Positions 1 through 64,000 of a stretch of DNA of 64,000 bases are shown piece after piece (within the stretch, counting starts at the first letter, position 1; each line of letters begins with the position of its first letter). The notes beneath the pieces are model-generated. The model saw only the letters and a list, made by a program, of their open reading frames with translations, made no database searches and had not been told where the DNA came from. Source of the stretch: Opitutales bacterium (GTDB lineage: Bacteria; Verrucomicrobiota; Verrucomicrobiia; Opitutales; JABSRG01); the NCBI GenBank assembly GCA_028280845.1, contig JANQKZ010000024.1, positions 1 through 64,000 on the forward strand, written 5' to 3'. A program made the position numbers and the translations under genes.

Positions 1-75
1 GGCGGCCATCCTGCAAGCAGGAGGCCCTACGAACTAAGCCCAATTGTAGGGCCCGTTGATTGTCAACGTGGCTAG
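1..75. repeat. Head-to-head pair of GTAG-headed REP-like hairpins
   Basis: Two short hairpins lie back to back. Read on the minus strand, 30 to 1 begins GTAGGGC and folds by pairing GGCCTCCTGC with GCAGGATGGCC (one bulged T). Read on the plus strand, 46 to 75 begins GTAGGGC and folds by CGTTGA/TCAACG. The two GTAGGGCC heads also pair with each other (23-30 with 46-53, 8 bp). The inverted pairing resembles a BIME. Further GTAG-headed hairpins lie near 53.2-53.3 and 56.7 kb. The family assignment rests on shape and head sequence only. Confidence 0.6.
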
Positions 76-90
76 AATACTTGCCTTAAC

Positions 91-140
91 TTAGGGTCAT
101 TCGGGGGTCATTCGGGGTCAAACGTAGAATTTAAATATCG
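91..140. repeat. Short direct repeat GGGTCATTCG with adjoining AT-rich block
   Basis: GGGTCATTCG occurs twice in tandem (94-103 and about 105-114) with a third partial GGGGTCA, followed by an AT-rich segment. From memory, similar GGGTCA-type strings flank REP-associated tyrosine transposases, but no transposase is visible in this window, so this may be a remnant only. Confidence 0.35.
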
Positions 141-171
141 TTGGACTTTAGTTGGTCTAAGCTGAACTTAG

Positions 172-507
172 GAGGCGCCTACTCTGCAATCCAAGGTTGG
201 CCGATTCCTCAACTAGCACCCCATTCGGGAAGCTGGCGACGTCAACATCTACGGGTTTGTCGGAAAGGATCCGGTGAACCAATGGGATTTCCTGGGGGTG
301 GGTGCCACAAATGGACATGATTCTAAATCTGCAAAAGCTATAACCGGGCGCGAAGGAACAATCTTAGCAGATGATGTAGCTGAAGTAGGTGACGCCTGCG
401 AATTATTAATAGAACGCAATAATTACATGGGCGCGTCTTATATTTTATTCATATATTACCTGAAACTAGGTAACCCATCAATTCGTGGAGATTCTCGTTT
501 TGATTAG
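172..507 (+). pseudogene. Decayed Rhs-repeat core tip with variable tail
   Basis: Translation ending at 507 contains the end signature of the Rhs/RHS-repeat-associated core: VGRFLN, a stop codon (TAG at 214), then HPIREAGDVNIYGFVGKDP followed by VNQWDFLG. In Rhs proteins this conserved block (GRFLxRDPIGE...NLYxFVxNDPVNxxDPLG) directly precedes a variable C-terminal domain. Here the amber codon replaces the Arg of the RDPI box, and another stop lies upstream at 169, so no full Rhs protein is present. The roughly 70-residue tail after DFLG was not recognised; in Rhs proteins this position holds toxin tips. The GTG at 274 is inside the core signature and is unlikely to be a real start. It is probably a displaced or decayed rhs tip. 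Confidence 0.7.
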
Positions 508-580
508 AATGTAGTCCTCTTGGATATGGCCCGTCATGGGCATAGTCCTTCAACCGTTAAAGTGAAATTAATATCTAGAT

Positions 581-2584
581 ATGAAAATGAAGAATCTCAG
601 TCTATACAAAGCACTATGGTATGATTATAAAGTCAACAGGTTATCTACTTTATTGATATTTTTAGTTATACTTTCTTATAAAGATGCCTGGGGGTCAATT
701 CCCGCAAGTGATATCACATTAGACAGACCTGTTAACGTCGGGATTCCTACCTTGGGGTATATTACCGGATATGAAATGAGCTCGGGGAACCCCGGTGGAA
801 CTGGTCAAAACGCATGGAACCCAGCCGAATTCGAAAATCCTCTTTATTATCCATATGATCGAAATGAGTCGCGTTGGTGGGATAACCTTGTTGAAGAAGT
901 CTTATTCTCCAGGGCACACGTTATTTTTGCCCATGGAAGAGGATGCTACAGCGTATCGGGTCCTGACACATCTGGAAATGGCAACATGTGTCCTCGTTTA
1001 TTGTCTGAATTAGTTGGTGCTATTCAGCGTGCCGGAGCTTCCGGTATTATTAAAGTGGGGATGTGGGATGACACGGCGGCATATCAATTGGCCGCAAAGA
1101 CTTATGAAGGATCATCAGATCCCAACTATAAATTTGACATGAGTAACTCAGTGCTGCGGGACGAAGTTATATGGAAACGAAATATAAGGATATGGCACGA
1201 TACGGTTCCTCAATCTCTTTGGTTCAACCTACCGGGAACGAATCGTCCTATAATTGCTATGTGGAGTATCGGTGATGCTTTTTTTAAGAACCAGGCGAAT
1301 CATGCCAGAATCCTGCTTATAGAATTAAGTGGCAAATTCTACGCGAGATATGGTGTAAAGCCATACTTCCTGTTAGACCAAAACTGGCTGTCTGAGGATC
1401 CAACGGTCAGTTCTTTAGAGGAAGTAATTGGGGTGAATAACTGGTTTACTCCCCCTGTTTCTAGTTATACATATAGATCATTCAAAAACAGAACCTGGGG
1501 GGTAGCGGTTCCCTCTTTTCGGGATGTGAGAAATACGCCAGGATGTGGAGTTACTTGTCGTGAAATTCCAAGAAATAATGGGTATACTTTATCTTCTGCC
1601 CTCAATCAGGGCTATACTCAGAACGCTTCACTTGTACTGCTTGAAGGAGCAACCAATGTAATTGAAACTGCGGGATTTTATAGAAGCGACGACATCAGCT
1701 ATGATTACCCGAGTCAACCGCTTCAGATAGTGAGGAACTTTGCGGACTTAAGAACTAGCACATTACGGCTCCAGGCTGAAGCTTGCGACACCTATAGTGA
1801 TAGTACATCTGGAAACTCCGGGAGTTCCTATCGTAATGGTGATCTGGATGTATCGACTTTGCCTGGAAGTGGTTGGATTGTAACTAATACTGCAGGTAAT
1901 GAGTGGTTAAAATTCCAGGACATCAAATTAAGTGAAGGAAATTATCGGTTCTCAGCTAGAGCAAAAGCCTCAGCTTCGGGGAAATCCATGAGGCTGGAAT
2001 TAAACGGCATTTCATTGGGGAGTAAATCTATTCCGGTCGGGAGTTTTGATAACTTTCATCTGGGTGAGGCATTTGTTCAGCACGGAGATGTTGACATAGA
2101 AGCCATATTTGAAACCGATGGAATTGAGCTAGATTGGATTTTCGTAAAGAAAATAGATCCAACAGTTTCATTGAAAACTCTCTCGAATTATTATGTCTCC
2201 GCCGAAGCTGGAGGTGGTGACGTTTTGACAGCGGACCGTATATCAAAAGGCATATGGGAGACCTTTGTTCTTATCGATAAAAACGGGGGGCATTTGCAGA
2301 GTGGAGACGTCATCAGATTGCAGACCTATAATGGACATTTCGTGGTCACTGAAGGAGGTGGTGGTGGAGCAGTAAATGCTGACAGACTTATTCCAAACGT
2401 CTGGGAAGAATTTACTATCATTAAGGTAGGCGGCTCTGGAGTGATCGCGAGTGGCGATACAATTGCCTTGAGAGCCAACAATAATGTTCACCACTTTGTC
2501 GCTGAGTTGGGCGGCGGAGGTACCGTCAACGCAGATCGAACGTCAATCGGTCCTTGGGAAAAATTCATCCTGACCATAGAGTAA
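581..2584 (+). CDS. Secreted DUF5010-like protein with CBM-like and fascin-like domains
   Basis: 667 residues, probably exported. A charged N-terminus precedes a hydrophobic stretch (about residues 22-37). Residues about 45-400 form a large catalytic-looking region with many Trp/Tyr residues, resembling the TIM-barrel-like DUF5010 family found with carbohydrate-binding modules. Residues about 405-530 look like a CBM6/CBM35-type beta-sandwich (starting RLQAEACDTYSD, ending ELDWIFVKK). Residues about 535-667 contain three similar units (NYYVSAEAGGG, GHFVVTEGGGG, HHFVAELGGGG, each followed by NADR or TADR), typical of a fascin-like beta-trefoil. The role is probably binding or processing of an external polysaccharide; the catalytic activity is not established. 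It stands alone between the Rhs remnant and a DUF1573 gene, with AT-rich codon use unlike the core genes. The terminator follows at once. Confidence 0.6.
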   Translation: MKMKNLSLYKALWYDYKVNRLSTLLIFLVILSYKDAWGSIPASDITLDRPVNVGIPTLGYITGYEMSSGNPGGTGQNAWNPAEFENPLYYPYDRNESRWWDNLVEEVLFSRAHVIFAHGRGCYSVSGPDTSGNGNMCPRLLSELVGAIQRAGASGIIKVGMWDDTAAYQLAAKTYEGSSDPNYKFDMSNSVLRDEVIWKRNIRIWHDTVPQSLWFNLPGTNRPIIAMWSIGDAFFKNQANHARILLIELSGKFYARYGVKPYFLLDQNWLSEDPTVSSLEEVIGVNNWFTPPVSSYTYRSFKNRTWGVAVPSFRDVRNTPGCGVTCREIPRNNGYTLSSALNQGYTQNASLVLLEGATNVIETAGFYRSDDISYDYPSQPLQIVRNFADLRTSTLRLQAEACDTYSDSTSGNSGSSYRNGDLDVSTLPGSGWIVTNTAGNEWLKFQDIKLSEGNYRFSARAKASASGKSMRLELNGISLGSKSIPVGSFDNFHLGEAFVQHGDVDIEAIFETDGIELDWIFVKKIDPTVSLKTLSNYYVSAEAGGGDVLTADRISKGIWETFVLIDKNGGHLQSGDVIRLQTYNGHFVVTEGGGGGAVNADRLIPNVWEEFTIIKVGGSGVIASGDTIALRANNNVHHFVAELGGGGTVNADRTSIGPWEKFILTIE

Positions 2585-2594
2585 AGGGCATTTT

Positions 2595-2645
2595 AAGGGG
2601 CTTGCCTTGGGAACAAGTGTTTCCAGGCAAGCCCCTAAATTTTGA
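2595..2645 (+). terminator. Strong hairpin terminator
   Basis: AGGGGCTTGCCT (2596-2607) pairs perfectly with AGGCAAGCCCCT (2625-2636), and the inner bases GGAAC/GTTTCC extend the stem. A short T-rich stretch (TTTTGATTCTTTG) follows. It lies 12 bp after the stop codon of the DUF5010-like gene. Confidence 0.75.
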
Positions 2646-2691
2646 TTCTTTGTGGAAAAATGGAAGAATTCCCGTATCGAGAGAATAAATC

Positions 2692-3468
2692 ATGATCCCG
2701 ACCCTGGTTTTACCCTCCCTCCAATCGATCATATTTCAATTTCTACCTATTGGCAGATTTTGTGGACTCATTACAGATGTAATCTATCTATCAATATCGT
2801 GGGCGTATGAATACCTCAGAATCTTAGTTGGAATCGCGATAAGCTCTTTTCTCGTTCCTGTTGGTTTATCTGCAGATATAGAATTTCAATTTCGAACATT
2901 TGAATTCAAAGCAGATCTGGCAGATGAAAAAGCGGTAGTTTCTTTCCCATTTCAAGTCGTGGGAAACCGTTCAATCACGATAGAAAGTATACACTCGTCT
3001 TGTGGCTGTACAGTGGCTCGCTTAGAAAAACGCACGTTTCAACCGGGGGAATCAGGAGAAATACCGGTGGAATTCCTTTTCGAGGATAGAGTCGGACCTC
3101 AATACCAATCCGTAGAAATTGTGTTGAAGGAATACCCCGGAAATCCGGTTAAACTGAGTTTACAGGGTACAATACCTTACTGGGTGAGAATTATACCCCG
3201 AGTTGTGTATTGGCACCAAAATTCTTCCCCATCGGCAAAAACCATAACCGTGAAGCCCCACCCTTCAGTTGATATAAGTCTATCTCCATCAGATGAATTT
3301 GAAGAGGCTTTTTTATTGAATGTCGGCCGGATAAAGCCGGCAACAGACATCGTACTGAGCATCCAACCTAAAAGTCTGGAAGAACCTCGAGATTCTATTC
3401 TAACCGTAAAAGCCTATAACCCGAATTTCGGGGAAAAATATGTGAAAATCATCTGCATTATTCGGTGA
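2692..3468 (+). CDS. DUF1573-domain exported protein
   Basis: 258 residues. A hydrophobic segment (about residues 43-60, ending GLSA before DIEF) looks like a signal sequence or anchor behind an unusually long N-terminus. The mature part begins with a DUF1573-type immunoglobulin-like domain. The diagnostic motif SSCGCTVA follows an FxxxN-type strand, and QPGESGEIPVEF matches the conserved 'PGE.g.i.v.F' section. A second beta-rich half (about residues 165-258) is not recognised. DUF1573 proteins are periplasmic or surface proteins of Bacteroidetes, Planctomycetes and Verrucomicrobia with no firmly known role. The chosen ATG is the first in frame; a later start just before the hydrophobic segment is possible. 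Confidence 0.65.
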   Translation: MIPTLVLPSLQSIIFQFLPIGRFCGLITDVIYLSISWAYEYLRILVGIAISSFLVPVGLSADIEFQFRTFEFKADLADEKAVVSFPFQVVGNRSITIESIHSSCGCTVARLEKRTFQPGESGEIPVEFLFEDRVGPQYQSVEIVLKEYPGNPVKLSLQGTIPYWVRIIPRVVYWHQNSSPSAKTITVKPHPSVDISLSPSDEFEEAFLLNVGRIKPATDIVLSIQPKSLEEPRDSILTVKAYNPNFGEKYVKIICIIR

Positions 3469-3765
3469 TAGCGCTGGCACAGTATTCCGGAAATCGATAG
3501 ATAACCGGTGGTGTTTTTCATGATATATCCCTATCATCCTGATTCGGGATTCTTCGGTTTGCCGGGGACCTATCCCCACATCTTACCGGCTACTTGAAAC
3601 CTTCCAGCAACAGCTTTCTCGCATTGCCAATCATTCAGTAATGAGTGGCAGGTCAACCTCGCTGTTAGCTCTAAAAGCGAGGGACTGGACAGCTTGCCGG
3701 ACATAGCTTGCTGCGACGGCCGGACCCCGACCACTCGCATCCCGCATCCCGGGACCCCCTCTCAC
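3469..3765. other. Convergent intergenic region with two hairpins and a heptamer pair
   Basis: No gene is recognised. TGCCAATCATT (3625-3635) pairs with AATGAGTGGCA (3640-3650), 10 of 11 bases, around a 4-nt loop. CCTCGCT (3657-3663) pairs with AGCGAGG (3676-3682). At 3738-3751 CATCCCG is repeated twice, a member of the heptamer family seen elsewhere in the window. Neither hairpin has a clear T-run, so terminator function for the two convergent genes is only possible. Confidence 0.5.
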
Positions 3766-5244
3766 CTACAGCAGCGGACTGGAGAGGCGAACCAGATTTT
3801 CATGGAAACGATCCAGCCAGGGTCGCTCCTTCCAGGAATTCAGGTCCAGGAGGGTCGACGCGCGTATATACCCCTTTTGCAAGTCCACCACCTCCTTCGT
3901 AAATCCGGGGTCATACACGATCAGGGTGAGCTCGTAATTGATCCAGAAACTCCGCTGATCCAAGTTAACCGAACCGATCAAGGTGAGCTCATCATCAATC
4001 GTTATCGCTTTGGCATGGAGCAACCCGCCCTCAAATTCGGCGATGGTGACGTCATGTTCCAGCAGATCCACGAAATTGCTGCGACTGGCATGTTTTACAA
4101 AATACGAGTCGTTGAATTTGGGAACAATGAGCGTCACCTCCACCCCGCGTCGACTGGCTGAAGCCAGCGCCGAATTTAACGACTCATCCGGCACAAAGTA
4201 GGGAGTCGTCAGCAGGATCGATTTCTTGGCCGAAAACACCGTCGTCAGGAGGGCCTGATAGGCCGCTCCCGAGAAAAAACCCGGGCCCGAGGGCAATACC
4301 TGCACCGGAATGGTCCCCCGCGTCTCGCGCTTATACTCCGGCAGTTGATCCCGCACCTCCTCCAGCCGGACCCGCTTCTCCACCAGCCAGTCTTTTAAAA
4401 ATACACTGCCCAGGATGGCCAGCCCCGGACCTTCCATCCTCACCATCACATCGACCCAGTGCCCGACCCCCGAATCCTGTTTAAAGAACCGGGCATCGGC
4501 CAGGTTCAAACTTCCCGTATAGCCCAGCTTTCCGTCGATGATAACGATTTTGCGATGGATCCGAATATCCTGCCGCTGAAACAGGCCCTTGATGATGCCG
4601 GCCGGGTGCGCCTCGACGATGTCCACCCCGAAGTAACGGGCTCGTGAACAGCTCGCACTGCGGAGAAAAGGAGCACTTCCCACACTATCGATCAACACTT
4701 TGCAATCCACCCCACGTCGGCTGGCCCGCTTCAACGCCTCCAGGACCGCATCGGCCTTGCCCCCCTCGCTCCAGATGTAAAACTCCATCCAGATGTAGGA
4801 TTCCGCCGCGTCAATCCGCTCAACCCATTCATCGAGCACCGCGTCCGCATCATTCAATAACACAAGGGAATTCCCCGGGACTGTCGGCATGCCAACGGTC
4901 CGCCTGACCAGCCGATCCAGGCTGGTCCCGAATTCTCCCAGCTGACGGGGGTCCGCCTCCTCCACCTTGGCATACGCCCGTAGCCACTCCTGGTAGGGCC
5001 TATTCAGGCGATTCGCATGGTTTAAACGCCGGCGGCCGACTTGAATATCCCCAAATATCAGGTAGAGAAAAGCTCCCAGGTATGGCAGGGTAAACAGGAT
5101 GGCCAGCCAGGCCAGCGAGACGCCCACGGTCAAGCGGCGCATGATCACCCTTACGGCAAAGGCCAGGGAGATCAGGTAGCCTCCGATTATAATCAGATTG
5201 AGAGACTCCGATGGGGATGCTTCCAATTCAGCTAAAAAGATCAT
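3766..5244 (-). CDS. cls: Cardiolipin synthase (PLD family)
   Basis: 492 residues. It catalyses condensation of phosphatidylglycerol to cardiolipin at the inner membrane. The N-terminus carries two membrane segments (about residues 15-33 and 41-64) typical of the PLDc_N region. Two phospholipase D active-site HKD motifs are intact: H230-x-K232...D237 (IHRKIVIID) followed by GSLN, and H410-x-K412...D417 (LLHAKAITID) followed by GSVNLDQRS. Length is close to the usual ~480 residues of ClsA-type enzymes. The gene is divergently arranged with the EEP-family hydrolase starting at 5314; the 69-bp gap must hold both promoters. Confidence is high for the family; which lipid pair is used is inferred. 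Confidence 0.92.
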   Translation of the reverse strand: MIFLAELEASPSESLNLIIIGGYLISLAFAVRVIMRRLTVGVSLAWLAILFTLPYLGAFLYLIFGDIQVGRRRLNHANRLNRPYQEWLRAYAKVEEADPRQLGEFGTSLDRLVRRTVGMPTVPGNSLVLLNDADAVLDEWVERIDAAESYIWMEFYIWSEGGKADAVLEALKRASRRGVDCKVLIDSVGSAPFLRSASCSRARYFGVDIVEAHPAGIIKGLFQRQDIRIHRKIVIIDGKLGYTGSLNLADARFFKQDSGVGHWVDVMVRMEGPGLAILGSVFLKDWLVEKRVRLEEVRDQLPEYKRETRGTIPVQVLPSGPGFFSGAAYQALLTTVFSAKKSILLTTPYFVPDESLNSALASASRRGVEVTLIVPKFNDSYFVKHASRSNFVDLLEHDVTIAEFEGGLLHAKAITIDDELTLIGSVNLDQRSFWINYELTLIVYDPGFTKEVVDLQKGYIRASTLLDLNSWKERPWLDRFHENLVRLSSPLL

Positions 5245-5313
5245 GCCTGACTTGTTCTGCGGATCACACGTCCTACTATTGCCATAAACCTTTGAATATC
5301 ACAAATTAAATCA

Positions 5314-6138
5314 ATGGGTGAGAGCCTTCGACTCATGACGCTCAACATCGCCCACGGCAGAGGGCTTTCCCTCTACCAGGGGTTTCATTCTCTTCGCGGC
5401 ATCCACAACAATCTCCTCAAAATCGCCCGGCTGATAAAGGAGGCTGGGCCCGATGTCGTCGCCCTCCAGGAGGTCGATGAATCTTCCCATTGGAACAAAC
5501 ATCTCCATCTACTCGAGCACCTGGCAGAAAATACCGGATTCCCCCACCATTACGTCGGAGTCCACAACCGCCGCCTCGGGGTGAAGCCCCTCGCCTACGG
5601 CAACGCCTTTCTCTCCAAATATCCCATAGTCCATCCGGAAACCGTCCCCTTCGGGAATAAGACTCTCGGCGAAAAGGGATTTACCTTTGTCTTCGTGGAA
5701 GTCGCCGGGCATCAACTGCCCCTGCTCAATGTCCACTTGGATTACCAATCCCGGAAAATTCGGCAGGACCAGGTGCAACGAGTGGCCGACTTTATTAAAC
5801 AGCGCCTGAAAGACCCCCCGGATGACTTCCTTCCTCCCCTGATTTGTGGGGACTTTAATTCAACCCGAAGAAGTACTCAGGACGCGGTGCATCGCCTGTT
5901 TCAAATCCTTCAGGATTACGGGCACTACCAGCTCTTCCCCGAAAATGCCAGTACCTGGCCCACCTACTTTCCTACCCGCGGGCTTGATTTCGTCTTCATC
6001 CCCCCGGGCTGGAAGATTGGGGCTTGTGAAGTGCTTCCGGCATTTGTTTCAGACCACCGCCCAGTTGTGATTGAGTTTGAACCGCTTTTTCCTTCGCCAA
6101 CCGAAGATCCATCGCTTCCCGAAATGCCCGCTGAATAA
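5314..6138 (+). CDS. Endonuclease/exonuclease/phosphatase-family hydrolase
   Basis: 274 residues, no signal peptide. All signature boxes of the EEP (DNase I-like) fold are present in order: MTLNIAHG near the start, ALQEVD (metal-binding Glu), NVHLDY, CGDFNS, LDFVFIP and SDHRPVV with the catalytic His. Family members cut nucleic acids or hydrolyse phosphodiesters or sphingomyelin; pairing with a cardiolipin synthase gene hints at a lipid or membrane substrate, but this is inference. The divergent cls gene is 69 bp upstream. The last 143 bp overlap the convergent DUF1499 gene, including the codons for the SDHRP box. Confidence 0.85.
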   Translation: MGESLRLMTLNIAHGRGLSLYQGFHSLRGIHNNLLKIARLIKEAGPDVVALQEVDESSHWNKHLHLLEHLAENTGFPHHYVGVHNRRLGVKPLAYGNAFLSKYPIVHPETVPFGNKTLGEKGFTFVFVEVAGHQLPLLNVHLDYQSRKIRQDQVQRVADFIKQRLKDPPDDFLPPLICGDFNSTRRSTQDAVHRLFQILQDYGHYQLFPENASTWPTYFPTRGLDFVFIPPGWKIGACEVLPAFVSDHRPVVIEFEPLFPSPTEDPSLPEMPAE

Positions 6139-6463
6139 ACTCGACGCGACGCCGGTTCACCCCGAGGTCCCAATAGCCTTTCCGGGAAGCCGAACGAATC
6201 TCAATGCGACTTCCCCCGGCATCCAGCAGGAATTCCAGGTCATCCACCAGCTGGAAAATCCGGGATCTCACCTCAAAATGAAGGTAATCCACCGCTTCCT
6301 CCACCAGATCACAACGGGAAAGCCCGGAAACCACCGACCTTAAAATCACCCAGGGGGCCTGAGAAGTCCCAGAGAAATACAGGGGCTCCACCCGGTTTTT
6401 TGCCGACTGGGACTGGCTCGATACGCCATGTGGACGATTCCCTAATGGTCTAAGATGCGGCAT
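5996..6463 (-). CDS. DUF1499 family protein
   Basis: About 155 residues from the ATG at 6463; a TTG at 6499 would add 12 residues. The DUF1499 pattern is clear: an N-terminal RPHGVSSQS box (usual form 'PNCVSSq'), a central DYLHFEVRSR, then VDDLEFLLD, IEIRSASRKGYWDLGVNR and RRVEFI. DUF1499 proteins are small, often envelope-associated, and of unknown function. The usual Cys of the PNCVS box is replaced by Gly here. After the conserved core (ending near 6140) a 40-residue low-conservation tail runs antisense through the 3' end of the EEP gene. Confidence 0.75.
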   Translation of the reverse strand: MPHLRPLGNRPHGVSSQSQSAKNRVEPLYFSGTSQAPWVILRSVVSGLSRCDLVEEAVDYLHFEVRSRIFQLVDDLEFLLDAGGSRIEIRSASRKGYWDLGVNRRRVEFIQRAFREAMDLRLAKEKAVQTQSQLGGGLKQMPEALHKPQSSSPGG

Positions 6464-6650
6464 CGCTTCGATTGGCTTCAGGGCCGAATTGAAAGGCAAA
6501 ATGGTTTGAAAGGTGACAGAAAAGGCAAAGCCCGAACATCCATTCCGATCCTTTTACCTATTTTTAACGCAATTCTATGGCATTCAATATACTCTGACCG
6601 CTTGATTTATTCGATAAGGTGGTTTTGTTACAGTCCAAATCCATTACATC

Positions 6651-7145
6651 ATGCCTAAAGACAAAAAAATGAAAGGTCTCAGCCGAATCGACTCCGGCTC
6701 CACCCACGGTTGGTTTGTCCGCGGCTATAAAAACGGTAAAACCCACTCACGGCTCTTCAGTGACAAGAAACACGGGGGCAAGGAGCAGGCCTTTGAAGCC
6801 GCCACCGCCTACCGCGACGAGCTCTTTGAGAAATTGCAAAGCATTCCTCAAAAACCGCGAGCCCGTCGTCTCGTCTATCGGGATTCCCGCAACACCACCG
6901 GGGTCCTCGGGGTCTGCCGAACGGCGAAGAAAAACCCGAATGGCACCGTCACGGAATGCTACTCCGTCAGTTGGCGACCGGAACCCGGTGTTCAAAAGTG
7001 CACCTCCTTTTCCATTAGAAAATATGGAGAGGAGCGCGCATTCGACCTCGCAGTGGCTCATCGAAAAAAAATGATGAAGCAAATTCACGGGCCCACCATC
7101 TACCGGAGACTCCAGGAAAAGATGGACAACGAAGTTGCCAGCTGA
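6651..7145 (+). CDS. AP2/ERF-domain DNA-binding protein
   Basis: 164 residues, Lys/Arg-rich, no signal. The C-terminal half (about residues 75-145) has the AP2 fold pattern: NTTGVLGVCRT, then YSVSW, then FSIRKYGEERAFDLAVAHR, the last part being the amphipathic helix. The N-terminal half (about 8-58) repeats the layout weakly (GLSRIDSGSTHGWFVRGY, then FEAATAYRDELF), so it may hold two AP2-like units. Bacterial AP2 domains occur in homing endonucleases, phage proteins and as stand-alone genes; no nuclease domain is visible here. A good terminator follows. Confidence 0.75.
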   Translation: MPKDKKMKGLSRIDSGSTHGWFVRGYKNGKTHSRLFSDKKHGGKEQAFEAATAYRDELFEKLQSIPQKPRARRLVYRDSRNTTGVLGVCRTAKKNPNGTVTECYSVSWRPEPGVQKCTSFSIRKYGEERAFDLAVAHRKKMMKQIHGPTIYRRLQEKMDNEVAS

Positions 7146-7176
7146 GCAATCCGGACTTTTTATCCGCTTCCAACCT

Positions 7177-7207
7177 AAAACCTATTTCGTTCGCGAAATA
7201 GGTTTTT
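7177..7207 (+). terminator. Rho-independent terminator after the AP2 gene
   Basis: AAAACCTATTTCG (7177-7189) pairs with CGAAATAGGTTTT across a TTCG tetraloop (7190-7193), followed by a T-run. Classic intrinsic terminator, 30 bp downstream of the AP2 stop codon. The A-tract before the stem could make it work on both strands. Confidence 0.9.
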
Positions 7208-7350
7208 TCCTGCCCTTCCGCGTTTCCCAACTTCACTCCATCTTTTCAAAGCTCTGCCTCTTTACGCAGATCCCCCAAATGATTCCACATTATCACCCTA
7301 CATCCCTCATTATCCCCTAGAAAGTAAGGATTTTATTACAAAATAAAGGC

Positions 7351-7380
7351 TTGCTGCCTCTTTCCTCTCGTGGCTATATT
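7351..7380 (+). promoter_or_regulatory. Candidate sigma-70 promoter of the FecR-domain gene
   Basis: TTGCTG (7351-7356), an 18-bp spacer and TATATT (7375-7380) lie about 30 bp before the ATG at 7411. The match is moderate and based on consensus only. Confidence 0.4.
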
Positions 7381-7410
7381 GCAGCCTCTCTTTTACACAA
7401 TTAACTGTCC

Positions 7411-8322
7411 ATGAAAACAAATAGACTGCAACGCTTTTTCCTTTTGACGGCTCTCTTCACTCTGCCAGCGCTCGCTCAGGCGCAATTGGCAACGGTTATC
7501 GCCGGTGACGTCGTTGGTGATGTTCAATTGCGGAATGACGCAATCGGGGTCACCGTTGACCTCGAAGTCGGCCAAACCTTCACAGAGGGCTTCACTGTTA
7601 TCACTGGACCTCAATCCAGCGCTACACTCGTTCAAAGCAATGGTGCCGTTATTATTCTGGAAGAAAACACCAGCTTGGCAGTTGCAGAATTCAGCCAGAG
7701 TGCCTTCGATCAGACTGCGGGAACATTTATGGACCTGGAGGCAGATCCCAGCACCTCTTCCACGCGCCTTCTCCTAAATTACGGTGAAGCCACGGGAGAC
7801 GTGAAACGCCTCCGCCCCTCCTCCTCCTATACGATCGACACCCCCACCGGATCTGCCGGCATTCGTGGAACCCGCTGGAATATCAAAATCGAGCTGTTGG
7901 GCACGGGTAATTATCAAATCACCATCAGCTGTACGGAAGGTGGAATCACCGTTACCAATACGGCTGTAGTCGCAGGGAGCGGCTCTGGGGAAGTTGACAT
8001 CAACGCCGGGGAACAAACCTCCACCACCTTCTCCGCCGAAACAGACGCAGATGGTGAAGTTGATGCTAGCACCATTTCCAATGCGGTGGCCACCACTGCG
8101 ATCCCAATTCCGGCGGAGGATTTACAGGCGATTGAAAGCAAAATCGAAGTCATGGTTGAGCGCTCCCAGGATGTTCTAGAGGCAGCCCAAGAGGGAGGCA
8201 CGGAAGCGGGCGAGCAGGAAGCCACGGATCAGGGCTCAAGTGTTGATCCCAACGAAGGCAAGCCCACTAATCCGGGCGATGATAACACCTCCGTTGAAGA
8301 GACCAGCCCGATTCCAGACTAA
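7411..8322 (+). CDS. Secreted FecR-domain protein
   Basis: 303 residues. The N-terminus is a typical signal peptide (MKTNRLQRFFLLTALF, cleavage near AQAQ). Residues about 28-175 fit the FecR fold as found in secreted proteins: a 'G.V.....g....l..G..........v.TG..S.a.l...nG..i.l...t.l' pattern (IAGDVVGDVQL, GPQSSATLVQSNGAVIILEE), then IDTPTGSAGIRGTRW, the box typical of these proteins. The C-terminal ~70 residues are acidic, Ser/Thr/Glu-rich and probably disordered. This is not a sigma-factor regulator: there is no anti-sigma helix or TM segment, and no ECF sigma gene nearby. In Verrucomicrobia such proteins are probably envelope-associated; the role is unknown. Confidence 0.75.
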   Translation: MKTNRLQRFFLLTALFTLPALAQAQLATVIAGDVVGDVQLRNDAIGVTVDLEVGQTFTEGFTVITGPQSSATLVQSNGAVIILEENTSLAVAEFSQSAFDQTAGTFMDLEADPSTSSTRLLLNYGEATGDVKRLRPSSSYTIDTPTGSAGIRGTRWNIKIELLGTGNYQITISCTEGGITVTNTAVVAGSGSGEVDINAGEQTSTTFSAETDADGEVDASTISNAVATTAIPIPAEDLQAIESKIEVMVERSQDVLEAAQEGGTEAGEQEATDQGSSVDPNEGKPTNPGDDNTSVEETSPIPD

Positions 8323-8350
8323 GCCTCCAGGCTGATGACACCCTTTCACA

Positions 8351-8379
8351 AACCCCGGGGATCTCCCCCGGGGTTTTTT
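8351..8379 (+). terminator. Rho-independent terminator after the FecR-domain gene
   Basis: AACCCCGGGG (8351-8360) pairs with CCCCGGGGTT (8366-8375) around ATCTC, followed by T6 (8374-8379). Confidence 0.93.
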
Positions 8380-8390
8380 CTTTCCCTCTC

Positions 8391-8598
8391 GTCATTGCAA
8401 GGAGCCCAACGCTCCCTTGTCATTGCGAGGAGCAACCGCGACGAAGCAATCCCCCAGCCCGCAGAGTCTCCGCACCCGTAGGACCACAACCCCCTGAATC
8501 AAAGCCAAGCACCACCGACAAGGAACAAAAAACGAAAAACTCCGGACCACGCCTCCCACCCCTTTGTCATTGCGAGCAACGCTAGCGACGCAGCAATC
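8391..8598. repeat. Composite TCATTGCGAG repeat upstream of the DMT gene
   Basis: Copies of a dispersed element of the form TCATTGCGAGGA...GACGAAGCAATCC occur at about 8419-8453 and 8564-8598, with a truncated copy at 8391-8418. The stretch between them (CCCGCAG...CTCCGC...GACCAC) is also repeated downstream of the next gene. TCATTGCGAG/GCAATC arms are partly complementary, so each unit is an imperfect palindrome. The last copy ends 9 bp before the ATG at 8608. Confidence 0.8.
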
Positions 8599-8607
8599 CT
8601 CCGCCTC

Positions 8608-9483
8608 ATGCTCACCCCAAACCACAAGGGCCTCCTCGCCCTCCTCCTTGTTTCCTGCATCTGGGCCTTTTCCTTTGGATTGATCAAGACCTACCTGGCG
8701 GGCATCCCCGCGACCTTCCTCACCCTGTTGCGACTCGGGTTGGCCGTCCTCATCTTTCTACCCCTGCTCCGACTTCGCTCAGTCCCCAAGGGCTACCGGT
8801 TGAAGTTCATGACTTTGGGGGCAATCCAGTATGGCTTGATGTACCTTCTGCTCTTTCAAGCCTTCAACTACCTGAAGGCCTACGAGGTCGTCCTCTTCAC
8901 CCTCCTCACCCCGCTCTATATTGAACTGGCTGCCGACTTACAGAGCAAACGGTGGTCAAGCCTACGCCTGGTATCCGTCATCCTGGCCATATTGGGCGCG
9001 GCCGTCATCAAAGCAGAGGAGATAGACAGCAGTCAGTGGTGGATGGGGTTCCTCATCATGCAAGGCGCTAACCTCTGCTTCGGGCTGGGCCAATTGGCAT
9101 ATCGAAATCTACGTAAAAGAGCGGCGATCACCCGGGATCACCAGATCTATGCCCTTCCTTTTCTAGGAGCGTTCATCTTTGCCTCGTCCATCCAAGCCCT
9201 GTTAACACTTCCTGATTTCTCTCTCGATGTCAGCATTTCAGGCCAGCAATTCTTCGTTATCCTTTATCTGGGCGCTATCGCTTCCGGCCTGGGCTTTTTC
9301 CTCTGGAACTGGGGAGCCGCCCGGGTCCACTCAACCTCCTTGCTCGCCGTCATGAACAACGCCTCTATCCCCCTCGGCGTCATCGTATCGATCACCGTCT
9401 TTGGGGAATCTGCCGATATCCCTCGCCTCGTCCTCGGCTCCGCCATCATGCTCCTCTCCCTCTTCCTCGCTACCCGCAAATAA
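8608..9483 (+). CDS. EamA/DMT-superfamily transporter
   Basis: 291 residues, about ten hydrophobic segments, the usual size of EamA (drug/metabolite) exporters with two five-helix repeats. The first repeat starts LLALLLVSCIWAFSFGLIK, a common form of the family's N-terminal helix. The second repeat shows GLGQLAYRNL and a terminal LGVIVSITVFGE, matching the conserved 'P.....l..l.lGE' end. Substrate cannot be told. The gene is bracketed on both sides by the same composite TCATTGCGAG repeat in the same order, and has no partner in an operon. Confidence 0.88.
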   Translation: MLTPNHKGLLALLLVSCIWAFSFGLIKTYLAGIPATFLTLLRLGLAVLIFLPLLRLRSVPKGYRLKFMTLGAIQYGLMYLLLFQAFNYLKAYEVVLFTLLTPLYIELAADLQSKRWSSLRLVSVILAILGAAVIKAEEIDSSQWWMGFLIMQGANLCFGLGQLAYRNLRKRAAITRDHQIYALPFLGAFIFASSIQALLTLPDFSLDVSISGQQFFVILYLGAIASGLGFFLWNWGAARVHSTSLLAVMNNASIPLGVIVSITVFGESADIPRLVLGSAIMLLSLFLATRK

Positions 9484-9498
9484 CCGCATCCCTTCCTC

Positions 9499-9610
9499 GT
9501 TATTGCGAAGAACGCTAGTGACGAAGCAATCTCCCATCCCGCAGGGCCTCCGCTCGCGAAAGACCACCACTTTTGTCAGTGCGAGGAACAGCCGTGACGA
9601 AGCAATCCTC
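9499..9610. repeat. Composite TCATTGCGAG repeat downstream of the DMT gene
   Basis: Units at about 9499-9532 and 9573-9610 (TTATTGCGAAGAA...GACGAAGCAATCT and GTCAGTGCGAGGA...GACGAAGCAATCC) repeat the upstream composite, including the CCCGCAG...CTCCGC...GACCAC spacer, in direct orientation. Confidence 0.8.
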
Positions 9611-9666
9611 CTCCATCCGCATCTTCCTCTTAACACCATTCGCCAGAACCCAATCCGAGCCCCCAC

Positions 9667-11532
9667 CTACATAGTAATACGAACGGCGAGTGAGTATTGC
9701 CGCCCCCGCCCCGGCACGCCCGGCACCTCCTCAAAATCCACATCCCACAAATTATCCACGCCCGCTACAACGGAGGACGTTCCCCGTGGATTGATCCGCA
9801 CAACCAGGGACAACTGGGTGAAAAAGGCGCTATCGCTTCCATTCCGCAATGTATTCGCTTCCTGGATACGCCATTCATTATCTGCTCGAACCTCGTATCG
9901 ATCCCAGAGGGTGCTCACCAGGCTGAACACTGCCCGATGCTCAGGAAAATTGAGGGCATAAAAACTGGCATCCACACCAGCTCGCCCGTAGTCCGCTGAT
10001 TTCGCCAGATAGGCGTAGGCCAGCTGCAACTCAACCGCATCCAGCTTCCACCCCCCTTGCAACTCTACCCCTGCGGTATCGATATTCACATTCTCCGCAA
10101 AACGGGAGGCAAAGGGGGTCACCCCGCTATCAAAGACCCAGTCGACCAGGTCCTGGTCGATCCGATAAAACACCAGACCTCGGTAATAGGCCGCCCCGCG
10201 CAACCACTCCATCCCTACTTCAACGTTATGGCTGCGTTCTCGGTCCAGAAGCGGATTCCCTCGAAACAGTCCACCATTCGGGTTGGACCCGATCGCCGTG
10301 TAACCCGGGACCTGGGTACTTCCCGCATAGCCAATCCGCCAATTCAGGGGATCCCCCTGAAGTTCAAACTGGCCATCTACCTGGGCAATTCCGGAGAAAG
10401 CCGACCCATCACGATCCGTCCAATCGAGAACGCCGCCCACACGTACCTGGATCGGTCCCAGGGAACCCGTATCCACTGCGAGTCGCGGCACGACGGCCAA
10501 CCGCGCATAGGTCCGAGAGTCAAACCCGGCGAAGGTCAAGGAGGTCGAGTCGATAGCATCTACACTCATCTGAGCCGAGTAATCCCATCGAATCGAATCC
10601 ACCTCCAGAGATCCATCAATCCCGGCTCCCCATACCTCTGTCGTGTGTTCAAAAGGATTAAACAAGCCGGGCCGGGTAATATCGAACTCATAGTCGTCTT
10701 CGTTTCGACGGTAAAACGCGGAAGCCGTAAACGTTCCATTTGCCAGTTGCTGGACATGATTGATTTGCACCAGGGTCGTTCTCAGATCTTCACTCTCGAT
10801 CCCGGGAGACCCCACCAGGTCGTGAAGGGGCTGCAAGGCGTACAAATAAGGCCATTGAAAATACTTCTCCTGGTGCCCCACCAGGATATCCGTTTGCCGG
10901 GATTCTCCCACCGCCTGGAGACGAACTGTTCCTCGCTTAAACTCATGATCCCCGAAATCACGGGTTCCATTGCTCTCCGATCGTGCAAGCTCGGCATCCA
11001 CCCCCCAGATCGTCTGATCGTTTTTGCCAGTATACGCACCATAAATTTGCTGGAGGTTCATCCCGTTGTTGCCAAAAGCAAGGGCCACTTCCCCTCCAGT
11101 TTGAATCGGACGAAAACCATATTGGACCGTGCCCACCGTGCTGTTGAACCCAAACAGGCTATTCTCCAAACCGGTATAGACATCCACCCCGTTCAGCATA
11201 CGGGTCGCGACGGGAATCTCAGCAAAGTAGTGCCCTGTTTGCGGGTCCATTAACGTAACCGCACCCAGCCGAAATCCCGTATTCTCAAATATCCCTCCAC
11301 GGATGGCCACATCCCCCTGAATTTCAGCCATGTTCCGGCCTTGCACATCCACCTCCGGCTCATAGCGCAAGGAAGACACCGGCGCAGAAAACGTGCCTTG
11401 CCCATCCTCGATCGCCACGCGCCACCCAATGACCTCCACCGTGTCCAGATCCTTCCCCTCCTGGCCAAAGCCTGAAAACCCAAGAATCACGGCGGATGTT
11501 AGAAAGCTAATCCATTTCAATCTGCTAAGCAT
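9667..11532 (-). CDS. TonB-dependent outer-membrane receptor
   Basis: About 621 residues from the ATG at 11532; an upstream in-frame TTG at 11568 is less likely. The N-terminus is a signal peptide (MLSRLKWISFLTSAVILGFS). A plug domain follows: DLDTVEVIGW (TonB-box-like region), DVQGRNMAEIQGDVAIRGG, the 'R.GI' motif, GVDVYTGLENSLFG. The rest is an alternating-polarity 22-strand beta-barrel. The C-terminus (RQYSLAVRITM) ends in Met rather than the usual Phe or Trp. Length is typical of BtuB-like vitamin or siderophore receptors; the ligand cannot be inferred. No TonB, ExbB or binding-protein gene is adjacent, and the nearest Exb genes are 40 kb away. Confidence 0.88.
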   Translation of the reverse strand: MLSRLKWISFLTSAVILGFSGFGQEGKDLDTVEVIGWRVAIEDGQGTFSAPVSSLRYEPEVDVQGRNMAEIQGDVAIRGGIFENTGFRLGAVTLMDPQTGHYFAEIPVATRMLNGVDVYTGLENSLFGFNSTVGTVQYGFRPIQTGGEVALAFGNNGMNLQQIYGAYTGKNDQTIWGVDAELARSESNGTRDFGDHEFKRGTVRLQAVGESRQTDILVGHQEKYFQWPYLYALQPLHDLVGSPGIESEDLRTTLVQINHVQQLANGTFTASAFYRRNEDDYEFDITRPGLFNPFEHTTEVWGAGIDGSLEVDSIRWDYSAQMSVDAIDSTSLTFAGFDSRTYARLAVVPRLAVDTGSLGPIQVRVGGVLDWTDRDGSAFSGIAQVDGQFELQGDPLNWRIGYAGSTQVPGYTAIGSNPNGGLFRGNPLLDRERSHNVEVGMEWLRGAAYYRGLVFYRIDQDLVDWVFDSGVTPFASRFAENVNIDTAGVELQGGWKLDAVELQLAYAYLAKSADYGRAGVDASFYALNFPEHRAVFSLVSTLWDRYEVRADNEWRIQEANTLRNGSDSAFFTQLSLVVRINPRGTSSVVAGVDNLWDVDFEEVPGVPGRGRQYSLAVRITM

Positions 11533-11722
11533 CCCCTTTGCATAGCCCTTCCTGGCATCAAAGATCAATTGTTAAATTTTTTAGACATCTCTTTAACAAT
11601 CCGTCGGTCCGCCAAAGCAAGCTCAGTAAAAACCAGTCACCCACCCGCAGGGCCCGTTACTCCCTGACTCGGCGTAGCCGAAGGCGAAGACGGTCGCAAC
11701 GCGGCTGGCCGACCCGACCACC

Positions 11723-14050
11723 TTACTCCTCTTCTACATGCTGCAACTGCTCGATAGACCCCTTATTCCCAATCACATACAGCACATCTCCTTGCTTGAG
11801 GATCTCCTCTGCCGAGGGTGCCGTCAGCCGTTCATCTCCGCGTTGAATGCCCAGTACATTGACCCCGTATTTCCGACGCAAATCGGCTCCGGCCAGCGAC
11901 TCCCCCACCAACTCAGAATTCGGCTGCAGATAGATCGTTTCGATGGCAAAGGTACGTCGCTGGGCAGGCCGAGTGAGCCCTTTGCCAAACTTGGCCATTA
12001 CTTCACGAGCCTTCTGGGTCTGGCCCTCTCCACCGAAGACGTATAGGCGATCCCCTTGAAAAAGCGGAGTATTGGGAGAGGGATCATAAAAAACCTCATC
12101 CTCCCGGCCCACACCTACGATGGACACCCCGGCGCGCTCACGGAGCTGTAGATCCTGGATTGTTCGCCCGGAGCAGGTATCCGGAATCACCAGGGAGCTC
12201 ACCTGGACGGACCATGGGTATTTTTGAGCAATTTCTTTCATGGCCTGCTCACGGCGCTCTTCTGATTGGCTCTGCAATTCCTCCGTTACACTTTCCATAA
12301 ACATCAATTCCAGTCGGCTGTTGACCTGGATCATCCGTTTCCAGAACAGGATCGAAGCCAGGACCAGGATGAGTACAAACACGATGAGCATCGATCCCTT
12401 GGGGAAGAAATTGGCCGCCAGCGAAAAATAGAGCCCACCCACCGGGAGGACGACCAGCGCAGTCATGAGCAGGTTGATCAGGTTGCTCAAGCGCCCCCGC
12501 AAATACTGCTCAACAATGTGGGAGGGCAGAGCGCCTTCGATCGTCAATAAAATCACTGCATTGATATTGCGCAGAATCGAGATGATGAAGGGAAGGCTGG
12601 CAGCCGCAGCCAACAGCCAAATCCCACCCTGCAGGAGCCATTCATAATCGGCCAGGGTTTCCTGTTTTTGCACAAAATTGGCAAGCAGGGATGAAATCAA
12701 CATTACCCCACTTAACAGGAACAAATACCCAAGGATCTGCAGGATGGGCCGCCGGACCAGCTTAAAGATAGCATTGCGATCCAGGCTCTGTTTCACCTGC
12801 TCCAGAATACGTGTGTAAAAGGACCCGGCTAGCAGAATCGGTGCCGGTGTTGCCTGCTGAAGCTTATCATAAAGCGCCACACTTCTGCTCGCGAGGATGG
12901 GTGTCGTGAGGATCGTAATCAATGCCACGCCTACCGCTACATTCATGATGGGAGCATCGGTCACGCCTAAATGCATGCCCAAAGCCGCAATGATAAAGCT
13001 AAACTCCCCGATTTGTGACTTCACCACCGCTGCCCGAAAAGAGGAACCCGGATTCTCGCCACTGAGAAATAATCCCAGCCAGCAGGAAGCAACTTTCCCC
13101 ACAATGACGAGAAGGGACAGAGCCACGACCGGCAACCAGTTATCGAGAATGGCGCTCGGGTCCACCAGCATCCCTATCGACACAAAAAAGACCGCCCCAA
13201 ATAAACTGCGCATCGGCTCGATGCTGTGTTCTATTTGCCGGACTAAGCGCGTTTGCGAAAGGATAGATCCGGCCAGAAACGCCCCTAAGGCCAGGGAGAA
13301 ATCAAAGCGCTGCCCCAGCAGGCCCAAGCCGAGAGAAAACCCCACACTGGTCAGGACCACCAGGTCCAACTTCCCCAGATCCTCCAGGATTTCCAACAGC
13401 TTCGGGGCCAGCAACTTCCCGATGTAATAAACACAGACCACAAACACCGCCACCCCGGCCGTGGTCAGCCAGACGAGGTCGATTTCCAGGGAGTTGGTCA
13501 CGGAAACCCCGGACAGGAGGACGAGCAGCAGCACCGCAAGGATGTCCTCAAAAATCAGAATCCCAATCGCCAGTTGCGCGCGTGGCAATTTGAGCTCCCC
13601 CCGCTCCTGTAAGACCGAAAGCGTCACCATCGACGAACTGATCGACAGCAGCGCCCCCAGGAATAAGCCATCCATAACCCCCCATTTCAGCAGAACCGCC
13701 GCCTGCAGCCCGACCACCATCATGACAATGGTCTGGATCACCAGCGAGGCCAGCGAGGGCATGAACAGCTTTTGCAGTTTCTTGAGGTCAAACTCCAACC
13801 CGATGTAAAAGATCAGGAAAATCACCCCGAGCTCAGCCAGCGACTGGATCGCCGCAAAATCGGTAATGAGCCCCCCTCCGGGAAACAGATTGGGACCAAT
13901 CAGAAAGCCGGCTAGTATATAACCCAGAATGCTGGGCAATTTTAACCGGTTGAACAGAATGCTGACCCCCACCGCGCACACCACCACGACCCCAAGATCT
14001 TGAATAATGGCGTGTTCCTGAACGCCGAGTATGATTCCAATTTCAGCCAT
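11723..14050 (-). CDS. CPA2-family cation:proton antiporter with two RCK_C domains
   Basis: 775 residues. Residues about 1-400 form the Na+/H+-exchanger domain with about 12-13 helices and CPA2 hallmarks: LPSILGYILAGFLIGP, FYIGLEFDL, GILIFEDILAV (the conserved acidic pair region) and GQRFDFSLALGAFLAG. Residues about 430-590 add about four more membrane segments. The cytoplasmic end carries two RCK_C/TrkA_C domains (about 615-690 and 700-775; VSIVGVGREDEVFYDP, then VNVLGIQRGDERL). There is no RCK_N NAD-binding domain as in KefB/KefC. Predicted to exchange K+ or Na+ for protons at the inner membrane, gated through ligand binding to the RCK_C domains. Confidence 0.85.
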   Translation of the reverse strand: MAEIGIILGVQEHAIIQDLGVVVVCAVGVSILFNRLKLPSILGYILAGFLIGPNLFPGGGLITDFAAIQSLAELGVIFLIFYIGLEFDLKKLQKLFMPSLASLVIQTIVMMVVGLQAAVLLKWGVMDGLFLGALLSISSSMVTLSVLQERGELKLPRAQLAIGILIFEDILAVLLLVLLSGVSVTNSLEIDLVWLTTAGVAVFVVCVYYIGKLLAPKLLEILEDLGKLDLVVLTSVGFSLGLGLLGQRFDFSLALGAFLAGSILSQTRLVRQIEHSIEPMRSLFGAVFFVSIGMLVDPSAILDNWLPVVALSLLVIVGKVASCWLGLFLSGENPGSSFRAAVVKSQIGEFSFIIAALGMHLGVTDAPIMNVAVGVALITILTTPILASRSVALYDKLQQATPAPILLAGSFYTRILEQVKQSLDRNAIFKLVRRPILQILGYLFLLSGVMLISSLLANFVQKQETLADYEWLLQGGIWLLAAAASLPFIISILRNINAVILLTIEGALPSHIVEQYLRGRLSNLINLLMTALVVLPVGGLYFSLAANFFPKGSMLIVFVLILVLASILFWKRMIQVNSRLELMFMESVTEELQSQSEERREQAMKEIAQKYPWSVQVSSLVIPDTCSGRTIQDLQLRERAGVSIVGVGREDEVFYDPSPNTPLFQGDRLYVFGGEGQTQKAREVMAKFGKGLTRPAQRRTFAIETIYLQPNSELVGESLAGADLRRKYGVNVLGIQRGDERLTAPSAEEILKQGDVLYVIGNKGSIEQLQHVEEE

Positions 14051-14101
14051 TTTTCATCCATAAAATACCACGGGCGACGACCTTTGAAAGTAATTAAGTT
14101 T

Positions 14102-14130
14102 TTGACTTCCAGATATTTTCCAAATCATAT
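14102..14130 (+). promoter_or_regulatory. Candidate promoter of the mre cluster
   Basis: TTGACT (14102-14107), a 17-bp spacer and TCATAT (14125-14130) lie ahead of the mreB start at 14176. A TACAAT (14144-14149) downstream is an alternative -10 but lacks a matching -35. Moderate consensus match only. Confidence 0.4.
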
Positions 14131-14175
14131 TCGGTTTTTCTTGTACAATCAGCATCCAACCCTATAAGTAATATT

Positions 14176-15204
14176 GTGCTCGGGTTCCTTTCTAACGACA
14201 TCGGAATCGACCTGGGAACTGCGAACACCCTGGTTTTTGTCAAAGACAAGGGGATTGTCCTGCGGGAGCCCAGTGTCGTAGCCATTTACTCCTCCTCCAG
14301 GAAGGTGTGTGCCGTTGGCGAAGAAGCTAAAAAAATGCTGGGCCGGACCCCCGGCAACATCACCGCCATTCGTCCCATGAAGGACGGCGTGATTGCCGAC
14401 TTTGATATCACGGAGCAAATGCTCCGCTACTTCATCAATAAGGCGAATCCCCACTCCATCAATTTCAGTGGGCCCCGTGTGGTCGTCGCGGTTCCCAGCG
14501 GTATCACCGAAGTAGAACGCCGTGCCGTGAAAGATTCCGCCATTCGGGCTGGAGCACGGGATGTGATTCTTCTTGAAGAACCCATGGCTGCTGCAATCGG
14601 GGTGGGCCTGCCCATCGAGGAGCCCGCCGCAAACATGATTGTGGATATCGGGGGAGGTACCACCGAAGTCGCCATTATTTCCCTTGCTGGTGTCGTCTAC
14701 ACCAAGTCCATCCGCGTCGGCGGAGACGAGATTGATAACGCCATCATCAATTACATGAAGCGGGCCTACAACCTGATGGTAGGTGAACGCACCGCAGAGG
14801 ATATTAAAATCCGGGTCGGATCTGCCTTCCCTCTCGAGGAAGAAATCACCATGGAAGTGCGCGGACGGGATTCCGTTGCCGGCCTTCCCAAGACCATTCA
14901 GATTACTTCCCAGGAAATTCGCGAAGCCTTGTCCGATACGATGAGCTCCATCATCGAACTCGTCCGCAACGCACTTGAGCGATGCCCCCCTGAGCTTTCC
15001 GCAGACCTGGTCGACCGCGGGTTGGTCTTGGCCGGTGGTGGGGCTCAAATCCGGGGATTGGACCGGCTCATATCGGATTCCACCGGCTTGCCGGTCATCG
15101 TCGCTGATGATCCATTGAGCGCCGTCGCCAATGGAACCGGCCTCGTCCTTCAAGATCTTCCGTTTTTGTTAAAGGATATTCAGAGCTTCAAAAGCAGTAA
15201 CTAA
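14176..15204 (+). CDS. mreB: Rod-shape-determining protein MreB
   Basis: 342 residues, actin-like filament protein that directs lateral wall synthesis under the membrane. Phosphate-1 motif IGIDLGTANTLVFVKD near the N-terminus, phosphate-2 IVDIGGGTTEVAI around residue 155, and adenosine motif LVLAGGGAQIRGLD around residue 283 are all present. The amphipathic N-terminal LGFLSN fits membrane-binding MreB. The start is GTG at 14176; this gives the standard MLGFLSNDIG beginning, and no ATG is available in frame upstream. mreC begins 7 bp after its stop. Confidence 0.97.
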   Translation: MLGFLSNDIGIDLGTANTLVFVKDKGIVLREPSVVAIYSSSRKVCAVGEEAKKMLGRTPGNITAIRPMKDGVIADFDITEQMLRYFINKANPHSINFSGPRVVVAVPSGITEVERRAVKDSAIRAGARDVILLEEPMAAAIGVGLPIEEPAANMIVDIGGGTTEVAIISLAGVVYTKSIRVGGDEIDNAIINYMKRAYNLMVGERTAEDIKIRVGSAFPLEEEITMEVRGRDSVAGLPKTIQITSQEIREALSDTMSSIIELVRNALERCPPELSADLVDRGLVLAGGGAQIRGLDRLISDSTGLPVIVADDPLSAVANGTGLVLQDLPFLLKDIQSFKSSN

Positions 15205-15211
15205 TTAGGGC

Positions 15212-16081
15212 GTGTCTCGACCCGGACTGAATTTTTCTCAATTCAAACCCTTCCTCTACCTGGGGTGCTTTCTCGCCGGCTGGCTCTTTCTTCCCCCTGT
15301 TTTTAAGAACACGCTTCGGGATACGAGCTACGAATTCCAGGCTCCACTCTGGGTCGGCTCATCCCACCTCCGAGATGTGCAAACCACCCTCGACCTGCGT
15401 ACCCGGAGCAAAAATGAACTCATCGAAAGCGTTCGCGACCTCAGCCGGGAAAATGCGTTTTACCGCCAGGAACGGGCCAAACTCAATGAATACCAGGATT
15501 ATATCGGGCGCCTGGAAGGCCTGCTTAACCTCCCGAGCCTGCCCGAATACCGCTATGAGGTCGCCCGGGTGATCCGGCGAGATCTGACAGCCTGGTGGGA
15601 GCGACTCATCATTCGCAAGGGACGGGATTTTAATATCCCCGTTGGCGCAGCCGTCGTCTTTTCCGGGGGAGTCGTGGGTCGGGTAACCAAAGTCCATGCC
15701 TACACAAGTGATGTTGAGCTGGTCTCCTCTCCCCTCTTCCGCATGGCAGCTCGCTTCGAAAATGATCAGCGCCCCGCCACCTATCAGGGCCGCATCCATA
15801 ACTCCTTCGGCCAACCATTCGGCAAAGTGAGCGATGCCCCGCCAGATATTCAAGCCTCCTCCACCAGCCCGATCACCCTTGTCAGCACCGCCCTGGGGGG
15901 TACTTTCCCGTCCGGTATTCCGATTGGAACGGTCTATCGACTCAAGCCCGGAAGCGATGGTCTTTTCCAAACCGGACCCGTCGTTCTGGACAAGCGCCTG
16001 CTCACTATTCAGGAGGTCGCTATCCTCATCCCGTTGGACTCGGAACTCACCCCTGAAGACGAGGAAGCAGTCAGCCCATGA
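15212..16081 (+). CDS. mreC: Rod-shape-determining protein MreC
   Basis: 289 residues. One N-terminal membrane segment (about residues 13-30), then a coiled-coil region (about 60-100; NELIESVRDLSREN) and the beta-barrel domain typical of MreC (VARVIRRDLTAWWERLIIRKG, PVGAAVVFSGGVVGRVTKV). The periplasmic domain links MreB to PBP2 and stimulates wall synthesis. The GTG start at 15212 follows a TAGGG-like ribosome-binding site and lies 7 bp behind mreB; the stop overlaps mreD by four bases. A short acidic tail ends the protein. Confidence 0.92.
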   Translation: MSRPGLNFSQFKPFLYLGCFLAGWLFLPPVFKNTLRDTSYEFQAPLWVGSSHLRDVQTTLDLRTRSKNELIESVRDLSRENAFYRQERAKLNEYQDYIGRLEGLLNLPSLPEYRYEVARVIRRDLTAWWERLIIRKGRDFNIPVGAAVVFSGGVVGRVTKVHAYTSDVELVSSPLFRMAARFENDQRPATYQGRIHNSFGQPFGKVSDAPPDIQASSTSPITLVSTALGGTFPSGIPIGTVYRLKPGSDGLFQTGPVVLDKRLLTIQEVAILIPLDSELTPEDEEAVSP

Positions 16082-16605
16082 TGCTCAAACGCAGGATCCT
16101 CATCGTCCTGGTCTGCAACCTGGGATTCATCTTCCTCGTTCAACTGTTCAATCATGCTATGACGGGAACAAGCCTCGTCCTTTTCCCCTATGGCATTTTG
16201 GTCGTATTTGCGGCCATGAACCTCCGCTTCTCCCAAGGGCTTCTGATTGCCATTATAACGGGCCTATGGATGGAAGGCAGCTATCCATCCCCCTTTGGTT
16301 GGTTTCTCTTTCTCATGGTTTTGATCTTTGCCCTGGCCTCGAGACTACGACTCCGGCTTCACCGTGAAAACCGTGCGCATTCCCTCTTTCTTGGCCTTGG
16401 GCTCAACACCTTCATCTACCTGCTCTGCTGCCTGGTGCTGGGGCAGTGGTTGGTGACCTCTCCCCTTTATTGGCTGCGTGTCGCCGTAGACCTGCTCTAC
16501 TCTTCCCTCGTGATCGTGTTCATCTCCACCTGGTTCCTTGAATTCCAGGTCTCCCTCCTCCACCTCGTGGGGATCAATATCTACCAGGAAGAAATCGATA
16601 CCTGA
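16078..16605 (+). CDS. mreD: Rod-shape-determining protein MreD
   Basis: 175 residues, almost entirely hydrophobic with about five membrane segments, the usual size of MreD. Sequence alone is weakly conserved in this family, so the call leans on topology and position: it starts within the stop of mreC (ATGA) and is followed by the PBP2 gene, the standard mreBCD-mrdA order. GLWMEGSYPSPFGWFLFLM resembles the conserved central loop of MreD. Confidence 0.85.
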   Translation: MMLKRRILIVLVCNLGFIFLVQLFNHAMTGTSLVLFPYGILVVFAAMNLRFSQGLLIAIITGLWMEGSYPSPFGWFLFLMVLIFALASRLRLRLHRENRAHSLFLGLGLNTFIYLLCCLVLGQWLVTSPLYWLRVAVDLLYSSLVIVFISTWFLEFQVSLLHLVGINIYQEEIDT

Positions 16606-16645
16606 CCCAATTTTAAACAAAATCCAACCCAAATAGTCTAACCTA

Positions 16646-16680
16646 ACACCAGACACCAGACACCCGCATCCCGCATCCCG
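16646..16680. repeat. Five-unit heptamer array abutting the mrdA start
   Basis: Successive heptamers ACACCAG, ACACCAG, ACACCCG, CATCCCG and CATCCCG end 3 bp before the ATG at 16684, occupying the place where a ribosome-binding site is expected. No purine-rich Shine-Dalgarno sequence is visible. Confidence 0.85.
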
Positions 16681-16683
16681 CAA

Positions 16684-18618
16684 ATGAAACCCTTTGATAT
16701 CCACCAGAAAGGCAACCCCCGGTTAGCTCTGTTCTACCCGATTGCTGGCTGCATGCTTCTGGTGCTGATTATCGTTTTAGGGTGGCGTCAGTTAGCCGAA
16801 TTCAATCAATACAAAGACCGGGAGGAGCTGCAGGCCCAACGCCGGATCATCCAGCCCGGTCCGCGAGGTGACATTTTCGACCGCAACGGCAAACTCCTCG
16901 TCGGCAACCGTCCCCGCTTTTCCGCCGTAATTTTCCCGGATGAGCTCAGCAAATTGCGCCGGGAATTCCGGCGAGAGTACATCCGCCGGGTCCGCGCCAT
17001 TCGCAAGGCACGTGAAGAGACCGGAGAGCACATCCCGATCGATGTAAATCAACTTATCTGGGAGTCCCGATCCGCGATTGTTCAGAACTACCTCGACGAA
17101 ATTAACTCCATCATGGGGTGGGATAGGACGCTAACCGTTAGTCAACTCCAACGACACTTCAGTCAGGAACTGCTCCTCCCCCTCACCCTCGTCCAGGATC
17201 TGGATCACGATGCCTATGCTAAATTGATCGAGCAGCTCCCGGTCAATTCTCCCGTTCAGATTTATACGGATAGTGCACGTTATTATCCATATGGCAGCAG
17301 TGCCGCCCATGTTCTGGGATATGTGACCTCAACTTACCTGGATGCCGAAGAAGAGAAGTTGCCCGGAGATGAACTGACCACCTTCAGCTTTAAGGGCAAA
17401 GAGGGAAAAACCGGTTTAGAACGCTACTTCAACGAATCGCTCAAGGGACAGAGCGGTGGAGAAATCTACCGGGTTGATCCCAGTGGATTTCAACATGAGT
17501 TACTGGAATCCAGGGAGCCCCAGAAGGGCAATAACCTCGTCATCAGCCTTGATATCGACCTTCAACAAATGGCGGAAGTCGCCATGGGACAAAAGATCGG
17601 AGCAGCCGTCGCCATTAAAATCGACACGGGCGAGGTTCTCGTGCTGGCCAGTAAACCCGATTACGATTTAAACCGCCTCTCTCCCTTTATTCCTACCTCC
17701 ACGTATCAGGAAATTACCGAAAATGGCGCTTGGCTGAACCGGGCAACGCAAGGCCTGTATCCCCCAGGCTCTACCTTTAAGCTCATCACCTCGATCGCTT
17801 CTCTGCGCCAGGGGATCATTGAGCCCGATACTGTGATTCATAGTCCCAAATATTTCCGGGTCGGGCGACGCCTCTTCCCCTGTCACAGCCCATACGGCTT
17901 CGGCGATATCACGCTCACCAAAGCCATCGCGGTTTCCAGCAACACCTTTTATTACAATACGGGAATTCAGACTGGTATCGACAATATCGCTGAAGAGGCT
18001 AAACGCTTCGGGCTCGACCAGCAAATTGAACTCGAAATCCCCTTTATGGCTCGACGCATGATTGTCCCCACGAAGGAGTGGAAAAAACAGGACGGTCGTG
18101 GAGGTTGGGTCCCGGGTGATACGGCGAATGTATCCATCGGCCAGGGCTTCCTCCTCACCACCCCCCTGCATATGGCCTGCTTCACCGCCTCACTCGGAAG
18201 AGGGGAGACCCACACCAAACCCACGCTCGTTCGGGTCCTGGACTCAGAATCCGGCGCTCCCGCTACCGATCACGGGGCCGACCTCATTGGCCTTTCCAAT
18301 GAAGACCTCCAAGCCGTCTATCAAGGCATGATCGATGCGGTCAATGGGGGAACCGCCAAATACACCCAACTTCCCTACCTGCAAGTGGGAGGAAAGACGG
18401 GAACGGCCCAAGTCAAGAAGGACGGCAAAGACCTGACCCTGGCATGGTTTGTCGGTATGGCCCCCATGGAAAACCCTGAGGTTGCCGTGGCTATCTGTAT
18501 TGAGGGGACTGACTCCGGGGATAATTATCATGGTGGATCCACCGCCGCTCCGATCGCCCGGGTCATTTTCGATGGCTACTTCCGCGATCGAATCACCCAG
18601 ATTGCGAATCGCCCATAA
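16684..18618 (+). CDS. mrdA: Penicillin-binding protein 2 (elongation transpeptidase)
   Basis: 644 residues. One N-terminal membrane segment (about 16-34), a PBP dimerisation domain (RGDIFDRNGKLLVGNRP onward) and a transpeptidase domain with all three active-site motifs: S363-T-F-K (PPGSTFK), S418-S-N420 (AVSSNTFYY) and K571-T-G-T574. It cross-links peptidoglycan during cell elongation together with MreBCD and RodA. No rodA follows within the window. A 78-bp gap with a heptamer array separates it from mreD. Confidence 0.94.
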   Translation: MKPFDIHQKGNPRLALFYPIAGCMLLVLIIVLGWRQLAEFNQYKDREELQAQRRIIQPGPRGDIFDRNGKLLVGNRPRFSAVIFPDELSKLRREFRREYIRRVRAIRKAREETGEHIPIDVNQLIWESRSAIVQNYLDEINSIMGWDRTLTVSQLQRHFSQELLLPLTLVQDLDHDAYAKLIEQLPVNSPVQIYTDSARYYPYGSSAAHVLGYVTSTYLDAEEEKLPGDELTTFSFKGKEGKTGLERYFNESLKGQSGGEIYRVDPSGFQHELLESREPQKGNNLVISLDIDLQQMAEVAMGQKIGAAVAIKIDTGEVLVLASKPDYDLNRLSPFIPTSTYQEITENGAWLNRATQGLYPPGSTFKLITSIASLRQGIIEPDTVIHSPKYFRVGRRLFPCHSPYGFGDITLTKAIAVSSNTFYYNTGIQTGIDNIAEEAKRFGLDQQIELEIPFMARRMIVPTKEWKKQDGRGGWVPGDTANVSIGQGFLLTTPLHMACFTASLGRGETHTKPTLVRVLDSESGAPATDHGADLIGLSNEDLQAVYQGMIDAVNGGTAKYTQLPYLQVGGKTGTAQVKKDGKDLTLAWFVGMAPMENPEVAVAICIEGTDSGDNYHGGSTAAPIARVIFDGYFRDRITQIANRP

Positions 18619-18876
18619 ATCTGCCCAATTAACTGGAAGTTTCTCCAGTTTACCTTTGGCTATCTATCTTGGCATCCAGCGCCCCTAGCACTGCCCATTC
18701 CAAAACTGTCATTTCGATCAACTGGGCAGCAAACCCCCTAAACCCTGAACAATAACACATCCCGAATCCCGAACCTCGCATGATCCGCTTCCCCGTAGAT
18801 AGACACTAGGCCCGCTCTCTTCTACGCCACCAGAACTATAGGCGATGGTGGGTTACATGCCACAATTCAAAATCCA
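18619..18876. other. Intergenic region with small hairpin and heptamer array
   Basis: AACTGGA (18631-18637) pairs with TCCAGTT (18644-18650), a weak terminator candidate after mrdA. Heptamers CATCCCG, AATCCCG and AACCTCG run through 18758-18778. Nothing else was recognised before the next start at 18877. Confidence 0.5.
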
Positions 18877-19488
18877 ATGGTTGCTACCAATTCTACTATG
18901 CTCCCCCTCGGAGCCCCCGCCCCAGAGTTTTCGCTCCCCGATGCCATTTCAGGGAAGACCTACACCTTGGCTGACTTAAAAGAGTCCAACGGCACGGTAG
19001 TGATGTTTATCTGTAATCACTGCCCCTATGTGAAACATCTCAAGGAGGCCCTCACCGATCTCGCACTCGACTATCTGGACCAGGGCATCGGTTTTGTCGC
19101 AATCTCCAGTAACGATGCGGAGGCCTACCCCCAAGATGGCCCGGAAGCCATGGCGGAGGATGCAAAACAGTTTCAGTATCCCTTTCCTTATCTCTTTGAT
19201 GCGGACCAGTCGGTAGCCAAAGCTTACAAGGCCGCCTGCACCCCCGATTTTTTTGTCTTCGATCGCAACACCGCCCTCGCCTACCGCGGCCAATTCGACG
19301 ACACTCGACCAAACCACCGCACCGCTCCGGATGGTGCCAGCAAGGGCGCCCGGACCACCGGACGTGACATTCGAGCCGCCCTCGATGCCATGTTAGCCGG
19401 AAACTCCATCCCTGAAGAAGCCCAGAAACCGAGCCTGGGTTGTAATATCAAATGGATCCCCGGCAACGAACCGGACTACTTCGGTTAA
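18877..19488 (+). CDS. Thioredoxin-fold peroxiredoxin-like protein
   Basis: 203 residues, no signal peptide. The AhpC/TSA-type fold is clear: APAPEFSLPDAISGKTYTL at the start, FICNHCPYVKH with a C-x-x-C pair in the position of the active site, and AACTPDFFVFD (the cis-Pro loop). This combination marks a common bacterial subgroup of thioredoxin-family proteins often annotated as redoxins. A further Cys sits near the C-terminus (LGCNIKWIPG), also conserved in this subgroup as far as I recall. Probably a cytoplasmic thiol reductant or peroxidase; substrate unknown. Confidence 0.88.
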   Translation: MVATNSTMLPLGAPAPEFSLPDAISGKTYTLADLKESNGTVVMFICNHCPYVKHLKEALTDLALDYLDQGIGFVAISSNDAEAYPQDGPEAMAEDAKQFQYPFPYLFDADQSVAKAYKAACTPDFFVFDRNTALAYRGQFDDTRPNHRTAPDGASKGARTTGRDIRAALDAMLAGNSIPEEAQKPSLGCNIKWIPGNEPDYFG

Positions 19489-19547
19489 ACCAGTGTTCCC
19501 CTCCCTTGGAAGCGGCCGGCCGGCCTCACTCCGCATAAAGGCTCACC

Positions 19548-21947
19548 TCACTTAGACCGCATCCGATAAACGCCATCCCAGTTCTCACCCGGGGGATGCA
19601 GCTTCATTAATTGGCATCTGGCCACCATGACCAGAGAGGGATTAGTCTGGATCCACTTGTCCTCGGAGGGATTAAACCGCTCGAGGGCCGAGGCTTGCTG
19701 GAAAAGCCCAAGGGCTTTGTCCCAGTCCTGTTGGTAGTAGCGTTGGAGGGCCGCTTCATAAAGCGATACACTCTCTACAACCTCTGAGCTCACCGCGCTT
19801 TTCTCCTCTATAAGCTCATACATTCCCGTTGGTTGGGACCGCCCCTGAACCTGGATTTTATCGAGGTGGCGAAAAAGGAGATTATCAGCCCCCTGAGCTT
19901 GGGCTAATTGATAGGTATCCTCAGCAACCATGGTATAGACTCCATAGGCCTTGGCGCTACTCTCGCAACGGGCGGCCAGGTTCACCGTGTCCCCCATCAT
20001 CGTATAATTGAACCGGGTTTCTGATCCCATATTCCCCACAATGGCAGGACCGGAGTTCAACCCGATACGCGTTGCCATCCGGTGCACAATCGGGGGCCAC
20101 TTTCCTGCTTCAAATTTCCACTTTTTCCGGAGTTCCAGTTGGCGCCGCTGCACCTTGACTGCGCAATCGCAAGCCCGTCGCGCATGCTCCTCGATCGGGA
20201 TCGGAGCTCCGAACATGGCCACAATGGCATCTCCGATATACTTATCCAGCGTCCCTCGCTCAGCCTGCAGCAAATCCGTCATCGAGGTCAGATATTCGTT
20301 CATGAGGGCGACCAGTTCCTTGGGTTTTAATTGCTCGGAAAATGTCGAGAAACTCTGAATATCACTGAAAAAGGCCGTTATGCTTTCTTCGTGGCCGCCC
20401 AACTGAGGCTCCTCCCCACTTTCAACCATCTGCTCCACCAACTCTGGGGAAACGTAGGTGCCAAACATGCCCTTGATACGCCCCTTTTGCCGTTCCTCCA
20501 CAAATAGTTTTGCCACAATTCCCACAAAGACGGCACTCGACGCCGCCCCCATTGGGGCGACCAATGGGATCACCAGATCGTGGCTCGCAAAGTAGATTAA
20601 TACCACGCCTATGAATCCCCCCAGGATAACCAGGGCTCCTGCCTTAAAGGTGGCGTTATACTTTCCGGAATAGATGGCGGACGCAACCGCCACAAGGGAC
20701 AACAGCAGGGTAAGGATGACTTCCCACGACCATGATAATCGATGGATGAACCGCCCCGAGTATAGGGTCTTCAATAAATTCCCATGCACCCCAACCTTCG
20801 GGACCTCTCGATCATCAAACGGAGTTGGAGCCAGATCCTGCAGCAAACGGTCCGTCGGACCGACCAGCACCAGGGCATCCCGAAACTGGGCAAAAAACGC
20901 ATCCGCCTGCGCAATTGCCTCCGGATTGTCTTCCTCGTTGTACAAAAGCCCATGATAATACAACTCCGCGATGCTGAACCGAGGGTTGAGATCGGATATC
21001 CACGGGCTGAACCAATTGACTTCCACCAACTGCTCATCCACAAGTGGAACCTCCAGAAGCACCTTTCCATCTTCATCCCGCACCTCCAGTCGATCGCCCA
21101 TCACATGGACGGCACTATCATCCAATCGCTCTGCTGCTAGAAACATCTCCAGCGTAAAATGGTGCAACCGCATCTCCAGATTCCTGGGCAACCGCGAGAT
21201 GACATTACCCTTCAACGCAATCTGGATTTCATCATCCGTTTCCAAAACCTCCGTCTCCAGCCCTCTGGCCTGGTAAACAAACTCCCGCCCATAGGCGATG
21301 TTCCGACTATGAACCGGCCCCGTATATTCAAAATACATCGGGCACCATCGCGGGATGGCTCCCTGGCTCTTCAGCTCATCCACACTGATTATTCCCATCC
21401 TCCCAATCTGCCGCCCCTGGTGGTAGTTGATCATCGGAAAGGACGGGCCCTCTGGATACGCATTGGTCGAAGCTTCCCTGTAACCCAGATACTTTAAAGG
21501 AGCCCGGCTAGGAATCATCATATGCCGCAACTGCACCCCCGTGTAATCCGCCGCCAACACCACCCGGTCCGGGAACCGATTGACCAGCGAAGCAATCGCC
21601 TGATCACTCTTAACGATATTCTCCTGAGGCACCATTTGAGACATGCTTTTCGGAGAAAATACGAAATCAAAGCCTACCACGCGCGCCTCCCCCAGCTCCA
21701 ACAGCATACCCCCCACGTCCGCAAAAAAACGACGATCCCAGGGACGCTCCCCCACCCAATCCAAGGCGATGGCTGCAGAATCCATATCGACGTAGATGAT
21801 CTTCGCCGGGCTCTCAATCGGGCCTCGTTGCCGGAATCGCCAGTCCATGGCCTCATTTTTCAACCCATCGAGCCACCCGATGTAGCTCAGGAGCAGCCAT
21901 ATAACCGGGATCGGAAAAAGAAGGATGTAGAGAAGACGTTGATGCAC
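19548..21947 (-). CDS. CHASE2-domain class III adenylate cyclase
   Basis: 799 residues, GTG start. An N-terminal membrane segment is followed by a periplasmic CHASE2 sensor domain (about residues 40-370; YVDMDSAAIALDWVGERPW, VVGFDFVF), then three membrane segments (about 400-480) and a class III cyclase catalytic domain (about 520-710). Metal-binding aspartates sit in AFFSDIQSFS and YIGDAIVAMFG. The adenine-selecting Lys is in TLDKYIGD and the transition-state Arg in GDTVNLAAR, so ATP is the likely substrate. The C-terminal ~80 residues resemble a TPR-like helical pair (LYEAALQRYYQQDWDKALGLF). It probably converts an unknown periplasmic signal into cAMP. Confidence 0.9.
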   Translation of the reverse strand: MHQRLLYILLFPIPVIWLLLSYIGWLDGLKNEAMDWRFRQRGPIESPAKIIYVDMDSAAIALDWVGERPWDRRFFADVGGMLLELGEARVVGFDFVFSPKSMSQMVPQENIVKSDQAIASLVNRFPDRVVLAADYTGVQLRHMMIPSRAPLKYLGYREASTNAYPEGPSFPMINYHQGRQIGRMGIISVDELKSQGAIPRWCPMYFEYTGPVHSRNIAYGREFVYQARGLETEVLETDDEIQIALKGNVISRLPRNLEMRLHHFTLEMFLAAERLDDSAVHVMGDRLEVRDEDGKVLLEVPLVDEQLVEVNWFSPWISDLNPRFSIAELYYHGLLYNEEDNPEAIAQADAFFAQFRDALVLVGPTDRLLQDLAPTPFDDREVPKVGVHGNLLKTLYSGRFIHRLSWSWEVILTLLLSLVAVASAIYSGKYNATFKAGALVILGGFIGVVLIYFASHDLVIPLVAPMGAASSAVFVGIVAKLFVEERQKGRIKGMFGTYVSPELVEQMVESGEEPQLGGHEESITAFFSDIQSFSTFSEQLKPKELVALMNEYLTSMTDLLQAERGTLDKYIGDAIVAMFGAPIPIEEHARRACDCAVKVQRRQLELRKKWKFEAGKWPPIVHRMATRIGLNSGPAIVGNMGSETRFNYTMMGDTVNLAARCESSAKAYGVYTMVAEDTYQLAQAQGADNLLFRHLDKIQVQGRSQPTGMYELIEEKSAVSSEVVESVSLYEAALQRYYQQDWDKALGLFQQASALERFNPSEDKWIQTNPSLVMVARCQLMKLHPPGENWDGVYRMRSK

Positions 21948-22150
21948 GGTACAGGCAGAGACAGAGCCGGCTTATAACACCAGCCCTGATATTGAGAATC
22001 ATTCCCCACGCCTTGTAAAAGCATTTCCCCCTCACATATTTCTATTCCTTTTCTTTTCTCCTCCCCCTTCCGGGGAAATGAAACCTTGAAACCCTGACGC
22101 GGTCTAGAAAAACTTCCGGTTTGGCTCCAAAAACCTGACCTTTCTGCATT

Positions 22151-23149
22151 ATGAGCACCTCACCAGTCAATTTAACTGAACAGAACGAAGCCGTCGCCCA
22201 GGCCACTCATTGGGTGCAGGACCTCAGAGAGGAAATTGCTCGGGTCATTGTCGGGCAAAAGTATCTCGTCGACCGCCTGATCGTCGGGCTCATTGCCAAC
22301 GGTCACGTTCTGCTGGAAGGGGTTCCGGGCCTGGCCAAGACCCTCTCCATTCGCACCCTGGCCCAGGGAATCCAGGCCCAGTTCCAGCGGATTCAGTTCA
22401 CACCGGACCTCTTGCCCGCCGATATCATCGGAACGCTCGTCTATAACCCCAAAGAAGGAAGTTTTTCCACAAAAAAAGGTCCCATTTTCGCCAACCTGAT
22501 CCTGGCCGACGAAATCAATCGCGCCCCGGCCAAAGTCCAGAGTGCCCTGCTCGAGGGCATGCAGGAAAAACAGGTCACCATCGGTGACACGACCTATAAA
22601 CTTCCCCAGCCTTTCCTCGTCCTCGCCACCGAGAATCCTATCGATCAGGAAGGCACCTACCCACTCCCGGAAGCCCAGGTCGACCGCTTCATGCTAAAAC
22701 TCAATGTGGGCTACCCATCCCGCGAAGAAGAACGCAAAATTCTCGACCTTATGGCCTCCACCTCGCCCTCCCTCGATGTCAATCCGGTCATTGACCTCGA
22801 AACTGTCATGAAGGCCAGGAATTTGGTCAACGAGATCTACATCGACGAAAAGGTAAGGGACTACATTGTCAGCATCGTCTTTGCCACCCGAACTCCAAGG
22901 GATTTCGGCCTCGACCTTGAATCATATATACAATTTGGAGCTTCCCCGCGCGCCACCATTAACCTGACCCTCGCCTCCAAGGCATGGGCACTCCTCGAAG
23001 GCCGCAGCTACGTCACTCCCCAGGACATCAAGACCATCGGCATGGACGTGCTCCGCCACCGCGTCATCCCCACCTATGAGGCCGAAGCCGAGGAAGTCAC
23101 CAGTGAAGATATCATCACCAAGATTTTTGAGACCGTGCCCGTCCCGTAA
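22151..23149 (+). CDS. moxR: MoxR-family AAA+ ATPase
   Basis: 332 residues. Walker A is GVPGLAKT, Walker B ILADEINRAPAKVQSALLEG, sensor 1 VLATENPIDQEGTYPLPEAQ with the family-specific form, and the arginine region EAQVDRFMLK. MoxR ATPases act as chaperones with VWA-domain partners. Here it heads a seven-gene set encoding DUF58, DUF4381-like, BatA, BatB/C, BatD and BatE proteins, all on the same strand with gaps of 25 bp or less or short overlaps. Confidence 0.95.
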   Translation: MSTSPVNLTEQNEAVAQATHWVQDLREEIARVIVGQKYLVDRLIVGLIANGHVLLEGVPGLAKTLSIRTLAQGIQAQFQRIQFTPDLLPADIIGTLVYNPKEGSFSTKKGPIFANLILADEINRAPAKVQSALLEGMQEKQVTIGDTTYKLPQPFLVLATENPIDQEGTYPLPEAQVDRFMLKLNVGYPSREEERKILDLMASTSPSLDVNPVIDLETVMKARNLVNEIYIDEKVRDYIVSIVFATRTPRDFGLDLESYIQFGASPRATINLTLASKAWALLEGRSYVTPQDIKTIGMDVLRHRVIPTYEAEAEEVTSEDIITKIFETVPVP

Positions 23150-23173
23150 ATCTTCCAATCTTCAATCCTCAAT

Positions 23174-24103
23174 TTGAATCATCTTTTGGACACAAAAGAT
23201 ATTTTAAAGAAAGTTCGTGCAATCGAGATCCGCACCCGGCGTATGGTGACGGATGCCGTCAGCGGAGCTTACCATTCCAGCTTCAAGGGGCAGGGTATGG
23301 ATTTTGAGGAGGTCCGCGAGTATACGCCGGGCGATGATGTCCGGTCCATCGACTGGAATGTCACGGCAAAAATGGACCGCCCTTTCGTCAAAAAGTACCG
23401 GGAAGAACGGGAGCTTACCATCATGATCATGTTGGACCTCAGCGCTTCGGGTTCATTTGGATCTCTGGACTATTCTAAACGCGAGCAGGCAGCCGAAATC
23501 GCCAGTGTCCTCGCCTTTTCCGCCACGCGAAATAACGACAAAGTCGGCCTCATCCTCTACACCGACCGGATTGAAACCTTTATCCCTGCCAAAAAAGGAC
23601 GCCGGCATATTTTACGTGTCATACGGGAAATGCTCTTTTTTGTTCCGAAAGGTCGACGGACCGATACCGTTCAAGCTCTCCAATACCTGAACCGCCTGGA
23701 GCGTAAACGCGCTGTGGTCTTTGTGATTTCCGATTTCCTTCAGGAATTGGATGGAGGTGTCGTGGGAGACCCGGATAACCCGGAACACCCACTTTACCGG
23801 AGCCTGTCCTTTACCAACCAACGGCATGATGTCGTCTGTATCCGGATCGAAGATCCGCGAGAGCGGGAAATTCCCAACGTCGGCCTGGTGACCTTAGAGG
23901 ACGCGGAAACCGGTGACCTCATTGAGATCGACACCCGTAAGCTATCCAACCGCATGGCCTATCGGAAACATAACCAGCTCCGCCTGGAGCAGGTCACCAA
24001 AGGCTTTCGACAGGCCGGTATCGACTCGGTCTCCATTTCTACGGGTGAGCCCTACATTGCCGCCTTGCGCGCCCTGTTTGAAAGGAGGAGCCACCGCTTA
24101 TAA
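23174..24103 (+). CDS. DUF58-domain protein (VWA-like)
   Basis: 309 residues. The DUF58 signature is present: HSSFKGQGMDFEEVREYTPGD, then DDVRSIDWNVTAKM, then KKYREERELTIMIMLDLSAS. This last part has a MIDAS-like D-x-S-x-S (DLSAS). Such proteins always accompany MoxR and are its likely substrate or adaptor. The start is TTG at 23174 (or the TTG 12 bp later); no ATG fits. It follows moxR by 24 bp and precedes the next gene by 3 bp. Confidence 0.92.
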   Translation: MNHLLDTKDILKKVRAIEIRTRRMVTDAVSGAYHSSFKGQGMDFEEVREYTPGDDVRSIDWNVTAKMDRPFVKKYREERELTIMIMLDLSASGSFGSLDYSKREQAAEIASVLAFSATRNNDKVGLILYTDRIETFIPAKKGRRHILRVIREMLFFVPKGRRTDTVQALQYLNRLERKRAVVFVISDFLQELDGGVVGDPDNPEHPLYRSLSFTNQRHDVVCIRIEDPREREIPNVGLVTLEDAETGDLIEIDTRKLSNRMAYRKHNQLRLEQVTKGFRQAGIDSVSISTGEPYIAALRALFERRSHRL

Positions 24104-24106
24104 GGC

Positions 24107-24820
24107 ATGATGCGTTGGAAATTCCATCTTCCCCTGGCAGGCCTCCTCATTGGCTTGACCGGACTCGCTTTTGCTCAACCTGCCGAGTCCCCCGAACCGT
24201 CGAACTCCGATGAACCGGCCCAGGCTGAACCCGTCCTCCCCTTGACCGGAGAGATTTATGATATTCACCAGCCCCAGGCCGTCCCTCGCTTCACGACACA
24301 AGATATCATTTTAATGGTCGGGGGGGCTTCCCTGGGAATTGGGCTCACCCTGGCCCTGATTATATGGCTCATACGTCGGCGCAGGCCCAGAGACCAGGAG
24401 GTATCCCCCTACTACGAAGCTCGCCTCGCCCTTCGGGAGGCCTCGGAATTTAAGCATATCGAATCGGTCAAACAATACTCGTCCGCCCTCTCGGATGCTG
24501 TCCGGGTCTACATCGAAAAAGCATTCGACCTCCCGGCGCCCGAACGGACCACAGAAGAGTTTCTCCCCGAAATCCAGGCGCATCCTATTTTCCGCGGCGA
24601 ATTGTCAGATCGACTCAAGGACTTCTTAAGCCTGTGCGATTTAGCTAAGTTTGCCCGGCAGCAAATGGATGGAGATGGACTCGCCCAACTTCAGCTCTAC
24701 GCCGAAGAGATCGTCGACAAGGCCCATCTGCAGCGCATGCAGATGGAAGCCCGCGAAAGCGATAGCTCCACTCCCCCTGCATCGCAAGCTCCCAGATTGG
24801 AAAAGGAGGTCGCCGTATGA
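24107..24820 (+). CDS. DUF4381-like membrane protein of the Bat cluster
   Basis: 237 residues. Signal peptide (FHLPLAGLLIGLTGLAFA), an acidic Pro-rich linker, one membrane segment (about 66-87, flanked by WLIRRRRPR) and a cytoplasmic helical domain. The cytoplasmic part has the DUF4381 pattern: YSSALSDAVRVYIEKAFDLPAPERTTEEF, written here by positions about 118-146, then FLSLCDLAKFA. These genes occur between DUF58 and BatA genes in MoxR clusters. The stop overlaps the next start (ATGA at 24817). Confidence 0.75.
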   Translation: MMRWKFHLPLAGLLIGLTGLAFAQPAESPEPSNSDEPAQAEPVLPLTGEIYDIHQPQAVPRFTTQDIILMVGGASLGIGLTLALIIWLIRRRRPRDQEVSPYYEARLALREASEFKHIESVKQYSSALSDAVRVYIEKAFDLPAPERTTEEFLPEIQAHPIFRGELSDRLKDFLSLCDLAKFARQQMDGDGLAQLQLYAEEIVDKAHLQRMQMEARESDSSTPPASQAPRLEKEVAV

Positions 24821-25860
24821 CCACCACCCAGTATTTATTCGCCGACCCCTATTATCTGTGGCTCTTACTCCTCATCCCGCTCCTTGCCCTGCTCCGGGGA
24901 ATGATCGGAAAAGCGGCTGCCGTCAAATTTTCCAGCACCGGAATCATTTCTAAAATTTCCAAAGGGAGAAAAAGCAAAGCCGGTGCCTTTCTGTTTCTCC
25001 TTAAGCTCCTGGCCCTGGCCTGCTTCATCGTCGCCCTGGCTCGTCCTCAAATTGGCCGAGGCCAGGAAACGATCCGCACCAAAGGCATCGACATCGTCCT
25101 CGCCGTTGACGTGTCCTTATCCATGCTGGGGCTCGACTTCACCATCGACGGCAAGCGGGATACACGCCTGGAGGCGGTAAAAGTCGTCATCGCCGACTTC
25201 ATTGAGAAGCGCCCCTTTGATCGTATTGCCCTGGTCGCCTTTGCCGGCGAACCCTATCTGGTCAGCCCTCTCACCCTCAACCATGATTGGCTCATGCAGA
25301 ATCTGGAACGGCTCCGTGTTGGCCTAATCCGTGAAACAGGCACCGCCATCGGGTCCGCCATTGGCATGGGAGTCAATCGGCTCCGCAACCTGGAAGATGC
25401 GGAGAGCCGCATTATCATCCTGTTGACGGACGGGAAAAATACTGCCGGCCAGATCAGTCCTGTCGCCGCCGCCGAAGCTGCTGCCGCCTTTGATACCAAA
25501 ATTTATGCCATCTCCGCAGGATCCAGTGATCGCGTCCTCGTGCCACGCATGGGACGAGATTACCAGATTTTCCGGAACGCCTCGGGGGAACCCATCGCCC
25601 AGGGATACGCTGAGTTTCCCGTCGATGAAACCACCCTTAAAGAAGTCGCCAATATCACCAACGCCAAATTCTACCGCGCCACCGATACTGAAAGCCTCCA
25701 GGCCATCTACGACGAAATCGACACCCTCGAAAAAACTGAAGTCGAGTTGCAACAGATGGCCCGCTTCGAGGAGCTCTTCCTCTACCCGCTCGGCCTCGGC
25801 CTCCTTCTTTTCGGCCTCGAGCAGATCCTTCAACAAACCCGCTTCCGCCGCCTCCCCTGA
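24817..25860 (+). CDS. batA: BatA-like VWA-domain membrane protein
   Basis: 347 residues. Two N-terminal membrane segments (about 9-28 and 52-76), a VWA domain (about 90-300) with an intact MIDAS (DVSLS in DIVLAVDVSLSM, TGTA, LLTDG), and a C-terminal membrane segment (about 322-340). This is the Aerotolerance regulator BatA layout. It probably sits in the inner membrane with the VWA domain in the cytoplasm or facing the MoxR/DUF58 partners. It overlaps the genes on both sides by 4 and 1 bases, suggesting translational coupling. Confidence 0.9.
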   Translation: MTTTQYLFADPYYLWLLLLIPLLALLRGMIGKAAAVKFSSTGIISKISKGRKSKAGAFLFLLKLLALACFIVALARPQIGRGQETIRTKGIDIVLAVDVSLSMLGLDFTIDGKRDTRLEAVKVVIADFIEKRPFDRIALVAFAGEPYLVSPLTLNHDWLMQNLERLRVGLIRETGTAIGSAIGMGVNRLRNLEDAESRIIILLTDGKNTAGQISPVAAAEAAAAFDTKIYAISAGSSDRVLVPRMGRDYQIFRNASGEPIAQGYAEFPVDETTLKEVANITNAKFYRATDTESLQAIYDEIDTLEKTEVELQQMARFEELFLYPLGLGLLLFGLEQILQQTRFRRLP

Positions 25861-27815
25861 TGACCTTCGCGAATCAGCCCATCCTGCTTCTCCTCCTGGT
25901 CATCCCACCCCTGATCGCCCTGCTCATGTGGCGCACCCACTTCCTGCGGATCAGACTCTTGAATACATTTGCTTCCTCCAAACTGGGGAGCAGCCTCATC
26001 GAGTCCTTTAGCCCCACCCGCCAGAAAACCAAATCTACCCTTATTCTGCTCGCTTCGGCCGCCCTCATCGTGGCGCTGGCTCGTCCGCAGTGGGGCTCGG
26101 AATGGCGAGAAACCCGCACCCGGGGCATCGATATTCTCTTCGCCGTCGATGCATCCCGCAGCATGCTCGCTGAAGATATCAGTCCGAATCGACTCGAGCG
26201 TTCCCGCTTGGCCATTCTGGACCTTCTGGAAAAAATCGATGGGGACCGCGTGGGCCTCATCGCCTTTTCGGGCAGCGCCTTCCTGCAATGCCCCCTTACG
26301 CTCGATTACGATGCCTTTCGTCAATCCCTCGATGTCGTCAAGCCCGGACTCCTCTCCCGCGGCGGGACCAACTTCGCCGCCGCTATTAAAGAGGCCGAGT
26401 CCACTTTTGAAGATAAGGATAACTTCAAGTTTCTCATCCTCATCAGCGATGGAGAGGATTTAGCGGAATCCGGACTCCAGGAAGCCCGCCGGGTCGCCGG
26501 TAACGGGGTACGGATCTTCACCGTCGGGGTGGGCGGCAGTGAGCCGGTTCCCATCCCCCTGCGCACCCACCGCGGCCGTATGGAATATGTTCGTGACAAT
26601 GCCGGGCGCATTGTCCGCACCAGTCTGGACGAAACCACCATGCGGGCAATTTCAGAAGCCACCGATGGGTTCTTTGTCCCCTTAGGACCCACCGGGGAAG
26701 GGTTGAACGAAGTCTACGAGGCCGGCCTATCTGCCATACCCCGACAGGAGTTGGACTCGCGCTTAGAGCGGATCCCCTTGGAACGCTTTCAACTCTTTCT
26801 CGCCTTAGCCATCCTCCTGCTTGTCATGGAATCCATCATTGGTAACCGCAAATCCAATCGCGAACTCCACCCCGGAAAAGGCGGAGCCGCCCTGGCCCGC
26901 GGCTCCAAAGCCGTCCTCCTCCTCGCTCCCCTTCTGCTCATCACACAACCCCAATCCGCGGATGCTCAATCTAATGCCCTTGGTCTCGAGACCTACGGCT
27001 CAGAGAGTTTCGAAGAGGCCGAGGCGGCTTTTCGTCAGGATCTGGAGGACGACCCCGACGATCTCCGCCACAACTACAACCTGGGCAATGCGCTCTATAA
27101 ACAGGAGAAATATGAAGACGCCGTACGATCCTTCAACCAAGCCCTGAAAACGATCGACCTCGATCTCCAGGCGACCACCTTTTACAACTTGGGGAATTCC
27201 CGCTTTCAGTTGGGCAAGCAGGCCATGATGACCAATCCGGAGGACGCCATCGGCTTCTGGGAGCAGGCCTTGAAAGATTATGCAAACACCCTCGAGCTGC
27301 GCCCCAAGGATCCGGAAGCCCAACACAATTACGATGTGGTAGAGGACCTGTTGGACCAGCTGCAGCAACAGCAACAACAACAGCAGCAACAGAATCAAAA
27401 TCAACAACAGGAAAACCAGGACCAGCAAGATCAGGATCAGCAGCAACAACAGCAAAACCAGGACCCGCAGCAGCAGGATCAGCAGCAGCAAGATCAACAG
27501 CAGCAACAGGATCAACAAAATCAGCAGCAGCAGAGCCAGCAACAACAGCAGTCCCCGGAAAATCAGGAGCAGCAGGGCAATCCTCAAAATGATCGGCCGC
27601 TCAGCGAGCGGGAGATCGAAGGCACCAACGAGCAGCCTCAAGAACAACCCCAGCCCCAGGAGGGCCAACAGATGGAGGTTCGCCCCCTGCAGATGTCAAC
27701 TCAGGAAGCCCAGGAACTCCTCGAAGCCCTCAAACAGGGAGAAAAGAAGCTTCCCATCACTGGTTACGGAGATGAAGTGGAACCCGAGGATCCCCGCGAT
27801 TTCAAAGATTGGTAG
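25860..27815 (+). CDS. batB: BatB-BatC fusion: VWA domain, TPRs and Q-rich tail
   Basis: 651 residues. The first ~340 residues match BatB: two N-terminal membrane segments, VWA domain with MIDAS DASRS, GGTN and LISDGED, and a closing membrane segment (about 304-322). A second hydrophobic segment (about 350-367, ending SADAQ) looks like the former signal peptide of a BatC protein, now internal. Three or so TPR units follow (about 372-490; LRHNYNLGNALYKQEKYEDA). Next is a roughly 80-residue tract almost wholly Gln, Asp and Asn (about 500-580) and an acidic C-terminus. In other bacteria BatB and BatC are separate genes. The tract is encoded by CAG/CAA repeats at about 27357-27560. Confidence 0.88.
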   Translation: MTFANQPILLLLLVIPPLIALLMWRTHFLRIRLLNTFASSKLGSSLIESFSPTRQKTKSTLILLASAALIVALARPQWGSEWRETRTRGIDILFAVDASRSMLAEDISPNRLERSRLAILDLLEKIDGDRVGLIAFSGSAFLQCPLTLDYDAFRQSLDVVKPGLLSRGGTNFAAAIKEAESTFEDKDNFKFLILISDGEDLAESGLQEARRVAGNGVRIFTVGVGGSEPVPIPLRTHRGRMEYVRDNAGRIVRTSLDETTMRAISEATDGFFVPLGPTGEGLNEVYEAGLSAIPRQELDSRLERIPLERFQLFLALAILLLVMESIIGNRKSNRELHPGKGGAALARGSKAVLLLAPLLLITQPQSADAQSNALGLETYGSESFEEAEAAFRQDLEDDPDDLRHNYNLGNALYKQEKYEDAVRSFNQALKTIDLDLQATTFYNLGNSRFQLGKQAMMTNPEDAIGFWEQALKDYANTLELRPKDPEAQHNYDVVEDLLDQLQQQQQQQQQQNQNQQQENQDQQDQDQQQQQQNQDPQQQDQQQQDQQQQQDQQNQQQQSQQQQQSPENQEQQGNPQNDRPLSEREIEGTNEQPQEQPQPQEGQQMEVRPLQMSTQEAQELLEALKQGEKKLPITGYGDEVEPEDPRDFKDW

Positions 27816-27831
27816 GTCCAGGAGTTTTCAG

Positions 27832-29817
27832 ATGCCAGTTCTCACTTTTCAGATTTCCCCATTGTCATTACGGCGGCCTGACCCGAAGCAATCCCGCGAT
27901 CATCGAGCTCAGGCAACAGCGTTCCCTCGGTACTGCCAATACCTGTTCCTCCTCTTTTTCACTTTCCATTTTCAATTTATTATTCCCTCCGCCTCTGCCC
28001 AATCGGGTAGTGACACCGAGGTCACTGTCACCAGCGAATTTTCCCCAGCCACCATCCGCGCTGGTCGGGACGCCCGCTACACGGTAACCATTACCCACTC
28101 CACTGCAGGTAATAGCGGCATTACTTTCCGCCCTCAGGTCAATGCCATCGCCCCCTCCATTCCAGGCCTTGAGCTCAGTTACATCGGACAAAGCTCCAGC
28201 ACCCAGACCACCTTTTCCAATGTTTCCGGGACCCGCCGCATCTTCACTATTCGTCTGAATTTCCAGGCAAGGGCCGAAAATCCCGGCAATTACACGATGC
28301 CTTCGTTCTCTCTCACTTATGAAGGTCGGGACTATATCGTTCCCCCCTCGGATCTGGTTGTCCTCCAGGCCGATACGACCCAGCAGCTCGACCAGGACAA
28401 AATCCTCTTCCTCGAACTGCTCCTGCCTGAAGGAAAAATATTTGTTGGTCAGACCGTGAAAGCGACCCTTCAACTCTTCGCCCTCGATCGAATTCCAAAT
28501 ATCCGAAACAACTATCCGGTGAAGGTGGGAGACGCCTTCGCCGAGGGCGCCTTAGCCGACTCCCAGACCCGCTCCCGGGGCCGTCGAGGGAATTACAGCT
28601 ATAATATCTACTCGCGTCCCCTTACCATCACCCCGCTGAAATCGGGCAGGCAAAACCTGATGTATGAAATGGAGGTTCAGGCTCTCCTTCCCCTCGATGG
28701 AGATGTCTTTAGTGCGGACCCCAACTCCCAGGACCCCTTTTCCACCTTCAGCAACGATCCCTTTTTCCAGCGCTTCAATTTCCAGCTGAACCCTCAGATG
28801 CAATACCAGAACATCCTGGTATCCACTGATCCCATCGAGCTGGATATCCAGCCCCTCCCCAGCGAGGGACGCCCTGAAGAATTTTCCGGGGCGATTGGTG
28901 AATTCTCCCTAAAGGCGTTCCCGGGCACGAACACCATTAAAGAGGGAGACCCTCTCACAGTTCGCATCCAGCTCGCCGGGCAGGGCAACTTCGACCGGAT
29001 CGTCCCCCCCGATCTGGATCTGGGCGACACCTGGAAATCCTACGACCCGACCGTCGACTTTAAACAAGGGGATGCCTTGGGCTTCACCGGGATTAAGACC
29101 TTTGATTACACCCTTATCCCGCTCGACGAAACCATCACCTTCGTCCCTGAAATTTCCATCTCCTACTTCGATCCCAAAACCGAATCCTACCAGACTCTCA
29201 CCTCCGGCCAGCTTCCTCTCACAGTATTGAATAATCCCAGCCTGGACGCCGCCCAGAACCGCGCCGTGACCGATACGGACTCTACCGACGTAGAGCCGGA
29301 GCAACGGGAGTTTTTCGAAATCAATCTCCAACCTGGCCGTTTAGTTTCCGGGCTGCGCCCGGTATATCTGGAGCCCTGGTTCCTGCCCTCCCAAACCATT
29401 CCTCTTCTCGCCTTGTTCGGGTTCTTCCTTGTCCGGCGCCATCAGATTAAAATTGAAAAAGATGAAACCCTGCGACGACGCAAGGAAGCCGACCGCCGCT
29501 TGAATCTGCTGCTGGCCGAAATCGGAGAAAGCACCCGGGAAGGGAATGCCTCCTCCTTTTATCAACAGGCTCACAATGGGATCCGCCTCGTCCTCAGCAA
29601 ACGCTTTGGCCCTCGCGCCGAGGCTGCCACCGCCGATGAAATGGACCAATTGTTGGAAGAGTGCCAAGCTCCACCTGAACTTCTCGAGGGGCTGAAGCAA
29701 CTCCACGAAGCGGATGAGGCCCTGAATTTTGCCGGAAATGCTCCCTCCACTCTAGATTTACTGGAATCCCGGAAGGCCTTCGAATCCCTCTTGGCTGCTA
29801 TTAACAAAATCGTATGA
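27832..29817 (+). CDS. batD: BatD-like oxygen-tolerance family protein
   Basis: About 661 residues from the ATG at 27832, preceded by GGAG 7 bp upstream. An in-frame open stretch continues back to 27589, but it only mirrors the Q-rich end of the previous gene. After a basic 37-residue leader comes a hydrophobic signal segment (YLFLLFFTFHFQFIIPSASA), then beta-rich Ig-like repeats (TVTSEFSPATIRAGRDARYT, the BatD start pattern; LFLELLLPEGKIFVGQTV), one membrane segment near 520-538 and a cytoplasmic helical tail. The leader is encoded by a copy of the dispersed TCATTGCGAG-type repeat (about 27862-27895). The protein ends overlapping batE by 4 bases. Confidence 0.88.
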   Translation: MPVLTFQISPLSLRRPDPKQSRDHRAQATAFPRYCQYLFLLFFTFHFQFIIPSASAQSGSDTEVTVTSEFSPATIRAGRDARYTVTITHSTAGNSGITFRPQVNAIAPSIPGLELSYIGQSSSTQTTFSNVSGTRRIFTIRLNFQARAENPGNYTMPSFSLTYEGRDYIVPPSDLVVLQADTTQQLDQDKILFLELLLPEGKIFVGQTVKATLQLFALDRIPNIRNNYPVKVGDAFAEGALADSQTRSRGRRGNYSYNIYSRPLTITPLKSGRQNLMYEMEVQALLPLDGDVFSADPNSQDPFSTFSNDPFFQRFNFQLNPQMQYQNILVSTDPIELDIQPLPSEGRPEEFSGAIGEFSLKAFPGTNTIKEGDPLTVRIQLAGQGNFDRIVPPDLDLGDTWKSYDPTVDFKQGDALGFTGIKTFDYTLIPLDETITFVPEISISYFDPKTESYQTLTSGQLPLTVLNNPSLDAAQNRAVTDTDSTDVEPEQREFFEINLQPGRLVSGLRPVYLEPWFLPSQTIPLLALFGFFLVRRHQIKIEKDETLRRRKEADRRLNLLLAEIGESTREGNASSFYQQAHNGIRLVLSKRFGPRAEAATADEMDQLLEECQAPPELLEGLKQLHEADEALNFAGNAPSTLDLLESRKAFESLLAAINKIV

Positions 29818-30566
29818 AAATTCTCCGCCAACTCGTTTATTCCGGAATCTGGATCGGAGTGGCGCTCACCGCTGCCCAAGCGGAGCTGGGCGAGCACGGC
29901 CTGTTCGAAAGAGGAAATAGCGCCTACGCGGAAGGTCGGTTTGATGATGCTACCGTATTCTACCGGGAGGTCCTTAACATGGACCTGCATTCTCCAGAAC
30001 TGCATTTCAATTTAGGTTCCGCCTACGCCCAGCAGGAAAAATACGGGTTAACCATCTTACACTTTGAGAGAGCACTCCTCCTCGACCCGGACAATGGCGA
30101 AATCCGCGCTAACCTTGACCATGTGGCCACCCTCGCCCGCTTGAATGTTCCCGATTGGAACTGGTGGGAATCCGCTTCCTTTTTCTTTTCCGCCAATACC
30201 TGGGCGTTCCTCGCCATGGCCGGGTTCTGGTGCGCCGTAATCCTCCTCATTGTCCCGCCGCTCGTCGGCTCGAGAAGACGCCGCTTTTATGGCTGGGCCA
30301 CCACCGCCTTCTCGATCGCTCTTGTCGCAGTTGCCGCCTTATGGGTGCAACACCCCACTTTTTCTTCCGGCGTGGTCATTACGTCCGATGCGGTGTTGAA
30401 AGTCGCCCCCACCGAGTCCAGCCCAATCGTAAGCCAACTGCGCGAGGGCTCCCAGCTCTCCCTGATCCGCTATGACCGCGGGCATTACTACGTGGTCAAT
30501 GAGCGCGGCGAACCCGGCTGGGTCGCCGAGACCGACTACGCCCCTCTCGTAGACCCATCCCCGTAA
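29814..30566 (+). CDS. batE: BatE-like protein with TPR, membrane hairpin and SH3 domain
   Basis: 250 residues. Signal peptide (to about residue 23), two to three TPR units (about 25-105; ELHFNLGSAYAQQEKYGLTILHFERALLLDP), two membrane segments (about 122-146 and 156-178) and a C-terminal bacterial SH3 domain (about 188-245; DAVLKVAPTESSPIVSQL, then GEPGWV). This is the BatE architecture. The start lies within the stop of batD. It ends the seven-gene Bat operon; a repeat-rich gap follows. Confidence 0.88.
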   Translation: MKILRQLVYSGIWIGVALTAAQAELGEHGLFERGNSAYAEGRFDDATVFYREVLNMDLHSPELHFNLGSAYAQQEKYGLTILHFERALLLDPDNGEIRANLDHVATLARLNVPDWNWWESASFFFSANTWAFLAMAGFWCAVILLIVPPLVGSRRRRFYGWATTAFSIALVAVAALWVQHPTFSSGVVITSDAVLKVAPTESSPIVSQLREGSQLSLIRYDRGHYYVVNERGEPGWVAETDYAPLVDPSP

Positions 30567-30593
30567 GGCCTTGGCTTGCCAAGCACGGGGGGA

Positions 30594-30690
30594 ATTGTGA
30601 GTTGTGATTGTTTATTGGGTTTGCCTGACTCTTTGTTGCCGAGCTCAATAACTCCTCCCTTACACTCACAGTTCACAACTCACAGTTCGA
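30594..30690. repeat. TGTGA-type inverted repeat between batE and the M32 gene
   Basis: TGTGAGTTGTGA (30596-30607) pairs perfectly with TCACAACTCACA (30673-30684), with about 65 bp between the arms. The right arm is itself a heptamer series (ACTCACA, GTTCACA, ACTCACA, GTTCGAT). Confidence 0.85.
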
Positions 30691-30702
30691 TCTGCAGGAA
30701 TC

Positions 30703-32199
30703 ATGTCACTCCCCCCACCTTATACCCAACTGACCGAAGAACTCCGCCGCCTGGGCTACCTGGGTAGCGTATCCGCCCTTCTCGGGTGGGATGAACAAGT
30801 CAACCTGCCCTCCGGCAGCGCCGAGTTCCGGGCTCAGCAGAACGCCATCTTATCGGATCTAAGCTTCCGCGAAACCACTCGCTCGGAACTCGGGGAAATG
30901 ATCGCCGCTGCCGAAGGCATCACGGACGAACTGGAACCCCCTCAACAAGCCGTTGTGCGTGAGGCCCGGATCGACTACGATAAAGTGGTCAAGTTGACGC
31001 CAGACTTCATCAAGCGCCGGGCAGTCGCACAAAGTCACGCCTTCCACGCGTGGGTTAAGGCGCGGGAAGCCGATGACTTTGGAGCCTTTCGCGACTACCT
31101 GAAGGAACAGATGGATCTGGCTGTGGAATACGCAACCCTCACCGGCCACAGCGACAAGCCCTATGACTTCCTCATTGGTGAGTTCGACCCGGGCATGACG
31201 GGGGACACGGTGGACACCCTGTTCGCCGCCTTAAAAAGTGACCTCGTCCCCATTGTGGAAGAAATTATAAATTCACCGGTTCAGGCCGATACCTCTATGC
31301 TGAAAGGATTTACCCAGGACAAGCAGGAGCGCTTCCTCCGCGAGGTTGTCGCCAAACTGGGATTCAATTTTGAAGAAGGACGCCTCGACCGTAGCGTGCA
31401 CCCCTTCTGCGGAGGTTCCGGGCAAGACACCCGCATGACCACCCGCTTCCTCGAGGATCTCCCCCTCTCCTCCCTCTTTGGCTCCGTCCATGAAACCGGA
31501 CATGGCCTCTATGAACAGGGACTCCCCAAAGAACACTTTGGAACCGCCCTGGGAGAAAGCGTCGGCATGGCTGTCCACGAATCGCAAAGCCGTATGTGGG
31601 AAAACCAGGTCGGCCGGGGACGGGCCTTCTGGAAGTTCTGGGAGCCCCGCTACCGTGAAATTTTTGCCTCCGAGTTAAACCACGTCTCCTCCGATGCGCT
31701 CTACCTGGCCATCAATGCTGTCGGTGTATCCCCCATCCGTGTCGAATCCGACGAGGTCACCTACAACCTCCACATCATGTTGCGATTCGCCATGGAAAAA
31801 CAACTCATCGAGGGCACCATCTCTGTCGACGACGCCCCTGATGCCTGGAATGCCTTAAGCGAAGAACTCCTCGGCTTTGTCCCCCAAAGCAACGCCAACG
31901 GCATCATGCAGGATGTCCACTGGTCAGCTGGCCTCTTCGGCTACTTCCCCAGTTATTGCCTCGGCAACATCCTCGCTGCTCAACTGTGGTACACCCTGCT
32001 CGATCAACTTCCTGGTCTCGAAAATGACTTTGAGCAAGGCGAATTCGGCCGCCTGCTCGATTGGCTACGGACCAACGTGCACCACCTCGGCAAACAGTTC
32101 TACACCCAGGACCTGGCCCAACGGATCACTGGCGAACCGCTCAACACCGATCACCTCATCCGCTACCTCCGTGAGCGATACTTACCGCTCTACACGTAG
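30703..32199 (+). CDS. M32-family metallocarboxypeptidase
   Basis: 498 residues, the normal size of thermostable carboxypeptidase 1 (Taq carboxypeptidase) family M32. The zinc-binding HExxH is H263-E-T-G-H267 (SVHETGHGLYEQG) with the third ligand Glu expected in GESVGMAVHESQSR downstream. Other family blocks are seen: GWDEQVNLP, HPFCGG, TRMTTRF and DVHWSAGLFGYFPSYCLGN. It removes C-terminal residues from peptides in the cytoplasm. No signal peptide. Single-gene unit between two repeat-rich gaps. Confidence 0.95.
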   Translation: MSLPPPYTQLTEELRRLGYLGSVSALLGWDEQVNLPSGSAEFRAQQNAILSDLSFRETTRSELGEMIAAAEGITDELEPPQQAVVREARIDYDKVVKLTPDFIKRRAVAQSHAFHAWVKAREADDFGAFRDYLKEQMDLAVEYATLTGHSDKPYDFLIGEFDPGMTGDTVDTLFAALKSDLVPIVEEIINSPVQADTSMLKGFTQDKQERFLREVVAKLGFNFEEGRLDRSVHPFCGGSGQDTRMTTRFLEDLPLSSLFGSVHETGHGLYEQGLPKEHFGTALGESVGMAVHESQSRMWENQVGRGRAFWKFWEPRYREIFASELNHVSSDALYLAINAVGVSPIRVESDEVTYNLHIMLRFAMEKQLIEGTISVDDAPDAWNALSEELLGFVPQSNANGIMQDVHWSAGLFGYFPSYCLGNILAAQLWYTLLDQLPGLENDFEQGEFGRLLDWLRTNVHHLGKQFYTQDLAQRITGEPLNTDHLIRYLRERYLPLYT

Positions 32200-32332
32200 A
32201 GCGGAAACCCTCAAACCCCGGGGAAGTTCCAACTTCCAGGGCGCAACACCGATTGTCACCACGCCGTGTCTGGACCAAACCTCAGCGAAGTCGGAAGGAG
32301 CTATTGGTGCCTGGACATGGATTTCAGCAGAA

Positions 32333-32708
32333 TCACTCCGTGATTTTGCGAATCTCTCGCCACTCCCCACGGTATTCCTCCTTCAGGATTCGAAGGGCCT
32401 CCGCCGAAAGTTCCGATTCGATCGTCTGCACATCCTCTCGGGTAAAATCCCGGCGATCACCAGAGACTCCAGGCTGGAGGTGAGAGGCTGGAGGCTCCGG
32501 CATTCCATCTTCCGTCGGGAGCAAATCCGCCGGCATCTCCGGCATTTCGTCACTTACACTTAAACGTTCGACCTGGTCTTCTGATTTCTGACTTGCGACT
32601 TCCGATCTCCGATCTCCCGCATCCCGCATCCCCGGCTCTTCTCGCCTCTGGCTTCCGGGATCTGGGGGCTCGCTGCCGGCTTCAGCCGGCAGACTCAGTT
32701 TTTTTTTT
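32333..32708 (-). CDS. dnaX: Predicted -1 frame extension of dnaX (tau tail)
   Basis: In the -1 frame relative to dnaX, the reading frame runs without a stop from the A10 run (32699-32708) to the stop at 32333. This adds 121 residues after K377 to give a protein of about 498 residues. The tail begins [12 protein letters not shown], has a low-complexity basic/acidic section (part of it encoded by a heptamer repeat array) and ends in a helical segment (about 30 residues, [20 protein letters not shown] onward). On its own it has a possible ATG (32629) but no recognisable family. The position, the slippery run and the hairpin argue it is the C-terminal domain of the long DnaX product. Confidence 0.7.
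32578..32633. repeat. Eight-unit degenerate heptamer array
   Basis: Perfectly phased heptamers CTTCTGA, TTTCTGA, CTTGCGA, CTTCCGA, TCTCCGA, TCTCCCG, CATCCCG and CATCCCC. The series drifts from TTTCTGA to CATCCCG. It lies within the predicted dnaX frameshift extension, where on the minus strand it reads [17 protein letters not shown]. Confidence 0.9.
32673..32708 (-). promoter_or_regulatory. dnaX frameshift/slippage signal: A10 run and hairpin
   Basis: On the coding (minus) strand ten adenines (32708-32699) end the dnaX zero frame as GAA AAA AAA AAC TGA. Six bases later CTGCCGGC pairs with GCCGGCAG around a TGAA loop (32692 to 32673), a perfect 8-bp stem. A homopolymer plus downstream stem is the arrangement known to drive ribosomal -1 shifting (E. 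coli dnaX) or transcript slippage (Thermus dnaX). Confidence 0.8.
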
Positions 32709-33828
32709 CGAGCGGCATGGAATCCACCACCCCGGAAATTTCTTTAATCAAAGAATCAATCGCGCGCGAGCGACTTTGCTCAGCGGCTTTCAGCAGAGTC
32801 ACCTCAAAATTGACCCGCTGGGAGAGGCCTTTCTGGACCCCGATCTCTCCGGCACGCAGAGCGTCCAGTATCCGCATAAGCGATTCGGTCGTCAGCCGTT
32901 GACCCAGCATTTCACTTTGCCCGCCTTGGCGAATGGCATCAAGGAGCGCAGCACGCAGATAATCCTGAAGATCGCTCAACACCCGAAACAGGTCTCGGCC
33001 GTCGTTGGCCAGCTGATCCACCAGGGCAATCAATCCTTCATACTCCGCTCCGGCCAGCGCCTTTCCAATTTCCCCGATTTCCTTAGGTGCAGCCAGGCCG
33101 TAAACATCCAGAACATCCTGCTCCGAAATTTCCTTTCCGCAAAAGGAAATCATCTGGTCCAGGATCGATTGTGAATCGCGCATCCCGCCGTTAGCCAGGC
33201 GGGCAATGGAGACCAGCGCCCCTTCGGCAATCGTGATTCCCTCCTTCTCCGATATCTCCTTCAGCTTCCCGACAATATCATCATCTCCAATCGGGCGAAA
33301 TTCGAAACGTTGGCAACGGGACACAATCGTCGGCAACACCTTGTGCGCTTCGGTCGTCGCAAAGATAAATTTCACATGAGGGGGAGGCTCTTCCAGGGTC
33401 TTGAGCAAGGCATTAAACGCCTGCTGGGAAAGCATGTGGACTTCATCGATGATATAGATTTTAAACTGAGCCTGGGCCGGTGCGTATTGACACTCCTCCC
33501 GGAGCAACCGGACGTCATCCACGCTGTTGTTGGAGGCTCCATCGATCTCGATCACATCCATGCAGTTGCCGTTCATGATGGATTGAGCGATATCCGAGGA
33601 ATTATCCGGTTCGGGATTCGGCCCGCCTTCCGCATTCAGCGCTTTAGCAAATAACCGAGCCGTCGACGTTTTCCCCGTTCCCCGGGGTCCGACAAACAGA
33701 TAGGCATGGGCGATCCGCCCACTCTCAATCGCATTGGTCAGGGTCCGCACAATATGGTCCTGCCCCACCAGCTCACTGAACTGCTGGGGCCGCCAACGCC
33801 GCGCGATCACCTGGTATCCGGTTTGCAT
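32695..33828 (-). CDS. dnaX: DNA polymerase III gamma/tau subunit (zero-frame gamma form)
   Basis: 377 residues in the zero frame. AAA+ clamp-loader ATPase: [19 protein letters not shown], Walker [10 protein letters not shown], Walker [24 protein letters not shown], sensor 1 FATTEAHK and SRCQ arginine-finger region. It then has domain III helices up to about residue 370 and stops. The usual zinc-binding cysteines between Walker A and B are largely absent (only C93 and C112 remain). Full DnaX proteins run to about 530-640 residues, so this zero-frame product corresponds to the short gamma form. A -1 shift at the terminal A10 run would give the long tau form. SRP RNA lies 148 bp upstream on the same strand. 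Confidence 0.95.
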
Positions 33829-33867
33829 GTCACCTATTAAGAAGCCTCATTTCGAAACTACAAGATT

Positions 33868-33939
33868 TCATGTGAAATGTGAGATGTGAGTGAAAATTGG
33901 AAATGCCAGTTGATTCACAATCACAGTTTACAACTCACT
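33868..33939. repeat. TGTGA-type inverted repeat upstream of dnaX
   Basis: Left arm of heptamers (TGTGAAA, TGTGAGA, TGTGAGT) at about 33871-33891. The right arm ATTCACAATCACAG, continuing to AACTCAC at 33938, is partly complementary. It lies between the SRP RNA gene and dnaX. Confidence 0.75.
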
Positions 33940-33976
33940 AGGATCGCTCCAGCGACCTCCACCCCCTAAAAAAAAC

Positions 33977-34073
33977 GGCCAGGCACCCTACGGCACTCCA
34001 AGATCATGACTACCGCTGCTTCCTTCCGGACCTGACGGGGTTCGCCTGTCTTGCGATGCATAGGACCCGACCG
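33977..34073 (-). ncRNA. ffs: Signal recognition particle RNA (small bacterial type)
   Basis: The minus strand contains GTCAGGTCCGGAAGGAAGCA followed by GC, the conserved SRP RNA domain IV with its asymmetric loop and GGAA tetraloop. Flanking sequence closes a long helix: 5' GGTCGGGTCC pairs with 3' AGGGTGCCTGGCC allowing G-U pairs, and GTTTTTTTTA follows as terminator. About 97 nt, matching the 4.5S-like class. It partners Ffh in membrane protein targeting. Confidence 0.95.
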
Positions 34074-34294
34074 AACTATAAACCTCCCACAACCAAGTCC
34101 CTTTTTCAACCATTAATTCGAATGAGGGAGATCGATGGAAAATGGGAATCTGTTTCGTGCCGGACGAAGCGACACCCACCCTTCGAAATTAGGATTTCGA
34201 GTTTCCCTGGGATTTGGGTCATTGGTCATTCCAAATGAGTTTCGCATCCCAGAATTTAATTGCTCCAGATAATTGCATTCAGAAGAGTTATGAG

Positions 34295-35389
34295 ATGGGA
34301 AATTCATTTGGAGCCCTCTTCACCATCACCACCTTTGGCGAAAGCCATGGAGGCGGCATCGGCGTGATCATCGATGGCTGCCCGCCGCGTATCCCTATTT
34401 CCAAAGAGGAGATTCAGGTGGAGCTCGACCGTCGCCGGCCAGGCCAGAGTAAAATCACGACACAGCGGAAAGAGGCCGACGAGGTCTCCATCTTATCTGG
34501 CATTTTCGAAGGCAGAACCCTCGGAACCCCAATTGCCATGGTGGTCTCCAACAAGGATGCCATGCCCCAGGCCTATTCCGAGATGAAGGACAAGTTCCGC
34601 CCGTCTCATGCGGATTTTACTTACCAGTCCAAGTTTGGCATTCGAAACCACGAGGGAGGCGGTCGCTCCAGTGCCCGCGAAACCATCGGTCGAGTCGCCG
34701 CTGGAGTCTTTGCTAAAAAGGTCCTCCAGTTGGCCGCCGGCGTCGATATTCGAGCCTATGTGTCCCAGATCCACACTGTCGATTTAGCGGAGGACCCGGG
34801 ATTTCCTTCACTGGAAGCTGTGGAAGCCAATGCCATTCGGTGTCCCCATGCCGAAACCGCCGAACGAATGATCAAAGCGGTTGAGGCTGTCCGTGACAAA
34901 GGCAATTCGGTTGGCGGAGTTATTACCTGCAAAATCCAAAATGCACCGCTCGGCCTCGGCGCCCCGGTCTTTGATCGCCTTGAAGCCGATCTGGCCAAAG
35001 GCATGTTGTCCCTCCCTGCCACGAAAGGTTTTGAAGTGGGCAGTGGATTTGCCGGGACACGCCTCACCGGAAAAGAGCACAACGATACCTTTGAAGAGGT
35101 GGACGGCCAGGTCACCACCACCACCAATCGGTCAGGAGGAGTCCAGGGTGGCATCTCCAATGGGGAGGAGATCGTGTTCAGAGTAGCCTTCAAGCCCACC
35201 GCCACCATTTTGACACAACAGGACACAATCGATAAAGACGGGAAGGCCACTACCCTCAAAGGCCGAGGCCGCCACGACCCCTGCGTCGTCCCCCGCGCCG
35301 TCCCCATCGTCGAAGCCATGGCCGCCCTCGTGCTCGTGGATCACCTCCTGCGCCACCACGCGCAGAATAACCTCCTGGTAGATCTGTAG
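34295..35389 (+). CDS. aroC: Chorismate synthase
   Basis: 364 residues. It catalyses the last shikimate-pathway step, EPSP to chorismate, using reduced FMN. Signature blocks: [20 protein letters not shown] at the N-terminus, [36 protein letters not shown], and [17 protein letters not shown] near the C-terminus with [17 protein letters not shown]. The start is the ATG at 34295, with AGAAGAG upstream; an earlier in-frame ATG at 34214 would add an unconserved leader. Normal length for the family. Its own small unit. Confidence 0.96.
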
Positions 35390-35409
35390 GCGCTTGTAAG
35401 CGGCGAAAA

Positions 35410-35511
35410 AGCCAATGCGAGATGTGAGCGTGGATTGGGCAAGGCTGCCAAAATCCATCCCACAATCACAGTTCACCCATCACCACCAGATTTCTGATTC
35501 CTGACTGCCGA
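35410..35511. repeat. Inverted TGTGA-type repeat followed by heptamer array
   Basis: Left arm around 35419-35438 (GAGATGTGAGCGTGGATT) and right arm around 35452-35474 (AATCCATCCCACAATCAC) are imperfectly complementary. Heptamers TTTCTGA, TTCCTGA and CTGCCGA (35491-35511) then run to within 5 bp of the next start codon at 35516. Confidence 0.75.
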
Positions 35512-35515
35512 TCCC

Positions 35516-36295
35516 ATGCAACATCCTCCCGTATACTGGATCCTCGGCATCCCCGGGTCCGAGAAGCAAAAAGTCCTCCAGGACTTCACAGAAAATGGCT
35601 TCGCTCCGGAGACTGCCTATCAGGTCCTCACCCCGGCCTCCGAACCGGAAATGGAGTTCGTCGCGCGCGGAGGCATGCGGGGACCTGTGGAACCAGTTCC
35701 CTATACCGATGCGGATCTCGAGGAAGGCTCCGCCACGCCGAAGCTCAAGCTGGGTACCCAGACCTTTATCCTGTTCGACGGCACCCACAACCCGGTCGAT
35801 CAGATCGAAGCCTGGAAAACATGGTGCACGCTTCGCCAGCTCAAACTGGCTCGCGTCATCACCCTCGTCGATTGCCGGTTTTTATCAGAGAACGAGGGGG
35901 CCACCGCTTGGTTTGACGCTTGTATCCATTTTTCGGATGCGGTACTACTCGCCAATCGTAGAGATGTATCGAACCGATGGTTAGAAGACTTTCAGCAACG
36001 TTATAAAAAGCAGAAATTCCCCTGCATCATCGATCTTGTCAAAAAAGGTGGCCTCGACAACCCAGCCTTTATCCTGGAACCCGAACCGCGTCGCATGTCC
36101 CTCGCCCTCGATGAATGGGAAGAAGACTATTCCACCTCAAACGAGTATCAGGGTATCCCGATCGAGGACGAAGGCGACCCCATCGACCCAGACGACGTCG
36201 ATGACCCGATCCCTGAGGACCCCTACCTCACCCGTATGCCCGGCGGCCGCAGGCTCAAAAAACTCCCCGACATCCGGGAGTTCCTGCCCTCATAA
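35516..36295 (+). CDS. CobW-like protein with degenerate GTPase motifs
   Basis: 259 residues, cytoplasmic, not a firmly recognised family. The order of elements follows COG0523/CobW G3E GTPases. It begins with strand-loop VYWILGIPGSEKQK (where CobW has GFLGAGKTT). Then comes FILFDGTHNPVDQIEAW (CobW: 'E.tG.a.p.pi...'), ARVITLVDCRFL (CobW: 'vvtVVDa..f') and FSDAVLLANRRDVSNRW (CobW: 'AD.i.lNK.Dlv'). The Walker Lys, the CxCC metal motif and the N-K-x-D Lys are all absent. The tail from about residue 195 is highly acidic (DEGDPIDPDDVDDPIPEDP). The likely interpretation is a pseudo-GTPase, possibly a binding protein; this rests on motif order only. Confidence 0.45.
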   Translation: MQHPPVYWILGIPGSEKQKVLQDFTENGFAPETAYQVLTPASEPEMEFVARGGMRGPVEPVPYTDADLEEGSATPKLKLGTQTFILFDGTHNPVDQIEAWKTWCTLRQLKLARVITLVDCRFLSENEGATAWFDACIHFSDAVLLANRRDVSNRWLEDFQQRYKKQKFPCIIDLVKKGGLDNPAFILEPEPRRMSLALDEWEEDYSTSNEYQGIPIEDEGDPIDPDDVDDPIPEDPYLTRMPGGRRLKKLPDIREFLPS

Positions 36296-36421
36296 ACTGA
36301 ACCTAAACCTGTAGCGACGCAGACTTGACGTCTCCCAAAGAGTTGCCGGTCCGGGTAACAAGTCCCCATCCCCGCTCGTGTCGCTTAGTGTGATTCGTAA
36401 CTCAAAAAGAGATCATCTCCC

Positions 36422-36814
36422 TTAAGCCGCCTTCTTCTTACTCAGCATTGCATCCAGGCTGAGCTTGCCGGATCCGTGCGTCACAATGCTCAATAAGCCA
36501 CCCAGAATCGCGAGGTTTTTCAAAAAGGCGATCTGTTGCTCAGGGTCGGACGGTGGGTGAAAAACCAAAGTCGCCCATACAATGAACACGATCAGGCCAA
36601 TCGCCCCAAAGCGGGCTTTAAATCCAAGCAACACCGAGAGACCACCAAGGAGCAACACCACAATTGCCCCGGGGAGCAACAGTTGCGGCATCGACATGCC
36701 CGCACTTTCCATATACTTTATCGTACCGTCGAACCCGGTAACTTTGTTGACGCCGCTCCCGAGAAAAATCACCACCATGAACACCCGGGCCAAAAGATAG
36801 CTAATCGATTCCAT
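36422..36814 (-). CDS. DoxX-family membrane protein
   Basis: 130 residues, four membrane segments. The DoxX pattern is seen in LLARVFMVVIFLGSGVNKVTGF at the N-terminus, in the central KYMESAGMSMPQLLLPG and GLSVLLGFKARFGA, and in FLKNLAILGGLL. DoxX proteins are small quinone- or redox-associated membrane proteins of unclear role. A GTAG-like sequence (36310 onward) lies between its 3' end and the preceding gene. Confidence 0.85.
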   Translation of the reverse strand: MESISYLLARVFMVVIFLGSGVNKVTGFDGTIKYMESAGMSMPQLLLPGAIVVLLLGGLSVLLGFKARFGAIGLIVFIVWATLVFHPPSDPEQQIAFLKNLAILGGLLSIVTHGSGKLSLDAMLSKKKAA

Positions 36815-37112
36815 AGAAAGACCCTAACCACCTTATCCTGAGATTCAACCCACCCCGCCTGTTTGTCAGAACAAGAATCCAGAGGAGAAAACAAAGGGAG
36901 GGAGGCAGCCTTCTCACCAAGTGCAGGCCCTACTCAGAACCCTCCATCGCATCCTTGAAGCAAACAAAGTACGGACCTGGACATAACATGGCGGGCGAAG
37001 ACGGACGCGCCCAACGCATCTGGCCGTAAATTACGCAGCATTACACCCCACCACTCACAGCTTCCCCATAAAGTTGTAACTTTCCTACGGCCTCCGCCGT
37101 CCTATAACTCAT
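36815..37112. other. Divergent intergenic region
   Basis: No gene recognised. It must carry the promoters for the DoxX gene (minus) and the permease (plus). A stretch at 36986-37024 (GGCGAAGACGGACGC...CAACGC...CTGGCCG) resembles 11676-11712 near the antiporter gene, suggesting a dispersed repeat. Confidence 0.4.
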
Positions 37113-39566
37113 ATGCTCGACCGACTCATTCATGATCTGAAGTTCGGCCTTAAAATGCTATTCAAGCATCGCGGTTTTACTGCCACGGCCCTGCTTACCT
37201 TAGCGCTCTGTATTGGAGGAAATTCCGCTATCTTCAGCGTGGTCCATTCCATCCTCCTGCGCCCCTTACCCTTTGAAGAACCAGACCGGATTGTCTCGAT
37301 GTTCAATGCTTACCCCGGAGTCGGGGTGGACCGCGGATCGAATTCCAAGCCTGACTGGGTCCAGCGCCGGGAGGCCACGGATATATTTGAGGAGGTGGCT
37401 ATGTATGCGGATGGCTCTTATTTCTCGGGCGAAGCCGGCAGCCCGATCAAGATAGACGCCCTTCAGGTGAATCCCTCCTATTTTGCGGTGCTACGAATTC
37501 AACCGATACTGGGGAGGCCCTTCGCCGAGGCCGACGGCACCAAAGAAAGTGAGCGCGTGGCCATCCTTTCTCACAAGCTTTGGGAAACCATGTTTGCCTC
37601 GGATCCCAATGTGGTGGGGAAAACCATTTCCCTCAGTAATCATTCCCACACTATCGTAGGCGTCCTGGAAAAAGAACAACACCTGGTCGGGGGTTCCTTG
37701 TCCGGGACGGACCTCATCCTGCCCTTCCGCTGGGGACCGAAAGATCTAAGCCTGGATAATCTGCACAATAATAATCACCCCATGGTAGCCCGTCTGGCCC
37801 CCGGGGCCACCCTTGCCCAAGCCCAGGGGAAAGTGGATGCGATCAATGCAGCCAACACAGAGGCTAGCCCCTATAAGGCATTACTGGAGGAGGCGAATTA
37901 TCATACGCAGGTTCACTTCACTCATGAGCTCATGGTCCAGGATATCCGGCGGAGCATCGTTCTGCTTCAATTTGGAGTCTTGTTCGTCCTGCTCATTGGC
38001 TGTGTCAATGTAGCCAACCTGATGCTGGTCCGATCTAATGTCCGCCTCAAGGAGATGGCCATTCGCCTCTCCCTCGGGGCCAGCCGGATTCGTCTGTCCA
38101 GCCAGCTATTTACGGAGAGCCTGTTAATCTCCATCCTGGGCGGAGCTGCAGGGCTGCTTCTTGGCTGGGTAAGTCTCCAGGCCCTGAATACCTTCGGTGT
38201 AGAGGATCTCCCCCGGGGAGAAACCGTTTCCATGGACCTCGAGGTGCTCGGGTTCACCTTGGCGGTTTCTGTTCTGGCCGGCTTCCTTTCCGGATTTCTC
38301 CCCGTCCTAAACATTTGGCGAACCAACCTGAATCAAATCATGCACGAGGAGAGTCGCAGCACCTCTTCCGGGAAATCCACTCTCTTTGTGCGTAATGCTT
38401 TCATTGTCAGCCAAGTTGCCCTGGCCTTTGTCCTCCTCATCGCCTCCGGATTCCTTGCCCTGAGTTTCAAAAAAATCCTCGAGGTCGACCCGGGGTTTTC
38501 CTCAGACAAGGTCCTGGTCGTCCGACTGAACCTGCCCTATCAGCTATATGGAGAAGCCAAAGATCGAAACCAGTTTAACGATCGCATTCTGGAAGAGCTG
38601 AGAGCCTTACCTGGAGTTCAGTATGCTTCGGTTACTACATCCACTCCCTTTGGTGGAGTGGATAACTCCAGCGCCCTGGAGATTGAAGGCGCAGAGCGAA
38701 ATTCGGATAACCTGGTTCCCGTCCCCAACCGCAACGCCGTTGGTATCGATTACTTTGATGCGCTTAGGATTCCCCTGCTCGATGGACGTCTCTTTGATGC
38801 CACCGATACCTGGGATACAAACCGGGTCGCCATTGTCGATGAAGAGTTCATCCAGCGAAACCTGCCTGGCCGCAACCCCATCGGCATGCGCATGACAAAC
38901 GATCTGGGAGAAGATGATCCCGAGTACTGGACCATTGTCGGGGTTGTCGGGTCCATTCACCACCATTCCCTCACCGAAACCCGTGGAGAGGGCTTCGCCT
39001 ACTACCCCTATGCCCAGCTCCCCTGGAACCAACCCGACTATATCATCCGTGCGCAGGGGGATCCGGAAGCCTTACGGGATTCTGTCCGCCAGGCCTTCCT
39101 CAACGTGGATGATCGCCTCCCCATTACCTACATGCTCACCCTGAACTCGATCGTAGATAATTCCCTCGTCGGCCGTCGGACTCCCCTCCTGCTCATCTCC
39201 GTTTTTTCCGGTCTCGCGATCATACTTGCCTTGATTGGAATCTACAGCGTCCTGGCCTACGTGGTTTCCCAGCGCACCAAAGAAATCGGTATCCGCATGG
39301 CGATCGGGGCCAACCCGATCCGCATCCTCCTCCTATTCCTCAACCGGGGAGCCATCCTCCTCCTATTAGGGCTTGGCCTGGGGTTAGCCGCGTCCCTCTT
39401 CCTCAATCGCTTCCTCCAGGACTTGCTCTTCGAAGTGAACATCTCCCAACCGGGGATCTACCTCACCTCGGCTCTCGCCATGGGTATCATCGGTCTCCTG
39501 GCCTGCCTCATTCCATCTTGGCGGGCCACCCGCGTTCACCCTATGGAAGCCCTGAGGCATGAGTAG
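37113..39566 (+). CDS. ADOP-type ABC transporter permease (MacB/FtsX family)
   Basis: 817 residues. Layout of the duplicated Acidobacterial-type permeases: a short amphipathic start (RLIHDLKFGLKMLFKHRGFT), one membrane segment, a MacB periplasmic core (about 45-250; LLRPLPFEEPDRIVSMF, ALQVNPSYFAVLRIQPILG), then an FtsX domain with three segments (about 285-400). A second copy of segment, periplasmic core and FtsX domain follows (about 425-817; IGIYSVLAYVVSQRTKEIGI is the typical FtsX start). No ATPase gene is adjacent, as is common for this family, so the ATPase is probably encoded elsewhere. Role: mechanotransmission-type transport or envelope function; substrate unknown. Confidence 0.88.
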   Translation: MLDRLIHDLKFGLKMLFKHRGFTATALLTLALCIGGNSAIFSVVHSILLRPLPFEEPDRIVSMFNAYPGVGVDRGSNSKPDWVQRREATDIFEEVAMYADGSYFSGEAGSPIKIDALQVNPSYFAVLRIQPILGRPFAEADGTKESERVAILSHKLWETMFASDPNVVGKTISLSNHSHTIVGVLEKEQHLVGGSLSGTDLILPFRWGPKDLSLDNLHNNNHPMVARLAPGATLAQAQGKVDAINAANTEASPYKALLEEANYHTQVHFTHELMVQDIRRSIVLLQFGVLFVLLIGCVNVANLMLVRSNVRLKEMAIRLSLGASRIRLSSQLFTESLLISILGGAAGLLLGWVSLQALNTFGVEDLPRGETVSMDLEVLGFTLAVSVLAGFLSGFLPVLNIWRTNLNQIMHEESRSTSSGKSTLFVRNAFIVSQVALAFVLLIASGFLALSFKKILEVDPGFSSDKVLVVRLNLPYQLYGEAKDRNQFNDRILEELRALPGVQYASVTTSTPFGGVDNSSALEIEGAERNSDNLVPVPNRNAVGIDYFDALRIPLLDGRLFDATDTWDTNRVAIVDEEFIQRNLPGRNPIGMRMTNDLGEDDPEYWTIVGVVGSIHHHSLTETRGEGFAYYPYAQLPWNQPDYIIRAQGDPEALRDSVRQAFLNVDDRLPITYMLTLNSIVDNSLVGRRTPLLLISVFSGLAIILALIGIYSVLAYVVSQRTKEIGIRMAIGANPIRILLLFLNRGAILLLLGLGLGLAASLFLNRFLQDLLFEVNISQPGIYLTSALAMGIIGLLACLIPSWRATRVHPMEALRHE

Positions 39567-39751
39567 CGGGATAACGAGGGAGGGATTGGGTCTCGCGCGA
39601 GATCGCTCTGCGACACCTCCAGCACCCCATCTTCGCTCGTGAAATGACGCCTTCGGCGACCTCGCTTCATCAAAACCTTCTCTCGGGCTCAAATCCCTTA
39701 AACCTATAACCACCCCTACATGTTCACTCCATTCAATCTCGCGTTGAATGG

Positions 39752-39835
39752 TACTCAGGGAGGGATTCGAACCCTCACGCCCTCGCGGGCACTGCGACCT
39801 GAACGCAGCGTGTCTGCCAATTCCACCACCTGAGC
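39752..39835 (-). tRNA. tRNA-Leu (anticodon CAG)
   Basis: 84 nt. Acceptor GCTCAGG/CCTGAGT with A73, D-arm GTGGAATTGGCAGAC typical of Leu, anticodon stem CTGCG/CGCAG around TTCAGGT (anticodon CAG), a long variable arm (TGCCCGCGAGGGCG) and T-arm GGGTTCGAATCCC. No CCA encoded. Confidence 0.95.
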
Positions 39836-39926
39836 ATGGGTATTAAACTGTAATCTGCCGTTGTGGTGAAATTGGCTGGGGCTGCCAATGAAATTCGGCC
39901 TGAGGGCCTGAACCACCACCTGGGCA
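39836..39926 (-). other. tRNA-Leu 5'-half-like fragment between two tRNA genes
   Basis: On the minus strand ATGCCCAGGTGGTGG near 39913-39927 matches ATGCTCAGGTGGTGG at the 5' end of tRNA-Leu in 14 of 15 bases. The rest does not fold as a tRNA. This could be a decayed duplicate or partial copy. The plus orientation holds nothing recognised. Confidence 0.4.
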
Positions 39927-40000
39927 TGGATCCCCGATGAGGATTCGAACCTCAACTAAGTGGACCAAAACCACTTGTGCTACCATTACACCATCAGGGA
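39927..40000 (-). tRNA. tRNA-Gln (anticodon TTG)
   Basis: 74 nt including an encoded CCA. Acceptor TCCCTGA pairs with TCGGGGA (one T-G pair), D-arm GGTGTAATGGTAGCAC, anticodon stem AGTGG/CCACT around TTTTGGT (anticodon TTG), T-arm GAGGTTCGAATCCTC, discriminator T. Confidence 0.93.
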
Positions 40001-40213
40001 ATGTTGGGAAAAGAGAAGAAAAGTACAAATCTGGACTTTCGCGTCAAGCCTGCAAAGGGTGGAAAACCAGATTTCCCGGAGTAAGGGTTCTGCTCCTGCA
40101 ATCAAGATTACCACCACGGCTACGCTGGGAATACCCTAGACACGAGATCTAATCATAATCCACAAATCGGGGGGTTGACCTCTGAGGAACCGGATGCCTA
40201 AATCACCTCTTTA

Positions 40214-40963
40214 ATGGCAGCATCCGAAGAAGCGACTGAACCGGGTAAACCGAAGTATAAACGCGTTGTCCTCAAATTGAGCGGCGAAGTCTTGAAAAAT
40301 CAGGACAATGGCAACCCCATTGATGGGCAGATTCTGGAAAATATCTGTGGCTCCTTAAAGGAGGTGTATGACATGGGTGTGGAGATCGGACTCGTTATCG
40401 GGGGTGGAAATATTTTCCGCGGCCTGACGGGCACGACTCAGCGGGGAGTCGACCGAACGACAGGCGACTACATGGGCATGTTAGCTACCGTTATCAATGG
40501 ATTGGCCTTCATGGACTCCCTCGAAAAAATGGGCGTCATTGTCCGGGTCCAGTCTGCCATCCCCATGGACAAAGTAGCCGAACCCTTTATCCTGCGAAAA
40601 GCCACCCGCCACCTCGAAAAACAACGGATGGTCGTGTTTGTCGCCGGCACCGGGAATCCCTATTTCTCCACCGATACCACAGCTGCACTGCGTGCCAGCG
40701 AGATCGGAGCCGAAGTGCTCATGAAAGCAACTAAAGTGGACGGAATCTACGACAAGGACCCCAAAAAATTCGACGACGCCAGGAAATACGAGGAAATCAC
40801 CTACATTGATGCCCTCCGGGAGCGGCTCAACGTGATGGATTCCACCGCCTTTTCTCTCTGTATGGACAACAAAATGCCCATCATGGTCTTCAGTATGGAA
40901 GAAAAAGGGTCCCTCAAACGAGCCATCATGGGCGAAAAAATCGGCACCCTCGTCCATCGCTGA
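40214..40963 (+). CDS. pyrH: UMP kinase
   Basis: 249 residues, amino-acid-kinase fold. It phosphorylates UMP to UDP. Signature blocks: [12 protein letters not shown] at the N-terminus, [48 protein letters not shown], and [13 protein letters not shown] 15-residue hydrophilic leader precedes the conserved start. Followed 166 bp later by frr, the common pyrH-frr order, although tsf and rpsB are not directly upstream here; two tRNA genes on the other strand are. Confidence 0.96.
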
Positions 40964-41129
40964 TCGGGACTTGCTCAAGGGCAAAGCCTTTCGCAAAATA
41001 CTCGAAATGCTAAAGGCTTAACTGTTAATGCTTAACAGGAAATATTCGTTTAGCGTTTACGACTAAGCACAAACGGATAGGCATTTTAGCCCAATCCCCA
41101 TCGTCATTTTAAATCTTAAACTATTCCCC

Positions 41130-41696
41130 ATGTCCCAAGACCCCGACCTCATTCTTGATAACGCCAAAGCCGCCATGGATAAGGCGCTGAATCATACCAG
41201 TCATGAATTCACCACGCTCCATACGGGCAAGGCCAGTCCATCTATGGTGGAGGGCATCAATATTCAGGCTTACGGCTCTTCGATGAAGATTCGCGACGTT
41301 GCGGCTATCACGACCCCGGACAACCGGACTATTCAAATCCAACCCTGGGATAAGAGTGTGGTTCAAGACGTAAAAAAAGGAATCGAGGTAGCCAATCTCG
41401 GGTTTAACCCCTCGGTGGATGGAGCCCTGATCCGGATCAATATTCCTGAACTCAGCAAAGAGCGCCGCCAGGAACTGGTCAAACTCGCCCATAATATGGG
41501 AGAGGAAGGTCGAGTCGGTATCCGGGCAGCTCGCCACGACGCCATGACTGAGCTAAAGAAGTGCGAGAAGGAAAAATCGATGTCCGAAGATGATATCAAA
41601 CTGTACGAAAAAGAGGTTCAGAAACTGACCGATGATTATTCTCAAAAAGTAAATAATCTCGTCAGCAGCAAGGAGTCCGAGCTCATGCAGGTCTAG
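41130..41696 (+). CDS. frr: Ribosome recycling factor
   Basis: 188 residues, the standard size. It splits post-termination ribosomes with EF-G. Family blocks: KALNHTSHEFTTLHTGKASP (usual 'f..iRtGrAs'), VAAITTPDNRTIQIQPWDKS, IRINIPELSKERRQELVK, and VGIRAARHDAM. The usual Arg of the RTGRA motif is His-Thr-Gly-Lys here. The proB gene follows 20 bp later, so they may be co-transcribed. Confidence 0.96.
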   Translation: MSQDPDLILDNAKAAMDKALNHTSHEFTTLHTGKASPSMVEGINIQAYGSSMKIRDVAAITTPDNRTIQIQPWDKSVVQDVKKGIEVANLGFNPSVDGALIRINIPELSKERRQELVKLAHNMGEEGRVGIRAARHDAMTELKKCEKEKSMSEDDIKLYEKEVQKLTDDYSQKVNNLVSSKESELMQV

Positions 41697-41716
41697 CCCG
41701 CTCCCGAATTGCGTTT

Positions 41717-42823
41717 ATGGCCTTTCTGCTAGAGAACACCCAGCGGGTGGTAATTAAGGTCGGTACTGGAATTCTTACCTCCGGGGTAGGCCAACTGGAT
41801 CGGCAACGAATCGACTCCATTTCGAGTCAAATCGCGAACCTGAAGTCCAGGGGAATCGAAGTGACCCTGGTCAGCTCCGGAGCTATCGGCCTGGGCATGG
41901 GGCTACTCGAGTTGACCCGCCGCCCCACCGATATGGCTACCCTTCAAGTGTGCGCGGCCCTGGGCCAGACTGTGCTGGTCGAAACGTGGCAGGCTGCTTT
42001 CAAAGTGCATAAAATTCTCGCCGCCCAGCTGCTCTTTACCCGGGATGACCTGAAGAGTCGAAAACGCCACGTCGCGGCCAAGGATATGATGGAACGCATG
42101 CTCCACAAAGGCATTGTTCCCATCGTAAATGAAAATGATTCCATCTCCACCGAGGAGATTAAGTTTGGAGATAATGATGTGCTGTCTGCCTTAGTGGCCA
42201 GCATGATTAAAGCGGAACACCTCATCATTCTTACGCGGGCTCCCGGCTTAATTGACCGCCAAGGTAGTGGAGCGGTCGTCCCGGTCATTACTGAGTTCTC
42301 AGATGAGATCCTGGCCATGGCTGAAGATACGGACGACCCCACCGGTCGAGGCGGCATGGTCACCAAACTGGAGGCTGCTCAACTCGCCACCCGGAATGGT
42401 TGTGGTGTCTTTATCGGCTACGGTAAAAATCCTGAGATTCTAAACCTGCTCTTTAGTGGCGAACCGGAAGGGACCTACTTCGTGCCAGAGCTGGTGCCGA
42501 TGAAATCCCAAAAACGCTGGATCGCCTTTTTTCAACACCCGGTCGGCTGTATACAGGTCGACCAGGGTGCCCGGGATGCCCTCATTCAGCGAGGCGGTAG
42601 CCTCCTGGCTAAGGGAGTCATCAAAAGTGAAGGGTCCTTTAAAGACGGCGATGTCGTCAATATCACAGACCCCGAAGGGAATACGTTTGCCAGAGGAATA
42701 ACACAATTTTCCAGCTTTCAGGTAAACCAGGTTGCAGGGCTCTCCACGCCTGATATAAAGAGTATCTTTCCGAGAAGAACTAAATTGGACGTCGTAAATC
42801 GGGACTACCTAGTCGTTTTATGA
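41717..42823 (+). CDS. proB: Glutamate 5-kinase with PUA domain
   Basis: 368 residues. First step of proline synthesis from glutamate. Amino-acid-kinase domain (about 1-255): VVIKVGTGIL, TLVSSGAIGLGM, IVNENDSISTEEIKFGDND, GRGGMVTKLEAAQLAT. C-terminal PUA domain (about 275-360; GARDALIQRGGSLLAKGV, GDVVNITDPEGNTFARGI), as in E. coli ProB. Its stop overlaps the next start by 4 bases (ATGA). No proA lies nearby. Confidence 0.95.
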   Translation: MAFLLENTQRVVIKVGTGILTSGVGQLDRQRIDSISSQIANLKSRGIEVTLVSSGAIGLGMGLLELTRRPTDMATLQVCAALGQTVLVETWQAAFKVHKILAAQLLFTRDDLKSRKRHVAAKDMMERMLHKGIVPIVNENDSISTEEIKFGDNDVLSALVASMIKAEHLIILTRAPGLIDRQGSGAVVPVITEFSDEILAMAEDTDDPTGRGGMVTKLEAAQLATRNGCGVFIGYGKNPEILNLLFSGEPEGTYFVPELVPMKSQKRWIAFFQHPVGCIQVDQGARDALIQRGGSLLAKGVIKSEGSFKDGDVVNITDPEGNTFARGITQFSSFQVNQVAGLSTPDIKSIFPRRTKLDVVNRDYLVVL

Positions 42824-43755
42824 AACTTGCCTCTGTCATTGTTGTTGGCCTACTCCTGACCCTGAATGCCTGCGTTACCGCAGGAACAATCGGGGAAAAG
42901 GTCACGGAGTGGCCAAATCCGGAGTTGGTCGAAGCGAGTGGGCTGGCATTCGTGCGACCGCACAACCTGCTTATCACTCACAATGACGATACGGATAAAA
43001 GCCTTTACTTTTTTCACCTTCCTACCGGCCAGCACCGCTCCGTTCCATTGCTGGAAACCCGAAACCGGGACTGGGAAGATATTACTCTAATCCCAGCTTC
43101 GGATGATCGAGGACCGGTCGTGGTCATCGGCGAAATCGGGGATAACGGGGCACGTTATCCGAATCTAACCCTCTACTTCTACGAGTTGCTTTTGAGTGCC
43201 CCCTCGGAAACGGAGATTCCCACCATTGATGTGGAATACCTTGGGCAAATCCCCTTTATCTATGATCGCGGCGCCCGGGATGCCGAGAGCCTGGCCTACG
43301 ATGCGTCTCAACACCGACTCTTAGTCATCTCCAAACGGCTCGTTCCTGCGGAGCTGTATGAAATACCCCTCCCCGATGACCTGGTGTTTTCCAATTCCCC
43401 CGTCCCGGTCACTGCAACGCTGAGTGCTATCATTTCTGGCATTCCACGCCCCACTCCAGCTTACATCACCGCTAATCCTCGCCTCGGTCGCTACAGTGGA
43501 CAACCTGGCGGAATGGATATCGCCCCGGATGGCCGGACCGCGGCGATCATTACCTATAACGATCTTCACCTGTTTTATCGTGAGGAGGACGAGCCCTGGG
43601 AACAAGCCCTCATCCGTCCGCCGGTAGTGGTCGACGTAATTGAGCTCGGCCAGACGGAAGCTGTGACCTTCGGACGGAATAACCGTGAAGTCTTTTTAAC
43701 AACGGAGGGACAAAGCCCCCCCGTCCTCCAGGTGGACCTCCCAGCCAGACCCTGA
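42820..43755 (+). CDS. Lipoprotein with beta-propeller-like repeats
   Basis: 311 residues. The lipobox LNAC at residues 15-18 ([12 protein letters not shown]) marks a lipoprotein. The mature part has strand-turn repeats such as [60 protein letters not shown] and [20 protein letters not shown]. These resemble the blades of SdiA-regulated or esterase-like phytase-type propellers with an 'S(G)la....~lwv.nD' opening. Function is unknown. It overlaps proB by four bases and precedes the helicase gene by 14 bp, an odd mixture for one transcript. Confidence 0.6.
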
Positions 43756-43769
43756 ATCCTGGAACAACC

Positions 43770-45767
43770 GTGCAGGACGATCTCCCTATTGACGCTCGAT
43801 TTGCCCCCATCGATTTCCGGGAGGAACTCAATGACGAGCAGTTTGCCGCCGTCACAGCCCCGCCAGGGCCTGCCTTGGTTTTGGCCGGAGCAGGTAGTGG
43901 AAAAACCCGCACCCTGACTTACCGTGTGGCATATCTCCTTTCCCAGGGAATCCAACCCTGGGAAATCATGCTCCTCACATTCACCAACAAGGCGGCCAAG
44001 GAGATGCTGGGGCGGGTACAAGACCTCACCGGAGTAGCCGGACACAAGCTCTGGGGAGGGACCTTCCACTCCATTGGTCAACGCATGCTGCGAATTCACG
44101 GGACTTCCGTTGCACTGCAACCCAGCTATACCATTTTAGACGAAGGGGACTCTGAGGGCGTCCTGACCGATGCCATTCGCTCGGTAGACGCCGGATTCCT
44201 GAAATCCAAGAACAACCCCAAAGCAAAAGTCCTCAAGGATATGATTAGCTACGCCCGCAACACAATGGAACCCGTGGCTGGGGTCGTCGCCGATCGATAT
44301 CCATTCTTCGAAAACATCGGGGAGAAAGTGGAGACCTTTCACCATGCCTACCAAAAGCGCAAACTCGAGCAACAGGTGGTAGACTATGACGACCTGCTTG
44401 AGCTATGGCTCAAACTGTTACAGCAAGATAAGGAAGTCGCCTCCAAATACCAGGAGCGGTTTAAGCATATACTCGTAGACGAATACCAGGACACCAACCG
44501 GCTGCAGTCTGCCATTGTGGATATGCTCGGGGCCCATCATCAGGTCATGGCCGTCGGTGATGATGCGCAGTGCATCTACACCTGGAGAGGGGCGGACTTC
44601 GAAAACATCATGACCTTTCCCGACCGGCACGAGGGAACCATTATCCATAAAATTGAAACCAACTATCGCAGCTCCCCCGAAATCCTGAACCTGGCGAATA
44701 GCGTATTGCAGGCTCAACCCGCGGGATTCGGCTATAGCAAGGAGCTCCATGCGGTCCGCAGGTCCCATCAGCTCCCGATTCTCGCTCCGGTCATGGATAC
44801 CCGGCAGCAAGCCCAGTTCATCTGCGCCCGGATTCGCCACTGCTACGACCAGGGGGCTTCCTTGAAAGACATCGCCGTCTTATATCGGGCTCATTTCCAT
44901 GCCATGGACCTCCAGATGGAACTATCCCGACAGCAAATCCCCTACGTCATCACCAGTGGAGTTCGCTTCTTTGAACAAGCCCACGTCAAGGATGTCGCCG
45001 CCCAATTACGCTTTGTCCACAACCCCCGGGATTTGAGCGCATGGCACCGCTTCGTCTGCCTGCTCCCAAAAATCGGCCCCCGGTCGTCTGAGAAGATCTA
45101 TCTGGCAGCGCGGGAAGTCGCCGAGAAAAACCGACAGGACTTTTTTAACGTCCTACAGTCCGACCCAGTCATGAAGAAGGTGCCCGCACCCGCTAAAGAT
45201 ACCTGGGAGCAACTCGCCCTTTCGCTCAAAGACCTTTGGACCGCAAACCAGGGGAGTCGCCCCAGCGAGGTGGTTCGTCTTGCTATCGAAGGGTGGTACA
45301 CACTTTACCTCCGGCAAAATTATCCCAATTGGCCTCAACGTCAGGAGGATCTGGAGAGCCTGGTCGGATTTGCCGGTCGCTATGAAACCATGGAGGAGCT
45401 CTTGGCCCAACTGGTACTCCTCTCCTCCGAAACCAGTGATCGCTCGGTTGAGCCGAGCGAAGATTCCATACGCCTGACGACCGTTCATCAGGCCAAAGGA
45501 TTGGAGTTTCCCATCGTCTTTGTCATCGGTCTGGCCGATGGACTCTTTCCCCTTCGCCGGGCTATCGAAGCCGATGATACGGAAGAAGAGCGGCGCCTCT
45601 TTTATGTCGCGCTCACCCGGGCTATGGATGAACTTTACATGACCTACCCTATGATTACGACTGGCAACGGCCCCCCACAACGCAACCAGCCCAGCCGATT
45701 TCTTCAAGAGATCCCTCAGGATCGGTATGAAACTGTCCGCATGCGCCAGATGCACTCCGGTTGGTAA
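43770..45767 (+). CDS. UvrD/Rep-type superfamily 1 DNA helicase
   Basis: 665 residues, GTG start. Motifs in order: Q-motif [12 protein letters not shown], Walker [12 protein letters not shown], Ia [69 protein letters not shown] and [21 protein letters not shown]. It is shorter than UvrD/PcrA (about 720) and lacks their C-terminal extension. A 3'-5' translocating helicase for repair or replication restart; which paralogue cannot be told from the sequence alone. Confidence 0.93.
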
Positions 45768-45829
45768 CTCGTGAGCCTGCCTTTCCCTTACGCGCTATCT
45801 CCTTTTGTCAAATATAGGTAGCTAGCTTC

Positions 45830-46294
45830 ATGATGAATCTTCCTATCACCATACGCCCTCCCGCTTCCCCCAATGAATGGGCTGCCTATTACCAGCTCCG
45901 CTGGGTGATCTTGCGAAAACCCTGGAATCAGCCCAAAGGAAGTGAAAAGGACGAGGGAGAGGACAAGAGCGTTCATCTTGTTGCGATGGATGAAGGCCAG
46001 GGAAAGCTCATCGCCACCGGTCGCCTCGTACGGAGGGAAGAGGGAGAAGCCCAGATTCGCTCCATGGCCGTTCACTCCGACTACCAGGGGAGAGGAATCG
46101 GAATGGCCATGGTCAAAGCCCTGGAAGTTGAGGGCAGGGCGATAAATGTATCCAGAATTTACCTACATGCAAGGGAAAGCGCCCTCCCCTTCTACCATCG
46201 GGCCGGTTATCAGACTGTAAGAAAATCACACCTCGCCTTTGGCGAAATTCAACACTACCTCCTCGATAAACACCTGTCAGCCAATGGCTCATAA
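45830..46294 (+). CDS. GNAT-family N-acetyltransferase
   Basis: 154 residues. ElaA/GNAT layout: YYQLRWVILRKPWNQP at the start (typical of this subgroup), KLIATGRLV, then the acetyl-CoA-binding block IRSMAVHSDYQGRGIGMAMV with the R/Q-x-x-G-x-G/A motif, and ALPFYHRAGYQTV near the end. Start ATG at 45830 or 45833. The 3' end overlaps the nitroreductase start by 11 bases. Acceptor substrate unknown. Confidence 0.88.
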   Translation: MMNLPITIRPPASPNEWAAYYQLRWVILRKPWNQPKGSEKDEGEDKSVHLVAMDEGQGKLIATGRLVRREEGEAQIRSMAVHSDYQGRGIGMAMVKALEVEGRAINVSRIYLHARESALPFYHRAGYQTVRKSHLAFGEIQHYLLDKHLSANGS

Positions 46295-46937
46295 ATTGAA
46301 TTTTACCCGTATTCCCGAATCCGAGATGCTGGAAAATGCCATCCGCTTCTATCAAACCATGGACCAGCGCCGCACGGTGAGGGATTTTTCCAACCAGCCT
46401 GTCCCCAGGGAGGTCATAGAGCATTGCCTGCTCGCAGCGGGAACATCTCCGAGTGGGGCCAATAAACAACCCTGGCACTTCGTTGCTGTTTCTGCTCTTG
46501 AGGTCAAACAGCGGATCAGAGCGGGAGCGGAGGAAGAAGAGCGGAAATTCTACGGGGGAGGAGCCTCTCAAGACTGGCTGGATGACCTTAAACCCATCGG
46601 GACCGATGCGAACAAACCCTTCCTTGAGACCGCCCCGTGGTTAATTGCTATTTTTGGTCAACGCCGAGGCACTCACCCTGACGGCTCAAAGGATAGACAT
46701 TACTATGTCAAAGAATCGGTCGGCATCGCTACCGGCATGCTCATCACCGCCCTTCACCAGGCCGGCTTGGCCACACTGACCCATACCCCGAGCCCGATGG
46801 ATTTCCTCAATGACATTCTGGAACGCCCGTCGGAAGAATTCCCCTTCCTCCTGCTCGTGGCAGGCTACCCCACGGAAGATGCTACGGTACCTGACCTGAA
46901 GCGGAAGGACCTCCACGACATCGCCACGTTCAAGTAA
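46284..46937 (+). CDS. Nitroreductase-family flavoprotein
   Basis: About 217 residues from the ATG at 46284; 15 further upstream codons belong to the GNAT gene region. FMN-binding nitroreductase pattern: MDQRRTVRDFSNQPVPREVI, AGTSPSGANKQPWHFVAV (typical of the iodotyrosine deiodinase-like branch), SVGIATGMLITALHQAGLAT and PFLLLVAGYP. Reduces an unknown substrate using NAD(P)H. Confidence 0.9.
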   Translation: MAHKLNFTRIPESEMLENAIRFYQTMDQRRTVRDFSNQPVPREVIEHCLLAAGTSPSGANKQPWHFVAVSALEVKQRIRAGAEEEERKFYGGGASQDWLDDLKPIGTDANKPFLETAPWLIAIFGQRRGTHPDGSKDRHYYVKESVGIATGMLITALHQAGLATLTHTPSPMDFLNDILERPSEEFPFLLLVAGYPTEDATVPDLKRKDLHDIATFK

Positions 46938-46987
46938 GGGGTTTTCTACGTGGAATTCTACAGAGTCTGTGGTAACAAAGAAATCGA

Positions 46988-47464
46988 ATGAATCGCCTTA
47001 TTCATATCTGGATCTTCACCTTAACTCTCCCGGGCTTTCTCCACGCGGTCGAAATCCGATCCGTAGAATCGGATTATATGGAAGCAGAGGAGGTCCTCCG
47101 GTTGAGTGACTATGTCGGGGCGTTGAATACCGGCCGCCGTCTGGTCTTGCGCACCCAGGAAAACGAATTCCCGGGGGTGTACTATAAGATTGCCCTGGAC
47201 TCCTCTCTCAAAACGTTACCGGACGGAACCATTGCCCTCCTGGAATACCTGTCCGACTCAAGCCCCGACCCCTTGTCGATCGAGTTTCCCCTGCCCGGTG
47301 ACCTCCCCGGAGGAAAAATGCTATTTATCGGCCTTACAGGGGACGATTGGAGGCACGACGAGCTGTCGAAGCGCCTGTTGCCCACCGCCTGGCGAATCAG
47401 CCTGATTGGGCCGGATGGCTTCCTGCTCGCAAAGAAAAACAGTTTTGTATGGGGAACCCGTTAA
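46988..47464 (+). CDS. Small secreted protein, unknown
   Basis: 158 residues. The signal peptide is clear (MNRLIHIWIFTLTLPGFLHA, cleavage near AVE). The mature part is mixed alpha/beta with no motif I recognise: RLVLRTQENEFPGVYYKIAL, then LPDGTIALLEYLSDSSPDP and AWRISLIGPDGFLLAKKNSF. Its end overlaps the glycosylase start by 16 bases, so the two are probably translated together. Confidence 0.6.
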   Translation: MNRLIHIWIFTLTLPGFLHAVEIRSVESDYMEAEEVLRLSDYVGALNTGRRLVLRTQENEFPGVYYKIALDSSLKTLPDGTIALLEYLSDSSPDPLSIEFPLPGDLPGGKMLFIGLTGDDWRHDELSKRLLPTAWRISLIGPDGFLLAKKNSFVWGTR

Positions 47465-48333
47465 GCTGGTCTTCCTGGGAACGGCTCGAGGGTGCCCAGC
47501 CTTGGACCCCAATCGGACTCAGGGAAACACTTTTGGGCGGGCAGGCCTTCCGGTGGCAGGGAACCGCCCCGGGCACGTATTTAGGGTGTTGGGCCGATTT
47601 ACATGTTCAGCTCAGACTGAATAAGGAGAGAGAGGTTGAATTTCAGGTCCCCCTCCTCGATCAACCCCACCGCCGAAGAGACCAGATAAGGAACTACCTG
47701 GAAAACGGCTTGGATTGGCAGACCACCACCGATGCCTTGCCCTGGAAATCGGATCCGGTGCTGGCTCAAGCTATCCTTACCTTCCCCGGGATTCGCATTT
47801 TACAGCAACCGTTCTGGGAAGTCCTGGTAGGGTTTCTCTGTAGCTCAAACAAGCAGATTACGCAAATCCGCCAAATGTGCGAGGCACTCGCGGATCGGTT
47901 TGGGGAGCGGATTCATAAAACACTCCCCGCCCGCTTCCCAACACCAAACCAACTCGCAGCGAGCTCGATTGAGTCCCTCCTCGCCTGCAAACTGGGATAT
48001 CGCGCAAAGTATATATGGGGAGCGGCTGAATTCATATCCGCCCAGCCGTCTTTTGAGCAGACATTAAAAAAGCTCCCATATCTGGAAGCGAAAGCCGCCC
48101 TCATGGAGCTCCCAGGAGTGGGCCCCAAGGTGGCCGACTGTGTTCTGCTTTATGGTTTGGGGGTTTTTGAAGCCTTCCCCATGGACACCTGGATCGCGCG
48201 TATCCTCGATCAACACTACCACCTGACTCACTTCACCTCCGCCCAAAAATTACACTTCGCCAAAATCCACTTCGGCCCCCATGCCGGCCTCGCCCAACAA
48301 TTCCTCTTCTCCTACGCCCGGGGAATAGGGTAG
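47449..48333 (+). CDS. ogg: 8-oxoguanine DNA glycosylase, OGG1-like
   Basis: About 294 residues from the ATG at 47449. OGG1-type layout: N-terminal domain with LLGGQAFRWQG, then the HhH-GPD domain with SSNKQITQIRQM (the 'S.N..i.ri' helix), helix-hairpin-helix LPGVGPKVADCV and FPMDTWIARI. Catalytic Lys is K227 and the Asp D246, 19 residues apart as in human OGG1 (K249, D268). It removes 8-oxoG opposite C by base excision. An open stretch upstream to 47347 only mirrors the preceding gene. Confidence 0.92.
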   Translation: MGNPLSWSSWERLEGAQPWTPIGLRETLLGGQAFRWQGTAPGTYLGCWADLHVQLRLNKEREVEFQVPLLDQPHRRRDQIRNYLENGLDWQTTTDALPWKSDPVLAQAILTFPGIRILQQPFWEVLVGFLCSSNKQITQIRQMCEALADRFGERIHKTLPARFPTPNQLAASSIESLLACKLGYRAKYIWGAAEFISAQPSFEQTLKKLPYLEAKAALMELPGVGPKVADCVLLYGLGVFEAFPMDTWIARILDQHYHLTHFTSAQKLHFAKIHFGPHAGLAQQFLFSYARGIG

Positions 48334-48334
48334 C

Positions 48335-48811
48335 AAACTACGAAGTTCGCAAAAAAACACGAAATGAATGGATGAGGGTTATTCGACATTTACGAAGCGC
48401 TCATACTGGAGCTTGGGAAAACTGCCAAAATTGACCAGGAGCCCAAGTTTCTTCTTTGTGGCCTTGAGGTAGTTAAGAACCTGGGCTCGATGCTCATCCG
48501 CAAGATCCTTTACGGCCTTTAATTCGAGGATGACTTCATCAAAAGCGATGAGGTCAGGTTCATATTTCTGGCTCAATGGCTTCCCCTTATAAGTGAGATC
48601 TAGTTTGGGCTTTCGGACAAAGGGTACTTTCTGAAATTCAAATTCTATTTCCATGCATTCCTGATAAACTGACTCCAGGAATCCGTTCCCTTTTTCTTTG
48701 TACACCTCAAAACAACATCCCATAATCAAATAAGACTCTTCTTTGAAAACGATTTTTCCGCCTTCCATTTCGCCCCTCCTTTTTCGCGTCCTTTCGCGCC
48801 TTTCGTAGTTT
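48335..48811. repeat. Inverted repeats flanking the GxxExxY gene
   Basis: AAACTACGAA (48335-48344) and TTCGTAGTTT (48802-48811) are perfect 10-bp inverted repeats on either side of the GxxExxY gene. The left copy starts 2 bp after the ogg stop codon. Next to the right copy TTTCGCG occurs twice in a short direct repeat (about 48782-48801). Confidence 0.7.
48379..48768 (-). CDS. GxxExxY family protein
   Basis: 129 residues, standard size. The name motif is GNGFLESVY. A PD-(D/E)XK-like core follows: YEPDLIAFDEVILELKAV, with D, E and K spaced as in restriction-like nucleases. These proteins occur as single genes, often in multiple copies per genome and inside intergenic or rRNA regions, and behave like small mobile cassettes. 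Function unknown. AT-richer than neighbours and flanked by short inverted repeats. Confidence 0.9.
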   Translation of the reverse strand: MEGGKIVFKEESYLIMGCCFEVYKEKGNGFLESVYQECMEIEFEFQKVPFVRKPKLDLTYKGKPLSQKYEPDLIAFDEVILELKAVKDLADEHRAQVLNYLKATKKKLGLLVNFGSFPKLQYERFVNVE

Positions 48812-48819
48812 AAAAAAAA

Positions 48820-49815
48820 TCAAGAATCCCGCTGGAACTCCCTATACTGCCCGTCGTTCTTCCGGATGAACTGCTTCATCGCGGTGGCATCCTCCGGATC
48901 CACCCCGAAACCCACGAAATGAATCTCCGTCGGGCGAGCGAGCTCCCGCTGCAAACGACGGACATCCCGGGCTAAATCATCCCAAGGCACATCTTCGCCC
49001 TGGCCATTCGGGACGCTCCGTTGATAAGAGGCATCAGACAGTAGGAACAGCACATCCGGGCCCATCTCGAAAGCTTTCGTCAATACCGCCTGGATTCCGT
49101 CCGGATCGTCCCGAACCCAACTGCGGCCCGCTTTCTGGAACCGCTCATTCATCCACTGGACGGCCTCTTCCTTATTCCCGGGGGTGGCCGGGATCATTCC
49201 AGGTTTAAAGGTATCGTAAGTCCGACTGTGCTGAATGATACCAAACATCGTCCCACCGCTCAGACCATTAATCATTTCAATGGTCTTATCCCGGATCTCA
49301 GTCATCGAGAACCCCGCCCGCTTCATTGCATTCACCACTGAACCGGATACATCCAACACAATCAGGATGCGCTCCCCCTTTGACTCTACTCCAAGAAAGT
49401 TCACTGCGCTCTGGCCAAAGCCGATCCCCCCGCTTCCAAGACCTGAACCAAACCCGGTTCCAATAGCCGACCCAAGTCCAACAGAAACCTCAGCGGTAAA
49501 CTCCGGCAGCGCCACATCAATCTGAGGTGTATTGATCTGACTGATACTTTTTACGCTAATCCGCGGCTGCCGCGGTCGTGAGCTGTTTTTCTGAAGATCC
49601 TTACTCCTCGCTTTATATTCCAGTTTTTGGGGCTCAATACTCTCCAGGGGTGGAGGAGGCTCAAACTCCGGCTCAGGGGGCTGGATAAATTTATATATCG
49701 TCAGAGACCCGAAGATCACCAACGCCGCCACATGTAAAGCCGCACTGATCCCTACGACCTGCGCCATGACTGCATTCTTCTTGTTTTTACCGGTAAATAT
49801 TGCTTTCAAATCCAT
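48820..49815 (-). CDS. TonB-like N-terminus fused to a VWA domain
   Basis: 331 residues. A short basic cytoplasmic start precedes one membrane segment (about 18-40; ISAALHVAALVIFGSLTIYK), then a Pro/Glu-rich section (about 45-65; PPEPEFEPPPPLESIEP) as in TonB. Next come a Gly-rich linker (about 112-136) and a VWA domain (about 147-325) with MIDAS D155-V-S157-G-S159, GGTMFG and LSDAS. There is no TonB C-terminal domain. It is the last gene after ExbB-ExbD-ExbD, in the position of tonB, so it probably takes energy from the Exb motor to work on a periplasmic or outer-membrane partner. This is inference. Confidence 0.75.
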   Translation of the reverse strand: MDLKAIFTGKNKKNAVMAQVVGISAALHVAALVIFGSLTIYKFIQPPEPEFEPPPPLESIEPQKLEYKARSKDLQKNSSRPRQPRISVKSISQINTPQIDVALPEFTAEVSVGLGSAIGTGFGSGLGSGGIGFGQSAVNFLGVESKGERILIVLDVSGSVVNAMKRAGFSMTEIRDKTIEMINGLSGGTMFGIIQHSRTYDTFKPGMIPATPGNKEEAVQWMNERFQKAGRSWVRDDPDGIQAVLTKAFEMGPDVLFLLSDASYQRSVPNGQGEDVPWDDLARDVRRLQRELARPTEIHFVGFGVDPEDATAMKQFIRKNDGQYREFQRDS

Positions 49816-49866
49816 ATTATTTGAGCGGTAAGGGACTGAAGGATTTGCCCTTGGTATGTGACCTAT

Positions 49867-50084
49867 GCTCAGGGTGAGGACGGCGGCAAGATGTGTAGCT
49901 TGACGACTGAAAAGAGAGGGCGCGCACTAAGATGTGCGTAACCGAGCTTGAAAGGAGGAATACTGCGCATGTTGCCCCGAGGATGGGAGTGTGATCCCTA
50001 CCTTTGGTAAGTTTATTGATTATTCTACTGATTGAAAAACGCATAAAAACATCCTCACACTCCCATCCGTTCTTCACCCTGAGC
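49867..50084. repeat. Nested inverted repeat between exbD and the VWA gene
   Basis: Outer arms GCTCAGGGTGA (49867-49877) and TCACCCTGAGC (50074-50084) and inner arms GGATGGGAGTGTGA (49981-49994) and TCACACTCCCATCC (50055-50068) are all perfect inverted repeats. The right outer arm overlaps the exbD stop region. The 256-bp gap carries no gene I can support. Confidence 0.75.
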
Positions 50085-50517
50085 CTTGGCCAAAGCTTAC
50101 GATTTTTAACCCCGCAGCCGCGCAGGCGTTCAGGACATCAATTGATTTTTGATGGAGGGAATCATCATCTGCCTGAATGGTGATGATCGTCTCGATATTC
50201 ATCCGCTTATCCGCCATCCCCAGGCGGGTTAGGGTCCGGGTCAATTGCGGCATGTCCCGGCTTTCAGGGGTATCAACGGGAGCTCCATTCAATAGAACCT
50301 GCCCATCTCCCAGGATATCGATAATATGCTCACTCGGCATATTGGTCGGATTCTTTGCCGGTGGAGTATCGGAGGGTAAAGTAAGGCTGATATCCGACTC
50401 CTCCTGTACAATCGTTGTCGTTACCATGAAATAGACCAGCAAGAGGAAGACGACATCGATCATCGGCGTTAAATCGACTTTATCTTCAGTTTGAAAAACT
50501 TTGGGTAATCTAGCCAT
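50074..50517 (-). CDS. exbD: ExbD/TolR-family protein (second copy)
   Basis: 147 residues from the ATG at 50517, which gives the normal MARLPKVFQTEDKVDLTPMI start; longer upstream readings run into a repeat. One membrane segment (about 22-40) with the proton-conducting Asp in DLTPMIDVVFLLLVYFMV. The periplasmic part (about 45-147) has the TolR/ExbD fold pattern (IIDILGDGQVLLNG). Forms the proton channel with ExbB. Confidence 0.9.
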   Translation of the reverse strand: MARLPKVFQTEDKVDLTPMIDVVFLLLVYFMVTTTIVQEESDISLTLPSDTPPAKNPTNMPSEHIIDILGDGQVLLNGAPVDTPESRDMPQLTRTLTRLGMADKRMNIETIITIQADDDSLHQKSIDVLNACAAAGLKIVSFGQGSG

Positions 50518-50519
50518 GG

Positions 50520-50703
50520 CAGTGGTGACCTGTGAATGTGCTCTGTGAGATCGGAACAGTCCGAAGACCTGGAAGCATAACCCCCAATCCACATTCACAA
50601 TGCACACGCTCCCTCCATAAAACCTTCGTCCGGAGTGAGGGCACCCCGGGTCCAGTAGTTGTCAAATTTTCTTCCCTAGACATCAGACACAAGACACCCG
50701 ACC
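50520..50703. repeat. TGTGA-type inverted repeat and heptamer array between exbD genes
   Basis: TGTGAATGTG (50531-50540) pairs perfectly with CACATTCACA (50590-50599). Heptamers AGACATC, AGACACA and AGACACC lie at 50678-50698, just after the stop of the upstream exbD. Confidence 0.8.
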
Positions 50704-50706
50704 CTT

Positions 50707-51111
50707 TTAGCTTTGATAAACGGAAAAAATCACATCGAAGGCTCCATTCTCAGCACAGACGCGCATGACCTCCCTCACATGTTTGTGCGGAGTATTCGTA
50801 TCTACCCGCAGGTTAACCTTGTAGCCACGGACCGTTTCCATGCCATTTCGGATGATGGGCCCGAGAGCCTCAGGGCCGTCCATCCGCCGAATGCCGGCAT
50901 AAACCGAACCGTCGGGAAGAATTGTGATGACTTCCCGACGACCCGCATCCTCAGGGACCTTGGACTGATCCGCAACCGGCATTTCAATGTCGATTTTTTC
51001 TGCCGTCAGCAGGGTCGCCACCGTCATGAAAAAGACGATCAGCAGAAACACCACATCGATCATCGGAGTCAAATCCGGGCTGTCGTTACTGTCATCAGGT
51101 TGCCAGGCCAT
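50707..51111 (-). CDS. exbD: ExbD/TolR-family protein (first copy)
   Basis: 134 residues. Membrane segment about 17-36 with DLTPMIDVVFLLIVFFM, including the conserved Asp; periplasmic fold with VITILPDGSVYAG and a C-terminal VRVCAENGAFDVIF. Two ExbD paralogues next to one ExbB is a common arrangement; they probably form a mixed dimer in the motor. Confidence 0.93.
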   Translation of the reverse strand: MAWQPDDSNDSPDLTPMIDVVFLLIVFFMTVATLLTAEKIDIEMPVADQSKVPEDAGRREVITILPDGSVYAGIRRMDGPEALGPIIRNGMETVRGYKVNLRVDTNTPHKHVREVMRVCAENGAFDVIFSVYQS

Positions 51112-51120
51112 GGTTATTCA

Positions 51121-51215
51121 CGAGCTGTGAGTGTGTATTGTGAGCTGGGAATGGGATGCCCGAAGCGACGAGAAGCCCCCCATCTCACAATCACAATTCG
51201 CACTATACATTTTCA
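51121..51215. repeat. TGTGA-type inverted repeat between exbB and exbD
   Basis: ATTGTGAG (51137-51144) and CTCACAAT (51184-51191) form the core of imperfect arms spanning about 51122-51150 and 51180-51210. Confidence 0.75.
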
Positions 51216-51229
51216 CTCTCACTCCTCGG

Positions 51230-51985
51230 CTAAGCGCTCTTGCGGGCAGAGGAAATCATGTTAAAGAAGAGGTCGCCCACAAGCTTACCGACCTGGGCTG
51301 CGATCTTCCCGTATTTCGCTTTGAAATAAAAATAGGCAATGAGCGAGGGGATGGCGACGACCAGACCCGAGGCCGTGGTGACCAGGGCTTCCGAAATATT
51401 AGTGGCCAGGACCGAAGGATCGCCCATCCCCACATCGGATATCGCGCGGAAGGCCTTCACCATGCCTGAAACGGTCCCCAGGAGCCCGACCATAGGGGCC
51501 ACGGCGCCGATGACCGAGAGGTAATTGATCAGGACAAAGGGCCCGGATAGTTCGGCGGCAGAGGCCTCATCAATGGCTTTATCCACCACCGTCATTTCAA
51601 TGTGCCCCTCATCAATTCGGCTCAAGCCAGCCGCCACAATGTTCGTAACCGGAGCGGGGTTATCCGCGCACAGTTGTTGGGCCCGCTCAATATCCAGACT
51701 GTTCATCGCTTCTGCCAACGGATCGGTAAGGTCGGTCCGCAGGAATGGCTGGGGACGAATGGTAAGACCGTTATAAATCGCGAGCCCTACACCAGCGACT
51801 GAGAAGAGCCCCAGGGGCCACATGGCCCATCCTCCCTGTTTCAACAGACCAATGAAATTGGTGTTTCCCCCTCCGGTATCAGCGGCGGCCTCAGTCACCT
51901 CCTCGGCAAACCCAGCTGAGGAGAAACACGTGAAAATCCCAACCCCAAACAGGATGGAAACGATAGGATTTAGTCGAATTTTCAT
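51230..51985 (-). CDS. exbB: ExbB/TolQ/MotA-family proton channel protein
   Basis: 251 residues. A cleavable-looking N-terminal hydrophobic segment (about 8-27) precedes the usual three ExbB segments: GGWAMWPLGLFSVAGVGLAIY (about 50-70), INYLSVIGAVAPMVGLLGTV (about 150-170) and ALVTTASGLVVAIPSLIAYF (about 199-219). The TM2-TM3 pore pattern GLLGTVSGMVKAF and the conserved Thr in ALVTTASGL are present. With two ExbD proteins it forms the inner-membrane proton-driven motor. Confidence 0.94.
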   Translation of the reverse strand: MKIRLNPIVSILFGVGIFTCFSSAGFAEEVTEAAADTGGGNTNFIGLLKQGGWAMWPLGLFSVAGVGLAIYNGLTIRPQPFLRTDLTDPLAEAMNSLDIERAQQLCADNPAPVTNIVAAGLSRIDEGHIEMTVVDKAIDEASAAELSGPFVLINYLSVIGAVAPMVGLLGTVSGMVKAFRAISDVGMGDPSVLATNISEALVTTASGLVVAIPSLIAYFYFKAKYGKIAAQVGKLVGDLFFNMISSARKSA

Positions 51986-52060
51986 AGACGGATTGGATCA
52001 AAGGGGTTCGAGAGGTAGGTTCGTAATACGAAGAAAAATGGTGGGGATATTGGGCCTGGG

Positions 52061-53377
52061 TTATTCTGCCGCATTCTGCTCACGCATTCCGCTTTCTGAC
52101 TTCTGACCTCCGATTTCCGAATCTAAGGCCTCCAGACGTTCACGGCCCTGATCCGCCCAGGGATTAGAAGGAAAAAACAGGATTAGCTGGTCATATACGG
52201 TTCGGGCCGTTTCCGGGTTCCCCAGCGATTCATAACAAAGACCATTGGTGTACAAGAGTTCGGGGATCCACGCATACCCGATCCGGGAAAAGATCACCCC
52301 CTGGCTGACCTGCTCCATCGCTTCATGGAAGTCTTCATCCAGGAGACCAATTCGCGCGAGGACCAGCTGACGCAAGGAAAAGTCCGGATCGCGAGATTCC
52401 AATTCCCCGGCTTCCTCCAGGAAAAGCCTGGCCGATTCCACCCGGTTCAGGCGAACATTACAGTAGGCAGTCCAGAGGATGGCTTTCGTGCAGTAGGGGT
52501 TACCCGACAGAGAACGGATACGATCATAAAGGATCAAAGCTTCATCCAAATTCCCGGCACTTCTTAATTGTCCGGCATATTGCATGAGCAGGTTGTGTAG
52601 CTCCAGATCATCGTTCGTTAAGGGGACAATTCCCAGCAACGCTAAGGCTCGGGTATGACTTCCTGCCTCCACGAGCCTCTCCGAAAGATTCAGCGTATGT
52701 TGAACGTAGTTAGGGGTCACGCGTGTGAGGGGGATTTCCAGAACCATGGCGTAGGCCTCATCGAAATGACCCGCCTCAATGAGACCTCCCAGGTATTCGT
52801 CGACTAGCGGGTGAATATTGAAATGCTCCTCGGGAACCGGAAGATACTTCACCAGGGGCCACACATAAGGACGCATGAGGTCCAGCACCTCAGCCTCCGG
52901 GCCATCCTGGCGAAGCGCGTTCCGGGCCTCCATGAGCTCCTCCGGAATGGCGAATTCGAGGATAAACTCCTGTATATCATTCAGAGGAATAAACACCCGT
53001 TCGTTCACGCTCTGCGTATCAGCCAGCCGTAATTCCAACTCTGCTCCCTGAACCCCCAGCAGGAAAGACTCACTCGTCCGCCCCCCCGAGGATACCAAAA
53101 TTGGAATCTCCTTTTGCCCCCACAGGGTGTCCCAGTCCTGATTGGGCGACACAGATTCCCGGGCAACCCCAGGGAAGCTCGTGGACACAAGAATGAGAAC
53201 AGACAGCAGGTAGGGCGCGACGCTCCTGTCGCGCCGCAAAACAGGTTTCAAGCGCATCCCATGCCGCCCGCTATCAAGGTTCAAAAATTTACCAGCGGAT
53301 CTGCCAAAGCTACTCACCCTTGTAGCGGTGCCGTCTCGCCGCGCCCAATTTGAAAAGAACTGTATCCACTTGATCAT
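52061..53377 (-). CDS. Exported TPR-repeat protein of the Exb operon
   Basis: 438 residues from the ATG overlapping the previous stop (TAATG); a later ATG at about 53258 (MRLKPVLRR) gives a cleaner signal peptide (VAPYLLSVLILVSTSFPGVA). The mature part has helical repeats (about 150-410; ALLGIVPLTNDDLELHNLLMQY, AGNLDEALILYDRI, SLGNPETARTVYDQLILFFP), the last being a good TPR. Two repeat hairpins are read inside the N-terminal region (RRDGTATR and RRDRSVAPY), and a heptamer array encodes the tail SEIGGQKSESGMR. It probably works in the periplasm with the VWA/Exb complex. Confidence 0.7.
   Translation of the reverse strand: MIKWIQFFSNWARRDGTATRVSSFGRSAGKFLNLDSGRHGMRLKPVLRRDRSVAPYLLSVLILVSTSFPGVARESVSPNQDWDTLWGQKEIPILVSSGGRTSESFLLGVQGAELELRLADTQSVNERVFIPLNDIQEFILEFAIPEELMEARNALRQDGPEAEVLDLMRPYVWPLVKYLPVPEEHFNIHPLVDEYLGGLIEAGHFDEAYAMVLEIPLTRVTPNYVQHTLNLSERLVEAGSHTRALALLGIVPLTNDDLELHNLLMQYAGQLRSAGNLDEALILYDRIRSLSGNPYCTKAILWTAYCNVRLNRVESARLFLEEAGELESRDPDFSLRQLVLARIGLLDEDFHEAMEQVSQGVIFSRIGYAWIPELLYTNGLCYESLGNPETARTVYDQLILFFPSNPWADQGRERLEALDSEIGGQKSESGMREQNAAE
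52085..52120. repeat. Heptamer array at the 3' end of the TPR gene
   Basis: CATTCCG, then after one base TTTCTGA, CTTCTGA, CCTCCGA and TTTCCGA (52093-52120). The array is translated in the C-terminal tail of the TPR protein. Confidence 0.85.
53211..53341. repeat. Two GTAG-headed hairpins inside the TPR gene's 5' end
   Basis: GTAGGGC head near 53211 with GGCGCGAC (53214-53221) paired to GTCGCGCC (53228-53235). A second unit TGTAGCGGTG...CGCCGC (about 53315-53341) has the same build. Both lie within the predicted coding region. Confidence 0.65.
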
Positions 53378-56300
53378 TACATCAACGAGCTATGCAGTTG
53401 CTCCAATTCTCCATAGACCTGGGTTTCCTCGTAGCCCGGAGTATTCAGGGCTTCCTTCAAGGTATTCTCCGCATCGGCCCGGGCCCCCAGGCGAAGCAAG
53501 GTTTCGGCATCCCGGAGGTAAGCCTTGGCCGCCCACTCCCGATACTGGGCAAAAGCCAGAAAGGTGCGCTCAAAATAGCCGTGCGCTTCGGAATACAGGT
53601 CCCGGCGAAAAAAACACATACCGATTTTATATTGCGCCTCCGCCCAGGATTCCCCCCGCCACGACCGCGTCCTTAAAATCTTTTCGTAGCGTCCGATCGC
53701 CTCCTCATAGCGCCCAGCCTCCATGAGGACATCCCCCTGTCGCATGGCTGCCCGCACGGCTTCGGATCTTGCAGGAAAACGCTCCTGGGCTTGATTGAAA
53801 TGCTGGAACGCCATCTCGAAATTGCCCTCCTGAGCTTCAATTTCTCCAGCCGTCATCAATGCCTGGAGGACAGCTTCTTCCGCATCGCTGTACTCCTCGA
53901 TTACCTGGTTCAGGGATTTCCGCACCAGCGGCTTAAGAGCAATATTGTCGTACGACGCTAAACGATCTGCAATCCAGACCAGGGTGCGTGGACTGGCCAG
54001 CTCTATATCCTTTTCCGTGAAGAGCTCAGTCGGATTGACCGGGTCTCCCAGTGAATCCAGCACCATATGAAGGCGAAGGGCCAGAGTCCTCCGCCCCTCT
54101 GCCTCCGCGGCGGCATAAGCTGCTTTGTAGGCTGCCGCCGGGGTCTTTACCGGCAGCAAATTCAACTGCGCGGTAACACGATCACGGTACTCCTCTAGCG
54201 CGGCCAAATCCGTCGCGACCTGGGCACGGAAATCTTCGTCCCGGAGCAGCAATTCCTGCAAATCATTATCAATGGCAGGGTGATCGCCAAAGTAATCATA
54301 AAGGACCCGCCGATCCCCCATCAGCTCTGCCCGGAATGCTTCATCTCGAATGAAAGCATCGAGGAAGGCAATCGTCACATCATAGCGTGTCTTGAATTCG
54401 GAATACTTTTCAGGATAAGCAAACAGGATTTGATCAATCCCATAAGCCGTCGGAATGTCCCCGTAGTTGACAACGGCATCGTAATAGGCCTCCAGCATTT
54501 GGGCAGGATTCCCCATCAACTCAAAGGCACGCCCCTGCTCAAAAATGGCGGCGGTCAGTTGCCCCTTTTCGCCATAGGTTTCCTGATACCTTCGGTAGTG
54601 CTTTTCCATCCGGGAGAACCAGCCGTTCGCCTCAAACAGTTTACCCAGTTGAAAAACGGCATGGTTGATGAAACCCATTTCATCAGTGAACTTCGCCACA
54701 TTTTCGTAGTGTTCAATGGCCTTGCGAACACGGGCACCCGCCGAGGCGATATCCCCCAGAAAGACTTCACCTTCGCCACGCAGAATACTCTCGGGATACT
54801 TCTTGGCGAATTCGGCAAAAACCGCCTCCGCCTCGGCGAACCCATCGTCGGCGAACAGGGCGACCCCGATTCGGAATTGGGCATCTTCGTGGTAAGGGCT
54901 TTGCGGATAGCGGTCTTTCACCGCAGAAAACAAATCAATCGCTTCCTCGTAGTCCTCTGTGAACAGCCTACAGAGGCCGCCCCAATAATACGCCCCGTCC
55001 ATCATGGGAGTATCGGGATGATTCTCGATATAAGCCCGGAATTGATCGGCCCCTTCCGCATATTGCTCGAGCTTTAAGTAGGTCGCCCCCATGTAGTAAA
55101 TCAGCTGGGGATTATAGTCATCCGCCGGGTCGCGTTCGATATACCGGATACAGAAGGCCAACAGGCGTTCATATTGCTCGGACCTGAGCAACAAACCGGC
55201 CAGGGTGACCGAGATCTCCCGCCGATACCGTGTCCAGTCCTCCCGGTCCAGATAGAGATTGGCCAGGGCTTCAGCCTTTGGAATCTCATTGAGCAAATCA
55301 GCCTGAACAAAGGCGGCATAGTAATAATCCTCTACCTGGTCCACCCGGTCGGGATAATCCTCAGCCAAACGGTAAAACGCCCAGTAAGCCTCCCAGTTCC
55401 GGTCCGTATTTTTAAAGTTGCTCGCCTTTCGCCATTCTAATTCTGGCGTGTAGCTCTGGACCCCTTCCAAAACCTCCACCTGCTGTTCCGCGTTAATCAG
55501 ATCGACCTCCAGCTCCCCTTTGCGCTCCTGGGCGGATTGGGTATTGGACAGCGCGATGACTCGAAGCTGATTCTCAATGCGCGCCACCCGGCCTGCCCAA
55601 TAGGCCTGCAGTTCATCCGTAGTGAGCGTCATGTAGAACAGAAGAGAGGCCTCCAGGTAGCGCTCTAACTCCGTCAACTTGTCCCCACCCTCAAGTAGTT
55701 TTAAATTAAATCGTACATCATATCGACTCGGACTATCCCCGGTCAGATAGGGCAGCAATGTGGCGATTTGGTCGTATTGACCCGTTTCGATGTAGGCTTC
55801 GGTCAGCGCCGCCGCGGCCAGGGTTTGGCGCTCAGGATCCGGACTCGCCAGGAGCTTGAGAAACCAGGGAACCCCGATCTCCCAGTTACGAATAATATAA
55901 ATCGTTTGGACGAGCTTCTCCAGTGAATCCTGACGCTGCTTCTCCGTGAACCGCATATCCAGCGGAGGGGACAAGGCTACCGTCAAATCAGCCACCGCAC
56001 TTTCCCATTGGGCAAGCCCCCGCTTACAGTCAGCCCGAAAACCCAGCATCAGGTGACGGCGTGCTCCCGAGGGAAACATCGACTCGTAGCGATTAAACAC
56101 CTCCATGGCTCGCTCCAGGTAGGTGACCTCCCGACCCGCGCCGTATTGCTGCATGTACCCCACGCCTAGAAAAACCAGCATGCCTTCGAGCACCTGTCGC
56201 TCCGCATCCGGCGCATGCTCAAAGCGGCGCACCAGCTCCTCAAAATAGGGGATCCCCGCCTCGAACCTGCCTTCGCCAATAAATCCCTCGGCCGCCTCCC

Positions 56301-56409
56301 GCAGCTGACGCGTTCCCATCTGGTGCGAACTCTGGCCCCGGAGCCCGGGACTCACCGCAATGAGGCCGCACCCCACGCCCACAAGCCACATACGCCGAAC
56401 CCAACCCAT
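53377..56409 (-). CDS. Large exported TPR-repeat protein
   Basis: About 1010 residues from the ATG at 56409, which gives a signal peptide (MGWVRRMWLVGVGCGLIAVS). A GTG at 56541 would add 44 unlikely residues. The protein is a chain of TPR-like helices: FEELVRRFEHAPDAERQVLEG, YLKLEQYAEGADQFRAYIE, FTEDYEEAIDLFSAVKDRYP (the TolA-trimeric/BamD-like 'RYPxSPYHEDA' form), FADDGFAEAEAVFAEFAKKYP and AGRYEEAIGRYEKIL. Similar long TPR proteins precede ExbB/ExbD genes in Verrucomicrobia and Planctomycetes as far as I recall. Likely a periplasmic scaffold. The stop overlaps the next start. Confidence 0.78.
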   Translation of the reverse strand: MGWVRRMWLVGVGCGLIAVSPGLRGQSSHQMGTRQLREAAEGFIGEGRFEAGIPYFEELVRRFEHAPDAERQVLEGMLVFLGVGYMQQYGAGREVTYLERAMEVFNRYESMFPSGARRHLMLGFRADCKRGLAQWESAVADLTVALSPPLDMRFTEKQRQDSLEKLVQTIYIIRNWEIGVPWFLKLLASPDPERQTLAAAALTEAYIETGQYDQIATLLPYLTGDSPSRYDVRFNLKLLEGGDKLTELERYLEASLLFYMTLTTDELQAYWAGRVARIENQLRVIALSNTQSAQERKGELEVDLINAEQQVEVLEGVQSYTPELEWRKASNFKNTDRNWEAYWAFYRLAEDYPDRVDQVEDYYYAAFVQADLLNEIPKAEALANLYLDREDWTRYRREISVTLAGLLLRSEQYERLLAFCIRYIERDPADDYNPQLIYYMGATYLKLEQYAEGADQFRAYIENHPDTPMMDGAYYWGGLCRLFTEDYEEAIDLFSAVKDRYPQSPYHEDAQFRIGVALFADDGFAEAEAVFAEFAKKYPESILRGEGEVFLGDIASAGARVRKAIEHYENVAKFTDEMGFINHAVFQLGKLFEANGWFSRMEKHYRRYQETYGEKGQLTAAIFEQGRAFELMGNPAQMLEAYYDAVVNYGDIPTAYGIDQILFAYPEKYSEFKTRYDVTIAFLDAFIRDEAFRAELMGDRRVLYDYFGDHPAIDNDLQELLLRDEDFRAQVATDLAALEEYRDRVTAQLNLLPVKTPAAAYKAAYAAAEAEGRRTLALRLHMVLDSLGDPVNPTELFTEKDIELASPRTLVWIADRLASYDNIALKPLVRKSLNQVIEEYSDAEEAVLQALMTAGEIEAQEGNFEMAFQHFNQAQERFPARSEAVRAAMRQGDVLMEAGRYEEAIGRYEKILRTRSWRGESWAEAQYKIGMCFFRRDLYSEAHGYFERTFLAFAQYREWAAKAYLRDAETLLRLGARADAENTLKEALNTPGYEETQVYGELEQLHSSLM

Positions 56410-56958
56410 TCGGGCCGAACAAAAGAAACGGCCGCATAGGGCACCTATGCGGAAATCAGGTGTATTTGAGGAAAGCACGTGTATCAGGACCGAGCACCCG
56501 GCATCAGGTGAACTCGATCTTGGTAAACTAATTACATTCACGCTGGAAAACCCCGGAGCAAGCGAGAACCCCGATCCCCATGCAATAATTCCGTTTCAAT
56601 GTGTACATCCGGCAACAGGGTCGCCGGAATCCCCAAATCCCCGGCTCCCAGGTGCAATTCGGACCACCGAGAGGAGACTTCGGGAGAGGGGCGTAGCCCG
56701 TCTCCGCCCCGCCTTTGCGGGGCTACGCCGCGGCACTTTTTGCCAATGGCAAAAAGTGGTACACGGGGCGGGAGTCGAAATAGGTTTATACGGGTTGAAG
56801 TCCCGTCTCTAAGTGACTGTAGAGCGGCCTGATAAGAGAAGTTATGCGGAAATCTGATTTCTGGGAGAATCCCAAAAACCTAGCAGGAATGGCAGAAATC
56901 CGGTGGAAGCCTCGCTATATCTCCTAGGCGTATAGCATAAGAATAAAAAACTATAAGC
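56410..56958. other. Intergenic region with paired hairpins
   Basis: No gene supported. GGCGTAGCCC (56690-56699) pairs with GGGCTACGCC (56720-56729), giving two GTAG-headed units in inverted order. CACTTTTTGCC (56734-56744) pairs with GGCAAAAAGTG (56748-56758) over a 3-nt loop. Promoters of the TPR-Exb operon must lie on the minus strand near 56410-56600. The region marks the switch from GC-rich core genes to AT-richer accessory genes. Confidence 0.6.
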
Positions 56959-57243
56959 CTATCTTCGAACCGGATGATCAGTATCCTCTGCGATTTGACA
57001 AAGGATTTCTCGCTTCCTGCGCCTGGTAAGGCTGGTTTCCTTGCCAGCCAAAACATTGAGTCGCTCGATTTCGTCCTGGATGGCAGAAATCCCCTGCAGT
57101 CGGGCTGCCGCAGCTCTCACGGAAGAACATTTACTGCCTGGATAGACTGTTAGGTAGGCATCTGTTTGGTTTAGTCCTCCACTAATCAACCTACAAAATT
57201 CTTCCTGTCTTTGATTGATCACAACTGCTATGGTTACTCCCAA
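56959..57243 (-). pseudogene. Truncated terminase-small-subunit-like protein
   Basis: About 87-94 residues, start TTG 57243 or GTG 57222. NQRQEEFCRLISGGLNQTDAYL followed by TVYPGSKCSSVRAAAARLQG matches the N-terminal DNA-binding domain of phage terminase small subunits (usual form 'T.kQ.rF..e...~g.n.t.Aa..aGys...a...a.rLl'). Members continue for another 60 or more residues; this stops right after DTDHPVRR. No other phage gene is near. Probably a prophage remnant, or a small DNA-binding protein. Confidence 0.55.
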
Positions 57244-57424
57244 TTAAGCCTAGCAGAAGGGAAACATCACTAAACTGCATAATCCATGACATCAAAAGAA
57301 GTAGAGGTTCGTTCCCACCATCAAGTTATCGCAGGGGAGGAAAGGTATAAATACCTCACCCTTAATGACCTTAATGGTAAGCATCAGACTCACCATTTCC
57401 CATCTAAAGGGTCGGAGGTTTTCG

Positions 57425-57872
57425 TTATAAGAAGGGAACAATAATACACCCAGGCGGAAAACTGCCTTCATAGTCACAGTTTTGAAAAACCACCGCGTAT
57501 GCCCGTGAGAACGGGAGAGCTCCGATCTCATTAAATGAAGATTCCAATAGTTGCTCCTCAATTTTATGGAGGTTGTGAGAAGCTTGCTTGAATGGGTCCT
57601 TCACTGGATGCCTTGAACCATAGCGGTACACATCTCCCCTCCTCTGAATTGTAGAACATATGCCCTCCTTTTACCTCAATAACAGCAATCCCGTAACGCG
57701 GATGGACTATTACAAAATCAGCCTCACCCTCTCGGATTACCTCCCTATCAGAAGGGTAGCTGTGGAATACTTTGATATCATCTGGAAGCTGATTGCAGAG
57801 AACCTCTGCAACCTTCCTCTCGGGTGCAAGATCAATAGAGCTTGGTTTTTTCCTCGGAATAAGAATTGCCAT
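57425..57872 (-). pseudogene. NERD-domain gene with frameshift
   Basis: The first part (from 57872) reads LPDDIKVFHSYPSDRE, EGEADFVIVHPRYGIAVIEV, KGG: the NERD nuclease-like core with its D...E-x-K site. After EEG the frame breaks. The frame entered by dropping one G from the GGGG run near 57631-57636 continues VYRYGSRHPVKDPFKQASHN, then FSRAYAVVFQNCDYEG, the expected second half of the NERD domain. It then stops at 57425, where family members would go on. It begins 12 bp after the helicase stop, so it was probably co-transcribed. Likely inactive, unless the base is a sequencing error. Confidence 0.7.
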
Positions 57873-57883
57873 TGGGGAATAAT

Positions 57884-60800
57884 TTAAGGCGTTTGCACAG
57901 CGATTATTTCCACCTCCCTGAACTCGTACTCAGATAATTCCAGGGTTATGGAATTCCTAAGCCGACGGAGCCTCAACTTGTGAGGTCGGTCCAGGTTGGT
58001 GGTTGGACTATACAGCCACTTCCCGAAGACTACTCTTCCGTCAGGAAGCCTAACAATTGTGACTTGGTTTGCCCTCGGAAGGGCATTTTCATCTTCTTGT
58101 TCAAATCTGGTGAATTTACAAAACCCTTCTTGCAATCCAGCCACTTCGTTGTCCTCTACAAGAAAACTAAATTCATACGGAGGGTTTTCATTTTGTAGTC
58201 TCAATGTGCTCCAACAATCGGCCTGTGATTCATCAGCGACTCCCGTATCAATTTGCTCCGACCGATTACCCCTAAATCCATTAAGCAGAAACTCCAAAGT
58301 TTCACCTGGCAGAAGTCGCTCATCACGGCAACCTGACGTCAACAACCTTCTGATAGCTTCTCTTTCAGCAATGGCTTCTGGCCAAGTTTCTTCTACAGTT
58401 AAGAGTTTTACGGTTTCTTCTATCCATTTCATAGCGAACTCAGAATTATTTGGGTGAGACAATTCTGCTAAATGCCCAGAACCCCCAGCCAGAGAATCAT
58501 AGAGAATAACACTCTGAAATTCCCCCGAGACTGGATCAGGAGGAGGATCCAGGACTCCAATTTCTCTTTGGTCTAATTCCAATAAACTGGCCGCTGACAA
58601 ACGAAAGGCTTGTCCCAAAGTGTAAAGCAAGTCGGGTTCTATCTCTTGGTTGAAATTAGAAAAATCCAATTTGAGTAAGTTGGATGTTTGTCTAGCAGCT
58701 AAATGATGATTTCGCCAAACGGGTGCCTCATCCTCATCCCAACAACGCCTACGCTGATCAGGAGAGGTCAAGGGGGAGTGCCATTCAAATCGTGTTGGGA
58801 GATCAACCCTTCCATTTGCTCCTTCCCGCCTTTCGCTTTCCGCATAACCGCACCTCTGACAGATGGCGAATCCCAATTCATTTTCACCGCTATTTATCAA
58901 GAGTAAATCGCCAGCCTCCCTATACCTTGCTGTACATCCCTCAATACCTCCGAAGTTTCCCTGAGGCGGGTCGCATTGATCAGGATGAGAAAAAGCAGTA
59001 GTATAGACTTCTAGTTCACCAACTCGCTCAAAGTCGTTGCCGAATCTTGGTGGATCCCAAGCTGCTGTAGTAAAACCGTGCTTAGGAAATAGAAAAACAC
59101 CGCGAGTGAAGTTGCCATTAGGAGGTGGAGGCGGGGATTCCTCCGTTAGACTATAGTCAAAGTAACCTCTTCGATTTTTAACAAATTGTCCTCTCAATCC
59201 CCAAGCCTCATTTTGGGAAGCGGTCCCGGTCCAATGTTTTAATAAGCCTCTGGAAGTGATGACTCTACCTCCCACCAATAACTGTGAGCCCGGTGTATAT
59301 TCTCGCATGGCCATCATGCTATCTCTTTGAAGGCGGTATTGATCCTCCTCTCTTGCAACCAGTCGCCCATTCTGATTTCCCCTTTGGACTCTTTGTGCAA
59401 CTTGAACTCTTAATCTACTTAATCCTATCGGAAAACCGTACCGGGGCAGGACTCTAGCATCTGCTAGAGCTTCAATAACGGTCAACCTATGCAGCGCTAA
59501 TAGTTGGAAAAATATAGCATTTGCCTGTCCACGACATTGGCCAAACAGAGCGGATCCCGGGTTTGCCGATGGAACCTCTTCCCAGGCCCTAAGTAGCTCT
59601 CCGGTGATATCCTTCCAGGAGGTAAGGGCACTTAAAAATTCGTCCCTGATTCGCTGAATATTTTCCACCCAATTTCCCTCACTTGCATCGACGTTTGCGC
59701 ACCCGTCCCATAAGTTCAATAAGGTAGTAGGATAACCTCTTGCATCATCCTCTATTAGAGTCTCCAAGAATTCAATAAACAGCTCCGAAACAGAGTTCTC
59801 CACGGGATTATCTAATCCAGGTTTATTTTGACCAGACTCCCAAACGTTTGGAAGTACTTGGCCAGTGAACCTCCCCATCCTTCCATAGGCGTCCATTGCT
59901 CCTGTATTTCTAGCGTGGGCAAGGTGCGTCCTAAAGAATTCTCCCAAAATCCAAGAATTGGCGTGGCGTCGAACAAGCGGAGCTCGATCCAAGAATATGG
60001 TTGGCCGACGTAACTCTCGGTCAATATAGCGCTTAAAGCCGAGAAAGACTTCCCGCTCGAACGCAGTTGGCCTGGAAAACCCAAGTACAGCTGAGGTCCC
60101 ATCGGCCCTCCGCCCAGCACGTCCTGCACGCTGTAGATAATTTGCTTTTCCAGGGGGAAGGTTTCCAAGAAATACAGCACTCAATCCACCTATATCGATC
60201 CCTAGTTCCAGGGTAGTTGTGCTGCTCAATATATTCCTTACCCCCTCTTTAAATAGGTTCTGGAGCCGTGCATTTTCTTGGGGTGAGAGTTGGGCGCTAT
60301 GCTCTTCAGCCCATAAGCCCATTTTGAACCCCTTCCATTCGAGCATTTCCCTCCTTCTCCGTCCAATCCTTGGGTCATTGTCTAAGTCATCGTAACTAAT
60401 TTCGGACAAACTAGGAATATGAGCTCCGGGATACAGGCCTACCACGCTCCTGGCCCAGACTTGACCCGTCACCTGACACTGATGCAGGGTAGAGGGCCTT
60501 TTCAAGCCGAGTTGCCTAAATTTTAGTTGTAAGGCAGGCACTGCATTATTAGCATTTGTGGAGGCGTTAGGATTATGGTTAAGCCAACTTAATCTACCAC
60601 TTTCAGCTTCAGAACAAAGCGCCTCAAAAACGGCACGTAAGACTTCTGGAGCAATTTCCTGGCTGTCTTCTTCGGAAAGGCCGATTTCATTGAGAACCGC
60701 TAATGTGAAGGCATTTCTTCTAGACACTTGCCCGCCCGCAAAACTAGCTCCCAAAAAGGCAAACATTGATTGTCGGAAAGGTTGATCACATGAAAACCAC

Positions 60801-63547
60801 TTACCAATTAGTGCATTTCCGTATTGGTAGTCCCTATCATCTTCTTCACTTCCAAGGGTGACTGCACCCTGATTCCGAATAGTATCGAGCAAACTTGCCA
60901 CAAAGTCTGGCCAAATAATGGAGAGCCTATCAGCAATCGGGGCTGCCAGTCTTCCCAAAATCTCTGGAGGAGCAATTATTTCGCTCAATCCTGGATATAC
61001 CACCTCGACCAATCCTAAAGTTTCCAACGACGGGTTCGGCCAAGGAGGCCGCCGGGCAATTTCCCTACCCAACAAAGGGACTAATTTGTTTTGAATAGCT
61101 CGACGATTTTGCTCCCAGATATCGGGAGTATTTTGGGGAAGTGGAATATGGGACTGCCCCTCCTGTGGATCAAACAACTCACAAATAATAGGCGATTCTT
61201 TAAGAATATCGGTCCAGTCACCAATAGATCCACCCGCACCCATTTGTTGCAGTTGTTCTTCTAATGCGCGAATAGAGGCCTGAAATGCGGTTCTTATTGC
61301 AGGGGACGCACCTTCCGATTGAGCCCTTAAAGAATTAAGTTGATCTTGAACTTGTTGGCGCTCCTCCTTTGTTCCAGATAAATTAACCTTTCCAAGCTTT
61401 TCCAGAACGGCTGAACGAAATATCTGAACCTCATGCTGGCGAGTAAGCCTGGGACCTAACCTGGCCGCTTCAGCTCGACTATCTGAGAAAACTAATAGTC
61501 GGCGACCATGGGCTGGCTTCCAATTCCTGCTGTCATCTGGAAATTCAGGAAGGTTAGCTAAAGCGGTTTCCGCCACTAGGCTTACCTGTAGCCGAGTTCC
61601 AGATGCAAACCACCCAACAGAACTTGGGCTAAACTCTATTTGACTTCGAGGGCAACGATCAACCTCCCAAAGAGGTACCTGCCCTTCCCCAGCGTATGAA
61701 CCGGTAGTAGGGTTAAAATATATAAGTGGGGCTCCAGATACTTCCTTGATTGAAAAAAACCTAATGGGGGTAGGTACTTGGAGTTCTGGATTCTCTGAGT
61801 CCGTATTCTCTTCCCCCTCATGTCCATACAGGATGATTGACTGAGGGACAGGTTCTAGTATTCCATCATTTTGTCTTCCAGCTACACCCCACCATCCCGT
61901 TTCATTGCAACGAAACAGGTTGAGAGGATTCTGAACGGAATCGCCTATAACAGCGGGATCCGACCCAGCGCTGAATATTGCCATTCCATCCCCTATTGAA
62001 AAAAGTCCGGCCTCTTCCTCCGATCCAAAAGTTAATAAAATCCCCTCAGGGGCTCTGATTAAATAGTGGATACGATTCGGAACTAAAGGTAGAGCGGCGG
62101 GATTGCTTCTCGCAATGGCACCAATCTGCAAAAGCTGGCGTGTTGCCTCAATTGATTCTGAATTGGACCCACCGAACAAACAATTACTCAGGTCTACAAG
62201 CGGGATTGGCTTAGGGCTTCCCTCACTCCAAAGAATTTTTTGTAAAGCTGAGAATACCCCTGAAGAACCTACTAGTCGCTCTAAAAGCGGTGCCACTGTT
62301 TTTGTGGTCTCAAAAGGCTCAGAATTTGCGGCCACTTCCTCCTTAGAGAAGATAACCTCTAACGCGATTATCCATTCCTCCCAACTCTGCTCGCTACTTT
62401 GATGAAAAACCAATCCATCATCCCAAGCCAAGAGAGTTGCTTCCTCTGGTATTGGGTGGGCAGACATTGATTCTGCAACAGTCATTGAAAGCGGTAAAGG
62501 CAGAGGAGGAGCCGTTATCGGCGGCTTGATCTGGGAGCCCTCAATAACCTGCACCAAATCTTCTTCTTTACTAAACAGCTTTGCCGCAAATGGCTTTAGT
62601 TCTTGAGTCCCACCGCCAATAGTGGCTGAAGTTGCAATACAAAGTACCTCTTCAGGACTGCAACCACATCGAATAAACAGCCTACGAAGTAAGAGGGTTA
62701 TTTCTGCTGCTAAATTCCCGCTGTACATGTGAGCTTCATCTAACACAACCACCTTTAAATTAGTGCCAAAGAAACCAGCATCCTGGGGCCGGCACAGCAT
62801 GTATTCTAACATCGAGTAATTGGTTACAAGAATGTCTGGGGTTGGCCCATTCGCAGCTGGAATCATTCTTCCATTAATATCTTCCAATCCACGAGCTTGT
62901 TGCCGGGTTCTAAACCGAGCTGCCGTAGCGGGAGGAATATTTCGATCATTCGCCCTTTTGTGGTTTTCAGGTGTCTCGCTAGTAAAATGAAAAAAGCTCA
63001 ACCGCTCTTGGCCCACCAACCAACGGTCTAAACGCCCAACTTGGTCGTTAACTAAAGCATTCATAGGGTATAGAATAAGAGCGCTGATTCCTTCCCCTTG
63101 GGTGCTAGGGTTGTTCCACAAAATATTGAGAAGAGGAATTAAAAAGCTTTCCGTCTTTCCTGCTCCTGTGCCTGCAGTGACGACTATTCCTGGTCGGGAT
63201 GATTCGGTTCCCTCACCTTCTTTTGCTGCCTCGATGCTCTTGTATTGGTGCTCATACGGAACCTGTTCCAAAGGGAAGACCCCGGACCTATCCAATTGAT
63301 CCGCTAATTCTTCATGGATAAGGTCTTCAGCGACAAGGTCTCGCATGGAATAATCAGCTGGTTTGGAAGGAAAGGCTCCTTCTACCCATAAATCACTTCC
63401 CAGCCCGCCACACTCAGGACTTCCGGACCATATTTTATCCAATGCCTCACTTAAGACTTCATCTCTTACATAGTGGTCGTCCTTTGCGAAATCGGTGACA
63501 CGTTTAAGCAGATTATCTCTAAGGGTGATAGAATTTAATTGGCTCAT
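57884..63547 (-). CDS. Very large DEAD/DEAH helicase with DUF1998-like end (defence-island type)
   Basis: 1887 residues. Superfamily 2 helicase core: VPYEHQYKSIEA Q-like region (about 97), Walker A TAGTGAGKTESF (about 124-135), Ia LILYPMNALVNDQVGR, DEAH at 270-273 (VVVLDEAHMYSG), SAT at 307-309. A long insertion follows, then RRLLVFSDSRAEAARLGPRL, then TTTLELGIDIGGLSAVFLGN and motif VI LQRAGRAGRRADGTS. The C-terminal third has a Cys cluster (CDPPQGNFGGIEGC, ICQRCGY) and ILYDSLAGGSGHLAEL, a DUF1998/MrfA-like signature. Size and motifs are close to DruE of Druantia and related to DpdJ and DISARM DrmA helicases. It follows an unknown partial gene by 18 bp and precedes a NERD remnant. AT-rich codon use. 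Confidence 0.8.
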   Translation of the reverse strand: MSQLNSITLRDNLLKRVTDFAKDDHYVRDEVLSEALDKIWSGSPECGGLGSDLWVEGAFPSKPADYSMRDLVAEDLIHEELADQLDRSGVFPLEQVPYEHQYKSIEAAKEGEGTESSRPGIVVTAGTGAGKTESFLIPLLNILWNNPSTQGEGISALILYPMNALVNDQVGRLDRWLVGQERLSFFHFTSETPENHKRANDRNIPPATAARFRTRQQARGLEDINGRMIPAANGPTPDILVTNYSMLEYMLCRPQDAGFFGTNLKVVVLDEAHMYSGNLAAEITLLLRRLFIRCGCSPEEVLCIATSATIGGGTQELKPFAAKLFSKEEDLVQVIEGSQIKPPITAPPLPLPLSMTVAESMSAHPIPEEATLLAWDDGLVFHQSSEQSWEEWIIALEVIFSKEEVAANSEPFETTKTVAPLLERLVGSSGVFSALQKILWSEGSPKPIPLVDLSNCLFGGSNSESIEATRQLLQIGAIARSNPAALPLVPNRIHYLIRAPEGILLTFGSEEEAGLFSIGDGMAIFSAGSDPAVIGDSVQNPLNLFRCNETGWWGVAGRQNDGILEPVPQSIILYGHEGEENTDSENPELQVPTPIRFFSIKEVSGAPLIYFNPTTGSYAGEGQVPLWEVDRCPRSQIEFSPSSVGWFASGTRLQVSLVAETALANLPEFPDDSRNWKPAHGRRLLVFSDSRAEAARLGPRLTRQHEVQIFRSAVLEKLGKVNLSGTKEERQQVQDQLNSLRAQSEGASPAIRTAFQASIRALEEQLQQMGAGGSIGDWTDILKESPIICELFDPQEGQSHIPLPQNTPDIWEQNRRAIQNKLVPLLGREIARRPPWPNPSLETLGLVEVVYPGLSEIIAPPEILGRLAAPIADRLSIIWPDFVASLLDTIRNQGAVTLGSEEDDRDYQYGNALIGKWFSCDQPFRQSMFAFLGASFAGGQVSRRNAFTLAVLNEIGLSEEDSQEIAPEVLRAVFEALCSEAESGRLSWLNHNPNASTNANNAVPALQLKFRQLGLKRPSTLHQCQVTGQVWARSVVGLYPGAHIPSLSEISYDDLDNDPRIGRRRREMLEWKGFKMGLWAEEHSAQLSPQENARLQNLFKEGVRNILSSTTTLELGIDIGGLSAVFLGNLPPGKANYLQRAGRAGRRADGTSAVLGFSRPTAFEREVFLGFKRYIDRELRRPTIFLDRAPLVRRHANSWILGEFFRTHLAHARNTGAMDAYGRMGRFTGQVLPNVWESGQNKPGLDNPVENSVSELFIEFLETLIEDDARGYPTTLLNLWDGCANVDASEGNWVENIQRIRDEFLSALTSWKDITGELLRAWEEVPSANPGSALFGQCRGQANAIFFQLLALHRLTVIEALADARVLPRYGFPIGLSRLRVQVAQRVQRGNQNGRLVAREEDQYRLQRDSMMAMREYTPGSQLLVGGRVITSRGLLKHWTGTASQNEAWGLRGQFVKNRRGYFDYSLTEESPPPPPNGNFTRGVFLFPKHGFTTAAWDPPRFGNDFERVGELEVYTTAFSHPDQCDPPQGNFGGIEGCTARYREAGDLLLINSGENELGFAICQRCGYAESERREGANGRVDLPTRFEWHSPLTSPDQRRRCWDEDEAPVWRNHHLAARQTSNLLKLDFSNFNQEIEPDLLYTLGQAFRLSAASLLELDQREIGVLDPPPDPVSGEFQSVILYDSLAGGSGHLAELSHPNNSEFAMKWIEETVKLLTVEETWPEAIAEREAIRRLLTSGCRDERLLPGETLEFLLNGFRGNRSEQIDTGVADESQADCWSTLRLQNENPPYEFSFLVEDNEVAGLQEGFCKFTRFEQEDENALPRANQVTIVRLPDGRVVFGKWLYSPTTNLDRPHKLRLRRLRNSITLELSEYEFREVEIIAVQTP

Positions 63548-63565
63548 GAAATACTTTTTACCGAG

Positions 63566-64000
63566 TTAATCATTTTGAATGGCCCTCAACCATCGGCCCA
63601 AAGTGTAGCATCGATAGTCCCTGCTTTTAGATAACAACCGAAAGGCTGGTGTAATGGCGGCCTCACCTAAATGATCTATATTGCTCAAAGTAGGAACGGT
63701 GGACTCCAGCCAGCGGCCATCGCGATTCCCGTGGATCCTCCCTAGCACCTCTGCCCGATTTTCAGAAACATCCATTTCTGGAAGGTTCAGGAAGCAAGCA
63801 AAGAAAAACTGTTTGTCTGGATTTGTGAAATACTCAGCTGTGTAGATTCGGACTATTCGAACCGTTATGATTGGACACACCGCAACCAATTTCCAAACTG
63901 CAGAACCCAGGGCATGGACGCCTTCAGTTCCAGGATCTTTTAGCCCTTCCACCACCTCGTCAGCTGATTCAGCGTCTGGGATGGGCAAGGATTGAAGGAG
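63566..64000 (-). CDS. C-terminal part of an unrecognised protein (runs off window)
   Basis: The frame is open to the right edge; 145 codons are visible. There is no recognised motif. Segments include GVHALGSAVWKLVAVCPIIT, VRIYTAEYFTNPDKQFFFAC and GRWLESTVPTLSNIDHLGEA. It ends 18 bp before the large helicase and is in the same orientation, so the two are very likely one operon. In Druantia type III a large DruH gene accompanies DruE; whether this is such a partner cannot be judged from the tail. Confidence 0.6.
   Translation of the reverse strand, partial: LLQSLPIPDAESADEVVEGLKDPGTEGVHALGSAVWKLVAVCPIITVRIVRIYTAEYFTNPDKQFFFACFLNLPEMDVSENRAEVLGRIHGNRDGRWLESTVPTLSNIDHLGEAAITPAFRLLSKSRDYRCYTLGRWLRAIQND

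Follow-up and report, generated by a model that had tools for sequence, protein, structure and literature searches.

A VWA-headed, TonB-like rod in an Exb motor operon of an Opitutales bacterium, with a head that looks like an exchanged one

The operon and its genes

The window analyzed here (the whole stretch of 64,000 nucleotides, positions 1 to 64,000 of contig JANQKZ010000024.1 in the Opitutales assembly GCA_028280845.1) contains an operon of six genes at 48820-56409, all on the (-) strand, which our open reading frame analysis and profile searches show to be arranged in the order TPR1-TPR2-ExbB-ExbD-ExbD-X. This confirmed the initial annotation, which had listed two TPR proteins, ExbB, two ExbD proteins and a VWA protein in that order. 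The first gene, TPR1 (53377-56409; 1010 aa from ATG), has a signal-peptide-like N-terminus followed by many TPRs with YbgF/CpoB- and BamD-like repeats; it matches Pfam TPR families and, over the cut-off, the NCBIfam YbgF/CpoB repeat model TIGR02795 (104 bits), and its homologues align over nearly the full length at ~30-40% identity. TPR2 (52061-53377; 438 aa as listed; Pfam TPR_19 and others) is conserved as the second gene of the operon in related loci, and a later Met (MRLKPVL..., signal-peptide-like) is a likelier start than the listed one. At the TPR2 end we also observed the sequence CGGAGGTCAGAAGTCAGAA (52094-52112; also 32579-32604), which has two imperfect copies elsewhere in the window, where chance would give 0.01 matches.

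The three motor genes are typical of their families. ExbB (51230-51985; 251 aa) is a proton channel of the ExbB/TolQ/MotA family (PF01618, E=5e-29) in which the pore-helix residues T171 and T203/T204 are invariant in 11 relatives, and both ExbD-a (50707-51111; 134 aa; PF02472, E=6e-21), with the motif TPMIDVVF, and ExbD-b (50074-50517; 147 aa from ATG, in a frame open from 50607; PF02472, E=2e-20) contain the pore Asp. The gap between ExbD-b and X (49859-50092) contains inverted repeats, GGATGGGAGTGTGA, that pair at 14 of 14 bases, together with a second pair of 22 bases at 82%, and these are possible repeat elements within the operon. An open reading frame of 86 aa in this repeat-bearing gap (49817-50077) was rejected as a gene, having no family match and no match in any related operon. 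Directly downstream of X lies a gene of the PD-(D/E)XK nuclease superfamily (48379-48768; PF13366, E=7e-40).

Protein X (48820-49815; 331 aa) consists of a TM helix, a Pro-rich linker and a VWA domain. Its motor-coupling half, i.e., residues 1-148 (49372-49815), contains a single TM helix with S24-x3-H28, the Ser/His spacing of TonB and TolA, then a Pro/Glu linker and a disordered Gly/Ser stretch, and residues 149-331 (48820-49371) form a VWA head of the short type with DVSGS and D261. An AlphaFold model of the single chain places helices at residues 11-44 (the TM helix) and 62-77 (in the Pro/Glu linker), with a linker spanning residues ~45-131, pLDDT below 50 at 85-131 and pLDDT above 90 over most of 140-330. 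By sequence the VWA assignment is weak (PF00092, E=0.005, below the cut-off), but by fold it is clear, with model residues 132-331 superimposing on the VWA domain of inter-alpha-inhibitor heavy chain 1 (ITIH1) at Z=16.9 and an rmsd of 2.5 A over 159 residues. The TonB-like N-terminus proposed in the initial annotation is thus borne out by the S24-x3-H28 spacing, and its claim that X lacks a TonB C-terminal domain also holds, since Pfam and NCBIfam profile searches of X gave no match to PF03544. The VWA domain had further been described as having an intact MIDAS; the fold, DVSGS and D261 stand, but the motif-2 Thr position aligns with Asp in a hard-to-align loop (DDP-DGIQ in the window versus GGTRLD in the related loci L064 and L065). 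With DxSxS and D261 kept and the motif-2 Thr apparently lost, the head of X may bind a ligand in a metal-dependent manner.

The genome around the window contains 11 MotA_ExbB, 21 TonB_C and 47 Plug matches, with none of the 21 TonB_C matches located on this contig. Loss of the ordinary Ton system is ruled out by this abundance of Ton genes, and because the genome has so many ordinary Ton parts, the VWA-linked motor is an extra one. A PADLOC search for anti-phage motor systems (such as Zorya) gave no match for ExbB, ExbD or X, and only a generic TPR match for TPR2.

Distribution of the operon and comparison with known systems

Our search for VWA proteins located beside exbB and exbD together with both TPR families, a check proposed with the initial annotation, demonstrated that the six-gene order recurs across genera. 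Ten loci of our first sample contain all six genes in the same order, as do many of the 80 loci from named genomes, a scan that was run with ExbB, the VWA family having no conserved stretches for an alignment-based scan. Since the order TPR1-TPR2-ExbB-ExbDa-ExbDb-X is found in dozens of Verrucomicrobiota from many genera, the operon is not a chance arrangement. The ordered operon is present in Opitutales/Puniceicoccales and elsewhere in Verrucomicrobiota, a Coraliomargarita isolate among them; Coraliomargarita sp. SDUM461004 is a culturable bacterium in which it is complete. Looser relatives occur in Lentisphaerae and Kiritimatiellia, and the named-genome scan identified the same operon in Pontiellaceae (Kiritimatiellales). 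Of 273 genomes from the window's order, 143 contain a match to X and 174 contain one to TPR1, weak TPR matches being possibly unspecific. No relatives were found on viral contigs. The first five genes are more constant than X: several loci, including those of three Cerasicoccus species, contain TPR1-TPR2-ExbB-ExbDa-ExbDb with no adjoining X, and we observed a sub-family of such loci without X downstream (L242, L245, L249, L251, L252 and L253).

The initial annotation had proposed a proton-driven Exb motor acting through a VWA-headed, TonB-like rod in place of a TonB C-terminal domain. Our analysis supports this as the best reading of the locus, and the core system is already published, in one 2025 comparative paper ("Origin and Evolution of Bacterial Periplasmic Force Transducers," Mol Biol Evol 2025, msaf138; PMC12204202) that describes "vWA force transducers" in PVC bacteria. 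In the Tichowtungia type (PMC12204202, Fig. 4a,b), the TM helix carries an SHLS motif and is joined by a Pro-rich linker to a vWA domain; TPR and tolQ-like genes and a pair of tolR-like genes lie upstream of the transducer gene, and for other members docking on the motor through the conserved His was modelled. X resembles them in its Ser/His TM helix, its Pro-rich, disordered linker of about 100 residues and its VWA C-terminal domain in place of that of TonB or TolA, and the locus resembles theirs in the TPR, tolQ-like and paired, unlike tolR-like genes upstream, whereas the text of that paper gives one TPR gene and the window contains two. The operon in Pontiellaceae ties our set to the Tichowtungia family by synteny and profile score. 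The TPH-vWA pairs with tolQ only (PMC12204202, Fig. 4c,d) are similar in that a TolQ-like pentamer energises VWA heads, but there the VWA protein replaces ExbD in the pore and has a conserved Asp, whereas the window encodes two ExbD proteins and an X with a side-docking motif. The text of PMC12204202 does not treat subtypes of the head, loss of the MIDAS, the exchange of heads or stand-alone relatives in which Gln replaces the His, for all of which we find evidence here; our additions are the apparent head swap, the His/Gln contrast and a MIDAS survey in which most long heads lack the MIDAS.

Three kinds of X and the origin of the window's head

The relatives of X are of three kinds. Long-head proteins (about 425-500 aa) are mostly motor-linked and have the VWA fold (Z=17.0 to ITIH1) with a ~100-residue helical insertion before the last strands; the complete DxSxS/Asp set is absent in 30 of 37. 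Other orders of the class and phylum have short-head proteins that bear the TonB-type His and are motor-linked, and such operons in the class rule out that the combination of short head and His occurs in the window only. Stand-alone short-head proteins, found in the window's order, have neighbours that include no conserved motor genes and contain Gln at the His position, the exceptions being two divergent proteins (L061 and L062) with Leu or Ala.

The two halves of the window's X match different kinds. Against long-head transducers, residues 1-60 and 61-145 reach 46 and 67 bits, compared with at most 5 and 16 bits against stand-alone VWAs; for residues 146-225 and 226-331 the preference is reversed, with 84 and 96 bits against stand-alone VWAs and at most 33 and 6 bits against long heads. 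In a 15-residue scan, all blocks up to residue 150 favor the long-head proteins and every full block beyond favors the stand-alone ones; a single clean breakpoint follows residue 148, at the first VWA strand (range 139-155 when the reference rows were resampled). The trees of the two halves are likewise discordant. In the N-half tree, the window groups with the long-head proteins of its order (95/93); its placement with stand-alone and class short-head proteins is rejected (p-AU 0.017), and that with stand-alone VWAs alone is not (p-AU 0.14). In the head tree, it is nested in the stand-alone/short clade (100/99), where its nearest relatives are stand-alone VWAs from the window's order, and its placement with the order's long heads is rejected (p-AU 3e-32). 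The motor tree (ExbB-ExbDa-ExbDb concatenated) places the window inside the order's long-head operons, as sister to the long-head operon of a genome of the same family, G001 (100/99). No second copy of the X family was found in the window's genome.

From these comparisons of sequence, X looks like a head-swap chimera, i.e., a motor-linked N-half of the long-head type joined to a VWA head of the stand-alone family, and the simplest history would be that the head was replaced in the lineage of the window. Under this history, the motor, rod and TPR proteins would be those of the order's long-head operon, and the head would be that of a family of stand-alone, TM-anchored short VWAs. In the class short-head operons, the heads also lie inside the stand-alone head clade and the N-halves outside it, which hints at more than one exchange; with short heads bearing His also found on further motor operons in the class and the phylum, several ancient swaps may have taken place, or the short head may be an older state. 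We consider it unlikely that the short head is ancestral, with long heads and stand-alone VWAs derived from it and the old state kept in the window. Further exb operons of the class and phylum (L162-L166, L171-L174 and L180) do contain short-head X genes with the His, but the motor genes of the window are nested in long-head operons, with the well-supported sister in its own family, its N-half is of the long-head type, its head is closest to those of its own order's stand-alone VWAs, and retention would require repeated parallel origins of the long head. Returning to head exchange, we lean toward a broader reading in which the TonB-like rods of Verrucomicrobiota are holders with interchangeable VWA heads, the pulling half being conserved and the head exchanged between motor-linked and motor-free families, and of which the window would be a clear recombinant. 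Such a swap separates the coupling half of X from its target-recognition half and, if true, would retarget the motor.

Coupling of X to the motor

The TonB-type His is present in every X that adjoins a complete motor trio, and almost all stand-alone relatives have Gln there. In a set of 83 non-redundant X proteins, the His is present in 37 of the 38 with exb genes nearby and absent from 35 of the 45 without them (Fisher p=3e-13, treating as independent proteins that are related). The sole exb-linked X without His lies right behind ExbB alone (L156, 5847-7670); it is a short-head protein whose TM helix lacks the TonB-type His, and represents a different motor-linked variant (family f10). L156 also contains an unbroken relative of an X-type gene in L157 (4904-5950) that lies between ExbB and ExbD-a and is broken into several open reading frames. 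The ten unlinked X proteins with His are all of the long-head type, and six are in genomes that have the same motor elsewhere. In G093 and G128 the His-type X genes are located elsewhere in the genome than the five-gene motor locus. Eight genomes with only Gln-type X have no ExbB above 145 bits to that of the window, and four genomes with His-type X score 250-274 bits. The association of the His with the motor is not strict, since in family f16 the TPR1-TPR2-X locus has Gln although a motor trio exists at a second locus, which also rules out that these exb-less operons lost the motor.

The initial annotation had regarded VWA proteins away from exb genes as evidence against its proposal. Full-length relatives of the head do stand alone in many genomes, but these carry Gln instead of His; since this Gln is at the motor-binding position, the stand-alone proteins form a subfamily of their own, and the contrast speaks for coupling, serving as sequence evidence for side docking of linked X proteins on the motor.

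In the ExbBD-TonB and TolQRA systems, proton flow through ExbB/ExbD drives a motion that a side-docked rod receives through its TM helix. By analogy, ExbB and the two different ExbD proteins would form a proton-driven inner-membrane motor, and the TM helix of X would dock on the outside of ExbB through its TonB-type Ser/His pair, as in TonB and TolA. The Pro-rich rod would bear the VWA head in the periplasm, where a partner, located there or at the outer membrane, would be bound and then pulled or displaced on motor action; that force reaches the head is suggested by X having both docking residues and a rod. The ligand of the head is probably a protein, and synteny makes the two putatively secreted TPR proteins the best candidates for this role or for that of adaptors; the same synteny, with their signal-peptide-like N-termini, is consistent with a periplasmic scaffold. 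We infer pulling by X, its partnership with the TPR proteins and the cellular role as a whole from these parts, and we put at roughly 70% the probability that X is a vWA-type force transducer on the ExbB/ExbD motor whose head was exchanged in this genome.

It is improbable that X is instead an accessory sensor or adhesion protein, co-transcribed with the Exb motor and mechanically uncoupled from it: related VWA proteins exist without a motor and X is missing downstream of some motor operons that include both TPR genes, but this reading does not sit well with the distribution of His and Gln, nor with the several genomes in which an unlinked His-type X is accompanied by the same motor elsewhere. 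A disguised Tol-Pal or Ton system, acting on Pal or on outer-membrane receptors, is very improbable, because although the operon shares its motor type, TM docking motif and Pro-rich rod with ExbBD-TonB, and its ExbB and ExbD (closer to TolQ/TolR profiles) and a TPR partner gene (TPR1, over the YbgF/CpoB cut-off) with TolQRA-Pal and CpoB/YbgF, X has a VWA head in place of a TonB or TolA C-terminal domain, receptor genes, tolB and pal are absent from the operon, and the genome has its own TonB proteins among many separate Ton parts.

For the force transducer reading, the His/Gln contrast and the head swap together make the substrate testable, by comparing the ligands of long, mostly MIDAS-less heads with those of short heads. 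Two further arrangements were observed among the relatives: one cluster (L177, 728-14393) contains tandem X genes and a third X (781 aa) located between two TPR1 genes, and L181 (10229-13241) encodes two X-like proteins whose additional N-terminal domain appears SAM-like by eye.
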